In this document: in pieces, positions 1 to 41,058 of the stretch
Layout of the letters: each line of letters begins with the position of its first letter
Position numbering within the stretch: position 1 is the first letter of the stretch
Source of the DNA: Planctomycetota bacterium
GTDB taxonomy: Bacteria > Planctomycetota > Brocadiia > CAIUPP01
DNA length: 41,058 nucleotides
Direction of reading: 5' to 3'
Assembly: GCA_022705425.1 (NCBI GenBank)
Contig: JAKJEM010000003.1
Coordinates: 162,456-203,513 of the forward strand
The notes under the pieces: generated by a model
The model's database searches: none
What the model was told of the DNA's origin: nothing
The model's input: the letters and a program-made list of their open reading frames with translations, nothing else
Position numbers and translations under genes: made by a program

Positions 1-407
1 ACGAGGGCGGGGGGGCAGTTCGGGGCGCGGCGGCGCAATTCGGCCCATGCGGCGATGATGTCTTCGGTCCACTGCTCGATGGTGGCGTCGCGGAAGTCGC
101 CGTCGGAATCGCCGCAGCCGGTCAGGTCGAAGCGCAACGAGGCGACGCCCTCGCCGGCCAGCGCGCGGGCGGTTTCGACGAAGGCGTGGTGGGCGCTCTT
201 CTTTTCTTCGCCGAAGGGATGGACGTACAGCACGGCGGCGCGCGGGGCGGGGCCGGCCCCCTGCCAGACTCCGAAGAGGCGGCGTCCGTCGCTTTGGGGA
301 GACGGGCCGTCGCCGGGCGGCGGTCCGTCATGCGTCGCGGGCGCGGCAGCCTGTGCGGTGGGTATGCCGGTGAAGAAGAAGGGTTCGTCGCGTTCGGGCG
401 GGTTCAC
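1..407 (-). CDS. Alpha/beta hydrolase, exosortase A system-associated hydrolase 2-like (3' partial)
   Basis: The minus-strand frame begins at a GTG whose bases overlap the TGA of the acyl carrier gene (GTGA) and stays open to the window edge, giving about 135 residues. It reads EPFFFTGIPT near the start, then RLFGVWQG, VLYVHPFGEEKKSAHH and LRFDLTGCGDSDGDF. The YVHPFGEE segment and the RFDLxGxGDSxGDF segment are the pattern of the TIGR03101-type hydrolases found beside exosortase A gene sets; the hydrolase core with its nucleophile elbow would lie beyond the edge. These proteins usually sit next to a dedicated acyl carrier protein, which is exactly the neighbour here. The substrate is unknown in the family; a thioesterase or acyl-transfer role on the carrier is only inference. 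No signal peptide is seen, so it is probably cytoplasmic. A generic serine hydrolase of another system remains possible. Confidence 0.75.
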   Translation of the reverse strand, partial: MNPPERDEPFFFTGIPTAQAAAPATHDGPPPGDGPSPQSDGRRLFGVWQGAGPAPRAAVLYVHPFGEEKKSAHHAFVETARALAGEGVASLRFDLTGCGDSDGDFRDATIEQWTEDIIAAWAELRRRAPNCPPAL

Positions 408-667
408 GCCCCGGCCTCCAGCTTGCGGCGGACGTAGTCGGCGATGGACCTCGGCGTGCGGAAGGTCTCGATCTTGAACTCTTCATTCTCGAAGCTGATG
501 CCGTATACCTCTTCAAGACCGACGACGATCTCGAAGACGCTGACGGAATCCACGCCGAGAGTCTCCATGATCGGCGTGTCGTCGGCGATCTCCTCCGGCT
601 TGATCTTGAGGAAGAGGCGCTCGACGATGAGTTCCTTGATGCGTTGCTCGATGGCGGGTTCCGGCAC
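404..667 (-). CDS. Acyl carrier protein
   Basis: This is an 87-residue protein of normal acyl carrier size. The phosphopantetheine attachment site is visible as LGVDSVSVFEIV, with the modified Ser in the DSV triplet. The rest is the expected four-helix pattern, with PEEIADDTPIMETLGVDS before the Ser and RTPRSIADYVRRKLEAG at the end. The start is the GTG at 667-665, preceded by AGGAGGT that itself overlaps the stop of the glycosyltransferase gene two bases upstream, so translation is very likely coupled. It is not the fatty acid synthesis AcpP locus, as no fab genes are near. Its partners, a glycosyltransferase before and an exosortase-A-type hydrolase after, suggest a carrier dedicated to a surface polysaccharide or protein-sorting lipid pathway. 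That role is inference. Confidence 0.88.
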   Translation of the reverse strand: MPEPAIEQRIKELIVERLFLKIKPEEIADDTPIMETLGVDSVSVFEIVVGLEEVYGISFENEEFKIETFRTPRSIADYVRRKLEAGA

Positions 668-669
668 GA

Positions 670-1515
670 CTACCTCCTTCTGGGACCGTGGAGCGAGGGC
701 AGGTCGAAGGTCTTCCAGACCGCTGCCTCGTCCGGCGGGCCGTTCTCGCGGGCGAACATGTGATGCCAGCGCTGCTTGAAGAGCATTCCGTGTTTGATGA
801 TGATGTAGCGGTTGGGCAGGGCGGGGGTGCCGTCGGAGGTGACGCTCTCCCAGTGATAGACGACCGGCTCCGGGGTGTAGAGGCATCGTCCGCCGCGGCT
901 GCGCGCGCGGTAGCAGAAGTCGAAGTCCTCGAACTGGATGGGGTTGAAGGCTTCGTCGAGTCCGCCGATCTCGTCATAGAGGGAGCGGCGGAAGATGAAG
1001 CAGGCGCTGATGAGGCACTGGACCTCCTCGATGCGCGCGTAGCGGGGGTCGTGGGCGGCCTCGCCGCGCCCGCGGAAGATGACGCGCCCGCCGGGGGTGA
1101 TGGCCACGCCGGCGCACTGGATGCGGTGGGGCTCGAAGGGATAGCAGAGCTTGGGGCCGACGATGGCGATGTCGGGGGCGGCATTGAGCGCGGCGCTGAG
1201 CTTGACCAGCCAGGCGGGGTCGGGGAGGAGGGTGTCGTTGTCGAGGAAGACGATTTCGCGCCCCTGGGCGGCGGCGACGGCGGCGTTGCGAGCGGTGGAG
1301 CAGCCGAGGTTGCGTTCGGTGGCGATCAGGCGGAAGCGCGCCCCGGTCTGTTCGAGTCGCGCCCGCAGTTCCTCCAGTACCTGCGGCGTTTCATCGGTGG
1401 AGCCGTTGTTCACCACCACCAACTCGAAGTCGGCCGGGCGGGTGGCCAGGAGGCTCTCGATGCAGGCGCGCGTGTAGCGGGCCTTGTTGTGGCAGAGGAG
1501 GACGATCGAGACCAT
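670..1515 (-). CDS. Family 2 glycosyltransferase
   Basis: A 281-residue GT-A fold enzyme. The N-terminus MVSIVLLCHNKARYTRACI is the usual GT2 opening (nucleotide-binding strand plus N/K motif). VVVNNGSTDET, the metal-binding DxD as FLDNDTLLPD, and the acceptor/base motif QFEDFDFCYRARSRG follow in order, as in rhamnosyl- or galactofuranosyl-transferase relatives. It would move a sugar from an NDP donor to a glycan or lipid acceptor at the cytoplasmic face of the membrane; no transmembrane segment is visible. The ATG at 1515 has no good Shine-Dalgarno sequence. A clear promoter lies about 70 bases upstream (1587-1615), making this the first gene of the operon with the acyl carrier and the hydrolase. 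Donor and acceptor cannot be told from sequence. Confidence 0.88.
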   Translation of the reverse strand: MVSIVLLCHNKARYTRACIESLLATRPADFELVVVNNGSTDETPQVLEELRARLEQTGARFRLIATERNLGCSTARNAAVAAAQGREIVFLDNDTLLPDPAWLVKLSAALNAAPDIAIVGPKLCYPFEPHRIQCAGVAITPGGRVIFRGRGEAAHDPRYARIEEVQCLISACFIFRRSLYDEIGGLDEAFNPIQFEDFDFCYRARSRGGRCLYTPEPVVYHWESVTSDGTPALPNRYIIIKHGMLFKQRWHHMFARENGPPDEAAVWKTFDLPSLHGPRRR

Positions 1516-1586
1516 GCGGCGGCGTCCACTGAAGGGTTCGGCGGCGGCTTCGCGGCAGCACCCGTGCGATGCCGCAGCCGCCGGTG

Positions 1587-1615
1587 ATTCTAGCGGAGAG
1601 CGCCACGGGGCGCAA
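1587..1615 (-). promoter_or_regulatory. Sigma70-like promoter for the GT2-acyl carrier-hydrolase operon
   Basis: On the minus strand a -35 TTGCGC (1615-1610) and a -10 TAGAAT (1592-1587) are separated by exactly 17 bases. It points at the glycosyltransferase gene and would give a leader of roughly 65 bases. Confidence 0.6.
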
Positions 1616-1674
1616 GAACCAGGGCGGTGTGATGCATCCGGTCAGTTTCCGGTGGACTCGGCAACTGGACCGTG

Positions 1675-1779
1675 TGTGGCACACCGGCTGCGCGGCGGCG
1701 TGGCGCCTGTGGCTGCCGCAACAGGACGCTCCCACAGCCGGGGCGGCTGCGCCACATCCCCGAAAGTGACCGATTACCG
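1675..1779 (+). repeat. Dispersed intergenic hairpin repeat, copy 1
   Basis: This lies in the 385-base gene-free stretch 1516-1900. It shares a long interrupted match, in the same orientation, with 22411-22506: common blocks include TCCCACAGCCG, GGGCGGCTG, TCCCCGAA and GACCGATTA in the same order and spacing. The centre forms a hairpin, CAGCCG pairing with CGGCTG. A flanking TGTGGC and GCCACA can pair around it. It resembles a REP/BIME-type element. Apart from this repeat, the operon promoter and a small hairpin, I see nothing else in 1516-1900. Confidence 0.7.
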
Positions 1780-1879
1780 CGTGCGGCCGCGAAAGGACGA
1801 TGCCGGGCGCGTGACGTGCCGAAGGGTGGCGACGTTCCGTGCCGGGGGGCCGTAACGCACGGCGGGACGATGCTCCGAT

Positions 1880-1895
1880 GGGCGCATGTGCGCCC
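1880..1895 (-). terminator. Short GC hairpin just downstream of the hypothetical gene
   Basis: GGGCGC and GCGCCC pair around a 4-base loop, six bases after the stop codon of the minus-strand gene ending at 1901. No T-tract follows, so an intrinsic terminator role is only possible. Confidence 0.25.
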
Positions 1896-1900
1896 ACGTG

Positions 1901-2371
1901 TCACCACAACTTGGTGCGCAGTGCCCTCAGGATGACGCTCTTGTTGTCCACGTCCAGGAAGGTCGGCAGGCGGTTCCCCTCCGGTTCAATGGATTTCATC
2001 AGCACGGCGATCTGATGGAGGGGGTAGAGAACGGTGACTTGGGCGAGGTTGACAACGGCGAGGGGTATGCTCTTCCCGTATGCGTCCTGTAAGGGCGACA
2101 CGGGGCTGCGCCCCTCCTGATAGCTCAGCAGAACAATCTCCTCAATGAATTCGTTGAAGTCCTTGACGCGCGGATGAACGCGGGAATCGGCGTGGTTGCG
2201 GAGGTCAACGAGCCTGGCGTTGACAAGCACCAGTGCGCACCCCATGGGGGCATTCAGCGCATTATTGTAGTAGCCGGCGAACCCGTACCCGTTCTGAAGC
2301 ATCCCTGCCAGCGGCAGGTATTCGGCCCCTTCCACCGTTGCGACGATCTTTATCAGGTCTTCTTTGTCCAC
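1901..2371 (-). CDS. Hypothetical protein, 156 aa
   Basis: I do not recognise this gene with confidence. The start is taken as the GTG at 2371, giving VDKEDLIKIV, because AAGGAG lies seven bases upstream; the residues before it look like noise. The protein is small and soluble, with no signal peptide or membrane segment. It alternates short beta strands and helices, for example CALVLVNARLVDL, DFNEFIEEIVLL and IPLAVVNLAQVTVLYPL. A variable polar loop, then a strand reading LAVVNLAQVTVL, recalls small planctomycete proteins with a repeated beta domain (DUF6812-like), but that is a weak guess. It stands alone, followed by a hairpin and the repeat-bearing spacer. Normal codon use supports a real gene. 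Confidence 0.6.
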   Translation of the reverse strand: MDKEDLIKIVATVEGAEYLPLAGMLQNGYGFAGYYNNALNAPMGCALVLVNARLVDLRNHADSRVHPRVKDFNEFIEEIVLLSYQEGRSPVSPLQDAYGKSIPLAVVNLAQVTVLYPLHQIAVLMKSIEPEGNRLPTFLDVDNKSVILRALRTKLW

Positions 2372-2559
2372 GCGCCATCTCCTTGTCTGGCGGGCGGAAG
2401 GCTGGACAGCGCGCCTGGGACTCGGTGGTCCCATGAAAAGGCGCTGCGCCAGTTGCCCGGCACATCGGCAAGGACTGTAGCCGGGGTGTGTGAGCGCGAT
2501 GCCACACGGGCGTTAGGGCCGCGCAAGATCAGGCGGCGTGTCCTGGCATCGCGGCGCAC

Positions 2560-2588
2560 TTGCCCGGCGGGGGGTATTGGGGTATATA
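2560..2588 (+). promoter_or_regulatory. Sigma70-like promoter for the first sulfatase
   Basis: TTGCCC (2560-2565) and TATATA (2583-2588) are 17 bases apart, and the start codon lies 46 bases after the -10. The rest of the 263-base gap 2372-2634 shows no gene. Confidence 0.6.
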
Positions 2589-2634
2589 GAAACGCAAGAC
2601 GCAGAGGCGGCAGTTCCTCTGGATGGAGGCAGGC

Positions 2635-4002
2635 ATGACACGGCGTCCGAACATTCTGTTCATCATGGCCGACCAGCACCGCTTCGATTACCTGGGAAGC
2701 GCGGGGGCGCCCTTTGTGCGGACGCCGAACCTGGACCGTCTGGCGGCGCGGGGGGTGCGCTTTGCGAACTGCTTTACAAACTCCCCGGTATGCGCGCCGG
2801 CGCGCATCGGGCTGGCCACGGGAATTGACCCGATGCGCAGCGGCGCGCTCGACAACGAGTCCTTCCTGCGCCCGGAGGCCGTCACCTACTATATGCGCCT
2901 GCGCGACCACGGCTACCGCGTGGGGTGCGTGGGCAAGCTCGACCTGGCCAAGCCCGATACGTACAACGGACGGCACGGCGACCGCCCGTGCGTCTTCCGC
3001 TGGGGGTTCACCCATCCCGAGGAGGTGGAGGGAAAGGAGCACTCTCTCAAGTACCCGCAGCCGAAGGGGCCGTACGGCTTCTGGTTACAGGAGAAGGGGC
3101 TCTACGAGGCCTATCATCGCGAGCGTGTCTCGCACAAGGGCTTCGCCAAACTCTGCTGTCCTTCGGAGCTTCCGACGGAGACCTTCCTGGATTGTTACCA
3201 GGGGCGACGGGCGGTGGAGTGGATTCGGCGTGTGCCGGAGGACTTCCCGTGGCACTACTTCGTGAGCTTCTCGGGCCCGCACAGCCCGCACGACCCGCCG
3301 AAGGAGTACTTCGCCCGATTCGCCGAGGCGGCGATGCCCGAGGCCGTTGCGCCGCCGGAGCCCGGGGCGGCCCCCTGCCGGCGCGCGCACCGCCTGGAGG
3401 GCGCGTTCCTGGCCGATGTCCGGCGCGCGTATTGCGCGTACATCACGTTGATTGACGAGTGGGTCGGGCGCATTCTGGAGGCGCTCGAAGCGCGCGGCAT
3501 GGCGGAGAACACCTGGGTCTTCTACTCCGCTGATCACGGGGAGATGCTCGGCGACCTGGGGCTTTTCGGCAAGTCGGTGCCCTATGAACCTTCGATGCAC
3601 GTGCCGCTGCTGGCGGCGGGTCCGGGGAGTGCGCGCGGGGCCGTGTGCCGGGCGATGGTCGAGATGAGCGACCTGAACCCGACGATCTGCCGGCTGGCCG
3701 GGCTGCCCGCGCAGCCGGGGATTGACGCGCGCTCCTTCCACGAATGCCTCGCCGACCCCGACGCGCCGCACCGCAGCGAGATCGTCTCCGCCCTTCGCCG
3801 CTGGCGGTGCATCCGGACCGCGCGGCACAAGCTCGTCCACAACTGGAACGCTGCGAGTGAGTTCTACGACCTCGAAGACGATCCGGGCGAGCGGCACAAC
3901 CTGGCGGAGGCGGATCGTCCGCCGCCAGCGCCGGGGGACGCGATGGAACGACGCCTCTACGCGCGGGAGGCGGCCAGCCCGCACGGGGGGCCGCACGCGT
4001 AA
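2635..4002 (+). CDS. Type I sulfatase (alkaline phosphatase superfamily)
   Basis: A 455-residue formylglycine-dependent sulfatase. The N-terminus NILFIMADQHRFDYLG carries the first metal-binding Asp (D13). The sulfatase signature CAPAR follows at C53, the Cys to be converted to formylglycine. FYSADHGEMLGD supplies the later metal ligands, and the C-terminus ends with the usual YDLEDDPGERHNLAE. It should hydrolyse a sulfate ester, probably on a sugar. The start at 2635 is chosen over the ATG at 2623 because GGAGG ends five bases before it. No signal peptide is present: the catalytic domain begins at once, suggesting a cytoplasmic enzyme acting on imported saccharides. It is monocistronic with its own promoter and converges on the nadK operon. 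No maturase gene is in the window. Confidence 0.93.
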   Translation: MTRRPNILFIMADQHRFDYLGSAGAPFVRTPNLDRLAARGVRFANCFTNSPVCAPARIGLATGIDPMRSGALDNESFLRPEAVTYYMRLRDHGYRVGCVGKLDLAKPDTYNGRHGDRPCVFRWGFTHPEEVEGKEHSLKYPQPKGPYGFWLQEKGLYEAYHRERVSHKGFAKLCCPSELPTETFLDCYQGRRAVEWIRRVPEDFPWHYFVSFSGPHSPHDPPKEYFARFAEAAMPEAVAPPEPGAAPCRRAHRLEGAFLADVRRAYCAYITLIDEWVGRILEALEARGMAENTWVFYSADHGEMLGDLGLFGKSVPYEPSMHVPLLAAGPGSARGAVCRAMVEMSDLNPTICRLAGLPAQPGIDARSFHECLADPDAPHRSEIVSALRRWRCIRTARHKLVHNWNAASEFYDLEDDPGERHNLAEADRPPPAPGDAMERRLYAREAASPHGGPHA

Positions 4003-4035
4003 CGCGGAAGGCGGGAAGCCCGGGGCGCCGGCAAT

Positions 4036-4257
4036 TCAGGCCGGGGTTCTTGCGGCGGCCTCGACCTCGATGGCGGCGTCGGGGCACATGACGGCGCAGT
4101 TCGCGCAGCCGGTGCAGGCGACCTCCGCCCGGACGATGGCGATACGAACGCCGCGGCGGTCCACGGTGTCGGCCATGCGAAGAACGCCGCGGGGACACGC
4201 CTTCACACACAGGCCGCAGCCCTTGCAGTAACGGGAGAGAATGCGGACTTCAGGCAT
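4036..4257 (-). CDS. 2[4Fe-4S] ferredoxin, 2-oxoacid oxidoreductase delta subunit-like
   Basis: A 73-residue ferredoxin with two complete cluster motifs, CKGCGLCVKACP and CTGCANCAVMCP. The spacer of about 20 residues between them and the N-terminus MPEVRILSRYCKGCGLC resemble the KorD/PorD delta subunits of ferredoxin-dependent 2-oxoacid oxidoreductases. No alpha, beta or gamma subunit follows, because the next gene converges from the other strand, so it is an orphan here. The partner may lie elsewhere, or it may be a free electron carrier. Its ATG overlaps the end of nadK by eight bases, so it is translated as the last gene of the coaD operon. Confidence 0.85.
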   Translation of the reverse strand: MPEVRILSRYCKGCGLCVKACPRGVLRMADTVDRRGVRIAIVRAEVACTGCANCAVMCPDAAIEVEAAARTPA

Positions 4258-5095
4258 GTTTCGGTGAACCTTCCCAAAGCAGCTTGGTGCGGAGGGTCTG
4301 GAAGAAGCTCCGGCCGGAGACCTTGAGGAGCCGGACGGGCCAGGGGTTGCGGCGCACGCGGATGCGGTCGCCGTTGCGCAATGGCACCATCACCTGGCCG
4401 TCGGCCGTCAGGGCGAAGCCGGGCGACGCGGAGGAAATCTCGACCTCGAGGACGGCGGAGGACTCGACCACCAGGGGCCGGTTGCTGAGCGTATGGGGGC
4501 AGATCGTCGTCAGGACGATGGCATCGTGTTGGGGGGTGAGGATCGGTCCGCCGGCGGAGAGGCTGTGCGCCGTTGAGCCGACGGGCGTGGAGAGGATGAA
4601 CCCGTCGGCGATGAAGGCGTTCACCTGCTCGCCATTGACGAAGAGGCGCAGGTCAATCACGCGCGAGAAGGCGGCGCGCGAGAGGACGACGTCGTTGAGG
4701 GCCGCGCACTCGCGCAGCAGGCGTCCCTTTCGGAAGACCTCCGCGCGGAGCATCATCAGCTCGACCGGGTCGGGAATTCGGCGGAGGAGTTGATCGAGCG
4801 TCGGGCCGAGTTCCTCCGGTCGGATTTCCGCGAGGAAACCGAGTTTGCCCAGGTTGACGCCAAGCAGGGGCACGCCGGCGCGGGCGACGCGGCGGGCGGC
4901 GGCCAGGATGGCTCCGTCGCCGCCGAGCACCAGGCCGAAGGCCGCCGAGACGCGTTCGTCCTCGACGTTCTCCTTCAACTCCCGCCGCAGCAGGCGGAAA
5001 TGACCGCCCAGGCGTTCCTCGGCCACGGCCAGGGCCTCGGCCACGCGGCGCTTGGCGAAGTCGGCCAGAATCAAGACCTGCGGCAGCTTCTTCAT
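4250..5095 (-). CDS. nadK: NAD kinase
   Basis: ATP-dependent phosphorylation of NAD to NADP. The Gly-rich signature LVLGGDGAILAAAR (GGDG), the NDVVLSR motif, and the substrate loop TPVGSTAHSLSAGGPIL are all intact, followed by the usual beta-rich C-terminal domain ending near GDRIRVRR. I take the ATG at 5095 (MKKLPQVLILADF, 281 residues), which fits the family. A GTG at 5131 would add 12 Ser-rich residues without homology, and neither start has a strong ribosome site. It follows xseB by 63 bases, overlaps the ferredoxin by eight, and belongs to the coaD-ymdB-xseAB operon. Cytoplasmic. Confidence 0.93.
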   Translation of the reverse strand: MKKLPQVLILADFAKRRVAEALAVAEERLGGHFRLLRRELKENVEDERVSAAFGLVLGGDGAILAAARRVARAGVPLLGVNLGKLGFLAEIRPEELGPTLDQLLRRIPDPVELMMLRAEVFRKGRLLRECAALNDVVLSRAAFSRVIDLRLFVNGEQVNAFIADGFILSTPVGSTAHSLSAGGPILTPQHDAIVLTTICPHTLSNRPLVVESSAVLEVEISSASPGFALTADGQVMVPLRNGDRIRVRRNPWPVRLLKVSGRSFFQTLRTKLLWEGSPKHA

Positions 5096-5158
5096 GACAG
5101 GGGAACTCGAAAGGGAAGCGAACGACGGCACACGGGCGGCCGACGGCAGACCGAACGT

Positions 5159-5425
5159 TCACGCCTTTGCGTCTTCGTCCTCCTCCGGCTCGAAGGGCAC
5201 GGTCTTCAGCGTGCCGTCTTCGGCCTTCAGGAGTATCTCGACGCGTTTCTCCGCGTCGCGCAGGAGTTCGTAACACTGCTTCAGGGACTTGACGCCTTCC
5301 TCATATCTAGCAAGGCTGTCGTCCAAGGTCAAGCGTCCGCTCTCAAGTTCCTCGACGATCTTCTCCAGGCGTTCGAGTGCGGCCTCGAAGTTGACCTTAT
5401 CGGCGGCTTTGGATGTCTTGGCCAT
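5159..5425 (-). CDS. xseB: Exodeoxyribonuclease VII small subunit
   Basis: An 88-residue protein with the family core FEAALERLEKIVEELESG followed by LTLDDSLARYEEGVKSLKQC, which forms the helical hairpin that decorates XseA. It lacks catalytic residues, as expected; the complex degrades single-stranded DNA to acid-soluble oligonucleotides. The C-terminus is acidic (EPEEDEDAKA). The start at 5425 has GGAGG about eight bases upstream. The gene overlaps the 3' end of xseA by 29 bases in another frame, a longer overlap than usual, which should couple their translation. Confidence 0.93.
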   Translation of the reverse strand: MAKTSKAADKVNFEAALERLEKIVEELESGRLTLDDSLARYEEGVKSLKQCYELLRDAEKRVEILLKAEDGTLKTVPFEPEEDEDAKA

Positions 5426-6710
5426 CGGGGGGGCCTCCGTTGGGGGTACAGTTCCAGGACAGGTCCACACTTTCGACGCGGGACAGGACGCGCCCTCGCG
5501 CAAGGCGCGTGGCGAGACGGTCGCCGGGGCGCAGGGGGGCGGCGTCGCGCAGCAGGCTGCCGTCGGGCCCGGTGGTGAGGCTGTAGCCTCGGCGCAGCAC
5601 GGCCACCGGACTGAGGGACTCGACGCGTCCGGCGACGGTGTCGAGACGGTGGCGGGCCAGCTCGATCCGGCGCCCGATGCCCTTGAGCATCCGTTGGAGG
5701 AGGTCGTCCACGGTCTGCTCGCGGGCGCGGACGTCCTCGAGGGCGCGGCGGGGGTGGAAGTGGCGCGCGACGCCGTCCAGGCGCAGGCGCGCGGCGCGCG
5801 CGGCGCCCAGCAGGGCCTGGCCCAGGCGGTCGCGGCGCTCATCGAGCTGTTCGGCCAGACGCCGGACGTCGGGCACGACGAGGTTGGCCGCGTCGGTGGG
5901 GGTCAGCGCCCGCACGTCGGCCACAAAGTCCGCAATTGTGAAGTCGGTCTCATGGCCGACGGCGGAGACGACGGGGATTCGCGAGGCGGCGATGGCGCGC
6001 GCTACGACCTCTTCATTGAACGCCCACAGGTCTTCCAGGCTGCCGCCGCCGCGCCCGACGATCATGACCTCGATCTCGGGAAGCTCGTTCACACGGGCGA
6101 TGGCCTCGGCGATCTCGCCGGCGGCCTCGCGCCCCTGGACGCGCACGGGGCACAGGACCACGCGGACGGAGGGGCAGCGACGTTCGAGCACCTTCAGCAT
6201 GTCGCGCACGGCGGCGCCGGTGGGAGAGGTCACCAGCGCGATCGCGCGCGGCATGGGCGGCAGCGGGCGCTTGCGGTCCGGATCGAAGAGCCCCTCGCGC
6301 GCGAGTTTCTCCTTGACCTGGAGAAAGGCCATTTGCAGCGCGCCGACGCCCAGCGGCTCCATGCGTTGCGCCACAATCTGGTACTGGCCGCGCGGCTCAT
6401 AGACGGTGACCTCGCCCCCGATAACGACGGCCAGGCCGTCGGTCGGGCGGAAGGGGAGGGCGGCAAAGGGGTTGCGCCACATGACGGCGGAGACTTGTGC
6501 CGATTCGTCCTTGAGGGTGAAGTAGGCGTGGCCGCTGGCGGGGATGCGGAGGTTGGCGATCTCGCCGGTGACCCAGACGAAGCCGAGACGTTCTTCGAGG
6601 GTGTCGCGGATGAGGCGGGTGAGTTCGGAAACGGTGCGGACGGCGTCGGCCGGGGCGGCAGCGCGGGGGGTGAAGAGGGGGCCGGGGCCGGATTTTGCGG
6701 CGCGGCTCAT
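5397..6710 (-). CDS. xseA: Exodeoxyribonuclease VII large subunit
   Basis: A 437-residue catalytic subunit. An N-terminal OB-fold (VWVTGEIANLRIPASGHAYF, about residues 45-65) is followed by the nuclease domain with VTSPTGAAVRDMLKVL, VGRGGGSLEDLWAFNEE and SAVGHETDFTIADFVAD in family order. After a helical arm, the C-terminal LRRGYSLTTGPDG marks the usual barrel-like segment. Full length. It acts in the cytoplasm with XseB in repair and recombination. The ATG at 6710 overlaps the upstream gene's stop as ATGA. The last residues (beyond VDLSW) run over the start of xseB and are probably unstructured. Confidence 0.95.
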   Translation of the reverse strand: MSRAAKSGPGPLFTPRAAAPADAVRTVSELTRLIRDTLEERLGFVWVTGEIANLRIPASGHAYFTLKDESAQVSAVMWRNPFAALPFRPTDGLAVVIGGEVTVYEPRGQYQIVAQRMEPLGVGALQMAFLQVKEKLAREGLFDPDRKRPLPPMPRAIALVTSPTGAAVRDMLKVLERRCPSVRVVLCPVRVQGREAAGEIAEAIARVNELPEIEVMIVGRGGGSLEDLWAFNEEVVARAIAASRIPVVSAVGHETDFTIADFVADVRALTPTDAANLVVPDVRRLAEQLDERRDRLGQALLGAARAARLRLDGVARHFHPRRALEDVRAREQTVDDLLQRMLKGIGRRIELARHRLDTVAGRVESLSPVAVLRRGYSLTTGPDGSLLRDAAPLRPGDRLATRLARGRVLSRVESVDLSWNCTPNGGPPDGQDIQSRR

Positions 6711-7504
6711 GGCGTCGAGTCCTCGCGGACGTGGACACGCTCAATGGCGCAGGCGCGGCCGTTCTGCGGGTCGAACTCGACGAGCGCCCCGGAAAAGCGC
6801 ACGTCGCCCTTCGCCACGTCGAAGCCGTAGTACATCTGCGTCAGTGAGGCCTGAAGGACGCGGTCGGTGCGGCGGCCGAGGACCGACTCGTACGGCCCGG
6901 TCATACCCAGATCGCAGATGAAGGCCGTTCCCTTGGGCAGAACACGCTCGTCGGCGGTCTGGACGTGCGTGTGGGTGCCGAAGACGGCGGTGACGCGCCC
7001 GTCGAGGTGCCATCCGAGGGCGATCTTCTCGGCGGTGGCCTCGGCGTGGATGTCCACAAAGATATTCGGCGTCACCGGGGCGAGTTGGCGGAGCACGTCG
7101 TCCACACCGCGGAAGGGGCAGTCGGCCGGCTTCATGAAGACGCGCCCCAGCAGGTTGATCACGGCGACCTTGACGTCGCCGGGCAGGGTATAGAGCCCCA
7201 CGCCGGCGCCGGCGGCGAGGGGGGAGTAGTTCTGGGGGCGGAGGACGCGCGGCTCGGCCTGGAGCAGGGCGGCGGCTTCCTTGCGTTTCCAGACGTGGTC
7301 GCCGGTGGTGATGACGTCCACCCCGGCGTTGAAGAGCTCGCGGGCGTTGTCGGGGGTGATGCCGGAGCCGCCGCTGGCGTTTTCGCCGTTGGCGATGCAG
7401 AGGTCCACGCGGTGCGCCTCGCGCCAGGGGCGCAGGCGTCGCGTCAGGATGGCGCGGCCCGGTTCGCCGACGATGTCGCCGATCAGCAGGGCGCGCAGGC
7501 TCAT
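6707..7504 (-). CDS. ymdB: TIGR00282-family metallophosphoesterase (YmdB-like)
   Basis: A 265-residue protein. Metal-binding motifs appear in order: GDIVGEPGR near the start, ANGENASGG, TGDHVW, VDIHAEAT and FGTHTHVQTADE. This set and length match the YmdB/DR1281 family. Characterised members hydrolyse 2',3'-cyclic nucleotides; in Bacillus, YmdB also affects biofilm choice and RNA levels. The physiological substrate here is unknown. The ATG at 7504 overlaps the coaD stop (ATGA), and its own stop overlaps the xseA start, so the three genes are translationally chained. Cytoplasmic. Confidence 0.92.
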   Translation of the reverse strand: MSLRALLIGDIVGEPGRAILTRRLRPWREAHRVDLCIANGENASGGSGITPDNARELFNAGVDVITTGDHVWKRKEAAALLQAEPRVLRPQNYSPLAAGAGVGLYTLPGDVKVAVINLLGRVFMKPADCPFRGVDDVLRQLAPVTPNIFVDIHAEATAEKIALGWHLDGRVTAVFGTHTHVQTADERVLPKGTAFICDLGMTGPYESVLGRRTDRVLQASLTQMYYGFDVAKGDVRFSGALVEFDPQNGRACAIERVHVREDSTP

Positions 7505-7995
7505 GAGCGGCCTCCGGCGGCGGGCGGGAAGCGTTTGCGCAGGCGGGCGCGGACGGCGGGGGTGACGAAGGGGGAGATGTCGCCCCCGCCGGCGGCGATC
7601 TCGCGGACGTAGCGCGCATTGACAAAGGCCACCGCGGGGCTGGGCGGCAACAGGAGCGTTTCCACGCCGGCGGCGGCCCGGTTGGCGGCGGCCATCTGAA
7701 GCTCGTATTCAAGGTCCGCCGCGCCGCGCGCGCCGCGCAGCAGCACCGGGACGCCGCACTCGAGGGCGAAGGTCGTCACAAGGCCCCGGAAGGGCCGCAC
7801 CTCCACCCCCCGCAGGCGCTTGACCTCGAAACGCAGCATGGCCAGGCGTTCCTCGAGAGAGAAGAGCGCCGGTTTTTCGGGGTTGTCGCCCACGCCGACG
7901 ATCAGCCGGTCGAAGAGCGCCGCCCCTCGGCGGATGACGTCCAGGTGGCCCAGCGTCACGGGATCGAAAGTTCCGGGATAGATGGCGGCATTCAT
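7501..7995 (-). CDS. coaD: Pantetheine-phosphate adenylyltransferase
   Basis: Fourth step of coenzyme A synthesis: 4'-phosphopantetheine plus ATP to dephospho-CoA. The 164-residue length is typical. IYPGTFDPVTLGHLDVI holds the nucleotidyltransferase TxGH signature, LLRGARGAADLEYELQMA follows, and the C-terminal motif reads ARYVREIAAGGGDIS where most homologues have ISSTxVRE, a mild variation. The ATG at 7995 is preceded by GAGGA at good distance, and the frame upstream of it looks non-coding. This is the first gene of a six-gene operon with a promoter at 8040-8068. CoA supplies the pantetheine arm for the acyl carrier protein seen at 404-667, though the loci are separate. Confidence 0.94.
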   Translation of the reverse strand: MNAAIYPGTFDPVTLGHLDVIRRGAALFDRLIVGVGDNPEKPALFSLEERLAMLRFEVKRLRGVEVRPFRGLVTTFALECGVPVLLRGARGAADLEYELQMAAANRAAAGVETLLLPPSPAVAFVNARYVREIAAGGGDISPFVTPAVRARLRKRFPPAAGGRS

Positions 7996-8039
7996 GGCGG
8001 TCCTCGTCAGAAGAGTCAAGAGATTCTCCCTGCACCGGC

Positions 8040-8068
8040 ATCGTAGCATATCGGACGCGGGAGGTCGA
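8040..8068 (-). promoter_or_regulatory. Sigma70-like promoter for the coaD operon
   Basis: On the minus strand TCGACC (8068-8063) and TACGAT (8045-8040) are 17 bases apart, about 45 bases before the coaD start. The -35 is only partly like consensus. Confidence 0.45.
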
Positions 8069-8091
8069 GGTGGGGCGATGGACCGCCGGCG

Positions 8092-8934
8092 TCAGCCTCC
8101 GGCGGACGGCGGCGTCAGTCCTCTCGCGCCTGCAAGGGGGTTCGTGGGTCCGCAGCCGCGCCCGAGGGGGAGGGCGGCGCGGATGGCCTGGGTGATGAAG
8201 GTCTTGGCCAGGCGCGCGGCCTCGGGCAGGGGCAGGCCGCGGGCGAGGCCCACGGCCAGGGCGGCGGAGAAGCTGCATCCGGTGCCGTGGGTGTTGCGGG
8301 TGCGCAGGCGCGGGGCGGGCAGTTCCAGCCAGTCGCGGCCGTCGAAGAGCAGATCGCGCGCTACGCCGGGAAGGTGGCCGCCCTTGACGAGAACGGCGGC
8401 GGGACCGAGGCGCAGGAGGTCGGCGGCGGCGCGGCGCATGTCGCACAGGTCGGCCACCGGGTATCCGACGAGGCGCGCGGCTTCGTGGAGGTTGGGGGTG
8501 ATGACGCGCGCGAGAGGGAGGAGATGGCGAACCAGAGCGCGTTCGGCGGCTTCGTCGAGGAGGCGGTGGCCGCTCTTGCTGATCATGACGGGGTCCACAA
8601 CGAGATTGCGCACCTGATGCCGCCGGAAGACCCCGGCCACGGCGCGGACGATTGGAGCGTTGCAGAGCATTCCGGTCTTGACGGCGTCGGCGCCGAGGTC
8701 GGTCAGGCAGAGGTCGGCCTGCTGCGCCACGAACTTCGGCGGCACGGGCACGACGCCCCAGACGCCGCGCGTGTCCTGCGCGGTGAGGGCGGTGACGGCG
8801 GACATGGCGTAGCCGCCGAGGGCGGTCACGACCTTGATGTCGGCCTGGATTCCGGCGCCGCCGCCGGAGTCGGAGCCGGCCACGGTGAGGACACGGGGGA
8901 GCGGGGCGCGGCGCGGGCTAGTCGGCGGGGGCAT
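8092..8934 (-). CDS. thiD: Hydroxymethylpyrimidine/phosphomethylpyrimidine kinase
   Basis: A 280-residue ribokinase-fold enzyme of thiamine synthesis, phosphorylating HMP and HMP-P. VLTVAGSDSGGGAGIQADIK is the family N-terminus. DPVMISKSGHRLL, VITPNLHEAARL and the anion-hole/catalytic THGTGCSFSAALA follow in order. Other thi genes are absent nearby. The ATG at 8934 lies 17 bases inside the preceding exported-protein gene, so the two are probably coupled, with thiD the last gene of the operon starting at 10470. The first dozen residues are Pro/Arg-rich and outside the conserved domain. Confidence 0.93.
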   Translation of the reverse strand: MPPPTSPRRAPLPRVLTVAGSDSGGGAGIQADIKVVTALGGYAMSAVTALTAQDTRGVWGVVPVPPKFVAQQADLCLTDLGADAVKTGMLCNAPIVRAVAGVFRRHQVRNLVVDPVMISKSGHRLLDEAAERALVRHLLPLARVITPNLHEAARLVGYPVADLCDMRRAAADLLRLGPAAVLVKGGHLPGVARDLLFDGRDWLELPAPRLRTRNTHGTGCSFSAALAVGLARGLPLPEAARLAKTFITQAIRAALPLGRGCGPTNPLAGARGLTPPSAGG

Positions 8935-9592
8935 GGCGGGGGGTGGGGGCGAACTTGCGGCGTTCGAGGGGGCGTTCCGGGCGCTCGGCGGCGCGCTCGC
9001 GCAGCCACTCCATCGTCCGTCCGAACTGGCGCACGGCAGGTTCCTCGCGATGGTCGCGGCGGATCCGGAAGAACTCCTGCTGGGCGCGCCCGTGCTCGCC
9101 GAGGGCGGTCAGGACGGCCACGCGGGCGAGCTCCAGGTCCAGGCGCGCGGAAGCGGACAGGTCGGGGCGTTCGATCTCGCGGGCCACCCGGCGTTCAAGG
9201 TCCTCGACGAACGCGCGCCCCTGGCGGTTCAGGGCGCTTTGCAGGAGGATGAGCATCTGGGGGAAGGCGCGGCGCTCGGCCAGACGGCGCACGCCCTCGA
9301 CGGTCAGGGCCTGGGCCGGGTCGAGGAGCAGTTCGGAGCGGGCGTAGTCATCGTGAACGCCGAAGTCCACAGAGCGGATCTCCGTCTCCGGTATCTCCAC
9401 CTGCTTGCCGGCGTCGCGATCGAGCAGGAAGAAGCGTCCGTTGACGACGCCGTAAACCTCCGCGCGCACCTTCCGCCCGTCGGTCAGTTCCACTACGACA
9501 TGAGGGCCGGCGTGGAGCGCGGCGGCAAGGAGCAGGAAGAGCGCCGCGAGGGGGGCGCGGAGGCGGGCGGGGAGAGCCGTCGAGGGGCTCAC
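8918..9592 (-). CDS. Small exported protein with an N-terminal SH3/LSM-like beta segment
   Basis: I do not recognise a named family. The start is the GTG at 9592, whose bases overlap the upstream stop (GTGA). It opens directly onto a signal-peptide-like stretch, RLRAPLAALFLLLAAALHAG, with a likely cut after AHA/LHA. Next comes a short beta unit, VVVELTDGRKVRAEVYG through VEIPETEIRSVDF (about residues 34-75), similar in look to small SH3- or LSM-like folds. The remainder is helical and charged (to residue 224), possibly TPR-like. It would act in the periplasm or cell envelope. It sits between a 7TM membrane protein and thiD, so a link to the membrane protein is more plausible than one to thiamine. 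Confidence 0.7.
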   Translation of the reverse strand: MSPSTALPARLRAPLAALFLLLAAALHAGPHVVVELTDGRKVRAEVYGVVNGRFFLLDRDAGKQVEIPETEIRSVDFGVHDDYARSELLLDPAQALTVEGVRRLAERRAFPQMLILLQSALNRQGRAFVEDLERRVAREIERPDLSASARLDLELARVAVLTALGEHGRAQQEFFRIRRDHREEPAVRQFGRTMEWLRERAAERPERPLERRKFAPTPRHAPAD

Positions 9593-10470
9593 GGGCGGGG
9601 CTCCCGGTCTCGCAGACGGCGGATGAACTCCTCGATGCGGGGCAGGAGGGCGGCGTAGATGACACACAGGGAGAGGACGGAGACGACGACGGCGAAGCCG
9701 AGTTCCTGGCTGATGATCTGCGCGCCGAGTGCGCGCGAGAGGCCGATCAGCAGGAGCAGTCCGGCCACGAGCACGACAAGGGAGAAGAGCATGACGCTGC
9801 GGCGGCTGAGCTTCTCGCCCAGGGGGACCATGCGCGTGCGAAGGAGCAGGAACATGGAGTACTGCGACATGGCCATGACCCAGAAGGCGACCATGGGCAC
9901 GCGCTCGCGGCGGATGTAGGAAGCGACCAGGACGGCCATCACGCCGATGATCAGCGGGATGAGGACGTTCTCAAGAAGCCAACCCTTGGATTCATGGCGT
10001 CGGGCCTCGGCGCGGGCGATCAGAAGGGCCAGGCCGAGGTAGGCCACGGTCATGGCGGCAAAGGCGTATTCGTCGTAGAGGCGGACGTTGTGGAAGCCGA
10101 GGGCGAGCGATCGCGGGGTGGGGCGGGTGTTGGCGAAATTCATGTCGGAGGTCAAACCCAGGGCGATGGCGGGGATGTAGAGGAAGAGCTGCCAGTTCAG
10201 GCCCAGCGTCGAGCGCTCGCGCAGCGCCAACGCCAGGCAGAGGAAGTTCACGGGCACGAGAGCCAGGCCCAGGTAGGACAGGCGCGTCCAGACGAGGCTG
10301 TCCGACGCGGAGTGGGGAATCTGTCCGCCGAGGAGCCAGAGCGTCAGGCTGAAGCCGAAGAGGGCGAAGGCGCGGTTGGCGGGGCGGCCGGGGGCCTGCA
10401 ACAAGGCCCAGAGGGCCAGCGGCGCGTTGATGGCGATGGCGATAAGCGGGCCGATGATCTGGATGGACAT
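9589..10470 (-). CDS. Polytopic membrane protein, histidine kinase N7TM-like sensor without kinase
   Basis: A 293-residue protein with about eight hydrophobic segments. Recognisable ones begin IIGPLIAIAINAPLALWALL, FALFGFSLTLWLLGG, LSYLGLALVPVNFLCLALAL and VMLFSLVVLVAGLLLLIGL. The order and the loops resemble the 7TM N-terminal region (PF16927 type) found in sensor kinases, but the chain ends after RLRDREPRP with no histidine kinase domain. A receptor signalling through a partner, or a role unrelated to signalling, are both possible. GGAG lies six bases before the ATG at 10470, and a good promoter is at 10498-10525. It is the first gene of the three-gene operon ending in thiD. Confidence 0.75.
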   Translation of the reverse strand: MSIQIIGPLIAIAINAPLALWALLQAPGRPANRAFALFGFSLTLWLLGGQIPHSASDSLVWTRLSYLGLALVPVNFLCLALALRERSTLGLNWQLFLYIPAIALGLTSDMNFANTRPTPRSLALGFHNVRLYDEYAFAAMTVAYLGLALLIARAEARRHESKGWLLENVLIPLIIGVMAVLVASYIRRERVPMVAFWVMAMSQYSMFLLLRTRMVPLGEKLSRRSVMLFSLVVLVAGLLLLIGLSRALGAQIISQELGFAVVVSVLSLCVIYAALLPRIEEFIRRLRDREPRP

Positions 10471-10497
10471 ATTTGCTCCGGAGCGGCAACCGAACCT

Positions 10498-10525
10498 ATC
10501 ATACCCGACCGGAAGATGGAGTCAA
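10498..10525 (-). promoter_or_regulatory. Sigma70-like promoter for the 7TM protein-thiD operon
   Basis: On the minus strand TTGACT (10525-10520) and TATGAT (10503-10498) are 16 bases apart, 28 bases before the ATG. Both boxes are close to consensus. Confidence 0.65.
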
Positions 10526-10555
10526 CCGCACCGTGACGGACGGCGCGTTGCGGCC

Positions 10556-12043
10556 TCAGCGCAGGCCGCGCATGGCGGCCAGGGGCCACCAGACGACGAC
10601 GGCATCGCCGAGGAGATTGGTCGCGGGGAAGGCGCCCCAGGAGCGGCTGTCGGCGCTGTTGCGGGTGTTGTCGCCCAGGACGAAGCAGTGTCCCGCGGGG
10701 ACGGTGTAGAGCGCCGGTGGCACGGCGACATAGTACAGGTCGCGATGGAGCCGGACGCGGCTGATGGCGGCGGGGGCGCCGCCGACCTCGATCCCCAGGC
10801 CGTTGGCATAGGCCTGCCAGGGGACGCGTTCGAGGGGCGTCGTTTCGTCGTGCGCCAGGAGTGGAACGTCGTTGACGCGGAGTTCGAGGCGTCCGTCGGC
10901 ATTCCAGAAGAGGATGCGCTGTTCGGCGCCGACCTTGAAGGTGACCGGGAGCGACGCAACGGGCTTGCCGTCGAGCTCGATGGCCGTGCGGGCTTCCTGT
11001 TCGCCGAAGGGGATGCAGGCGGACCAGAGGCGGTCGTCCTCGCGGATGAAAAGGCGGAGGTGTCCGGGAGCGTCCAGTCGCGCGTGGACCTCCCAGCGCA
11101 GGTCGCCGACGGGGTTCAGGTCGGCGGCGCCGCCGGGACGCTCCGGGGCGAAGCGCTGGCGCAGGGGGTTGTCGCCGATGTAGGCGGCGAAGTCCGTGAT
11201 CGGCGCGGCGTAGCGCAGAAGGGCGGGCTTGCCGCCGGGGCCGGGGGTCACGCGCAGCCCCTGCTCGTCCTCGGCCAGGCCGCCCGACTCGGCCACCCAG
11301 CGGGGCGCGGCGCCGGGCTGCGGCTCGCGCGGTCGAAGGGCGCTGTCATAGACGAGTTGCCAGACGGCCTCCTGGACGTCGAAGGGCTTTCGCTGGAGAC
11401 GCCCGTCGGCGAAGATGTCGCCGTGGCGGATGGCGATCTCCTCTCCGGGCAGCCCGATGAGGCGCTTGATGTAGTTGGGCTGGTCCGCCCACACGAAGCG
11501 CGACCCGCACTCCGGACAGCGCAGCGGCGCGCCGGTGTCGGGCAGGTTTTCGGCGGTCTTGCGGCAGAGCGGGTTCAGGCAGCGCAGGGCGATGAAGGGG
11601 TAGCGGAAGACCACGACGTCCCATCGCCTGGGCGGCTTGAAGCCCCGGTCGGCGGTATCGAATCCGCAGAGGAACTTGTTGACGATCACGCGGTTCCCGC
11701 CGCCGCCGAAGAGGGCGCGCGGGCGCGAGGGGAAGCAGTCGCAGGCCTTCGTCTCGATCCGCCAGGAGTCCACCCGGAAGAGGCAGTTCGGGCAGAGGGC
11801 GTCGGCTTTTTCGCCGGGGCGTCCGACGTCGAGAGCATAACGCAGGCCGCAGTTGGGGCAGTCCACGTCGCGGTGCTGGCCGAGCAGGGTGGGGGCCATG
11901 GAGCCGGTGGGGATCTTGAAGACCTCGAAGGCGAAGTGGCGGATCACAAGGACGAGAATGACGGCGCTGATGATGCCCTCGAAGAAATCGCGGGAGGCGC
12001 TGCGGCGACGCGCGGCGACCGGACGGGGATCGGCGGGGGTCAT
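10556..12043 (-). CDS. lepB: Signal peptidase I with zinc-ribbon-like Cys clusters and a large inserted domain
   Basis: A 495-residue membrane protease that cleaves signal peptides outside the cytoplasmic membrane. One N-terminal membrane segment (IISAVILVLVIRHFAF) is followed by the catalytic Ser in IPTGSMAPTL (S48), then NRVIVNKF, the catalytic Lys in YIKRLIGLPGEE (K193), and the box LGDNTRNSADSRSWG near the end. Two Cys groups lie between Ser and Lys: CPNC (62/65) with CPNC (84/87), and CLNPLC (155/160) with CPEC (176/179). They look like two zinc ribbons. About 200 residues between the Lys region and the final box form a beta-rich insert (for example RILFWNADGRLELRVND), perhaps concanavalin-like. 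Enlarged LepB proteins occur in planctomycete-type bacteria. The ATG overlaps the ROK stop as ATGA. Confidence 0.92.
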   Translation of the reverse strand: MTPADPRPVAARRRSASRDFFEGIISAVILVLVIRHFAFEVFKIPTGSMAPTLLGQHRDVDCPNCGLRYALDVGRPGEKADALCPNCLFRVDSWRIETKACDCFPSRPRALFGGGGNRVIVNKFLCGFDTADRGFKPPRRWDVVVFRYPFIALRCLNPLCRKTAENLPDTGAPLRCPECGSRFVWADQPNYIKRLIGLPGEEIAIRHGDIFADGRLQRKPFDVQEAVWQLVYDSALRPREPQPGAAPRWVAESGGLAEDEQGLRVTPGPGGKPALLRYAAPITDFAAYIGDNPLRQRFAPERPGGAADLNPVGDLRWEVHARLDAPGHLRLFIREDDRLWSACIPFGEQEARTAIELDGKPVASLPVTFKVGAEQRILFWNADGRLELRVNDVPLLAHDETTPLERVPWQAYANGLGIEVGGAPAAISRVRLHRDLYYVAVPPALYTVPAGHCFVLGDNTRNSADSRSWGAFPATNLLGDAVVVWWPLAAMRGLR

Positions 12044-13035
12044 GGGGTCCTCCGGCGCGGGAGGGCGCGTTGTCGGTGCAGCGCCCAGCCGGCGGCGCCG
12101 ATCACGCCGGCGTCGTTGCCCATGCGCGAGAAGAGGATGCGCGCGCGGTCGAAGGCCAGGGCGAAGGTGCGGCGGCGGGCCTCGCGGCGAATGGGATCAA
12201 GCAGCAGCGCGCCGGCGGCGGTCAGGCCGCCGGTGAAGACGACGAGCTCGACGTTGAGCATGGAGAGGACATTCATCACGGCGATGCCGAGGTAGCGTCC
12301 GGTTTCCGTCAGGAGCGCGCGGCAGGTTCGGTCGCCGGCGCGCGCGGCGAGGGTGATGTCGCGGGCGTCGGGGGCCTGGCGGCGGCGCACGGCCTCCGCG
12401 AGCACGGTGGGCTGTCCGGCGGCCACGGCGGCGCGGAGTCGCCGCGCCAGGGCGGGGGCCGAGGCGTACGCTTCCAGGCAGCCGCGGTTGCCGCAGGCGC
12501 AGCGGATGCCGTCGGGGAAGAGGTTCATGTGGCCGAGTTCCGCCGCCGCGCCCCAGGCGCCGCGCCAGATCTCGCCGTCGAGGACGAGACCGCCGCCGAT
12601 GCCGGTGCCGAGGGTGAAGAGGACCATGTGGCGGCAGCGGCGGCCGACGCCGACCCAGGATTCCGCGTAGGCGGCGACGTTGGCGTCGTTTTCGAGTGCG
12701 ACGGGCAGACCCGGACGCCCGAAGGCCCGGCGCAGCGTCCGCAGAAGGGGCTTGCCCTCCATGTCCTTGAGGTTCGGCGAGTGATGGACGACGCCATCGG
12801 CGCCCTCGAAAGCGCCGGGGCTGCCGACGCCGACGGCGGCGACGGCGCTCCACGGAAGCCGGGCCTCGGCGCGGGCCATCTCGGCGGCCCGGACAATGCG
12901 CGCGACGACGGCGTCGTGGCCGTCGCCGCCCCGCGTGGGGATGGCGACGCGGCTCAAGAGCGCGCCGTCCTCCGCAACCGCGCCGGCCTTGATGTTCGTG
13001 CCGCCGAGGTCCACGCCGATCGCCCTGCGCGCCAT
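12040..13035 (-). CDS. ROK-family sugar kinase, probable glucokinase
   Basis: A 331-residue ASKHA kinase. The phosphate-1 motif IGVDLGGTNIKAGAV starts at residue 6. LENDANVAAYAE carries the catalytic Asp. FTLGTGIGGGLVLDG follows, then the ROK zinc site: ELGHMN and CACGNRGCLEAYAS. This matches bacterial glucokinase-type ROK proteins that phosphorylate glucose or a related hexose with ATP. No DNA-binding domain is present, so it is an enzyme and not a repressor. The ATG at 13035 follows AGGAGA; an upstream in-frame start would only add 13 poor residues. It is the first gene of a pair with lepB, and shares a divergent promoter region with the plus-strand cluster. Confidence 0.9.
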   Translation of the reverse strand: MARRAIGVDLGGTNIKAGAVAEDGALLSRVAIPTRGGDGHDAVVARIVRAAEMARAEARLPWSAVAAVGVGSPGAFEGADGVVHHSPNLKDMEGKPLLRTLRRAFGRPGLPVALENDANVAAYAESWVGVGRRCRHMVLFTLGTGIGGGLVLDGEIWRGAWGAAAELGHMNLFPDGIRCACGNRGCLEAYASAPALARRLRAAVAAGQPTVLAEAVRRRQAPDARDITLAARAGDRTCRALLTETGRYLGIAVMNVLSMLNVELVVFTGGLTAAGALLLDPIRREARRRTFALAFDRARILFSRMGNDAGVIGAAGWALHRQRALPRRRTP

Positions 13036-13115
13036 GAACGTCTCCTGTCCTCGATGGATTGCCGCGTGCGCCACGCTTCGGAGCGCCCCCGAGCCGCCGG
13101 GCGCGAAACGCCGCT

Positions 13116-13144
13116 ATTCTCCACAAACCTCGCGGAGGGTTCAA
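13116..13144 (-). promoter_or_regulatory. Possible promoter for the ROK kinase-lepB pair
   Basis: On the minus strand TTGAAC (13144-13139) and GAGAAT (13121-13116) are 17 bases apart. The -10 is imperfect; the leader would be about 75 bases. Confidence 0.4.
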
Positions 13145-13145
13145 G

Positions 13146-13175
13146 TTGGTTGACAGCGCGCGCCCGTCGGCTACA
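13146..13175 (+). promoter_or_regulatory. Possible promoter for the GNAT-to-UroD cluster
   Basis: A good -10 TACAAT lies at 13170-13175, 36 bases before the GNAT start. A perfect TTGACA at 13150-13155 is only 14 bases away, too near for a standard promoter; TTGGTT at 13146-13151 gives an 18-base spacer. It faces away from, and nearly overlaps, the minus-strand promoter at 13116-13144. Confidence 0.45.
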
Positions 13176-13211
13176 ATGGGACCGCGCGCACAATTCCCCG
13201 ATGAGGGCGTC

Positions 13212-13652
13212 ATGGAGATCGTGGAAGTCACCGCCGTAACGGACGAACTGGCGCAGGCGATGGCCCGACTGATGCCGCAGTTGGCGGATTCGGTTCCGCC
13301 GCCGGCGCGGGCGGATCTGGAGGCGATCGTCGCGTCGCCGGCGACGACGCTCTTTGTCGCGCGCGATCCTGCCCAACAGGGGAGGATCGTCGGCACATTG
13401 ACGCTGGCGCTCTTCCGCATCCCGACCGGCCTGCGAGCCTGGATCGAGGACGTGGTGGTGGACGCCTCGGCGCGGGGGAAGGGGGTGGGGGAACTTCTCT
13501 GCAAGGCGGCCCTGGAGAAGGCGCGCGCCGCCGGCGCGACGAAGGTGGATCTGACCTCGAACCCGCAGCGTGAGGCGGCGAACCGCCTCTATCAGCGCAT
13601 GGGATTCGATCGGCGCGAGACGAACGCCTACCGCTATCGCTTGGACCGGTGA
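13212..13652 (+). CDS. GNAT-family N-acetyltransferase
   Basis: A 146-residue single-domain acetyltransferase. The acetyl-CoA site is visible as EDVVVDASARGKGVGELLCK (the RGKGVG loop). Motif B follows with LTSNPQREAANRLYQRMGF, the common pattern of amine or amino-acid acetylating GNATs. The acceptor is unknown. The ATG at 13212 has GAGG a few bases upstream; in-frame codons before it run through the promoter and are discarded. It is the first gene of a same-strand series with small gaps (27, 20, 33, 13 and 1 bases), so it may be cotranscribed with the genes that follow. Confidence 0.88.
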   Translation: MEIVEVTAVTDELAQAMARLMPQLADSVPPPARADLEAIVASPATTLFVARDPAQQGRIVGTLTLALFRIPTGLRAWIEDVVVDASARGKGVGELLCKAALEKARAAGATKVDLTSNPQREAANRLYQRMGFDRRETNAYRYRLDR

Positions 13653-13679
13653 CACTTCCGCAGGACGAAAGGGATGAGC

Positions 13680-15077
13680 ATGGAAGGGATGAAGCTGGTG
13701 GCCCCTCGTTATGTGCCGCCGCTGGATGCAGGCTTCCGCCCGGCGGTCCTGGCCAACCGGGCCTTTGCCGCCGACGTGGCGGCCTGCGGGCGCGGCGTGC
13801 CGCTGGTGATCGGGCTGGGCCGGAACAACGGCGAAGTGTCGCGCTATGAAACGCGCGTCTTCCCCGAGGGCCATCCCCAGGCCGGGGCGAACCGGATGTA
13901 TGCCGAGCGGCTGGTGAAGTTCCTTCTCTGGCAGCGCGGAGGCTGGAAGGTCTTCATCGGCGGGCCGCGGAGCATCGGCGAGCACATCCGCCGCGTCTAT
14001 TCCCCCGAAGGCGAGCGGCGCTTCGACCATCAGTTCATGGGACGCGACGTCTATGAACAGGAGTTCACCGTGGTCGTCTGCGATGCGGCGGACGTTCCGC
14101 CGGCGAATGAAGGGGGACGCGCGCTCGGCGGGCACCTCGACGGCTGCCGCATCGGCTTCGACCTCGGCGCGTCGGACCGCAAGGTCTCGGCGGTGGTGGA
14201 CGGGCGGGCGGTCTTCAGCGAGGAGGTCGTCTGGGAGCCGCGCAAGCAGAGCGACCCGGAGTATCACTTCCGCGAGATCATGGCCGGCCTGCGCGCGGCG
14301 GCGGCGAAGATGCCGCGCGTGGACGCGATCGGCGGCAGCTCGGCCGGGGTGATCATCAACAACCGTCCGATGGTGGCCTCCCTCTTCCGCGGCGTTCCGC
14401 GCGAGGAGTTCCATCGGGTCAAGGACCTCTTCCTGCGTCTCGGGCGCGAGATGAAGGCGCCGATCGAGGTCATCAATGACGGCGACGTGACGGCCCTGGC
14501 CGGCGCCCTGTCCCTTCAGGACACGGGCATCCTGGGGATCGCCATGGGGTCCAGCGAAGCCGGGGGCTACGTGAACATGGCGGGGGGCATCAACCCGTGG
14601 CTGAGCGAACTGGCCTTTGCGCCGGTGGACTACCAGCCCGATGCGCCCGCCGACGAATGGTCGCAGGACCGCGGCGTCGGGGCGCTTTACTTCTCGCAGC
14701 AGTGCGTCTTCCGCCTGGCCCCGAAGGCGGGCATCGAAGTCCCCGCCGGAGTCACGGACGCGGACCGGCTCAAGTTCGTGCAGGGCAAGCTCGAGGCCGG
14801 GCACGCGGGGGCGACGGACATCTGGCGGAGCATGGGGTACTACCTCGGATACGGCGTGGCGCATTACGCGGACTTCTACGACGTCAAGCACGTTCTCATC
14901 CTTGGGCGCTGCACCTCGGGCCGGGGCGGAGACCTGATCCTTCACGGCGCCAAGGAGGTCCTGCGCGGCGAGTTCCCCGCGCTGGCGGAGCGCGTCAACA
15001 TTCAATTGCCCGACGAGAAGAGCCGCCGCGTCGGGCAGTCCATCGCCGCGGCCAGTTTGCCGGCCATCGTCCGGTAA
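13680..15077 (+). CDS. ROK/ASKHA-like protein with a long N-terminal extension
   Basis: A 465-residue protein. From about residue 157 there is an actin-like ATPase core: RIGFDLGASDRKVSAVVDG (phosphate-1), IGGSSAGVIINNRP, EVINDGDVTALAGALS (catalytic Asp position) and ILGIAMGSSEAGGYVN. This is the ROK order, but the ROK zinc motif CxCGxxGC is absent. The first 155 residues (for example VPLVIGLGRNNGEVSRYETR) are not part of a standard ROK kinase. A sugar kinase is the first guess; a BadF-like or regulatory ATPase is also possible. I prefer the ATG at 13680 because AAAGGGA sits five bases before it; the ATG at 13674 would touch that site. Confidence 0.75.
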   Translation: MEGMKLVAPRYVPPLDAGFRPAVLANRAFAADVAACGRGVPLVIGLGRNNGEVSRYETRVFPEGHPQAGANRMYAERLVKFLLWQRGGWKVFIGGPRSIGEHIRRVYSPEGERRFDHQFMGRDVYEQEFTVVVCDAADVPPANEGGRALGGHLDGCRIGFDLGASDRKVSAVVDGRAVFSEEVVWEPRKQSDPEYHFREIMAGLRAAAAKMPRVDAIGGSSAGVIINNRPMVASLFRGVPREEFHRVKDLFLRLGREMKAPIEVINDGDVTALAGALSLQDTGILGIAMGSSEAGGYVNMAGGINPWLSELAFAPVDYQPDAPADEWSQDRGVGALYFSQQCVFRLAPKAGIEVPAGVTDADRLKFVQGKLEAGHAGATDIWRSMGYYLGYGVAHYADFYDVKHVLILGRCTSGRGGDLILHGAKEVLRGEFPALAERVNIQLPDEKSRRVGQSIAAASLPAIVR

Positions 15078-15097
15078 CCCCGGACAAGGAGAACGCC

Positions 15098-15949
15098 ATG
15101 AAGTTGAACCGGACGACGGCGGAGCTCTACGTTCCCGACGACCTGGCCTTCGAGAAGGCGATTGCGCGAACGACGCACATGGCCATCGCCGCGCATCAGG
15201 ACGATCTGGAGATCATGGCCGCCGAGCCGATCCTGAAGTGCTTCCAGCAGCCGGACAAGTGGTTCACCGGCGTGGTGGTGACCGACGGGCGGGGCTCGCC
15301 GCGCGACGATCTCTACCGGACCTACAGCGATGACGACATGCGCGCCGTGCGCTTCAAGGAGCAGAAGAAGGCCGCCTTCGTCGGCGAGTACGCCGCCCTG
15401 GCGATGCTGGACTACCCCAGCAAGGCCGTCAAGGACGGCAGGGACCGGCAGCCGGTCGAGGACCTTGTGCAACTGCTCAAGACCGGCAAGCCGGAGACGG
15501 TGTACACGCACAACCCGGCCGACAAGCATGACACACACGTCGGGGTGACGCTGAAGGTCATCGAGGCGATCCGCGCTCTGCCGCCGGAGGGGCGTCCGCG
15601 GCACCTCTTCGGGTGCGAGGTGTGGCGCGACCTGGATTGGCTGAGCGACGCGGACAAGACGCCGCTGGACGTGTCGAAGCACGAGAACCTTCAGGCGGCG
15701 CTGCTGGGCGTCTTCGACTCGCAGATCTGCGGCGGCAAGCGGTACGACCTGGCCACGCTGGGCCGGCGTCAGGCGAATGCGACGTACTTCGCCTCGCACG
15801 GCGTGGATACGTCGCTGGGGCTGAACTTCGCCATGGACCTGACGCCGCTCATCAAGGACGCGACACTGAAGCCGGAGGCATTTGTGCAGGCACTGATCCG
15901 GCGCTTCGCCGAGGAGGTCGGCGAGCGGATCCGCCGGGTGACGGGTTAG
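15098..15949 (+). CDS. PIG-L/LmbE-type deacetylase
   Basis: A 283-residue protein. The zinc-binding motif appears as AIAAHQDDLEIMA, a variant of the family AHPDDE, and the distal ligand site as YTHNPADKHDTHVGVT. Family members remove N-acetyl groups from GlcNAc-containing small molecules or lipids using Zn. The Asp general base (second D of QDDLE) is kept. No signal peptide, so cytoplasmic. AAGGAG lies seven bases before the ATG at 15098. Its place between a ROK-like protein and a secreted Cache protein, in a possible six-gene operon, fits amino-sugar metabolism, but the true substrate cannot be told. Confidence 0.85.
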   Translation: MKLNRTTAELYVPDDLAFEKAIARTTHMAIAAHQDDLEIMAAEPILKCFQQPDKWFTGVVVTDGRGSPRDDLYRTYSDDDMRAVRFKEQKKAAFVGEYAALAMLDYPSKAVKDGRDRQPVEDLVQLLKTGKPETVYTHNPADKHDTHVGVTLKVIEAIRALPPEGRPRHLFGCEVWRDLDWLSDADKTPLDVSKHENLQAALLGVFDSQICGGKRYDLATLGRRQANATYFASHGVDTSLGLNFAMDLTPLIKDATLKPEAFVQALIRRFAEEVGERIRRVTG

Positions 15950-15982
15950 ACGCCGGATCGTACCCGAAAGGAGGCAGGATTC

Positions 15983-16465
15983 ATGCGGTGGCTCTGGGCT
16001 GGCGTGATGGCGGGAGCTTTTTGCGCGGCGGCGGTTGCGGAGGAACGCGTAACGCCCCCGCCCGCGCGCGCCGAGGTTGTCGCGTTCGTGAACCGCGCGG
16101 CCGACTTCGCCCGCGAGCGTGGGCGGGAGAAGGCGCTGACGGAGTTCGCGCGACGCGACGGACCCTTCTGCAAGGGGGAGCTTTATATCTACGCCTACGA
16201 CATGAAGGGGGTCTGCCTGGCTCATCCGGTCATGCCGGAACGTGTCGGACGGGACGCATCGCAGGAGAAGGACTCGCACGGTGTGGCAATCCATCAGGAA
16301 TGCCTCAAGCTCTTTGCGCGCGCGGAGAGCGGCTGGATCGCCTGCACCTGGTTCAACCCCTCGACCAAACGCCTGGAGCCGAAGGCGCTCTACGTCCGGA
16401 AGATGCCGCCGGACTGGTACATCGGTTCGGGGACATACGGCAAGGAAGCGGAGAATCAACCCTGA
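15983..16465 (+). CDS. Secreted single Cache-domain protein
   Basis: A 160-residue exported protein. The signal peptide is MRWLWAGVMAGAFCAAAVAEE, with a likely cut after AVA. The rest matches the sCache_2 ligand-binding fold: ELYIYAYDMKGVCLAHPVMP, then KDSHGVAIHQE, then KALYVRKMPPDWYIGSGTY. Cache domains usually sit on chemoreceptors or kinases; here the chain ends after the domain with no membrane anchor, so it is a free periplasmic or extracellular binding protein. A strong AAGGAGG precedes the ATG. Such stand-alone Cache proteins occur in several phyla without a proven function. Confidence 0.87.
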   Translation: MRWLWAGVMAGAFCAAAVAEERVTPPPARAEVVAFVNRAADFARERGREKALTEFARRDGPFCKGELYIYAYDMKGVCLAHPVMPERVGRDASQEKDSHGVAIHQECLKLFARAESGWIACTWFNPSTKRLEPKALYVRKMPPDWYIGSGTYGKEAENQP

Positions 16466-16478
16466 GGATGAGGATTTC

Positions 16479-16928
16479 ATGAAGGCGGATGCAAAGACGA
16501 CCGACGCCGTCCTGGGAACGCTGAAAACGCTGTGGACGGCCTATGTCCACAAGGACCTGGATGGCGTGATGGCCTGCTGGGTCCCGGAGGAGCACATCTT
16601 CGTTTACGGCGCGGGCGCCGACGAGTGCTGCGCCGGCGCGAAGAAGCTGCGGAAGGGCTACCAGCGCGACTTCGAACAGTCGGGGGAGTTGGTCGTCAAA
16701 CTGGGGCGGCAGTCCGTCTATGCCGTCGGCGACACGGCCTGGGCGGTCGGGGCGCTGGTCGTTGCCTCGAAGACGGGCAAGCAGATCAACGCCGTCGAGG
16801 GTCGCTGCACCACGGTCTTCGTCCGGCGCGAAGGGAAGTGGCTCGTGGCCCATTCGCACTTTTCCGTCCCCAACGCGGCGCAGAAGAAGGGGGCATCCTT
16901 CCCCGAGCGGAAGAAAGCGAAGGGGTGA
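16479..16928 (+). CDS. NTF2/SnoaL-like protein
   Basis: A 149-residue single-domain protein of the NTF2-like cone fold. An N-terminal helix (VLGTLKTLWTAYVHKDLDGV) is followed by MACWVPEEHIFVYGAG, and then by beta strands GDTAWAVGALVVASK and RCTTVFVRREGKWLVAHSHF, the typical SnoaL/DUF4440 end. Members include small enzymes and ligand-binding proteins, so function cannot be assigned. No signal peptide. The tail is basic (PERKKAKG). Its stop is separated by one base from the next ATG, arguing strongly for coupling with the UroD-family gene. Confidence 0.83.
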   Translation: MKADAKTTDAVLGTLKTLWTAYVHKDLDGVMACWVPEEHIFVYGAGADECCAGAKKLRKGYQRDFEQSGELVVKLGRQSVYAVGDTAWAVGALVVASKTGKQINAVEGRCTTVFVRREGKWLVAHSHFSVPNAAQKKGASFPERKKAKG

Positions 16929-16929
16929 C

Positions 16930-18054
16930 ATGCGTCCGCGCGAACGCTTTCTCCGCGCGATGGCCGGCGAGACGCCCGACCGTGTCCCGGTGGCGCCGAA
17001 GATCTGGGTGGACCTGGCCTGCCGCGTGATGGACGTGCCGTTCCTCGATGTCCTGAACGACCCGATGCTCGGCCTGAAGACGGTGGCGCGGGCGAATCGG
17101 AAGCTGGGCATGGACGCGGCGCGCCTGTTCACCTTTGCCCGACGGCGTGTGCGCAAGTCGGGGGAGCTCTACCTGCACGTGGATTCGCGCGGGCGGCGGC
17201 TGGGGACAGTGGACATCTCCGGCGGCTGGGCGACTCACTTCGACGATCCGAAGCGGGTGGACCTCTCCGACCCCGAGATCATGGTCCACTACAGCCACTT
17301 CGCCTCCGCCGAGCCTGCGGTGCGGGGACCGGAGGACGTGCGGCGCATCGTGCCGCCCCTGGCGCGCTTCTACGACGAGGCCGGATACGGGCGCGCGGTG
17401 GATGAGATGGCGGCGGAGGCCGGCGACGACCTGGCGCTGATCGGCGATTGCAGCTCAGGGACGCTGGCGTTTTATGTGGCGCTGCGCGGCATGACCCCTG
17501 CGCTCCTCGATTTCTTTGACAACCCCGCCCTGGTCCACGCGGCGATGGACAAGGGCGTGGCCTACGCCGTCGAGCGGGCGCGCTTCTTTCTGGCGCACGG
17601 GGTGACGACCCTCCGCTACAACGACTCGGCGGCCAACATGAGCGTCATCTCCCCCGCGCAGTGGCGGGAGTTCATCCTGCCGCACGTGCGGGAGTTCTGC
17701 GCCGAGGTCCACCGCCTCGACGCGCGCGCGAAGGTCTATTGTCACATCTGCGGCAATACGCTGCCGATCATCCCGGCGTTGCTGGAGACGGGCCTGGACT
17801 GCATCGGGCCGCTGGACCCGCTGGGGGGAATGACGGTGGCGGAGGCGCGCCGCGCCGCCGGGCCGGAGGTGACGCTGATGGGCGGGGTGAATACGCTGTC
17901 CTTCGTTCACGCGACGCCCGAGGCCCTTCGGGCGGAGGCGCGCCGCTGCATCGAGGAGGGTGGGGCGCGATACATCCTCAGCTCGGGCTGCGCCTTGCCG
18001 CGCGCGACGCGCATCGAGAATCTCATTGCGTTACGCGAGGCGGCGGAGGGGTGA
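16930..18054 (+). CDS. UroD-family protein, probable zinc-dependent methyltransferase
   Basis: A 374-residue TIM-barrel protein starting MRPRERFLRAMAGETPDRVP, the common opening of uroporphyrinogen decarboxylase relatives. It is unlikely to be HemE. Near the C-terminal side it has HICG (H272, C274) and a later Cys in LSSGCALP (C354), the H-x-C...C zinc pattern of the MtaA/MtbA/CmuA corrinoid:thiol methyltransferases. This suggests methyl transfer from a corrinoid or demethylation of a small methylated compound. No corrinoid protein gene is in the window. It is the last gene of the cluster, followed directly by a 7-bp tandem repeat. Confidence 0.87.
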   Translation: MRPRERFLRAMAGETPDRVPVAPKIWVDLACRVMDVPFLDVLNDPMLGLKTVARANRKLGMDAARLFTFARRRVRKSGELYLHVDSRGRRLGTVDISGGWATHFDDPKRVDLSDPEIMVHYSHFASAEPAVRGPEDVRRIVPPLARFYDEAGYGRAVDEMAAEAGDDLALIGDCSSGTLAFYVALRGMTPALLDFFDNPALVHAAMDKGVAYAVERARFFLAHGVTTLRYNDSAANMSVISPAQWREFILPHVREFCAEVHRLDARAKVYCHICGNTLPIIPALLETGLDCIGPLDPLGGMTVAEARRAAGPEVTLMGGVNTLSFVHATPEALRAEARRCIEEGGARYILSSGCALPRATRIENLIALREAAEG

Positions 18055-18055
18055 C

Positions 18056-18166
18056 GGCGGACGACGGACGGCAGACGACAAACGACAGGCCACGGACGAC
18101 GGACGACGGACGACGGACGACAGACGACGGACGACAGACGACGGACGGGGGGCGACAGGCGACGGG
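18056..18166 (+). repeat. 7-bp tandem repeat ACGAC(G/A)G
   Basis: A G/A/C-rich, nearly T-free tract fills the gap between two convergent genes. Seven consecutive heptamers of the form ACGAC(G/A)G cover 18096-18144, with decayed copies on both sides. It runs from one base after the UroD stop to three bases before the end of the minus-strand propeller gene. No CRISPR-like spacers are present. Confidence 0.85.
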
Positions 18167-18168
18167 GG

Positions 18169-19713
18169 CTAGCCTTGCAGAAGGGGCGTGCCGTCCTTCA
18201 GCGTCCGGAAGTCCACGGCGCGGAATTCGGCTTCGGCCTGGTCCACGATGAAGCCGAGTCGGCCCCGGACCTCGCGATAGCGCACGTCGTGGAGCATGAG
18301 CTTGCCGTCACAGTAGATTTCCAGGCTGGGACCGTGGGCGATGACGCGCAGCTCCACCCACCCGCCGCGCGGGGTCCAGCGGCGTCGGTCGAGGGGCTCG
18401 GGGGCGTTCAGGAGGCCGAACTCGACGCAGCCGAGATTGCGGTCGAGCACGACGCGCAGCCCCGGTCCGGCGGCCTCTCGCGCGCGCAGAACCATGCCGG
18501 CGCGTAACCCGCGCGTCAAGCGCACCTGCGCGGCGAAGAGACCGCTTTCCATCGCGGCGTCGGTCAGACATAGGGAGGCGGAGGTGAAGTTCTTCCCGCG
18601 CCAGAGTCCGTCCGCGCGCGTCCAGCCGGCCGGCGGAGCGCCTTCCGGCGCATCGTGCCGGGTCAGGAATCCCTCCATAGCCGGATTGGGGCGCAGTTCG
18701 ATGTCGCCGTCGGGCCGGGTGTGGAGCGGCTTGACCAGGGGCATCACCGTTGCAGCGCGCGCAAAGCTCTCCCAGGGCGTGCCGGCGGCGTCGTCGCCCC
18801 GGCTCGGGCGGGTGTTCAGGTGATAGCTGACGCTGTGGCGTCCCCGGACTCCGACGATGGTGCGCGCCACCATGGCCCGCATCCGCCGGATGTTTCGATC
18901 GGGCAGGTCGTAGGCCCCGCCGATGAGCACCTCGTCCTTCGGCGTCTGCCACGGGCCGTGGAGGCCTTCGTCGGAGAAGGCGTAGAAATCCCCCGCACGC
19001 TGCCAGGGGTCGGTGGTGATCAGGGGGGCGCCCCACTCCGGGTGCGTAAGCCAGAACATGTAGAAGCGGCCGCCCTCTTCAAAGAGCACGGGGCACTCCA
19101 TCGTGTGGAATCGGCGGGGGCAGAAAAGGGGCGGCTTCGGCTCCCAGTGGAGGAGGTCGTCGCTCTCGGCCCAGGCGAAGCAGCCGTTGATGTCGGGGTG
19201 GACGCCGGCCGCGCGGGCGCCGACGGCCATGCCGAAACGGCCCGTGGCGGGGTCGCGCATCACCCAGGGGTCGCGGAACCACTGGCGGCGGCGGTCCTTT
19301 TCCTGGTAGGTGGCCTCGTCGGGGACGAAGGGCTCGTAGTAGTGCGGGTCGCCTTCGAGGACGGGCGTGGTGGCGTGGCGCGTCCAGCGAATCAGGTCCG
19401 TCGAGGTGGCCAGTCCGATCGCCTGGCGCTGGCCCGGTCCGGTGGGCAGGTCGAGACCGGTGTAGAAGAGGTAGTAAACGCCGTCATGCTCGATGACCTG
19501 CAAATCGTAGAGGGTGAAACCGTCGAAGTCGCCCTTGCGGCCCACGCCGAGGATGTCGGGCCGGTTCTCCCAGCGTACGAGGTCGCGCGAAACGGAGTGC
19601 TGGATCGTCCGGCGCTCGATGTCGCCCTTGGTGGTGAAGAGGTGGTACTCGTCCTTGAACTGCCCGATGACCACGCCGTGCAGGCCGGGCAGGCCGGGGG
19701 TGTGCCAGAACAT
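18169..19713 (-). CDS. GH32-like five-bladed beta-propeller protein
   Basis: A 514-residue protein. Blades are marked by SRDLVRWENRPDI, TSTDLIRWTRHATTPV and ESDDLLHWEPKP. QWFRDPWVMRDP and MECPVLFEEGGRFYMFW look like the RDP and EC motifs of GH32 fructosidases. A C-terminal beta-sandwich follows (about 380-514, for example GCVEFGLLNAPEPL and YREVRGRLGFIVDQ), as in GH32. The usual WMNDPNG with the nucleophile Asp is not seen; the matching place reads TPGLPGLHGVVIGQFKDEY. Activity on fructans is therefore doubtful. No signal peptide. GGAGA lies before the ATG at 19713. It is preceded by the PHP gene 58 bases upstream on the same strand, probably one transcript. Confidence 0.8.
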   Translation of the reverse strand: MFWHTPGLPGLHGVVIGQFKDEYHLFTTKGDIERRTIQHSVSRDLVRWENRPDILGVGRKGDFDGFTLYDLQVIEHDGVYYLFYTGLDLPTGPGQRQAIGLATSTDLIRWTRHATTPVLEGDPHYYEPFVPDEATYQEKDRRRQWFRDPWVMRDPATGRFGMAVGARAAGVHPDINGCFAWAESDDLLHWEPKPPLFCPRRFHTMECPVLFEEGGRFYMFWLTHPEWGAPLITTDPWQRAGDFYAFSDEGLHGPWQTPKDEVLIGGAYDLPDRNIRRMRAMVARTIVGVRGRHSVSYHLNTRPSRGDDAAGTPWESFARAATVMPLVKPLHTRPDGDIELRPNPAMEGFLTRHDAPEGAPPAGWTRADGLWRGKNFTSASLCLTDAAMESGLFAAQVRLTRGLRAGMVLRAREAAGPGLRVVLDRNLGCVEFGLLNAPEPLDRRRWTPRGGWVELRVIAHGPSLEIYCDGKLMLHDVRYREVRGRLGFIVDQAEAEFRAVDFRTLKDGTPLLQG

Positions 19714-19771
19714 GCTCTTCTCCCGATGACGGTGCGAAACGGAACAAGTTCAAGCGCGCGAGTATGCTACG

Positions 19772-20650
19772 TCAATGGCGCGAAGCGGCGCAAGTGCCCC
19801 GGGGCGGGAGGCCATGGAGGTCGGCCTCGCCGATCCCGACGGACTCGAGCAAGGGGGCAACCTCGTCGAAACGCGGCGCATAGACCGCGCTGTGACAGTC
19901 CGAGCCGAAGCACAGCGCCACGCCGCGCGCCTTCAGCCCGGCCAGGTACTCGAGGTACTGCCGGACGAAGTGCGGAGGATAGCGGCGGTTGAGGAGGGTG
20001 GCGCCGGAGTTGATCTCCACCCAGGTTCCGTGCTCACGGGCGGCGGCGGCGAACTCGTCATGGAAGGAGGCGGGGATGTGGCCGAAGTCGTCGAACCACG
20101 GCTCGGCGTGGTAGAGCCCCTCGGCGTTCTTCCAGTGGCCCATCCACCACCACGGGTGCGCCACGATGTCCACCAGAGGATGCTCCGCCAGGAACATGTT
20201 CTGCCGGTGGTAATCGCGGATGACGGCCTCGCGCTCGACGGGGACGTACAGCGGCCAGTGCGTTCCGCCGACGACGTATTCGATGCCGTAGCGCGCGACG
20301 TCGTCGGCGGTGAGTCCGACCGCCGGCGGCGCGGAGGGCGGACCGCCGGAGCGCAGGCCGTACACCGGGGGCTTGGGGCGGGGCGTCCCGCGCGCCAGTT
20401 CGTCCAGCTCCCACCGCGATACGCAACTGACCTCGACGCCGAAATGGAAGCGCGGCGGGGGGTTCGAGGCCAGGTACTCCGCCCGCGAGGCGGCGATGTC
20501 CGGGAGGTTAAAGGGGGTGTGCAGATGGTCGGTGAGTCCGAAATCGCTCACCCCCAGGGCGGTGGCGTGCGCAACCAGGTCGGCCACGGCGATACAGGCG
20601 TCGTCGCAGGAGTTGCGGGAGTGCAGGTGCCAGTCGGAGGTAATCTTCAC
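19772..20650 (-). CDS. PHP-domain metal-dependent phosphoesterase, histidinol-phosphatase-like
   Basis: A 292-residue TIM-like barrel enzyme. PHP metal ligands are clear: SDWHLHSRNS at the start, GLTDHLH, FGVEVSC, GGTHWPLY, DIVAHPWWW, EINSG and FGSDCHS. This set suits a phosphatase acting on a small phosphorylated metabolite. No histidine genes are near, so HisK is only one option. It starts with a GTG at 20650, with GAGGG just upstream and a promoter at 20684-20712. It is cotranscribed with a GH32-like propeller, so the substrate may be a sugar phosphate. Cytoplasmic. Confidence 0.85.
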   Translation of the reverse strand: MKITSDWHLHSRNSCDDACIAVADLVAHATALGVSDFGLTDHLHTPFNLPDIAASRAEYLASNPPPRFHFGVEVSCVSRWELDELARGTPRPKPPVYGLRSGGPPSAPPAVGLTADDVARYGIEYVVGGTHWPLYVPVEREAVIRDYHRQNMFLAEHPLVDIVAHPWWWMGHWKNAEGLYHAEPWFDDFGHIPASFHDEFAAAAREHGTWVEINSGATLLNRRYPPHFVRQYLEYLAGLKARGVALCFGSDCHSAVYAPRFDEVAPLLESVGIGEADLHGLPPRGTCAASRH

Positions 20651-20683
20651 GAGGCCCTCGGCAAGCAGGGAAGCGCCGGGTCA

Positions 20684-20712
20684 CTTATACTGGCCGCCAC
20701 GCGCGGAGTCAA
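20684..20712 (-). promoter_or_regulatory. Sigma70-like promoter for the PHP and GH32-like genes
   Basis: On the minus strand TTGACT (20712-20707) and TATAAG (20689-20684) are 17 bases apart, 33 bases before the GTG start. Both boxes are near consensus. Confidence 0.65.
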
Positions 20713-20738
20713 TGCTGCCGAAACTCGGAGTCCGCGCA

Positions 20739-20767
20739 TTGCCCCGTCGCCGTGACCGTGTTAGATT
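20739..20767 (+). promoter_or_regulatory. Sigma70-like promoter for the plus-strand propeller gene
   Basis: TTGCCC (20739-20744) and TAGATT (20762-20767) are 17 bases apart. The ATG follows 55 bases later. It is back-to-back with the minus-strand promoter at 20684-20712, so one regulator could control both. Confidence 0.55.
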
Positions 20768-20822
20768 GCCTTGCGCCGAAGTGACGCGCTTCCGACCCTC
20801 CGCCCGAAGAGTGAGGAATGCC

Positions 20823-22316
20823 ATGCCCGACTATCCCCGGCAGTGCCTCTTCCTGGACTATCGCCACATCCGCTGCGGCGACCTGCAATGGTTCACGCCC
20901 GACGGCGCGCCGCTGCCGCTGCGCAACCCTCCCGAGCCGCCGACGTCGGCCTGTGCCCGTCCGCGATTCATGCCCCGCGGCGTGCGCTTGCAGGCCGAAC
21001 CCGCCGCGCAGGAGGGGCCCGTCGAGGGATTGGGCGGTTCGGTCATCGTGGACGGCGGGCTCTACCGCTGCTGGGACGCGGAGCTTGGGGGGGAAGCGGG
21101 CGCCGCCGAGGTCCGCCTGGTCTGCCGCGAGTCCCCCGATGGCCGGCAGTGGCGCACGGCGGCGGTCTCGGCGATCTCGGTTGGCGGGCAGGATACCTGC
21201 CTGGAGGGCTGGGGGTTCTTCAAGGACCCGAACGGCATTCCATCGGAACGCTACAAGGCCGTCTACTCCCCCCGCCCGCCGAAGGGGGAGTGGGCGCGGC
21301 TCTGGGAGGGCTATCGCCATCGGCACCCGCGCTTTCGCGACGAGCGCCTGGCGCCGGAGGTCAAGATGCGCGTGCTTCTCGGCGCGGTCTCGCCTGACGG
21401 CCTCCAGTGGACGCTGCTGCCGGAGCCGTTGATGGTTCACATGAGCGACACGGATACCACGGTGTATTACGATTCCGCTCTTCGGAAGTACGTCCTGTAC
21501 ACGCGGCGCTACACGCACGACCGGCGTTCGATCGGGCGCGCGGAATCCGACGATTTCCGGCACTGGGGGCCGATCTTCCCCTGCATCGAGCCGGAGATGG
21601 ACGACCTGACCACGGACATCTACACCAACGGGCGCACGGAGTATCCCGGCTTGCCGCAGTATCATTTGATGTTTCCCATGTTCTACCACCGCTGGGACCA
21701 GACCGCGGACATTCATCTCTATTCGAGTGCCGACGGCGTCGCCTGGCGGCGCGTGCCGGGCGGCCCCGTGATCCGGACCGGACCGGGGGGACGATGGGAC
21801 AGCGAGTTCATCAGTTCCGGCAAGAACCTCGTTCCGCTCGGGACGGACCGGGTGGCGGTTCCGTATGAGGGCACGCCCTATCCGCACAAGTACCCCCGCT
21901 GGTCGGCGGTCCGGCAGTGCTGGCCGGGGGTGAAGGGTTGGGCCAGTTGGCCGCGCGGGCGGCTCTGCGGGGTGACGGCGGACACGGAGGGGGAGTTCTG
22001 GACGTTGCCGACGCCGGTGGGCGGACGGCGGCTGCGCCTGAACGTGCGCGTTCGCTGCGCAGGCGAAGCGCGCGTCGGCGTGATCCGCTCGGGCGTCGTT
22101 GCGGACTCGACCGACACCCTGGCGCGCGTACCGCTCCGCCCGACCGAGGCGGAAGGGCGCACCGTGCTCGATTGCGATCCCATCCATGGCGACTCCCTCG
22201 CTGCGCCTGTAACGTGGCGGGGCGTCGCGGAGTTGGGGATTCCGCCGGGGGAGTGCGTCTCCCTCCACGTCCAGCTTCGCTCGGCCAAGCTGTTCGGCTT
22301 CGAGTGGGTCGAATAG
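20823..22316 (+). CDS. GH32/GH43-superfamily-like beta-propeller protein
   Basis: A 497-residue protein. Propeller blades are suggested by repeated strand motifs: GWGFFKDPNGIPSERYKAVY, VYYDSALRKYVLYTRRY with RAESDDFRHWGPI, and HLYSSADGVAWRRV. The C-terminal 120 residues are a beta-sandwich (RLRLNVRVRCAGEARVGVI to RSAKLFGFEWVE). This layout is common in planctomycete-type secondary glycosidases. I cannot name a CAZy family, and catalytic carboxylates cannot be placed with confidence. No signal peptide. The ATG at 20823 has GAGGA in front; upstream in-frame codons cross the promoter. It stands alone, divergent from the PHP pair and followed by the hairpin repeat. Confidence 0.78.
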   Translation: MPDYPRQCLFLDYRHIRCGDLQWFTPDGAPLPLRNPPEPPTSACARPRFMPRGVRLQAEPAAQEGPVEGLGGSVIVDGGLYRCWDAELGGEAGAAEVRLVCRESPDGRQWRTAAVSAISVGGQDTCLEGWGFFKDPNGIPSERYKAVYSPRPPKGEWARLWEGYRHRHPRFRDERLAPEVKMRVLLGAVSPDGLQWTLLPEPLMVHMSDTDTTVYYDSALRKYVLYTRRYTHDRRSIGRAESDDFRHWGPIFPCIEPEMDDLTTDIYTNGRTEYPGLPQYHLMFPMFYHRWDQTADIHLYSSADGVAWRRVPGGPVIRTGPGGRWDSEFISSGKNLVPLGTDRVAVPYEGTPYPHKYPRWSAVRQCWPGVKGWASWPRGRLCGVTADTEGEFWTLPTPVGGRRLRLNVRVRCAGEARVGVIRSGVVADSTDTLARVPLRPTEAEGRTVLDCDPIHGDSLAAPVTWRGVAELGIPPGECVSLHVQLRSAKLFGFEWVE

Positions 22317-22410
22317 CCGGCGGCGCAGCGGTTCAGCCCGTTGGCGGCGTCGGGCGTGGATGCCGGGAATCCGTATCCGGTCTTCAGGGGGACGCACCGA
22401 GAGCGCCTTG

Positions 22411-22506
22411 TGTGGCAGGGGCGCCCTCGCCCGTGGTTGCTGCAGAAGAACGTTCCCACAGCCGCGGGCGGCTGTGCCACGTCCCCGAACGACGGACCGA
22501 TTACGG
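22411..22506 (+). repeat. Dispersed intergenic hairpin repeat, copy 2
   Basis: In the 288-base gap between the propeller gene and the LacI gene. Two hairpins are visible: GGGCG-CCCT-CGCCC and CACAGCCG-CGGG-CGGCTGTG. An outer GTGGCA/TGCCAC pair can close them into a cloverleaf-like shape. It matches 1675-1779 in order and orientation. The rest of the gap holds the LacI promoter and nothing else visible. Confidence 0.75.
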
Positions 22507-22522
22507 AAATCCGGGAAGGTCA

Positions 22523-22551
22523 TTGACATCGGAGTGCCGCTCTCGTATAGT
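22523..22551 (+). promoter_or_regulatory. Strong sigma70-like promoter of the LacI regulator
   Basis: TTGACA (22523-22528) and TATAGT (22546-22551) are exactly 17 bases apart, the best promoter in the window. Just after it GGTATC occurs twice, nine bases apart (22562 and 22570, the second as GGTATC), which might be a regulatory site. Confidence 0.75.
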
Positions 22552-22604
22552 GATTACACGAGGTATCAGGGTATCTTGTGCGGCGCATCAGGCGAGGGCG
22601 CGCT

Positions 22605-23633
22605 GTGGTGACACGCAAGCACGTGGCGCGGGAGGCACAGGTCTCGGAGGCGGCGGTGACCCATGTGCTCAATGGATCGCGCGGCACGATCCGGGTGAGC
22701 GCGGCCACGCGCGAGCGCATCCGCAACGCGGCGCGGCGATTGGGCTACACGCCCCACCCGCACGCCGTGGCGCTGAAACAGGGCCGGACGCGGACAATCG
22801 GCTTCCTGGCGCCGAACCCCACGCAGTACCTCTCGCATCCCTACGGAATGCTGGTCCTGAAGCAACTGCTCGATGTGGCGCGCGAAAAACACTACCGCCT
22901 GCTGATTCACCCCGATCTTTCGGAAGCACTTGACGCGCGGTTGGTGGATGGGTGCCTGGTGCTCGGTTGCCCGGCGGAGTGCGCGGAAGTGGTGGGGGTG
23001 CTGGCGCGTCAGACGCCGGTGCTGACGTTGGGGCGCGAGTTGCGCGAAGTAATTCCCGGGGCCGTGCACGGGGAGTTCGAAGGCGGATCGTGGAACGCCA
23101 TCTGGGAGTCTGCCGCGCGCTATCTCTGCGGACTGGGGCACCGGCACATTGCGCTGGTGGAGGCGACGGAGGAATCGCACCCCCGCAACGCCTTCGCGGC
23201 CTTCCGGGCCGAGGTGGCGCGGCTGGAGGTTCCGGCGACGCTGGAGTTCTTCGTCAATGGTTGGCGCCTGAGGCGCTATCCCACGGTGGAGGCGCTCTGC
23301 CGGCTGCGACCGCTGCCGACGGCGGCGTGCGTCTTCGACGACGACTACGCGCGCGCGTTGATCGCCCGCCTGGCCGTGGACGGGCGGCGCGTTCCGGCCG
23401 ACGTGTCCATCTTCAGTTGTCAGACGCTGGCCGACGCGGACGACACGCGTCCGCGGCTGACGGGGGTGGACCGCAACGCGGCGGCGGCCCACGGGGAGAT
23501 GCTGAGGCGTTTCATCGCGATGATCGAGAGCGGCGAGCGGGCCTCGGAGATCCGGGTGCGCCTGGAGGAGCCGCGGTTTATCGTGCGCGAGTCGTGCGCC
23601 CCTCCGCGTGGAGCGGTCGGGGCGGCCGGGTAG
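22605..23633 (+). CDS. LacI-family transcriptional regulator
   Basis: A 342-343-residue repressor-type protein. The helix-turn-helix and hinge read VTRKHVAREAQVSEAAVTHV, then RIRNAARRLGYTPHPHA. The periplasmic-binding-like effector domain begins at RTIGFLAPNPTQY and continues with LCGLGHRHIALVEATEE and VSIFSCQTLADAD. The start is placed at the tandem GTG (22605/22608), since GAGGG precedes it and LacI proteins normally begin a few residues before this point; a GTG at 22578 would add nine Arg-rich residues. It is the first gene of the polysaccharide locus and likely controls it in response to a sugar. Its operator could not be identified. Confidence 0.93.
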   Translation: MVTRKHVAREAQVSEAAVTHVLNGSRGTIRVSAATRERIRNAARRLGYTPHPHAVALKQGRTRTIGFLAPNPTQYLSHPYGMLVLKQLLDVAREKHYRLLIHPDLSEALDARLVDGCLVLGCPAECAEVVGVLARQTPVLTLGRELREVIPGAVHGEFEGGSWNAIWESAARYLCGLGHRHIALVEATEESHPRNAFAAFRAEVARLEVPATLEFFVNGWRLRRYPTVEALCRLRPLPTAACVFDDDYARALIARLAVDGRRVPADVSIFSCQTLADADDTRPRLTGVDRNAAAAHGEMLRRFIAMIESGERASEIRVRLEEPRFIVRESCAPPRGAVGAAG

Positions 23634-23675
23634 GCGGTGGGAACGGCGCGCGGCCTTCGCGCGTCGGCGGACCGG

Positions 23676-23690
23676 GGCCGCACAGCGGCC
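23676..23690 (+). promoter_or_regulatory. Hairpin just before the prepilin-like gene
   Basis: GGCCGC-ACA-GCGGCC is a perfect 6-bp stem directly upstream of the ribosome site AAGGAGG. It could protect the downstream message or tune expression relative to lacI; no T-tract makes it a terminator. Confidence 0.35.
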
Positions 23691-23711
23691 AAGTGAGGAA
23701 GGAGGCGCGCT

Positions 23712-25067
23712 ATGAGGATGACGATGCGGCGATGGGCGGCGCGGCTGGGCCGCGCCTTTACGCTGATCGAACTGCTGGTGGTGATCGCGATCATTGCGAT
23801 TCTGGCGGCGATGCTATTGCCGGCACTGGCGGCGGCGCGCGAGAAGGCGCGTCGCAGCGCCTGCTCGAACAACCTCAACCAGATGGCCAAGGCGCTGGTC
23901 AGCTATACCAGCGACTATAACGGCTACTACCCGAACAAGCCTGCGTACGGCGTCTCCAGCACTCACAAGAACTACACCTCCGGCGCGCCGGGCTCCTACG
24001 TCAACTACCGCGACCGCGGACGATATGAGGACCCCCTCACCGGCGACGTCGTCGAGAGCAACGCCGTTGCGGAAACCTTCTATCACGGCAGCATCAACTA
24101 TCAGGTCTATTCTGGCCCCCGCCACGATATGGCCATCGCCTTCGGCCAGAACACCAACACCGCCCACGCCGCGACCAGCGGCTACCGGGGAACCGACTAC
24201 CTCCAGGCCGCTCCCTGGGGGCTCGGCTATCTCGCCGCCGAAGGCTATGTGGACGACCTCAAGACCTACTACTGCCCCTCCTGGGACATCCCCGCCAACC
24301 GCATGAGCCTCTCCTCCGGTCTCTACGACTGCTACTACAATGTCGGCATGCCCATGGGCAGCGTCAACGTCCTCAACGCCGTCAAGGCCCTCGGCGGCTT
24401 TACCTCCAAGTACCTCCTTCGCGGGAACTACCGCGTCGCCATGGACACCCGCTCGGTCGGCGCCGCTTATCTTGGCGGGCGTACCTTCCTCACCTCCGGC
24501 ATGGATTCCTCCTACGGCTACCGCAACTTCGACGTGAGCAGTCCCAGCGGATGGGATGATGCCAAGCCCGGCACCGAACTCCCTGTTCACTGGACACGCC
24601 CCTTCATCAAGACCACCGTCGGCTGTCCTTCCTTCAAGACCGACAAGCACCTTGGCGGGCGCGCGCTCGTGGCCGACTCCTTCTTCCGTTCCTGCAAGGA
24701 CAACGGCAGAGTCGGCGCAAGCCTGCCGGCGGGCTCCCCCTTGCGGCCCGGCTTCGCGATGTATCACCATGGCGACGGCTACAACGTCCTGTACGGCGAC
24801 GGCAGTTCGCGCTGGTACGGCGACACCGAAGGCGTGATCGCCTGGTTCCTGCAGGCGCCCGCGACCAACGGCGCGGCTCTTCCCCAAACGGCCGGTTACG
24901 AGCCCTTCAACAACAGCGGTGCGAGCTTCGGCACCCCCGCGCAGACGACCATGGACGCCAGCCACTTGAACAAGAACGGGTCCACCTCCGCCAGTGGGCG
25001 TCAGACCATCTACCACCTGTTCGATACCCTTGCCGACATTGACATCAACACGACCCCTCTGCCCTAG
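23712..25067 (+). CDS. Prepilin-like protein with C-terminal H-X9-DG motif
   Basis: A 451-residue secreted pseudopilin-like protein. The type IV N-terminus is [20 protein letters not shown], with Glu at +5 of the mature chain and Ala in place of the usual Gly before the cut (A15/F16). [19 protein letters not shown] follows as in DUF1559-type proteins. The C-terminal H-X9-DG motif is complete: H353, then DG at 363-364. The middle is a Tyr/Gly/Asn-rich beta region. Hundreds of such proteins occur in some PVC genomes and are probably assembled by a type II/IV machinery. AAGGAGG precedes the ATG. It is second in the locus after lacI and closed by a terminator, so it may be expressed apart from the enzymes downstream. 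Confidence 0.9.
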
Positions 25068-25088
25068 TCCGCCGTCCGTCTGCTGAAG

Positions 25089-25128
25089 CGGGGGCGCCTC
25101 GTCATCGAGGCGCGCCCCTCTTCGTCTT
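25089..25128 (+). terminator. GC-rich hairpin terminator after the prepilin-like gene
   Basis: GCGCCTCG (25094-25101) pairs with CGAGGCGC (25106-25113) around TCAT, with extra G/C pairs at the base. A pyrimidine-rich CTCTTCGTCTTC follows. The rest of the 202-base gap to 25269 shows no gene. Confidence 0.6.
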
Positions 25129-25269
25129 CAGGCGTCGTCCAATCCGGAAGTCCGGGCCGATGTCTTGAAGCGGCTCTGCGCCAGTCGGAAGACGGCGCCC
25201 GGCGTCGTCGTTGCGGGCGTCACTTCCTCGGCGGCGCGCGGGGAGTCTGTCCTTGGAGGAGTTTCTGCG

Positions 25270-28200
25270 ATGCATCGTTTCGTGCTGCAGACATGTGTGC
25301 TTCTTGTCGTGGGCGTTGTCGGGTGGGCATGGTCGTGCGTGTCGGTCTCCGCCCAGACGCCGCCCGCGGCCAGCGTCGTCACGAACGGCGACGCCGAGAC
25401 CCTGGACGCGCGCGGCGCCCCGGAGGGGTGGTCGCTCTATCTGCGCAAGGGTAAGGCCGTGTTCGGTTCGGAGACGGACGAGCGAACTCCGGGCCGCAAG
25501 GTGGCGCGCCTCGAACTCCTCGATGCAGAGGCGAACTTCACCCTTCAGATCGGTCGGGCCGCCATCCCTCGGCAGGCGGAGGAGTCCACGTGGCTCTTCA
25601 CGGCGGAGGCCCGGAGCGAAACGGCCCCCGGCGCGCGCGTGGCGGCGTACTTCTGCCTCGGCCCGGCGGACGCGCTCAAGGTCGTCAGCCTTCCCCACAA
25701 CGCCGGCTGGCAGAAGCTGCGGGCGGCCGTAACCGTTCCGGCGGGGCAGGAGTTCGGTCGGCTGGATTTCAACGGCGGGGGCGGTCCGGCGGTGATCCGG
25801 ATTGACGCCGTGCGCCTCGTGCGACTGCCTCCGGAGGAGGCACAGGCGGAGAACGCGGCTCGACGTCGTCAGGAGCAGCAGCCGGAGACGGCGCTCACGC
25901 TCAACGCCGGCGAGCCGGTCCTTGTCCGGAAGATTCTGCCGCTGGACTGCCGCCTGGTGCGCGGCTTCGCCCATGCGCCGGTGGACGGCAGAACGGACAC
26001 CCGCCACGCCAAGGGCGGCCTCGGCGAGTGGAGCGGCCTCGGCGGACTGCCGGCGGTCAACTACCGGCTCTTCAATGGAAACAACGGGCTTCACATTCTG
26101 TTGCCGGAGGGGGGATTCGACGCATTGCAGCTTCGCGGAAGCTGGCGCGGCAAGGTCTATGCCGACTACGAGGGACTTCTACCGCCGGAGGACGGGCGCG
26201 CGACGCTGTGCGAGGTCGAGCCGCGGGCGGAGACCTTCCGGACGTCCTTTGACCCGCCGGTGCGCGCGCGGCGGCTGTCCTTCTTCTATGCCGACACGCA
26301 GGAGAACCGGGCGTTGGCCGACGTCGCCTTCTTTCAGGTGCGGCGGGGCGCTTCCTTCCAGGGCGGGGGCGCAAGCGCGGCGCTGGAGATCGGCGACGAC
26401 GCCCCCGCCGACGAGGCGTTGCTCGGGGCGATCCGGACGCGCTTCGGGCCGGGGGCGCGGACCTTTCGGCTGCGCGAGGGGCCGGGGCGCGGCGTGACGC
26501 TGCGCGAGAAGGAGTCCCTTCATCTGATCACCCCGCTGCAGGACCCGGCCTGGGGCGTGGCGGCGGTGAGTGTGGAACTGGACGTCGCCCGTGTCGAGCT
26601 CGACGGCGCGTTGACGGTGTCCGTTCAGGATGTCCTGGACCCCCGGCGCGAGGCGATGGGGGCGGACTTCGCCCTGCGGACGCCGGGACGTTACACGATC
26701 ACCCTCGATGTTCCGGACCAGGCCTTTCTGCCCCCGCGCGAGCAGTGGGGGCACGCGCCGCGCCTGGAGGACCCGCTCGCGCCGCCTCCGGCGGTGTGGC
26801 TCTCCCTGGCAGCAGGGGCCGGCCTGGAACTGAAGGGCGTCAAGGTGACGCTGCACCGGATCCCGCGCGCGGACGCCCTGGTCGAGGCTGGGACCTGGCG
26901 CAAGTTCCTGGTGCGCGGGCTCTTCTCGACGATGAGCGAGCCGCGGCCCTGGATGCATCTGGTGGACCAGAAGCCCGTCCGCGAGCAGATCGCCGCCGAC
27001 GTGAACATCAAACCCTACGTGACGTCGCTGGTCGAAGTGCTGGAAAACGTCGAGCTCGCGCGCCTGCTGCTGCCGGCGGACGACGTTGCGCGGCAGTACC
27101 AGGAGTGGGTCTATCAGAACATGGAGCGACGCAAGCCTCGGCCGCCTCCGCGTCTGCCCGATGTCCCCGGCGCTCCGGGCTGGGCCGTGGCCGTGCGCGA
27201 GACCTGGCGCAGTCTCGAGGCCTCGGCGGCGTGGTGGCTGGCGAACCGCCTGGTTCCGAACGGGGAGTTCGGCGGGGGGGTGAACGACGACACCGACCTC
27301 TTCCAGGTGTGGCAATGCCTGCCGATGATCGAGAGCGCGCCGCTCGGCGACGCCCTGAAGGACGCGGCGGCGCGCCTGTCGGAACTGGCGGTGACGCACA
27401 AGCTGGAGGAGGGAATCAACCGGCAGACGATGGACGCGCTGCACGCCTACGAGGAGGGTGTGAACCACCTCGCCCTCTGCGCGTGGTGGTTCTACGGCGA
27501 CCCCGTCCACTTCGGGCGGGCCATGGATAGCGCCCGGTCGGCCATGAAGCTGATGGTGGACCTGCCCGACGGGCGCGTGCATTTCGGCGGTGATCACGTC
27601 GGCATTGAACAGGCGCGCAAGGGGTTCGAGAAGCTCGGCGCCTCCCCCGGCGGCGGCAACTGGGCCCCGGCGCGCCTGTTCCTGCATCCGATGTACGTCG
27701 TGGCCTGGTACAACCGGAGCCCGGCGGTCATCGAGCGTTTCTCGCGTTGGGGGACGACCTGGGCGAACTACCAGAAGCCGGGCGAGTTCGTCGGCAAGGT
27801 GGACATCGCCACCGGCAAGCCCATCCTGTCGGCCAAGCCGACTGCGACGGGCACGGCCGTCGGGCCGGTGGATGAATGGCTGGCGCTCTACCAGGTGACC
27901 GGCGACGCGAAATGGCTGACGCCCTTCAAGCAGCTCCTCGACTCGGGCGGATACACCGGGACGACGACGGCCTACGGGCGTTGCGCGCATGCGCTGGTGG
28001 AGTGGGGCGACCCCTACCAGGAGATCGTGCGCCGCCGGTTCAGCGGGTCGGGCAGCGGCTACGCGGGGTTCTTCCTGACGAAGGACCGCGGGATGCTGGA
28101 CTCCTGGCTGAACAACTCGGCCTCCTGGTTCGGGCGCTTCCGGTACATGAATGCGGAGGCGGAGCAGAAGACCGACCGCGTCCTGACGATGAACGCGTCG

Positions 28201-28896
28201 GCGCCGATCTCCTGCTACCTCGGCGACGCGCCGAACCGGAACCGTTTTCTCAACTTCATCGCCGTCAGCTACGAAGGGCTGCGCGGCGAGGACTTCGCGG
28301 CGCTGGTATGGGACGCAGGGCCGGCGGCGTTGCGCGTGGCGATTCACAACTTCACGGACAGGCCGCTGGCGGGCCGGATGCGCGTGTGGCGGCTGGACCA
28401 CGGGCGGTACAAGGTGGCCGTGGGGCCGGACGCGGACGACGACGCGCAGATTGACGAGGGCGCGGCGGAAGTGACGATGGCGGAATTGGGACGATACTCG
28501 GCGATCCCCCTGGCGTTGCCGCCGCGCCGGACGACGGTGGTGCAGGCCGAGCAGGTCGAGCGGCTTGACGACCTCCTGGCGCGCGCGGACCTGGCGCTGT
28601 CGCCGCTGGATTCCGGCTGGCGGCCCGACGGCGCCTTCGAGGCGCGGGTGCACAACATCGGTTCCTCGCCGGCGCGGGAGGCGCGCGTGGCCCTGCTGCG
28701 CGACGGCCGCCCCGTGGAGGAGGTCATTCTGCCGGAGATCGAGGCGCCGCTGGACCTTCACCCGCGCCGGGTCTCCGTGCGCTTCAAGGACGCCCGGCCC
28801 GGCGACGTCGTCGTGGCCGATCCGGCGGGACTCATCCCGGAGATCGCCGAACACAACAATCGTCTTGCCGTGCCCGCAAAGCCGACGAAGCCATAG
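25270..28896 (+). CDS. Large secreted protein: CBM-like N-terminus, helical middle, CARDB-like C-terminus
   Basis: A 1208-residue protein that I cannot assign to one family. The ATG at 25270 has GGAGGA nine bases before it and opens onto a signal peptide (LQTCVLLVVGVVGWAW, then a cut near SAQ). Residues about 30-180 form a carbohydrate-binding-like beta domain (STWLFTAEARSE, PHNAGWQKLRAAVT) that recurs in the GH20-like protein downstream. A discoidin-like part follows (FNGNNGLHILLPEGG). Residues about 630-950 are helix-rich with AAWWLANRLVPNGEFGGG and NHLALCAWWFYGD, like alpha-toroid polysaccharide lyases or GH-type barrels. The end (about 1100-1208) resembles CARDB (ARVHNIGSSPAREARVALL). A polysaccharide lyase or glycosidase is likely but unproven. 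Confidence 0.8.
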   Translation: MHRFVLQTCVLLVVGVVGWAWSCVSVSAQTPPAASVVTNGDAETLDARGAPEGWSLYLRKGKAVFGSETDERTPGRKVARLELLDAEANFTLQIGRAAIPRQAEESTWLFTAEARSETAPGARVAAYFCLGPADALKVVSLPHNAGWQKLRAAVTVPAGQEFGRLDFNGGGGPAVIRIDAVRLVRLPPEEAQAENAARRRQEQQPETALTLNAGEPVLVRKILPLDCRLVRGFAHAPVDGRTDTRHAKGGLGEWSGLGGLPAVNYRLFNGNNGLHILLPEGGFDALQLRGSWRGKVYADYEGLLPPEDGRATLCEVEPRAETFRTSFDPPVRARRLSFFYADTQENRALADVAFFQVRRGASFQGGGASAALEIGDDAPADEALLGAIRTRFGPGARTFRLREGPGRGVTLREKESLHLITPLQDPAWGVAAVSVELDVARVELDGALTVSVQDVLDPRREAMGADFALRTPGRYTITLDVPDQAFLPPREQWGHAPRLEDPLAPPPAVWLSLAAGAGLELKGVKVTLHRIPRADALVEAGTWRKFLVRGLFSTMSEPRPWMHLVDQKPVREQIAADVNIKPYVTSLVEVLENVELARLLLPADDVARQYQEWVYQNMERRKPRPPPRLPDVPGAPGWAVAVRETWRSLEASAAWWLANRLVPNGEFGGGVNDDTDLFQVWQCLPMIESAPLGDALKDAAARLSELAVTHKLEEGINRQTMDALHAYEEGVNHLALCAWWFYGDPVHFGRAMDSARSAMKLMVDLPDGRVHFGGDHVGIEQARKGFEKLGASPGGGNWAPARLFLHPMYVVAWYNRSPAVIERFSRWGTTWANYQKPGEFVGKVDIATGKPILSAKPTATGTAVGPVDEWLALYQVTGDAKWLTPFKQLLDSGGYTGTTTAYGRCAHALVEWGDPYQEIVRRRFSGSGSGYAGFFLTKDRGMLDSWLNNSASWFGRFRYMNAEAEQKTDRVLTMNASAPISCYLGDAPNRNRFLNFIAVSYEGLRGEDFAALVWDAGPAALRVAIHNFTDRPLAGRMRVWRLDHGRYKVAVGPDADDDAQIDEGAAEVTMAELGRYSAIPLALPPRRTTVVQAEQVERLDDLLARADLALSPLDSGWRPDGAFEARVHNIGSSPAREARVALLRDGRPVEEVILPEIEAPLDLHPRRVSVRFKDARPGDVVVADPAGLIPEIAEHNNRLAVPAKPTKP

Positions 28897-28947
28897 TCCC
28901 CGCGTCGCGGTCCCGGCGGCGTTCACACTTCCGGAAGGAGAGAAACC

Positions 28948-29760
28948 GTGCATCGCATACTGCCTCTTGTCCTGGGCGTTGGGGTGTGGTGCGCTGCGGC
29001 GCTGGCACTGGACGTCAAGCCCTCCGATTTCGGCGGCGCCCGCCCGGAGGGCCCCTGCGAGATCGTCGTTCCGCGCGTGGACACGCCGCCGGCGATAGAC
29101 GGCGACCTCGGCGACGCCGTCTGGGCGCAGGCGGCGGCGGCGAAGCCCTTCTGGCGCGCGGGGGCGAACGTCCTGGCCGAGGAGCAGACGATCGCCTGGC
29201 TGTGTTTCGATCGCGACAACCTGTACGTGGCCTGGGCCTGCCTGGATGCCAAACTGGTGGGGGAGCCGGTGGCGCGCGACGACAAGGCCATCTGGCGGCA
29301 CGACTGCGTCGAGGTGTTCCTCAGCCCCGAGCGCGACGCGAAGACCGAGCGGCAGTTTATGCTCAGCGTCGAGGGGGCCGTTTACGACCGCCGTCCCGGC
29401 GCGGAGTACGGTCCCGGCGGGGCGGACTGGAACCCGAAGTGGGAGGGCAAGGTGAAGCGCCAGCCCTGGGGCTACACCGCGGAGATGCGCCTGCCCTTTG
29501 CCGAACTGCTCGATGCGCGGAAGTACCCGGTGGGGCGAGGATCGGTTTGGACGATGAAGCTGACGCGCCAGGACCGCGGCGACCATTCCGGCACGCGGAC
29601 CTCCTCCTGGACGCCGATCGGCCCCAACACGGGCGACCTGCGCGCGGTGGGGCGGTTGATCTTCGAGGACCGCAATCTGCTGGCCAACGGCGGTGGGATG
29701 GACGGTGACGTCCACGAAGGTCACCGCCACGGTGCGCTCGACGGCGGAGGAACGCACTGA
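28948..29760 (+). CDS. Exported CBM9-like domain; probable 5' part of a frameshifted GH20 gene
   Basis: The frame gives 270 residues. It starts at a GTG with GAAGGAGA upstream, and has a signal peptide (LPLVLGVGVWCAAALAL). A CBM9/DOMON-like domain follows: PAIDGDLGDAVWAQA, LCFDRDNLYVAWACLDAKL, DCVEVFLSPERDAKT, and a final RLIFEDRNLLANGG. Such domains bind glycans or sit in front of glycosidases. After NLLANGG the frame reads a short meaningless tail (DVHEGHRHGALDGGGTH) to the stop at 29760. Another frame from 29693 carries on as GWTVTSTKV, exactly where a domain homologous to the start of the 25270 protein should begin. I infer one gene, 28948-33445, with a frameshift near 29690-29700. Confidence 0.82.
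   Translation: MHRILPLVLGVGVWCAAALALDVKPSDFGGARPEGPCEIVVPRVDTPPAIDGDLGDAVWAQAAAAKPFWRAGANVLAEEQTIAWLCFDRDNLYVAWACLDAKLVGEPVARDDKAIWRHDCVEVFLSPERDAKTERQFMLSVEGAVYDRRPGAEYGPGGADWNPKWEGKVKRQPWGYTAEMRLPFAELLDARKYPVGRGSVWTMKLTRQDRGDHSGTRTSSWTPIGPNTGDLRAVGRLIFEDRNLLANGGGMDGDVHEGHRHGALDGGGTH
29690..29701 (+). other. Apparent frameshift site between the CBM9-like part and the GH20-like part
   Basis: At GGCGGTGGGATGG the upstream frame loses homology and the +1 frame gains it. Removing one G of the GGG run would join NLLANGG to WTVTSTKV without a stop. The cause could be a true mutation, a sequencing error in a G run, or programmed frameshifting. Confidence 0.65.
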
Positions 29761-32700
29761 AGGCGCGCGCGGGGCAAAGATCGAGGTCGGAAACCGCCAG
29801 GGCGAAGGGGCGGTCGCGCGCGTGTGGCCGGGGGCCGACTCCCTGCCCTCGGCGCCGGTCGAGACGACCTGGCTCTTCACCGCCGACGTCAAGGCCGTTT
29901 CGCCGGACGGGTCGCTCGTTGCCTACTTCGTCGTCTTCCATGAGGGGCGGACGGAACAGGTCAACTTCAAGCACAACGCCGGGTGGCAATCCGTCCGCGC
30001 CGTCGTGACAACGTCCGCCGGCGCGCGTCCGGCAGCGCCCTGCATCCAGACCACAGCGCAGGCCAGGCCGGGCGGGGGCGGCGGGGGCGTGATCTACGTG
30101 GACCGGGCGCGCATCGAGATCGTGGACGCGCAAGCGCTCGGCATCGAGCCGGACAGCTTCTGCCTGACGGGCAACGCCACGAACGCCTGGCGCACCCGCA
30201 ACCGGCGCGTGCCCGGCACGTACACCTACTTCGAGGCGATGACGACCGACCCCTCCTTTCCGCCCTACTATGCCCCCGGCGACGGGCCGCCCCAGGACTA
30301 CGGCCTGTACCGCGGTGAGATCCCCTTCGACAAGGGCCGGCTGACCGACGGGCTGACCTCGACCACCGTCGCCTGGCCCTCCTTCTGGACGGGCCATCAG
30401 GGGCACGACATCCTCTTCGACCTGAAGTCGGAGTACGAAATCACGCGCGTGGTCATCAAGACGAGCTGGCCGGGGCTGCGGATGAACCACGTCTTCCTCA
30501 AGTCCCCCGGCGAACCGGTCTTCACCCTGGTGGCCTCGAAGCCCGACCGCGTGGCCTTCAAGGGCACGGGCGGCCCGATGCCGGGGTCGGAGACAATCGA
30601 GCGCGTGGATGAGCGCTGTTTCGAGGGCATCCGTCAGGCGGCGCGGTGGGTGAGGGTTCAGAGCGAGTGCCGCTCGCCCGGTCAGTATGCGGAGATCGAA
30701 ATCTGGGGGAAGGAACTGCCGAAGGACGGCCCGCGACCGAAGCGCACGCCCTGGCTCCAGGCCGGCGGCGCAACGCCCTTCCCCGACCCCGTCGGCGAGC
30801 CGGAGCCGACGTGGGAGGTCCCGCCGGTCTTTCCGCTGCCCCGGGAGATGAAGGCGCAAGGCGCGGCGACGCCCCTGGTCGGGGGGTTGACGATCGGCTT
30901 CGAGCCTGCCGCCAGCGCGCGGGCGCGCACCACGGCGGAGGTCCTGCGCGACGAACTCAAGCTGTGCTTCGGGCTCGAGTCGGTCGTGACGCCGGCCGCC
31001 GCCGAGCGGAAGGAGGCCGTCCTGATCGGCGAGGCCGCCGAGTCCCCCCTGACGTCGGCGGCGCTCGCGGCGCAGGGGCTGACCGTCACGCCCGCCTCGC
31101 CGGGGCCGGAAGGGTACGTCCTCTGCGCCCGCGACGGGCGTATCGTCATCGGCGGCAGCGACGCGCGCGGGGCCTTCTACGGCATCCAGACGCTGCTGAC
31201 CCTTGCCCGCAGGACGCGCGCCGGGACGTGGGAAGTCCCCGGCGTCGTCATCCGCGACTGGCCGACGATGAAGTATCGCATCATCGAGGGCCGCGCCATT
31301 CCCTCGCAGAGCCTCGTCCGCGCCCTGGCGCGCTTCCGCGTGAACTACTACACTCCGAAGTACCAGTTCATCCACCAGAGCGTCGAGCATGACAAGTTCG
31401 CGGAACGCTACTTCGTCAGCTTCATCCCCTTCCTCGACTTCAACGGCATCGTTATAGGCACGGACCCCTCCCTGGCCGAGCGTCCGGCGGATGAGCGGTG
31501 GCAGGACCTGCCCAACGACGCGCGGCGCAATGCGAACCCGGGCCATCCGCGCACCTGGGAAATCTACTTTGCCGCACTGGACAAGTACCTCCCCAAGTTC
31601 CACGGCGACATCCTGTACATCGGCATGGATGAAACCTACCAGCACAACCACGGCTCGCGCTGGAACGTTTCGCCGGAAAGCCGGGCACTTGACATGTCCG
31701 CCGGACAGCTCCTGGCCTACACGATCAAGAAGATTGACGCCAAGGCCAAGCAATATGGCAAACGCGTCTTCATGCACGACACGCCCTTCTGTCGCGACCA
31801 CACCCTCAGCTACAAGGGCGACCCTGACCCCAGTTGGCGCAAGGCGATTCCCCTCCTGCCGAAGGACGTGATGTTCAACGTGTGGCACTGGAACAGGAAA
31901 TGGGTCCTCGAACCGCTGGGGAAGCAGGGCGGCTTCGACCTGGTGTACCTGTGTACGGGCGACCGGGACTGGCGCGCCCCGGCAAAGGTGGACCCGGACC
32001 AGGACGTCGTGCCCTTCGAGTTCCCCGGCTATTTCGCGGGGATCAACAACTACATGGCGGAAGGCAGCTTCACCGCCAGCAAGCTGCTCGAGACGGCCTG
32101 GGTGGCGTGGAACGCCGGCGCGCCGCGCCCCAAGGACCCGGCGATCAACGCGGCCGTGGCGCACTACACGGCCCTCTGGAATCAACTCCACCTGGGCGAT
32201 CCCATTCCCGCCAGCCTGGCCGCCGGGGCGGGGGACTTCATCCCTGTGGACCTTTCCGCTGCGGCGAACCTCAGCCGCACCGACGAAATCGCCTATGACG
32301 GAAAGGGCTGGGTGGACATGGGGCCGAACATGGACCTCCGCGCGCTGAAGCCCGGCGTGATTTCGATGGCGGGCGTTCCCTTCACGATCATTGACGAGGC
32401 GAAGAACGGCGGCAAGAGCGTCGTGGCCGTCCAGAACCGCCTGTACGCCGACAGGACCCTCCCGGAGGCGGTGGAGATTGACGTCAAGGAACTCAAGGCC
32501 TCAAGCCTGGTCTTCCTGCACTGTCTCGACAACGCGCCCGGCTCCAACTATCTGCGTCGGAAGGAACTGGCCGGCTACTACTTCCTCGTCTTCGAGGACG
32601 GGACCTACGCCCGGCGGGAGATCAAGTACGCCATCAACACCGGCAACTGGGACGGGCTGAGGCTGCCGTGGGAATACGGTCCGGCGGGCGACACGATGCC

Positions 32701-33445
32701 CTTCGGCAAACCGGCCTGGCGCGGGCGAACGATGTCCGGCCTGATGGCCACCCTGTACATGACGGAGTGGGCGAACCCGCGCCCGAACCTGCACATCCGG
32801 AAGATCATCCTTCGCGCAACGCACGACCCCGGCATGATGAACCCCATGCTGCTGGCGCTGACGGCGATCCACCCGCGACATGCCGCCCCGCCGGCGGCGG
32901 AGCCTCTTCCCTCGGCCGACCTGCTGAGCCCCGCGCGTCCCGTCGGGACGCCTCTGGACCTCTCGGGCGGGCGCGACGAGTCCGAACTGCGCTATGTCGC
33001 CCCGGACGGCACGATCATCGAGACCGACCGCATCGCCAACGCCTTGAGCGACAAGAAGAGCAGCGCCTTCTCGAATGACTGGCGCTCCTATGTCGGCCTG
33101 GTTACGATGGACGGCCACCAGGCCGCCCGCACGGACCAGGTGAGATTTACCCTCCCCGGACCGACGCCCCTGACGGGGGTGCTGGTCACCGGGCGCTACC
33201 GCGAGCAGCGCAAGGCGCAGGACTTCGGGCCGATGATCTTCGACCTCTTCCTCGACGTGTCGGAGGACGGCGGCAAGACGTGGCAGCAGAAAGCGGTTGT
33301 CCGCCACACGACGCCGGATGAGGTCGGGCCGGTGTGGCTGCCGCTCGACGGAACGCCCGTGCAGCGTCTGCGCCTGCGCCAGACGCAGGGACCCAATACG
33401 CACTACTCCGGCTTCAGTTTCGTGCAGCTCTATCGTCGCCCGTAG
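29693..33445 (+). CDS. GH20-like glycosidase with CBM-like and C-terminal modules (3' part of the frameshifted gene)
   Basis: About 1250 codons, with no ribosome site or signal peptide at its own start (a GTG at 29693), consistent with being the continuation of the CBM9-like frame. Order: a CBM-like domain (TTWLFTADVKAV, KHNAGWQSVRAVVT), a discoidin-like region (YEITRVVIKTSWPG), and the GH20 domain 2 (ARTTAEVLRDELKLCFGLE, IVIGGSDARGAFYGIQTLL). A TIM barrel follows with the catalytic Asp-Glu pair kept in ILYIGMDETYQ (D646). The last 100 residues resemble a beta-sandwich (FDLFLDVSEDGGKTWQQKA). GH20 enzymes remove beta-N-acetylhexosamine through the acetamido group. The usual GGDE is GMDE here, so exact activity is uncertain. 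Confidence 0.85.
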   Translation: MGWTVTSTKVTATVRSTAEERTEGARGAKIEVGNRQGEGAVARVWPGADSLPSAPVETTWLFTADVKAVSPDGSLVAYFVVFHEGRTEQVNFKHNAGWQSVRAVVTTSAGARPAAPCIQTTAQARPGGGGGGVIYVDRARIEIVDAQALGIEPDSFCLTGNATNAWRTRNRRVPGTYTYFEAMTTDPSFPPYYAPGDGPPQDYGLYRGEIPFDKGRLTDGLTSTTVAWPSFWTGHQGHDILFDLKSEYEITRVVIKTSWPGLRMNHVFLKSPGEPVFTLVASKPDRVAFKGTGGPMPGSETIERVDERCFEGIRQAARWVRVQSECRSPGQYAEIEIWGKELPKDGPRPKRTPWLQAGGATPFPDPVGEPEPTWEVPPVFPLPREMKAQGAATPLVGGLTIGFEPAASARARTTAEVLRDELKLCFGLESVVTPAAAERKEAVLIGEAAESPLTSAALAAQGLTVTPASPGPEGYVLCARDGRIVIGGSDARGAFYGIQTLLTLARRTRAGTWEVPGVVIRDWPTMKYRIIEGRAIPSQSLVRALARFRVNYYTPKYQFIHQSVEHDKFAERYFVSFIPFLDFNGIVIGTDPSLAERPADERWQDLPNDARRNANPGHPRTWEIYFAALDKYLPKFHGDILYIGMDETYQHNHGSRWNVSPESRALDMSAGQLLAYTIKKIDAKAKQYGKRVFMHDTPFCRDHTLSYKGDPDPSWRKAIPLLPKDVMFNVWHWNRKWVLEPLGKQGGFDLVYLCTGDRDWRAPAKVDPDQDVVPFEFPGYFAGINNYMAEGSFTASKLLETAWVAWNAGAPRPKDPAINAAVAHYTALWNQLHLGDPIPASLAAGAGDFIPVDLSAAANLSRTDEIAYDGKGWVDMGPNMDLRALKPGVISMAGVPFTIIDEAKNGGKSVVAVQNRLYADRTLPEAVEIDVKELKASSLVFLHCLDNAPGSNYLRRKELAGYYFLVFEDGTYARREIKYAINTGNWDGLRLPWEYGPAGDTMPFGKPAWRGRTMSGLMATLYMTEWANPRPNLHIRKIILRATHDPGMMNPMLLALTAIHPRHAAPPAAEPLPSADLLSPARPVGTPLDLSGGRDESELRYVAPDGTIIETDRIANALSDKKSSAFSNDWRSYVGLVTMDGHQAARTDQVRFTLPGPTPLTGVLVTGRYREQRKAQDFGPMIFDLFLDVSEDGGKTWQQKAVVRHTTPDEVGPVWLPLDGTPVQRLRLRQTQGPNTHYSGFSFVQLYRRP

Positions 33446-33468
33446 CCCTGCGGAAAGGACGCCGCTCG

Positions 33469-34836
33469 ATGCCACAGCGCTGCTTCGACGTGCATGCCGA
33501 CGGGGACTATGACGTGATGGTCGTCGGTGGCGGGACTACCGGGATCGCCGCCGCTCTTGCCGCCGCCCGCGAAGGCGCGCGGACGGCTCTTGTCGAGGCG
33601 CTGGGATTCCTTGGCGGGAACTCCGCCGCCGTTCCGGCCTGGCTGGGCTTTCATGACGGCGTCGGCGAGCGCGTCGTCGGCGGCATCGCGCAGGAGATCG
33701 TCGAGCGCCTCCAGCGGCGGAAGGGGGCGACGCCCGTCTATACGGACCCCATCTGCGGCAGCGTGGTGGGGATTGACCTCAGCGCCTGGAAGCTGCTGGC
33801 CTTGGAGGCGGTGCGCGAGGCGGGGGTGGACACGCTGCTGCACAGCCGCGCGGTGGCCGTGGACCTCAAGGGTCCTGCCGTGTGCGCCGTGCTCTGCATG
33901 GACCGCGCCGGGCTGCGCCGGCTGGGCGCGCGCGCTGTCGTGGACTGCACCGACGCCGGCGACGTCGTCCGCGCCGCGGGGGGGAGACTGCGCCGGGGCC
34001 GCGAGAGCGACGGCCTCATGCAGGTGGCCTCCTGGACCTTCGCCGTGGAGGGCGTCAACTTCCCGGCCCTGTTCGACCACTACCGCCGCGTCCCGGGCGA
34101 CATCCGTCCCTTTCCCGGCGTGGACGGCGGCGAGCGCCTCCGCCGCATGGCGAGCGACGAGGTCTTCGTCATAGGGTCCTTCCGCTCGTTGATCGCTCGC
34201 GCGCGGAGGGAAGGAATGTCCCTGCCGCGCGACATCTTTCCCGGCGTCGCCTTCCCGCGGCTCGGACGCGTCTTCAGCGTCGCCACGCGCGTCGAGGAGG
34301 CCGATCCGCTCGATGCCCGCTCCCTCACTCGCGCCGAGTTTGCCGGCGCCGGCCAGGTCCCCCTGTGGCTGGATTTCCTGCGCCGCTACGTTCCCGGTTT
34401 CCAGGACTGCCGCCTGGCGTGGACGCCCCACCAGATCGGCCTGCGCGAGACCTGCCACACCGAGGGGGACTACACGCTGACCGCCGACGACCTGATGGCC
34501 GGACGACAGTTCGACGACGCCATCGCGCGCGGGGGATACCACATGGACGTTCATCCCCCCGATCACGCGGGGCTGGACACGCGCCGTCCGCCGGCATACA
34601 CGATTCCCTATCGGTGCCTGCTGCCGCGCGGCATCCAGGGGTTGCTGGTCGCCGGGCGCTGCATCAGCGCCACGCACGAGGCCATGGCCTCCACGCGCGT
34701 CATTCCCATCGGCATGGCCCTGGGGCAGGCCGCGGGCGTGGCGGCCGCATTGGCGGCCCGGTCGGGTGTGGAGCCGCGCGCCGTGCCCGTTGCTCTTCTC
34801 CAGGCCCGCCTGCGCGAGGCGGATGCCTTGCTCTGA
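33469..34836 (+). CDS. FAD-dependent oxidoreductase (pfam12831-type)
   Basis: A 455-residue flavoprotein. The Rossmann motif VMVVGGGTTGIAAALAAAREG starts near residue 17, followed by GFLGGNSAA. ARAVVDCTDAGDVVRAAGG marks the second nucleotide contact, and GLLVAGRCISATHEAMASTR with IGMALGQAAGVAAALA closes the FAD site. Such proteins are frequent beside sulfatases and glycosidases in PVC genomes; their substrates are mostly unproven, with sugar oxidation suspected. No signal peptide. The ATG at 33469 has AAAGGA upstream; earlier in-frame codons lie inside the GH20 gene. It is followed after 18 bases by a double version of itself. Confidence 0.9.
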   Translation: MPQRCFDVHADGDYDVMVVGGGTTGIAAALAAAREGARTALVEALGFLGGNSAAVPAWLGFHDGVGERVVGGIAQEIVERLQRRKGATPVYTDPICGSVVGIDLSAWKLLALEAVREAGVDTLLHSRAVAVDLKGPAVCAVLCMDRAGLRRLGARAVVDCTDAGDVVRAAGGRLRRGRESDGLMQVASWTFAVEGVNFPALFDHYRRVPGDIRPFPGVDGGERLRRMASDEVFVIGSFRSLIARARREGMSLPRDIFPGVAFPRLGRVFSVATRVEEADPLDARSLTRAEFAGAGQVPLWLDFLRRYVPGFQDCRLAWTPHQIGLRETCHTEGDYTLTADDLMAGRQFDDAIARGGYHMDVHPPDHAGLDTRRPPAYTIPYRCLLPRGIQGLLVAGRCISATHEAMASTRVIPIGMALGQAAGVAAALAARSGVEPRAVPVALLQARLREADALL

Positions 34837-34854
34837 ACCATAGGAGAAGCCTTT

Positions 34855-37800
34855 ATGCCCGCCGGAACGCGCCGCATCGCCGCCCAGGTTACCCAACTGC
34901 TGTCCACGGACGCGCTGGTGGTCGGCGGCACGTTGGGCGCGTGCGCGGCGGCCCGCGAGCTGGCACGGGCCGGACGCCGCACCGTGCTGGCGGCGCGGGA
35001 GTGTTCGCTGCCCTTTGAAATGAGCGTCTGCCGCCGTCCCTGGGTTCGATCCGGCGAACTCGCCGCCCTGCCGACTCCGTGGCGCGCGCTCCTCTCCGCG
35101 TGCGTCGAGGGCGGCCTGGGCGGCGGAGAGCATCTTCTCAACCTTGCTCGTCTGGCCGCGCGGGTGGAGGAGGCTCTGCTCGACGCCGGGGTAACGCTCT
35201 TCTACGGCATGACGCCGTGCGGTCTTGTGCGCGCGGCGAAGGGCGCGCCCGCCGGGGTCCTGTTCGGCGGCAAGTTCGGCCTGTGTGCCATCGCCGCGGA
35301 GACCCTTCTCGATTGCACCCCCGATGCCGCGCTGGTGGCGGCTGCCGGGGGACGGGTTTACTCGCGCGTCAAGGACCGCGCCGTCGTTCATCTCTCCTGC
35401 AAGGTGAACCAGGCGGCGGATGGAGACCCGCTGACTCTGGACCGCGGGCAGCGGTGCGAGTCCCCCACGAAATGGCCCGACGCGCGGGAGTTGCGCCCCT
35501 CCGGCGTGGCGGCCCTCACGGGGGGCCGCGTCCCCCTGCACGGGCCCTTCGCGGAGTTCATTCTGCGGCTGCCCTTTGCTCCCGAGTCGCCGTTGCGCGA
35601 CAGCCGGCTGGCCGTCGCGGCGCGGCGGGCGGTTCTCGATGTTGGGGCCGCCGTCGCCGCCGACCGCGCCGCTGCGGGCAAGGAGCGCCTCTTCTTCCAC
35701 CGTTTCGGCGATGGGCTCCTCACCGAACCGCTCGTCCGCATCGCCGGCGCGCCGGGGAACCCCTTCCGTTCGCGCGGATTCCGCAACCTCTTCGTCCTGG
35801 GTCCCGCCGCCGATGTGCCCGACTCCGCCGCGCGCCGCCTGTGGAGTCCCTGTCATGCCGCGCGCGAGGCCGTCCGCCTGGCGGCGCGTCTGTCGAAGGT
35901 CCGGATCAGGGCGTCCGCGCACGGTTCGGACGTCGCGTCCCCCGCCGGCGCGGGCCAGGGCGTCTCCATCCGACGCCTTCACTTTCAGGATGCGCCGCCG
36001 CTGCACGCCGTGGGAACGCTTCCGCTGGCCGACGGGTCGTTGCCCGTGCTGGCGCAGTGCGATACGCTGGTCGTCGGCGCCGGCACGTCCGGCGTGCCCG
36101 CCGCGCTCGCCGCCGCGCATTTCGGCGGACGCACGATCCTGATCGAGCAGCACGCCGACGTCGGCGGGACGCGGACAATCGGGGGGGTAGGGTCCTACTG
36201 GTTCGGGCGCGAGACGCCCTTCCAGCGCGCCTGCGACGAGGCGTACGACCGCGTGTCCCGGCGGTGCGCCGTGGCGGAGGAGACGGCGATGCTCGCCGCC
36301 TTGGTCGAGGCCGGGGTCGAGGTGCTGCCCCTTTCGTCCGTTGCGGGTGTCCTGTGCGAAGGACGCCGCGTGACGGGTGTAGCGGTGGCCGCCGGGGGGA
36401 GGCTGGGGGTGATCCGCGCGCGGGCGGTCGTGGACGCCACGGGGGACGCGGACCTGGCGGCCTGGGCCGGCGCGCCCTTCGAGTACGGCAACGGGCGCGA
36501 TGCATGGACGCTGTGGGCCTCCTTCGCCGATTTCAACGGGCCGAAGCGCACGGCCAGTCGAATGTATGAGTCGGGCATCGAAACGCGCGACCCGTGGGAC
36601 TTCGCGCGCACGATCCTTCGCAGCCGTGGTCGTCCGGGGATGTGGAACCGGTTGCCGCACGAGATGCCGCAGCACTATGTGGCGCCGCGCGAGTCGCGAC
36701 GCGTCGCCGGGCGGGCACGCGTGACCTACGCCGGCATCCTGGCGGGCGAGACCTTCCCCGACGTGATGGTCGTGTGCGACGCGAACTTCGACCTCAAGGG
36801 AATCGCCACCAGCGACCTGCTGTGCTCGGGCGTCGTCTGGAGTTGGGGTGTCTGCCGGCGGTACCTGGCGGCGATCCCGTACGGAGCGATCGTCCCTCGA
36901 AGCGTGGAGAACCTGCTGGTGGCGGGGCGGGCGTATTCCGCCACGCACGACGCCATGAGCCTGGCGCGGATGCAGCGCGACATGGCGAGCCTCGGCGCGG
37001 CGGCGGGCACGGCGGCGGCGCTGGCGGCGCAGCAACGGGTGTCGCCGGGGCGGCTGGACGCGGAGACGCTCCAGGCGGAGTGGGTTCGGCGAGGAATCCT
37101 GCGTGCGGAGGATCGGCGGCGGTGGGGGCGGTTGCCGGAGCGGTACGGGCGCGGTGAGGCGGCGGAGGATGCGCGTCGTGTGGCGCGTGGCGGGCGGGAA
37201 TGGCCGCGCGCGGCGGCGCGGCTGGCGCGCCATCCGGCGGCGGCGCTGCCGGCGTTGCGGGGGGCCTTTCGCCCGGCGCGGAAGGGGCCGTCCGGCCTCC
37301 GGATCGGACGCCTGCTGTGCGCGCTCGGCGACGGAGGCCCCGTTTCCTTCCTTCTCGATAACACGGCGCAAAGGACAGCGACCCGCCTGCCGCCGCCGCG
37401 CCGTCGAACGCTGCGGGTCCCCCCGGAGCATGGTTGGGCGCCCGAGCCGGCGTACTCGCTCTACGCCGTCGGCCTGGCCGGGGCCGGCGCGCGCGCGGCG
37501 GAGGTGATGACGCGCCTCGCGCGGAGGATCCCCGACGATGCCGCACTCTATGCCGATCCGAAGCGCTCGCCCTTCGAGTACGTGCGGACGATCTGCGCCG
37601 TGGCCGAACGCTGCCCCGGCGTCGCCCTTCGTGCGCCGCTCGAGGAGCTTCTGCGGAAGTCGAGTCTGCGCAACCAGGACGTGTCCTTCACCCGCGACGT
37701 TCGCCGCGCGAACGACCCCGTGGCCGAGCGCCGCGCGTGGCTGGAGATGGCGATCGGGCGGGCGCTGGCGCGGTGCGGCGATGCGCGCGGCCTCGACATC

Positions 37801-37920
37801 CTGCGGCGGTACCGGGATGACGTCCGGGGGCCGCTGGCGCGCAGCGCCGAGGAGGAGTTGCGTGACCTGGCCGCCGCCGGGTTCGCCAAGACGATACCCT
37901 GGAAGCGGAGGATTGACTAG
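34855..37920 (+). CDS. Double FAD-dependent oxidoreductase with a HEAT-like C-terminal region
   Basis: A 1021-residue protein made of two flavoprotein halves. The first starts DALVVGGTLGACAAARELAR (about residues 19-38), a degenerate dinucleotide motif (GGTLGA), and retains only a shortened core (FVLGPAADVPDSAARRLWS), so it may not bind FAD. The second starts DTLVVGAGTSGVPAALAAAH (about residues 402-421) and is complete, with GGTRTIGGVGSYWFG, VDATGDADLAAWAG and LLVAGRAYSATHDAMSLAR. The last 160 residues are helical repeats (AEVMTRLARRIPDDAAL, ARCGDARGLDILRRY), similar to HEAT/PBS-lyase repeats. It has AGGAGA before the ATG, and its stop codon directly touches the next start. Substrate unknown; it was probably formed by duplication of the upstream gene type. 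Confidence 0.87.
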   Translation: MPAGTRRIAAQVTQLLSTDALVVGGTLGACAAARELARAGRRTVLAARECSLPFEMSVCRRPWVRSGELAALPTPWRALLSACVEGGLGGGEHLLNLARLAARVEEALLDAGVTLFYGMTPCGLVRAAKGAPAGVLFGGKFGLCAIAAETLLDCTPDAALVAAAGGRVYSRVKDRAVVHLSCKVNQAADGDPLTLDRGQRCESPTKWPDARELRPSGVAALTGGRVPLHGPFAEFILRLPFAPESPLRDSRLAVAARRAVLDVGAAVAADRAAAGKERLFFHRFGDGLLTEPLVRIAGAPGNPFRSRGFRNLFVLGPAADVPDSAARRLWSPCHAAREAVRLAARLSKVRIRASAHGSDVASPAGAGQGVSIRRLHFQDAPPLHAVGTLPLADGSLPVLAQCDTLVVGAGTSGVPAALAAAHFGGRTILIEQHADVGGTRTIGGVGSYWFGRETPFQRACDEAYDRVSRRCAVAEETAMLAALVEAGVEVLPLSSVAGVLCEGRRVTGVAVAAGGRLGVIRARAVVDATGDADLAAWAGAPFEYGNGRDAWTLWASFADFNGPKRTASRMYESGIETRDPWDFARTILRSRGRPGMWNRLPHEMPQHYVAPRESRRVAGRARVTYAGILAGETFPDVMVVCDANFDLKGIATSDLLCSGVVWSWGVCRRYLAAIPYGAIVPRSVENLLVAGRAYSATHDAMSLARMQRDMASLGAAAGTAAALAAQQRVSPGRLDAETLQAEWVRRGILRAEDRRRWGRLPERYGRGEAAEDARRVARGGREWPRAAARLARHPAAALPALRGAFRPARKGPSGLRIGRLLCALGDGGPVSFLLDNTAQRTATRLPPPRRRTLRVPPEHGWAPEPAYSLYAVGLAGAGARAAEVMTRLARRIPDDAALYADPKRSPFEYVRTICAVAERCPGVALRAPLEELLRKSSLRNQDVSFTRDVRRANDPVAERRAWLEMAIGRALARCGDARGLDILRRYRDDVRGPLARSAEEELRDLAAAGFAKTIPWKRRID

Positions 37921-39483
37921 ATGAACGCGGACTCCGGCGCCCCCCGTCGCGCTCCGAACGTCCTCTTCATCCTCTCGGACCAGCATAATGCGAAGTGCCT
38001 GGGGCACAAGGGGCACCCGGATGCGCTGACGCCGAACCTGGACCGTCTGGCCGCAGCAGGGGTGCGCTTCGACAACGCCGTCGCGCAAAGCCCCATCTGC
38101 ACCCCGAGCCGCGTGTCCTTCCTCTCCGGTCAATACTGCCACAACCACGGCTATTACGGTCTCTGCGGGCCGAATCCCGGCGGGCTCCCGACCGTGCTCG
38201 GCTGTTTCCGCCGCGCGGGATACGCCACGGCGGCCATCGGCAAGATTCATTGCCCGGAGTACTGGGTGGAATCGGACTGCGACGTTTTCCACGAGACCGG
38301 CACGGGGACGAGCGTCGGCGGGCGGTCGCCGGAGTACACGCAGTACCTGCGCGAGCGGAACGTGGAGCACCTGGAAGACCATGGGGCGCTGACGGAACTC
38401 GGCGCGGCGGGGCAGCAGAAGCTCGACGGGCGTCCCTCGGCCATCCGCTACGAAGACAGCCGCGAGGGCTGGGCCGCGCGGAAGGCCGTCGAGTTCATGG
38501 GCGCCTGCGCCGACGCCGGGCGGCCCTTCTTCCTGCACGTGAGCATGGCCAAGCCGCACCAGTGTTACACCCCGGCGAAGCGTTTCTGGGACCTGTACGA
38601 CGAATCGAAGCTCACGCTGCCGCCGAACCTGGAATATGCGATGAAGGACCACGCCCCGCACGTCGTTCGCGCCGCCGAACGTTTCCGCCGCGCGGACTGG
38701 ACCGTCTTCGAGCCGAAGACCGTCGAGGCCGGCCGCCGCCGCAAACTCCACGGCTACCTCGGCAACGTGACGCACGTGGACTACGCCGTGGGCGAGCTTC
38801 TCGATGCCCTGCGCACGCGCGGGCTGGAGGGCGACACGCTGGTCGTCTATTCCTCCGACCACGGCGATTACGCCTGCGAGCAGGGATTGATGGAGAAGGC
38901 CCCCGGCATCGGCCACGATGCCATCACGCGCATTCCCTTCCTCTGGCGCTGGCCCGGACACTTCCGCGCGGGACACTGCGCGCCGGAGATCGTCGAGAGC
39001 GTGGACCTGGCGCCCACGCTTTGCGCCCTGGCCGGCATCGAGCCGCCGGGGACCTTCGACGGTCGGGACCTCTCGGCGTTGCTGCGGGGCGAGGGGGGCG
39101 AGGTGCGGCGCATCGGCGTAACGGAGTTCCCGTGGAGCAAGAGCGTCCGCAAGGGGCGCTTCCGGCTGGTCTATTACCCGCCGGAGATGTTCGCGCAGGA
39201 GTATCCGCAGGGGTTCGGCGAATTGTACGATCTGGAGCGCGACCCCTGGGAGATGGAGAACCTGTTCTTCCGCCCGGAGTACGCGGAGGTCGTGCGCGAG
39301 ATCCAGGCGGACCTTCTCGACTGGCTGGTGGTGACCGCGCGGCCGAGAACGGCGCTGGCCGTTCGCCCGCTTCATCCGCGGCAGGCCGTCGAGCGTTACA
39401 AGTGCTGGGTCTATGCCGACGGCAAGCTTTCACCCGAGGAGTTGCGGCGGGCGTCCGCGCAGGGACGACAGAACTACCTCTGA
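37921..39483 (+). CDS. Type I sulfatase
   Basis: A 520-residue formylglycine sulfatase. NVLFILSDQHNAKCLGHKG holds a metal-binding Asp (D20). The signature CTPSR at C60 is the canonical form. HVSMAKPHQCYTP and VVYSSDHGDYACEQGLMEK supply further active-site residues, and the tail YDLERDPWEMENLF is typical. It belongs to the sulfatase S1 group with resemblance to choline-sulfatase/heparan-type members; the sugar substrate is not predictable. No signal peptide, like the sulfatase at 2635. The ATG follows the upstream TAG with no gap, with GGAGGA eight bases before it inside that gene, so coupling is strong. It would desulfate saccharides for the GH20-like enzyme. Confidence 0.94.
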   Translation: MNADSGAPRRAPNVLFILSDQHNAKCLGHKGHPDALTPNLDRLAAAGVRFDNAVAQSPICTPSRVSFLSGQYCHNHGYYGLCGPNPGGLPTVLGCFRRAGYATAAIGKIHCPEYWVESDCDVFHETGTGTSVGGRSPEYTQYLRERNVEHLEDHGALTELGAAGQQKLDGRPSAIRYEDSREGWAARKAVEFMGACADAGRPFFLHVSMAKPHQCYTPAKRFWDLYDESKLTLPPNLEYAMKDHAPHVVRAAERFRRADWTVFEPKTVEAGRRRKLHGYLGNVTHVDYAVGELLDALRTRGLEGDTLVVYSSDHGDYACEQGLMEKAPGIGHDAITRIPFLWRWPGHFRAGHCAPEIVESVDLAPTLCALAGIEPPGTFDGRDLSALLRGEGGEVRRIGVTEFPWSKSVRKGRFRLVYYPPEMFAQEYPQGFGELYDLERDPWEMENLFFRPEYAEVVREIQADLLDWLVVTARPRTALAVRPLHPRQAVERYKCWVYADGKLSPEELRRASAQGRQNYL

Positions 39484-39519
39484 CCGGCGCGAGGCCGGGT
39501 TCATGGAAAGGATGGACGG

Positions 39520-41058
39520 ATGGACCTCTACCTGGCGACGAACGGCAAGGACGCGTGGTCGGGCCAATGGCCGCGCCCGAACGCCGAGGGGACCGACGGC
39601 CCGTTGGGCACCTTGCAGGGCGCGGTGCGGAAGCTGCGCGCGTTGAAGGATGCGGGAACCCTCGACGGCCCGGTGACGGTGTGGGTGCGCGGCGGGGTCT
39701 ATCCCCTCACGGCGCCGGTGCGCCTGACGCTGGAGGACTCGTGGCCGGCCGCCTTTGCGGCGTGGCGCGGCGAGCGTCCGGTCTTCGACGGCGGCGAGCG
39801 CATCGCCGGATGGCGTGTCACGACGCTGAACGGCCGAAAGGCCTGGGTTGCCGACTTGCCCGAGGTCGCGGCGGGGCGGTGGAACTTCCGCAGCCTCTTC
39901 GTTAATGGGCGTTCCGCGCCGCGTCCGCGCCGTCCGAAGCAGGGGCTTTTCCGCATGGCGGAGGCTCCCGGCCTGACGCTGCCGGCGCGCTGGGGCGGTG
40001 GCGGGCAAACGCAGTTCGTGTGCGCGGCGGGGGACGTGGAACCCTTCCGGAACCTGACCGACGCCGAGATCGTGTACGTCCATTACTGGATCGAGGAGCG
40101 CTCGGGGATCGCGGCCTTCGACCCTGCGCGACGCCTGGTGACGATGGCGCGACCCAGCCGGACGGCGCTGGTCGGCTGCAACGGCTCGCAACTGGCGGAC
40201 TACTACGTGGACAACGTCTTCGAGGCGCTGACCGAGCCGGGAGAGTGGTATCTCGACCGTCCGGCGGGGCGGCTGTACTACCTGCCCCGGCGGGGTGAGA
40301 CTCCGGCGAACACAGAGGTCCGGGCGCCGAGACTCCTGCAGCTTCTCGTCCTCCGGGGCGAGCCCGAGGCGGGGCGATTCGTCGAACACATCCGCTTCCG
40401 GGGGCTGACCTTCCGCCACACCGATTGGCGTCACCCCGGCGAGGAGACCGGCGGCGTGGACCCCGATACCGGCGAGCGATTCAGCCGCGGCGGCGACGCC
40501 TCCACCTCGCAGGCCGCCAGCGACGTTCCCGGCGTGCTCCGCTTCCTCGGCGCGCGCCACTGCGCCGTGGAGGACTGCGTCATCGAGCGCGTGGGCTGGT
40601 ATGGGATCGAAATCGGCGCGGGGTGCGTGGGACTGCGCGTGGCGGGAAACATCCTGCGCGACCTGGGCGCCGGCGGGGTGAAGATCAACGGCGCGGCGGC
40701 GCGCGAGGCCTGCCCGGCGCGGACGACCGGCGGCCACCGGGTCACCGACAACGTCATCCACGCCGGCGGGCGCGTCTTCCACAGCGCCGTCGGCGTCCTG
40801 AGCATGCACGCCCACGATCTCGAGATCTCGCATAACCACATCCACGACCTCTTCTACACCGGCATCTCCTGCGGATGGGAATGGGGCTACCAGGAGAACG
40901 CCAGCTACAACAACCGCATCGAGTTCAACCACATCCACGACATCGGCCAGGGCCTGCTCAGCGACATGGGGGGCATCTACACCCTGGGCGTGCAGCCGGG
41001 CACGGTCATCCGGAACAACCTGATCCACGGCATCCGCAGCGCCCACTATGGCGGCTGG
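39520..41058 (+). CDS. Right-handed beta-helix glycosidase-like protein, GH141-like (3' partial)
   Basis: Open for 513 codons to the window edge. It starts MDLYLATNGKDAWSGQWPRP, the usual head of such beta-helix enzymes, then PVFDGGERIAGWRV, NFRSLFVNGR and GEWYLDRPAGRLYYLPR. The helix coils follow: IRFRGLTFRHTDWRH, CVIERVGWYGIEIGAG, NHIHDLFYTGISCGWEWGYQ and SDMGGIYTLGVQPGTVI. This pattern matches GH141-type and related parallel beta-helix proteins (alpha-fucosidase or xylanase among known ones). No signal peptide is seen at this start; an ATG at 39503 or 39512 would not give one either. AAAGGA lies seven bases before 39520. It continues the locus behind the sulfatase. Confidence 0.85.
   Translation, partial: MDLYLATNGKDAWSGQWPRPNAEGTDGPLGTLQGAVRKLRALKDAGTLDGPVTVWVRGGVYPLTAPVRLTLEDSWPAAFAAWRGERPVFDGGERIAGWRVTTLNGRKAWVADLPEVAAGRWNFRSLFVNGRSAPRPRRPKQGLFRMAEAPGLTLPARWGGGGQTQFVCAAGDVEPFRNLTDAEIVYVHYWIEERSGIAAFDPARRLVTMARPSRTALVGCNGSQLADYYVDNVFEALTEPGEWYLDRPAGRLYYLPRRGETPANTEVRAPRLLQLLVLRGEPEAGRFVEHIRFRGLTFRHTDWRHPGEETGGVDPDTGERFSRGGDASTSQAASDVPGVLRFLGARHCAVEDCVIERVGWYGIEIGAGCVGLRVAGNILRDLGAGGVKINGAAAREACPARTTGGHRVTDNVIHAGGRVFHSAVGVLSMHAHDLEISHNHIHDLFYTGISCGWEWGYQENASYNNRIEFNHIHDIGQGLLSDMGGIYTLGVQPGTVIRNNLIHGIRSAHYGGW

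Follow-up and report, generated by a model that had tools for sequence, protein, structure and literature searches.

A CBM9-GH20 gene of a Planctomycetota bacterium probably interrupted by the loss of a short coding segment

Two reading frames of the window (the whole stretch of 41,058 nucleotides that was analysed), one carrying a CBM9 domain and one a GH20-type enzyme, appear to be the two parts of one gene that was broken once. This reading is well supported by sequence comparison. We consider it highly probable that the gene was interrupted by a small deletion, either real or introduced by assembly, and not that it is decoded by a programmed frameshift. The source assembly comprises 288 contigs and is 92% complete, with 4.9% contamination. 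The features of the region are as follows.

23712-25067, upstream of the broken gene: prepilin-type leader protein.
25165-28896, upstream neighbour: secreted protein of 1208-1243 residues; its N-terminal jelly-roll domain is shared with ORF2 (34%).
28948-29694, forward strand: frame 1, the 5' part of the gene, with GTG start, signal-peptide-like leader and CBM9_1 domain, ending in RNLLANGG.
29692-29701, forward strand: junction GGTGGGATGG, the probable site of a loss of about 26-35 bases; 2 residues from NG to W, against 11-14.
29695-29760, forward strand: out-of-frame tail of frame 1 up to TGA, free of homology; the high-GC third position shifts to the other frame.
29696-30157, forward strand: jelly-roll (galactose-binding-like) domain lacking its N-terminal segment; 34-35% identity to the neighbour's domain at 25363-25830.
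30140-30750, forward strand: CLTGN...F5/8-type-C-like region; weak F5_F8_type_C match, under the cut-off, aligned in 6/6 intact homologues.
30821-32092, forward strand: GH20b domain and GH20-type catalytic barrel with Asp-Glu pair (IGMDET), from Pfam, profile and alignment.
32093-33445, forward strand: C-terminal region of the enzyme to the stop, from full-length alignment with homologues.
33469-39483, downstream, same direction: two FAD-dependent oxidoreductase-like genes, then a sulfatase (37921-39483).

Frame 1 extends in total from the GTG at 28948 to the TGA at 29760. Its start codon is preceded by GGAAGGAGAGAAACC, with a strong Shine-Dalgarno-like stretch (AAGGAGAG) upstream, and the CBM9_1 domain (PF06452) occupies residues 50-222 (Pfam E-value 4.4e-9). 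Frame 2, which is the +1 frame and corresponds to ORF2, has 1250 codons (29693-33445); it is open from 29660 to 33442, has its stop at 33445, and its homology starts at GW, position 29696. A preliminary description of this DNA had stated that a secreted CBM9-like frame loses its sense after NLLANGG, that the switch lies at the G-rich GGTGGGATGG, and that a +1 frame without start signals continues with a domain homologous to the neighbouring 1208-aa protein. The results agreed with these statements. Similarity of frame 1 to its homologues stops at NLLANGG, and the switch site was found at 29692-29701. Residues 2-142 of ORF2 match the domain of the upstream neighbour (E-value 1.7e-13, 34% identity). 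ORF2 lacks a leader, and nothing resembling a ribosome-binding site precedes GTG 29693, its first start codon. The main body of the upstream neighbour has no confident Pfam assignment, and a C-terminal CARDB match falls just under the cut-off.

The GC content of third positions was 0.89 in frame 1 up to 29694, 0.90 in frame 2 beyond, and 0.88-0.89 in the intact neighbours. The high-GC third position switches from frame 1 to frame 2 around 29620-29680. Taken as a whole, the two-frame arrangement is much more than chance would give. In ORF2, the GH20b domain (PF02838) lies at residues 377-523 (Pfam E-value 8.3e-19). The group profile A3 matches GH20 crystal structures such as 4pys (E-value 2e-31) and 6q63, and the catalytic Asp-Glu pair is retained, since IGMDET aligns with GHDE, TDE and SDE of the relatives. 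Signs of decay, such as more lesions or lost codon bias, were absent from both parts (1250 codons open, third-position GC 0.90), so a real lesion, if any, would be recent. The lack of a further lesion, the undisturbed codon composition and the Asp-Glu pair all fit either a faulty assembly or a very recent deletion.

The evidence for one gene comes from intact homologues. Among 392 genomes of the phylum that were sampled, the full architecture was present in 3 (6 genes), and all 6 full-length homologues are uninterrupted single frames of 1582-1726 codons from stop to stop. The joined window protein has 1498 residues, close to the enzyme of about 1500 residues proposed earlier, and the 6 homologues align with it end to end at about 25% identity, all being distant and from other families of the phylum. 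The alignment spans the CBM9, jelly-roll, F5/8C-like, GH20 and C-terminal parts. Because colinearity with these single-frame homologues extends over the entire joined protein, the two frames are best taken as one gene, broken once. None of the homologues examined that encode both parts does so as separate proteins. The protein L056, from the same class, has CBM9 directly followed by such a jelly-roll domain in one frame (...RNLLTNGNFEGAVSDKQVPDGW...). A close homologue was not found in 75 genomes of the class and one other genome of its family. Contigs of reference genomes gave only a distant Edaphobacter GH20-like match and no near copy of the junction, and viral contigs gave neither a related locus nor a near copy of the junction. 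The in-frame TGA codons of three GH20-like matches (L046, L047 and L018) were considered and rejected as ordinary C-terminal stops. The homologues L051 (genome G199) and L052 (genome G134) each adjoin a large tetratricopeptide-like repeat gene (1047 and 1389 codons), so the neighbourhood may be conserved in that family.

The length of the junction indicates what kind of lesion this is. From NG (N-E in one case) to the first Trp, the 6 intact homologues and L056 have 14, 14, 11, 14, 14, 14 and 14 residues, and the upstream neighbour's own copy of the domain has 13 in the matching stretch (NGDAETLDARGAPEGW). In the joined window protein, this gap is 2 residues for a +1 join and 3 for a -2 join. 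Counted in bases, 7 separate the NG codons from the Trp codon in the window, against 33-42 in the relatives; we therefore infer that the jelly-roll domain has lost an estimated 26-35 bases from its beginning. Losses of this size, being 2 mod 3, match the change of frame that is seen. So short a join means that some coding sequence has been lost, rather than simply translated out of frame. In a model of the neighbour's domain (two-sequence AlphaFold, with a modest pLDDT of 75.8), residues 12-15 (ETLD), within the missing stretch, form a beta strand, so skipping one base would not give the normal protein back. The only direct repeat at the junction is the 5-base CGGTG at 29691 and 29703, which is uninformative on the origin of the deletion; a 17-base repeat of 76% at 29687 and 29741 was set aside as probably due to chance. 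As to the cause of the loss, we give a little over even weight to a mutation that arose recently in the strain sampled and a smaller, though substantial, weight to an assembly error. We lean toward a real deletion or strain variant because base-calling errors do not typically remove about 30 bases.

The best surviving alternative is a single-base error of sequencing or assembly, with one base extra and a naturally short linker. Removing one base does join the frames, and the site is GC-rich. However, the linker would then have 2 residues, against 11-14 in the 7 comparators and in the neighbouring paralogous domain, and by codon composition no other broken genes are evident in the window; we think this explanation improbable. 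Programmed +1 (or -2) frameshifting at the junction, yielding mostly the CBM9 fragment and a smaller amount of the full enzyme, is less probable still. It would agree with two long conserved frames free of decay signs, and the 71 bases 3' of the site fold slightly better than shuffled sequences (z = -1.9; 8 of 200 as good), but such a z value is unremarkable for GC-rich DNA. Moreover, the protein joined in this way is still 9-12 residues short of every comparator, the tract at the site is just GGG with no known slippery motif by inspection, and none of the CBM9-GH20 homologues examined is split or needs a shift. A literature search for programmed frameshifting among glycoside hydrolases that bear carbohydrate-binding modules returned no paper combining them. 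The earlier proposal of a "broken or programmed-frameshift" gene stands in its first half, by virtue of the colinear homologues, and is not supported in its second.

Equally hard to credit is the view that two genes are translated independently here, one for a secreted CBM9 protein and the other for a GH20 protein started from GTG 29693 or later. Shorter GH20 relatives with their own leader are known (L054, L055 and L058), but these have a signal peptide and start at the CLTGN domain, whereas ORF2 begins inside the jelly-roll domain and has neither leader nor RBS-like stretch near GTG 29693; homologues with both parts are single frames. Non-standard decoding across the junction, with a regulated balance between secreted CBM9 fragment and shortened full enzyme, is the least probable of all.

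In its uninterrupted form, the gene would encode one large secreted multidomain protein, predicted to be a GH20-type beta-N-acetylhexosaminidase-like enzyme. Its domain order would be signal peptide, CBM9, jelly-roll, F5/8C-like, GH20b-GH20 and C-terminal domains. The sequence as written would yield only a secreted CBM9 fragment of 270 residues, and the enzyme part would be left without an export signal or an evident start of translation. The downstream genes at 33469-39483 are probably one glycan-degradation cluster, and the gene setting suggests the breakdown of sulfated polysaccharides containing amino sugars. Annotation should treat the two frames as a single interrupted CBM9-GH20 gene, neither as two proteins nor as a case of recoding. 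The residue count at the joint, compared with intact relatives, is a simple test that separates a deletion from a one-base change of frame.

Genes with small deletions in metagenome-assembled genomes, whether pseudogenes or strain-level lesions, likewise carry just one lesion, their frame being intact elsewhere; in the window, a deletion and an assembly fault look the same. Like the GH20 beta-N-acetylhexosaminidases, the window protein has GH20b (PF02838), a group-profile match to GH20 structures and the Asp-Glu pair. In contrast to them, it is divergent, with no Pfam match to the GH20 catalytic domain, adds CBM9, jelly-roll and C-terminal regions, and has an interrupted frame. The CBM9_1 (PF06452) proteins of the phylum (L056 and L051-L053) likewise have a signal peptide, an N-terminal CBM9 and then a galactose-binding-like domain, but theirs is one chain, whereas in the window the chain is broken where those two domains meet.

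Follow-up and report, generated by a model that had tools for sequence, protein, structure and literature searches.

Related flavoproteins

The closest described systems to the protein considered here are the single-copy flavoproteins of Pfam family PF12831 (FAD_oxidored), the geranylgeranyl reductase and FixC (EtfC) flavoproteins of the GR2 type, and the group comprising flavocytochrome c fumarate reductase, urocanate reductase, and Thi4. The gene lies in a 41,058-nucleotide stretch of planctomycete DNA (hereafter, the window) and encodes two flavoprotein-like halves, termed the N-half and C-half, followed by a helical tail. The C-half belongs to the same family as the PF12831 singles, with FAD motifs intact, but the singles have one copy, no flavin-less-looking half, and no helical tail, and they fall outside the clades of both halves. 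The N-half is alike in fold to the GR2 flavoproteins 7koe_C (FixC/EtfC; Z 17.6) and 3oz2 (Z 17.5) over 281–290 residues, but at only 13–14% identity; we take both to be flavoproteins with canonical motifs. The C-half (approximately residues 397–727) aligns structurally with fumarate and urocanate reductases (Z about 16–17.7), although the group that includes these enzymes and Thi4 has no tandem half and only ~17–21% identity to the C-half. A sequence search for solved structures found no close one.

Rab GDI and REP have kept an FAD-type fold without FAD as a protein-binding scaffold; they are eukaryotic and, unlike the double gene, carry no active flavoprotein half fused to them. They are precedents for a cofactor domain kept as a scaffold. 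A flavin-less-looking half within a conserved three-part family is real, and it is more widespread than the initial annotation of the window, made from the sequence alone, had seen. As judged from search listings, nothing was found in the literature on the three-part architecture; the family offers a handle on the PF12831 proteins, which are little described, the accession being named by one paper of the library searched.

Gene and architecture

The double flavoprotein gene occupies positions 34855..37920 of the window (+ strand; 1021 aa, ATG start, TAG stop). As the initial annotation had it, a single flavoprotein gene comes before it: a PF12831 protein (33469..34836, + strand) whose stop is separated from the double-gene start by 18 bases. 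This single matches the entire PF12831 model (359 bits, Pfam) and represents a subfamily distinct from the N-half and C-half; it has no DATG glycine, reading DCTDAGD. Recent duplication of the single was considered as the origin of the double gene and rejected: the single is closest to other singles (42% identity) and falls outside the N-half and C-half clades in the tree.

Searched as a whole, the double protein matches PF12831 in three pieces, with 210.1 bits against a gathering cut-off of 27 bits. The N-half (residues 14–354; 34894..35916, + strand) scores 39.3 bits by itself, over model positions 1–157 only, and the C-half (residues 396–745; 36040..37089, + strand) together with the tail scores 182.2 bits. 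AlphaFold, given the whole 1021 residues and a 70-row alignment, predicts both halves and the tail to be well folded (pLDDT 88.3, pTM 0.93), with the N-half packed confidently against the remainder of the protein. Model and structure alignment together place the N-half in the GR2/FAD-type fold, without canonical FAD motifs. Its core had been described as shortened, which was not confirmed: the halves are of similar length (~341 modelled residues in the N-half vs ~350 in the C-half).

The tail comprises the 272 C-terminal residues (750–1021; 37102..37917, + strand). It is modelled as all-helical and, folded alone, reaches pLDDT 89.3 and pTM 0.88; its fold resembles alphaRep (HEAT-like), armadillo, and CpcE/CpcF structures with Z 10–11.4, which is below the tool's safe level for helical proteins, these readily giving PDB matches of this kind. 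Pfam returned no family for residues 750–1021 at E ≤ 1, hence no HEAT model, and Foldseek returned no match for the tail at E ≤ 0.001; relatives L077 and L032 score 23.7 and 17.5 bits to HEAT_2, below its 27.7-bit cut-off. The earlier label of a HEAT-like tail is a fair description of the predicted fold, while membership of the family is unproven. Within the tail, all five specified residues of a motif R-A-x-x-R-C-G (residues 969–975; 37759..37779, + strand) are invariant in 70/70 rows. The motif is not evident in the C-subunits of the split pairs described below.

Flavin motifs and split pairs

GxGxxG, the ribose-binding acid, DATG, and the GG doublet, presumably the FAD-contacting motifs of GR-type flavoproteins, were compared, the doublet in 70 rows and the others across 113 rows with a C-half, from which 104 N-halves could be extracted, the acid position being readable in 100. 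Near-identical rows (L079/L104 and L083/L094) were kept, and duplicates of the window locus, L021, and L025 were removed. The GGTLGA reported for the first half is present at residues 24–29 (34924..34941, + strand) in place of GxGxxG: VVGGTLGA (22–29) stands opposite VVGAGTSG (406–413) of the C-half, whose P-loop GAGTSG is at 408–413 (36076..36093, + strand). Ala47 of the N-half (34993..34995, + strand) is aligned with the ribose-binding acid of the C-half, Glu431 (36145..36147, + strand). With E431 and a GG doublet at 437–438, the C-half is canonical for PF12831, in agreement with its annotation as intact; the canonical FAD motifs of the family are not found in the N-half.

The same disparity extends across the family. 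The acid (D/E) was present in 113/113 C-halves and 19/100 N-halves; complete GxGxxG in 112/113 C-halves and 8/100 N-halves, all eight of them acid-keeping; and the DATG glycine in 110/113 C-halves and 1/103 N-halves, one more N-half being gapped there. Both glycines of the doublet occur in 70/70 C-halves. In the N-halves of the same rows, the second doublet position shows no G among its eight commonest letters, which account for 67 of the 70. The acid position of the 81 acid-less N-halves is occupied by A (66), S (5), C (3), T (3), G (3), or M (1). One of the 81, L024, is an unsure call, with its N-half out of register; the N-half start at L024:4558-7758 (profile coverage from 69) suggests a frameshift or assembly error. 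Among 15 single PF12831 proteins taken as controls, 12 had GxGxxG plus acid and [DE]xTG by pattern; two were without the GxGxxG-plus-acid pattern and the window's own single was without [DE]xTG. By these alignments nearly the whole family has evidently dropped one flavin-contact motif from the N-half, and in most lineages further ones appear to have gone. Loss of the acid or of the exact P-loop alone is no proof of FAD loss, since some flavoproteins deviate, including the window single with its missing glycine.

The 19 acid-keeping N-halves come from Bacillota, Chloroflexota, one Actinomycetota, one Armatimonadota, L128, and five split pairs. In the split pairs, all from planctomycete family f54 (G112, G131, G163, G192, and G220), the N-subunit and the C-half-plus-tail are encoded by separate, adjacent genes on the same strand. 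The N-subunits are ~310–320 aa long, share 53–73% identity with that of G192, and retain GxGxxG and the ribose-binding acid. A search of 294 genomes with the N-subunit gave matches in six, the sixth (G196) within a longer open frame. Genes that are fused in one place and neighbours elsewhere usually encode parts of one complex. At L134:4289-8909, a tandem pair of C-half-type genes is found downstream of a single N-subunit gene.

The explanation that we favour, and consider somewhat better than an even bet from sequences and models, is that of an ancient two-part flavoprotein in which the N-half became a flavin-less structural partner, or pseudo-protomer, of a working C-half. The widespread family is built on an old PF12831-type pair, with most members fused and bearing the HEAT-like solenoid; its architecture, conservation, motif state, and pairing, as well as the split forms, are shown by the sequences. 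We infer the cofactor content and function of both halves as follows: the C-half would carry FAD and perform the redox chemistry, its substrate probably being a sugar or sugar-acid, given the sulfatase and glycosidase neighbourhood; the N-half, having abandoned normal FAD binding, would be packed on the C-half as a fixed flavin-less pseudo-protomer and complete its structure or active site; and the tail may clamp both halves or a partner. The dimer-mimicking role that had been suggested for a degenerate first half fits this explanation, the N-half being conserved, accompanied by a C-half in every case open to judgement, and encoded in one family by a gene of its own next door; the notion of decay at this locus does not hold, as the loss is common to relatives. 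The family forms a series (separate subunits; fused with the acid kept; fused with a flavin-less-looking half) that allows testing of how a cofactor-binding domain turns into a structural partner.

It is unlikely that both halves bind FAD, the N-half by a relaxed motif, and exchange electrons as a two-flavin enzyme. Such an enzyme would account for the GR2/FixC-like fold retained in the N-half and for the acid kept in split N-subunits, Bacillota, and Chloroflexota (with GxGxxG in the split ones), but not readily for the 81/100 N-halves without the acid or the near-absence of the DATG glycine. Weak or altered nucleotide binding by the N-half is possible, because the generic FAD-type fold and a VLGGCAD-like stretch are kept; many relatives retain this stretch near the N-half end.

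Constraint on the N-half

In the acid-less group of 51 rows, mean pairwise identity is 0.449 for the N-half, 0.578 for the C-half, and 0.470 for the tail, and 56 N-half columns are conserved at ≥ 90%; in six window-clade rows the corresponding means are 0.306, 0.441, and 0.323. By this comparison the N-half evolves roughly as the tail does, unlike unconstrained sequence. An alternative is an N-half repurposed for another ligand, be it NAD(P), a substrate, or an effector, that regulates or feeds the C-half. In its favour, the fold is retained, D153 is invariant in 70/70 rows, and N-half positions 101 (K), 139 (N), 140 (R), and 257 (R) are conserved in the 51-row group, but positions 101, 139, and 140 are altered in the window protein, and an arginine two positions past the lost acid is also found in acid-keeping N-halves (12/14; split 5/5); we regard repurposing as improbable. 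A switch of the N-half to NADP-type binding is weakened as a candidate by the same arginine, which, being present in acid-keeping N-halves too, points to no new NADP-type gain.

An insertion within the N-half was seen at L077:9116-12604, where residues 143–260 match PF00754 (F5/8 type C, discoidin-like) with 31.8 bits against a cut-off of 28.2. A similar insert occurs in L004 and L005; the window protein is without it.

Distribution and phylogeny

Some match at E ≤ 0.001 was found in 19 of 58 wider-kin genomes, many of these being single flavoproteins, and a match at E ≤ 1e-60 in 30 of 294 genomes of the phylum. A scan of genome contigs yielded 194 relatives, the best 80 loci of which were kept; 69 of these supplied full-length relatives with the window architecture. 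They belong to Planctomycetota, Verrucomicrobiota, Kiritimatiellota, Lentisphaerota, Hydrogenedentota, Sumerlaeota, Bacteroidota, Chloroflexota, Bacillota, Actinomycetota, and Armatimonadota. Among rows with enough upstream sequence, none had a C-half truly without an N-half; the 9/113 rows without one all start ≤ ~400 bases from a contig end. A search of phage families gave no match, and a plasmid search gave eight partially matching records, none reaching 80% coverage. The window genome is a draft (288 contigs) and the window has a long branch, which might speak for recent decay of a pseudogene kind, or for a fusion made in assembly, in this genome alone. Such a reading has a negligible chance of being correct: decay is rejected and fusion excluded by recurrence of the architecture across many phyla, single-contig genomes G179 and G217 included; the frame is also open without stops and the N-half is constrained.

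A tree combining 24 halves of each kind with 15 singles placed the N-halves in one clade (24/24, SH-aLRT 99) and the C-halves in another (24/24, 100), which implies that the pairing is old. The split and L128 forms cluster together in the N-clade and C-clade alike, and this group is the first to separate within the C-clade. In a tree of 113 C-halves, nine rows make up the window clade (support 100), which shares a 24-row clade (SH-aLRT 99) with the Bacillota and Chloroflexota that keep the acid; an 80-row clade of Planctomycetota, Verrucomicrobiota, and Bacteroidota is separate from it. Long branches (window, L025, L026) lower the certainty of these placements. Parsimony requires a minimum of two changes of acid state on the tree, and a single loss was not rejected by the one-loss constraint test (AU p 0.099). 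That test covered 50 rows out of the 100 whose acid state is known: 19/19 acid-keeping, 6/7 window-clade, and 25 other acid-less rows, with L024 omitted as out of register. We tentatively suggest, as a history with rather less than an even chance of being right, that the flavoprotein was heterodimeric and that, once its subunits were fused, one of them turned into an obligatory pseudo-protomer without flavin, the acid having been lost twice independently: in the window clade and in the large Planctomycetota/Verrucomicrobiota/Bacteroidota clade.

Gene neighbourhood and location

In the window, a GH20-domain protein (29693-33445) lies upstream of the flavoprotein pair. Downstream, the ATG of a sulfatase gene (PF00884; 37921..39483, + strand) abuts the double-gene stop and a GH141-like beta-helix protein begins at 39520. 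The presence of the GH20-domain and GH141-like proteins makes the setting look like one of polysaccharide degradation. Elsewhere in the window, 2623-4002 and 16720-18054 encode another sulfatase and a URO-D-like protein.

Among relatives, 99 of 132 listed immediate neighbours were scanned; they included xylose-isomerase-like TIM barrels (7), other PF12831 proteins (6), Fer4_5 (5), FMN_bind (4), GH20 (3), raffinose-synthase (3), GFO/IDH/MocA (3), and sulfatases (2). The suggested sugar-catabolism setting is thin yet consistent, and the substrate is a guess. A crude rule put a signal-like hydrophobic stretch ahead of the N-half in 31/69 rows belonging to neither the window group nor the acid-keeping one (a set that also contains some split rows), in 0/6 window-clade rows, and in 0/10 acid-keeping rows; cellular location thus probably differs between clades. 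In Verrucomicrobiota, a divergent neighbour with FMN_bind plus Fer4_5 domains, presumably NosR-like, may serve as a membrane electron partner; it was seen at L043:7353-9062, L059:6843-8540, and L084:2317-4014.
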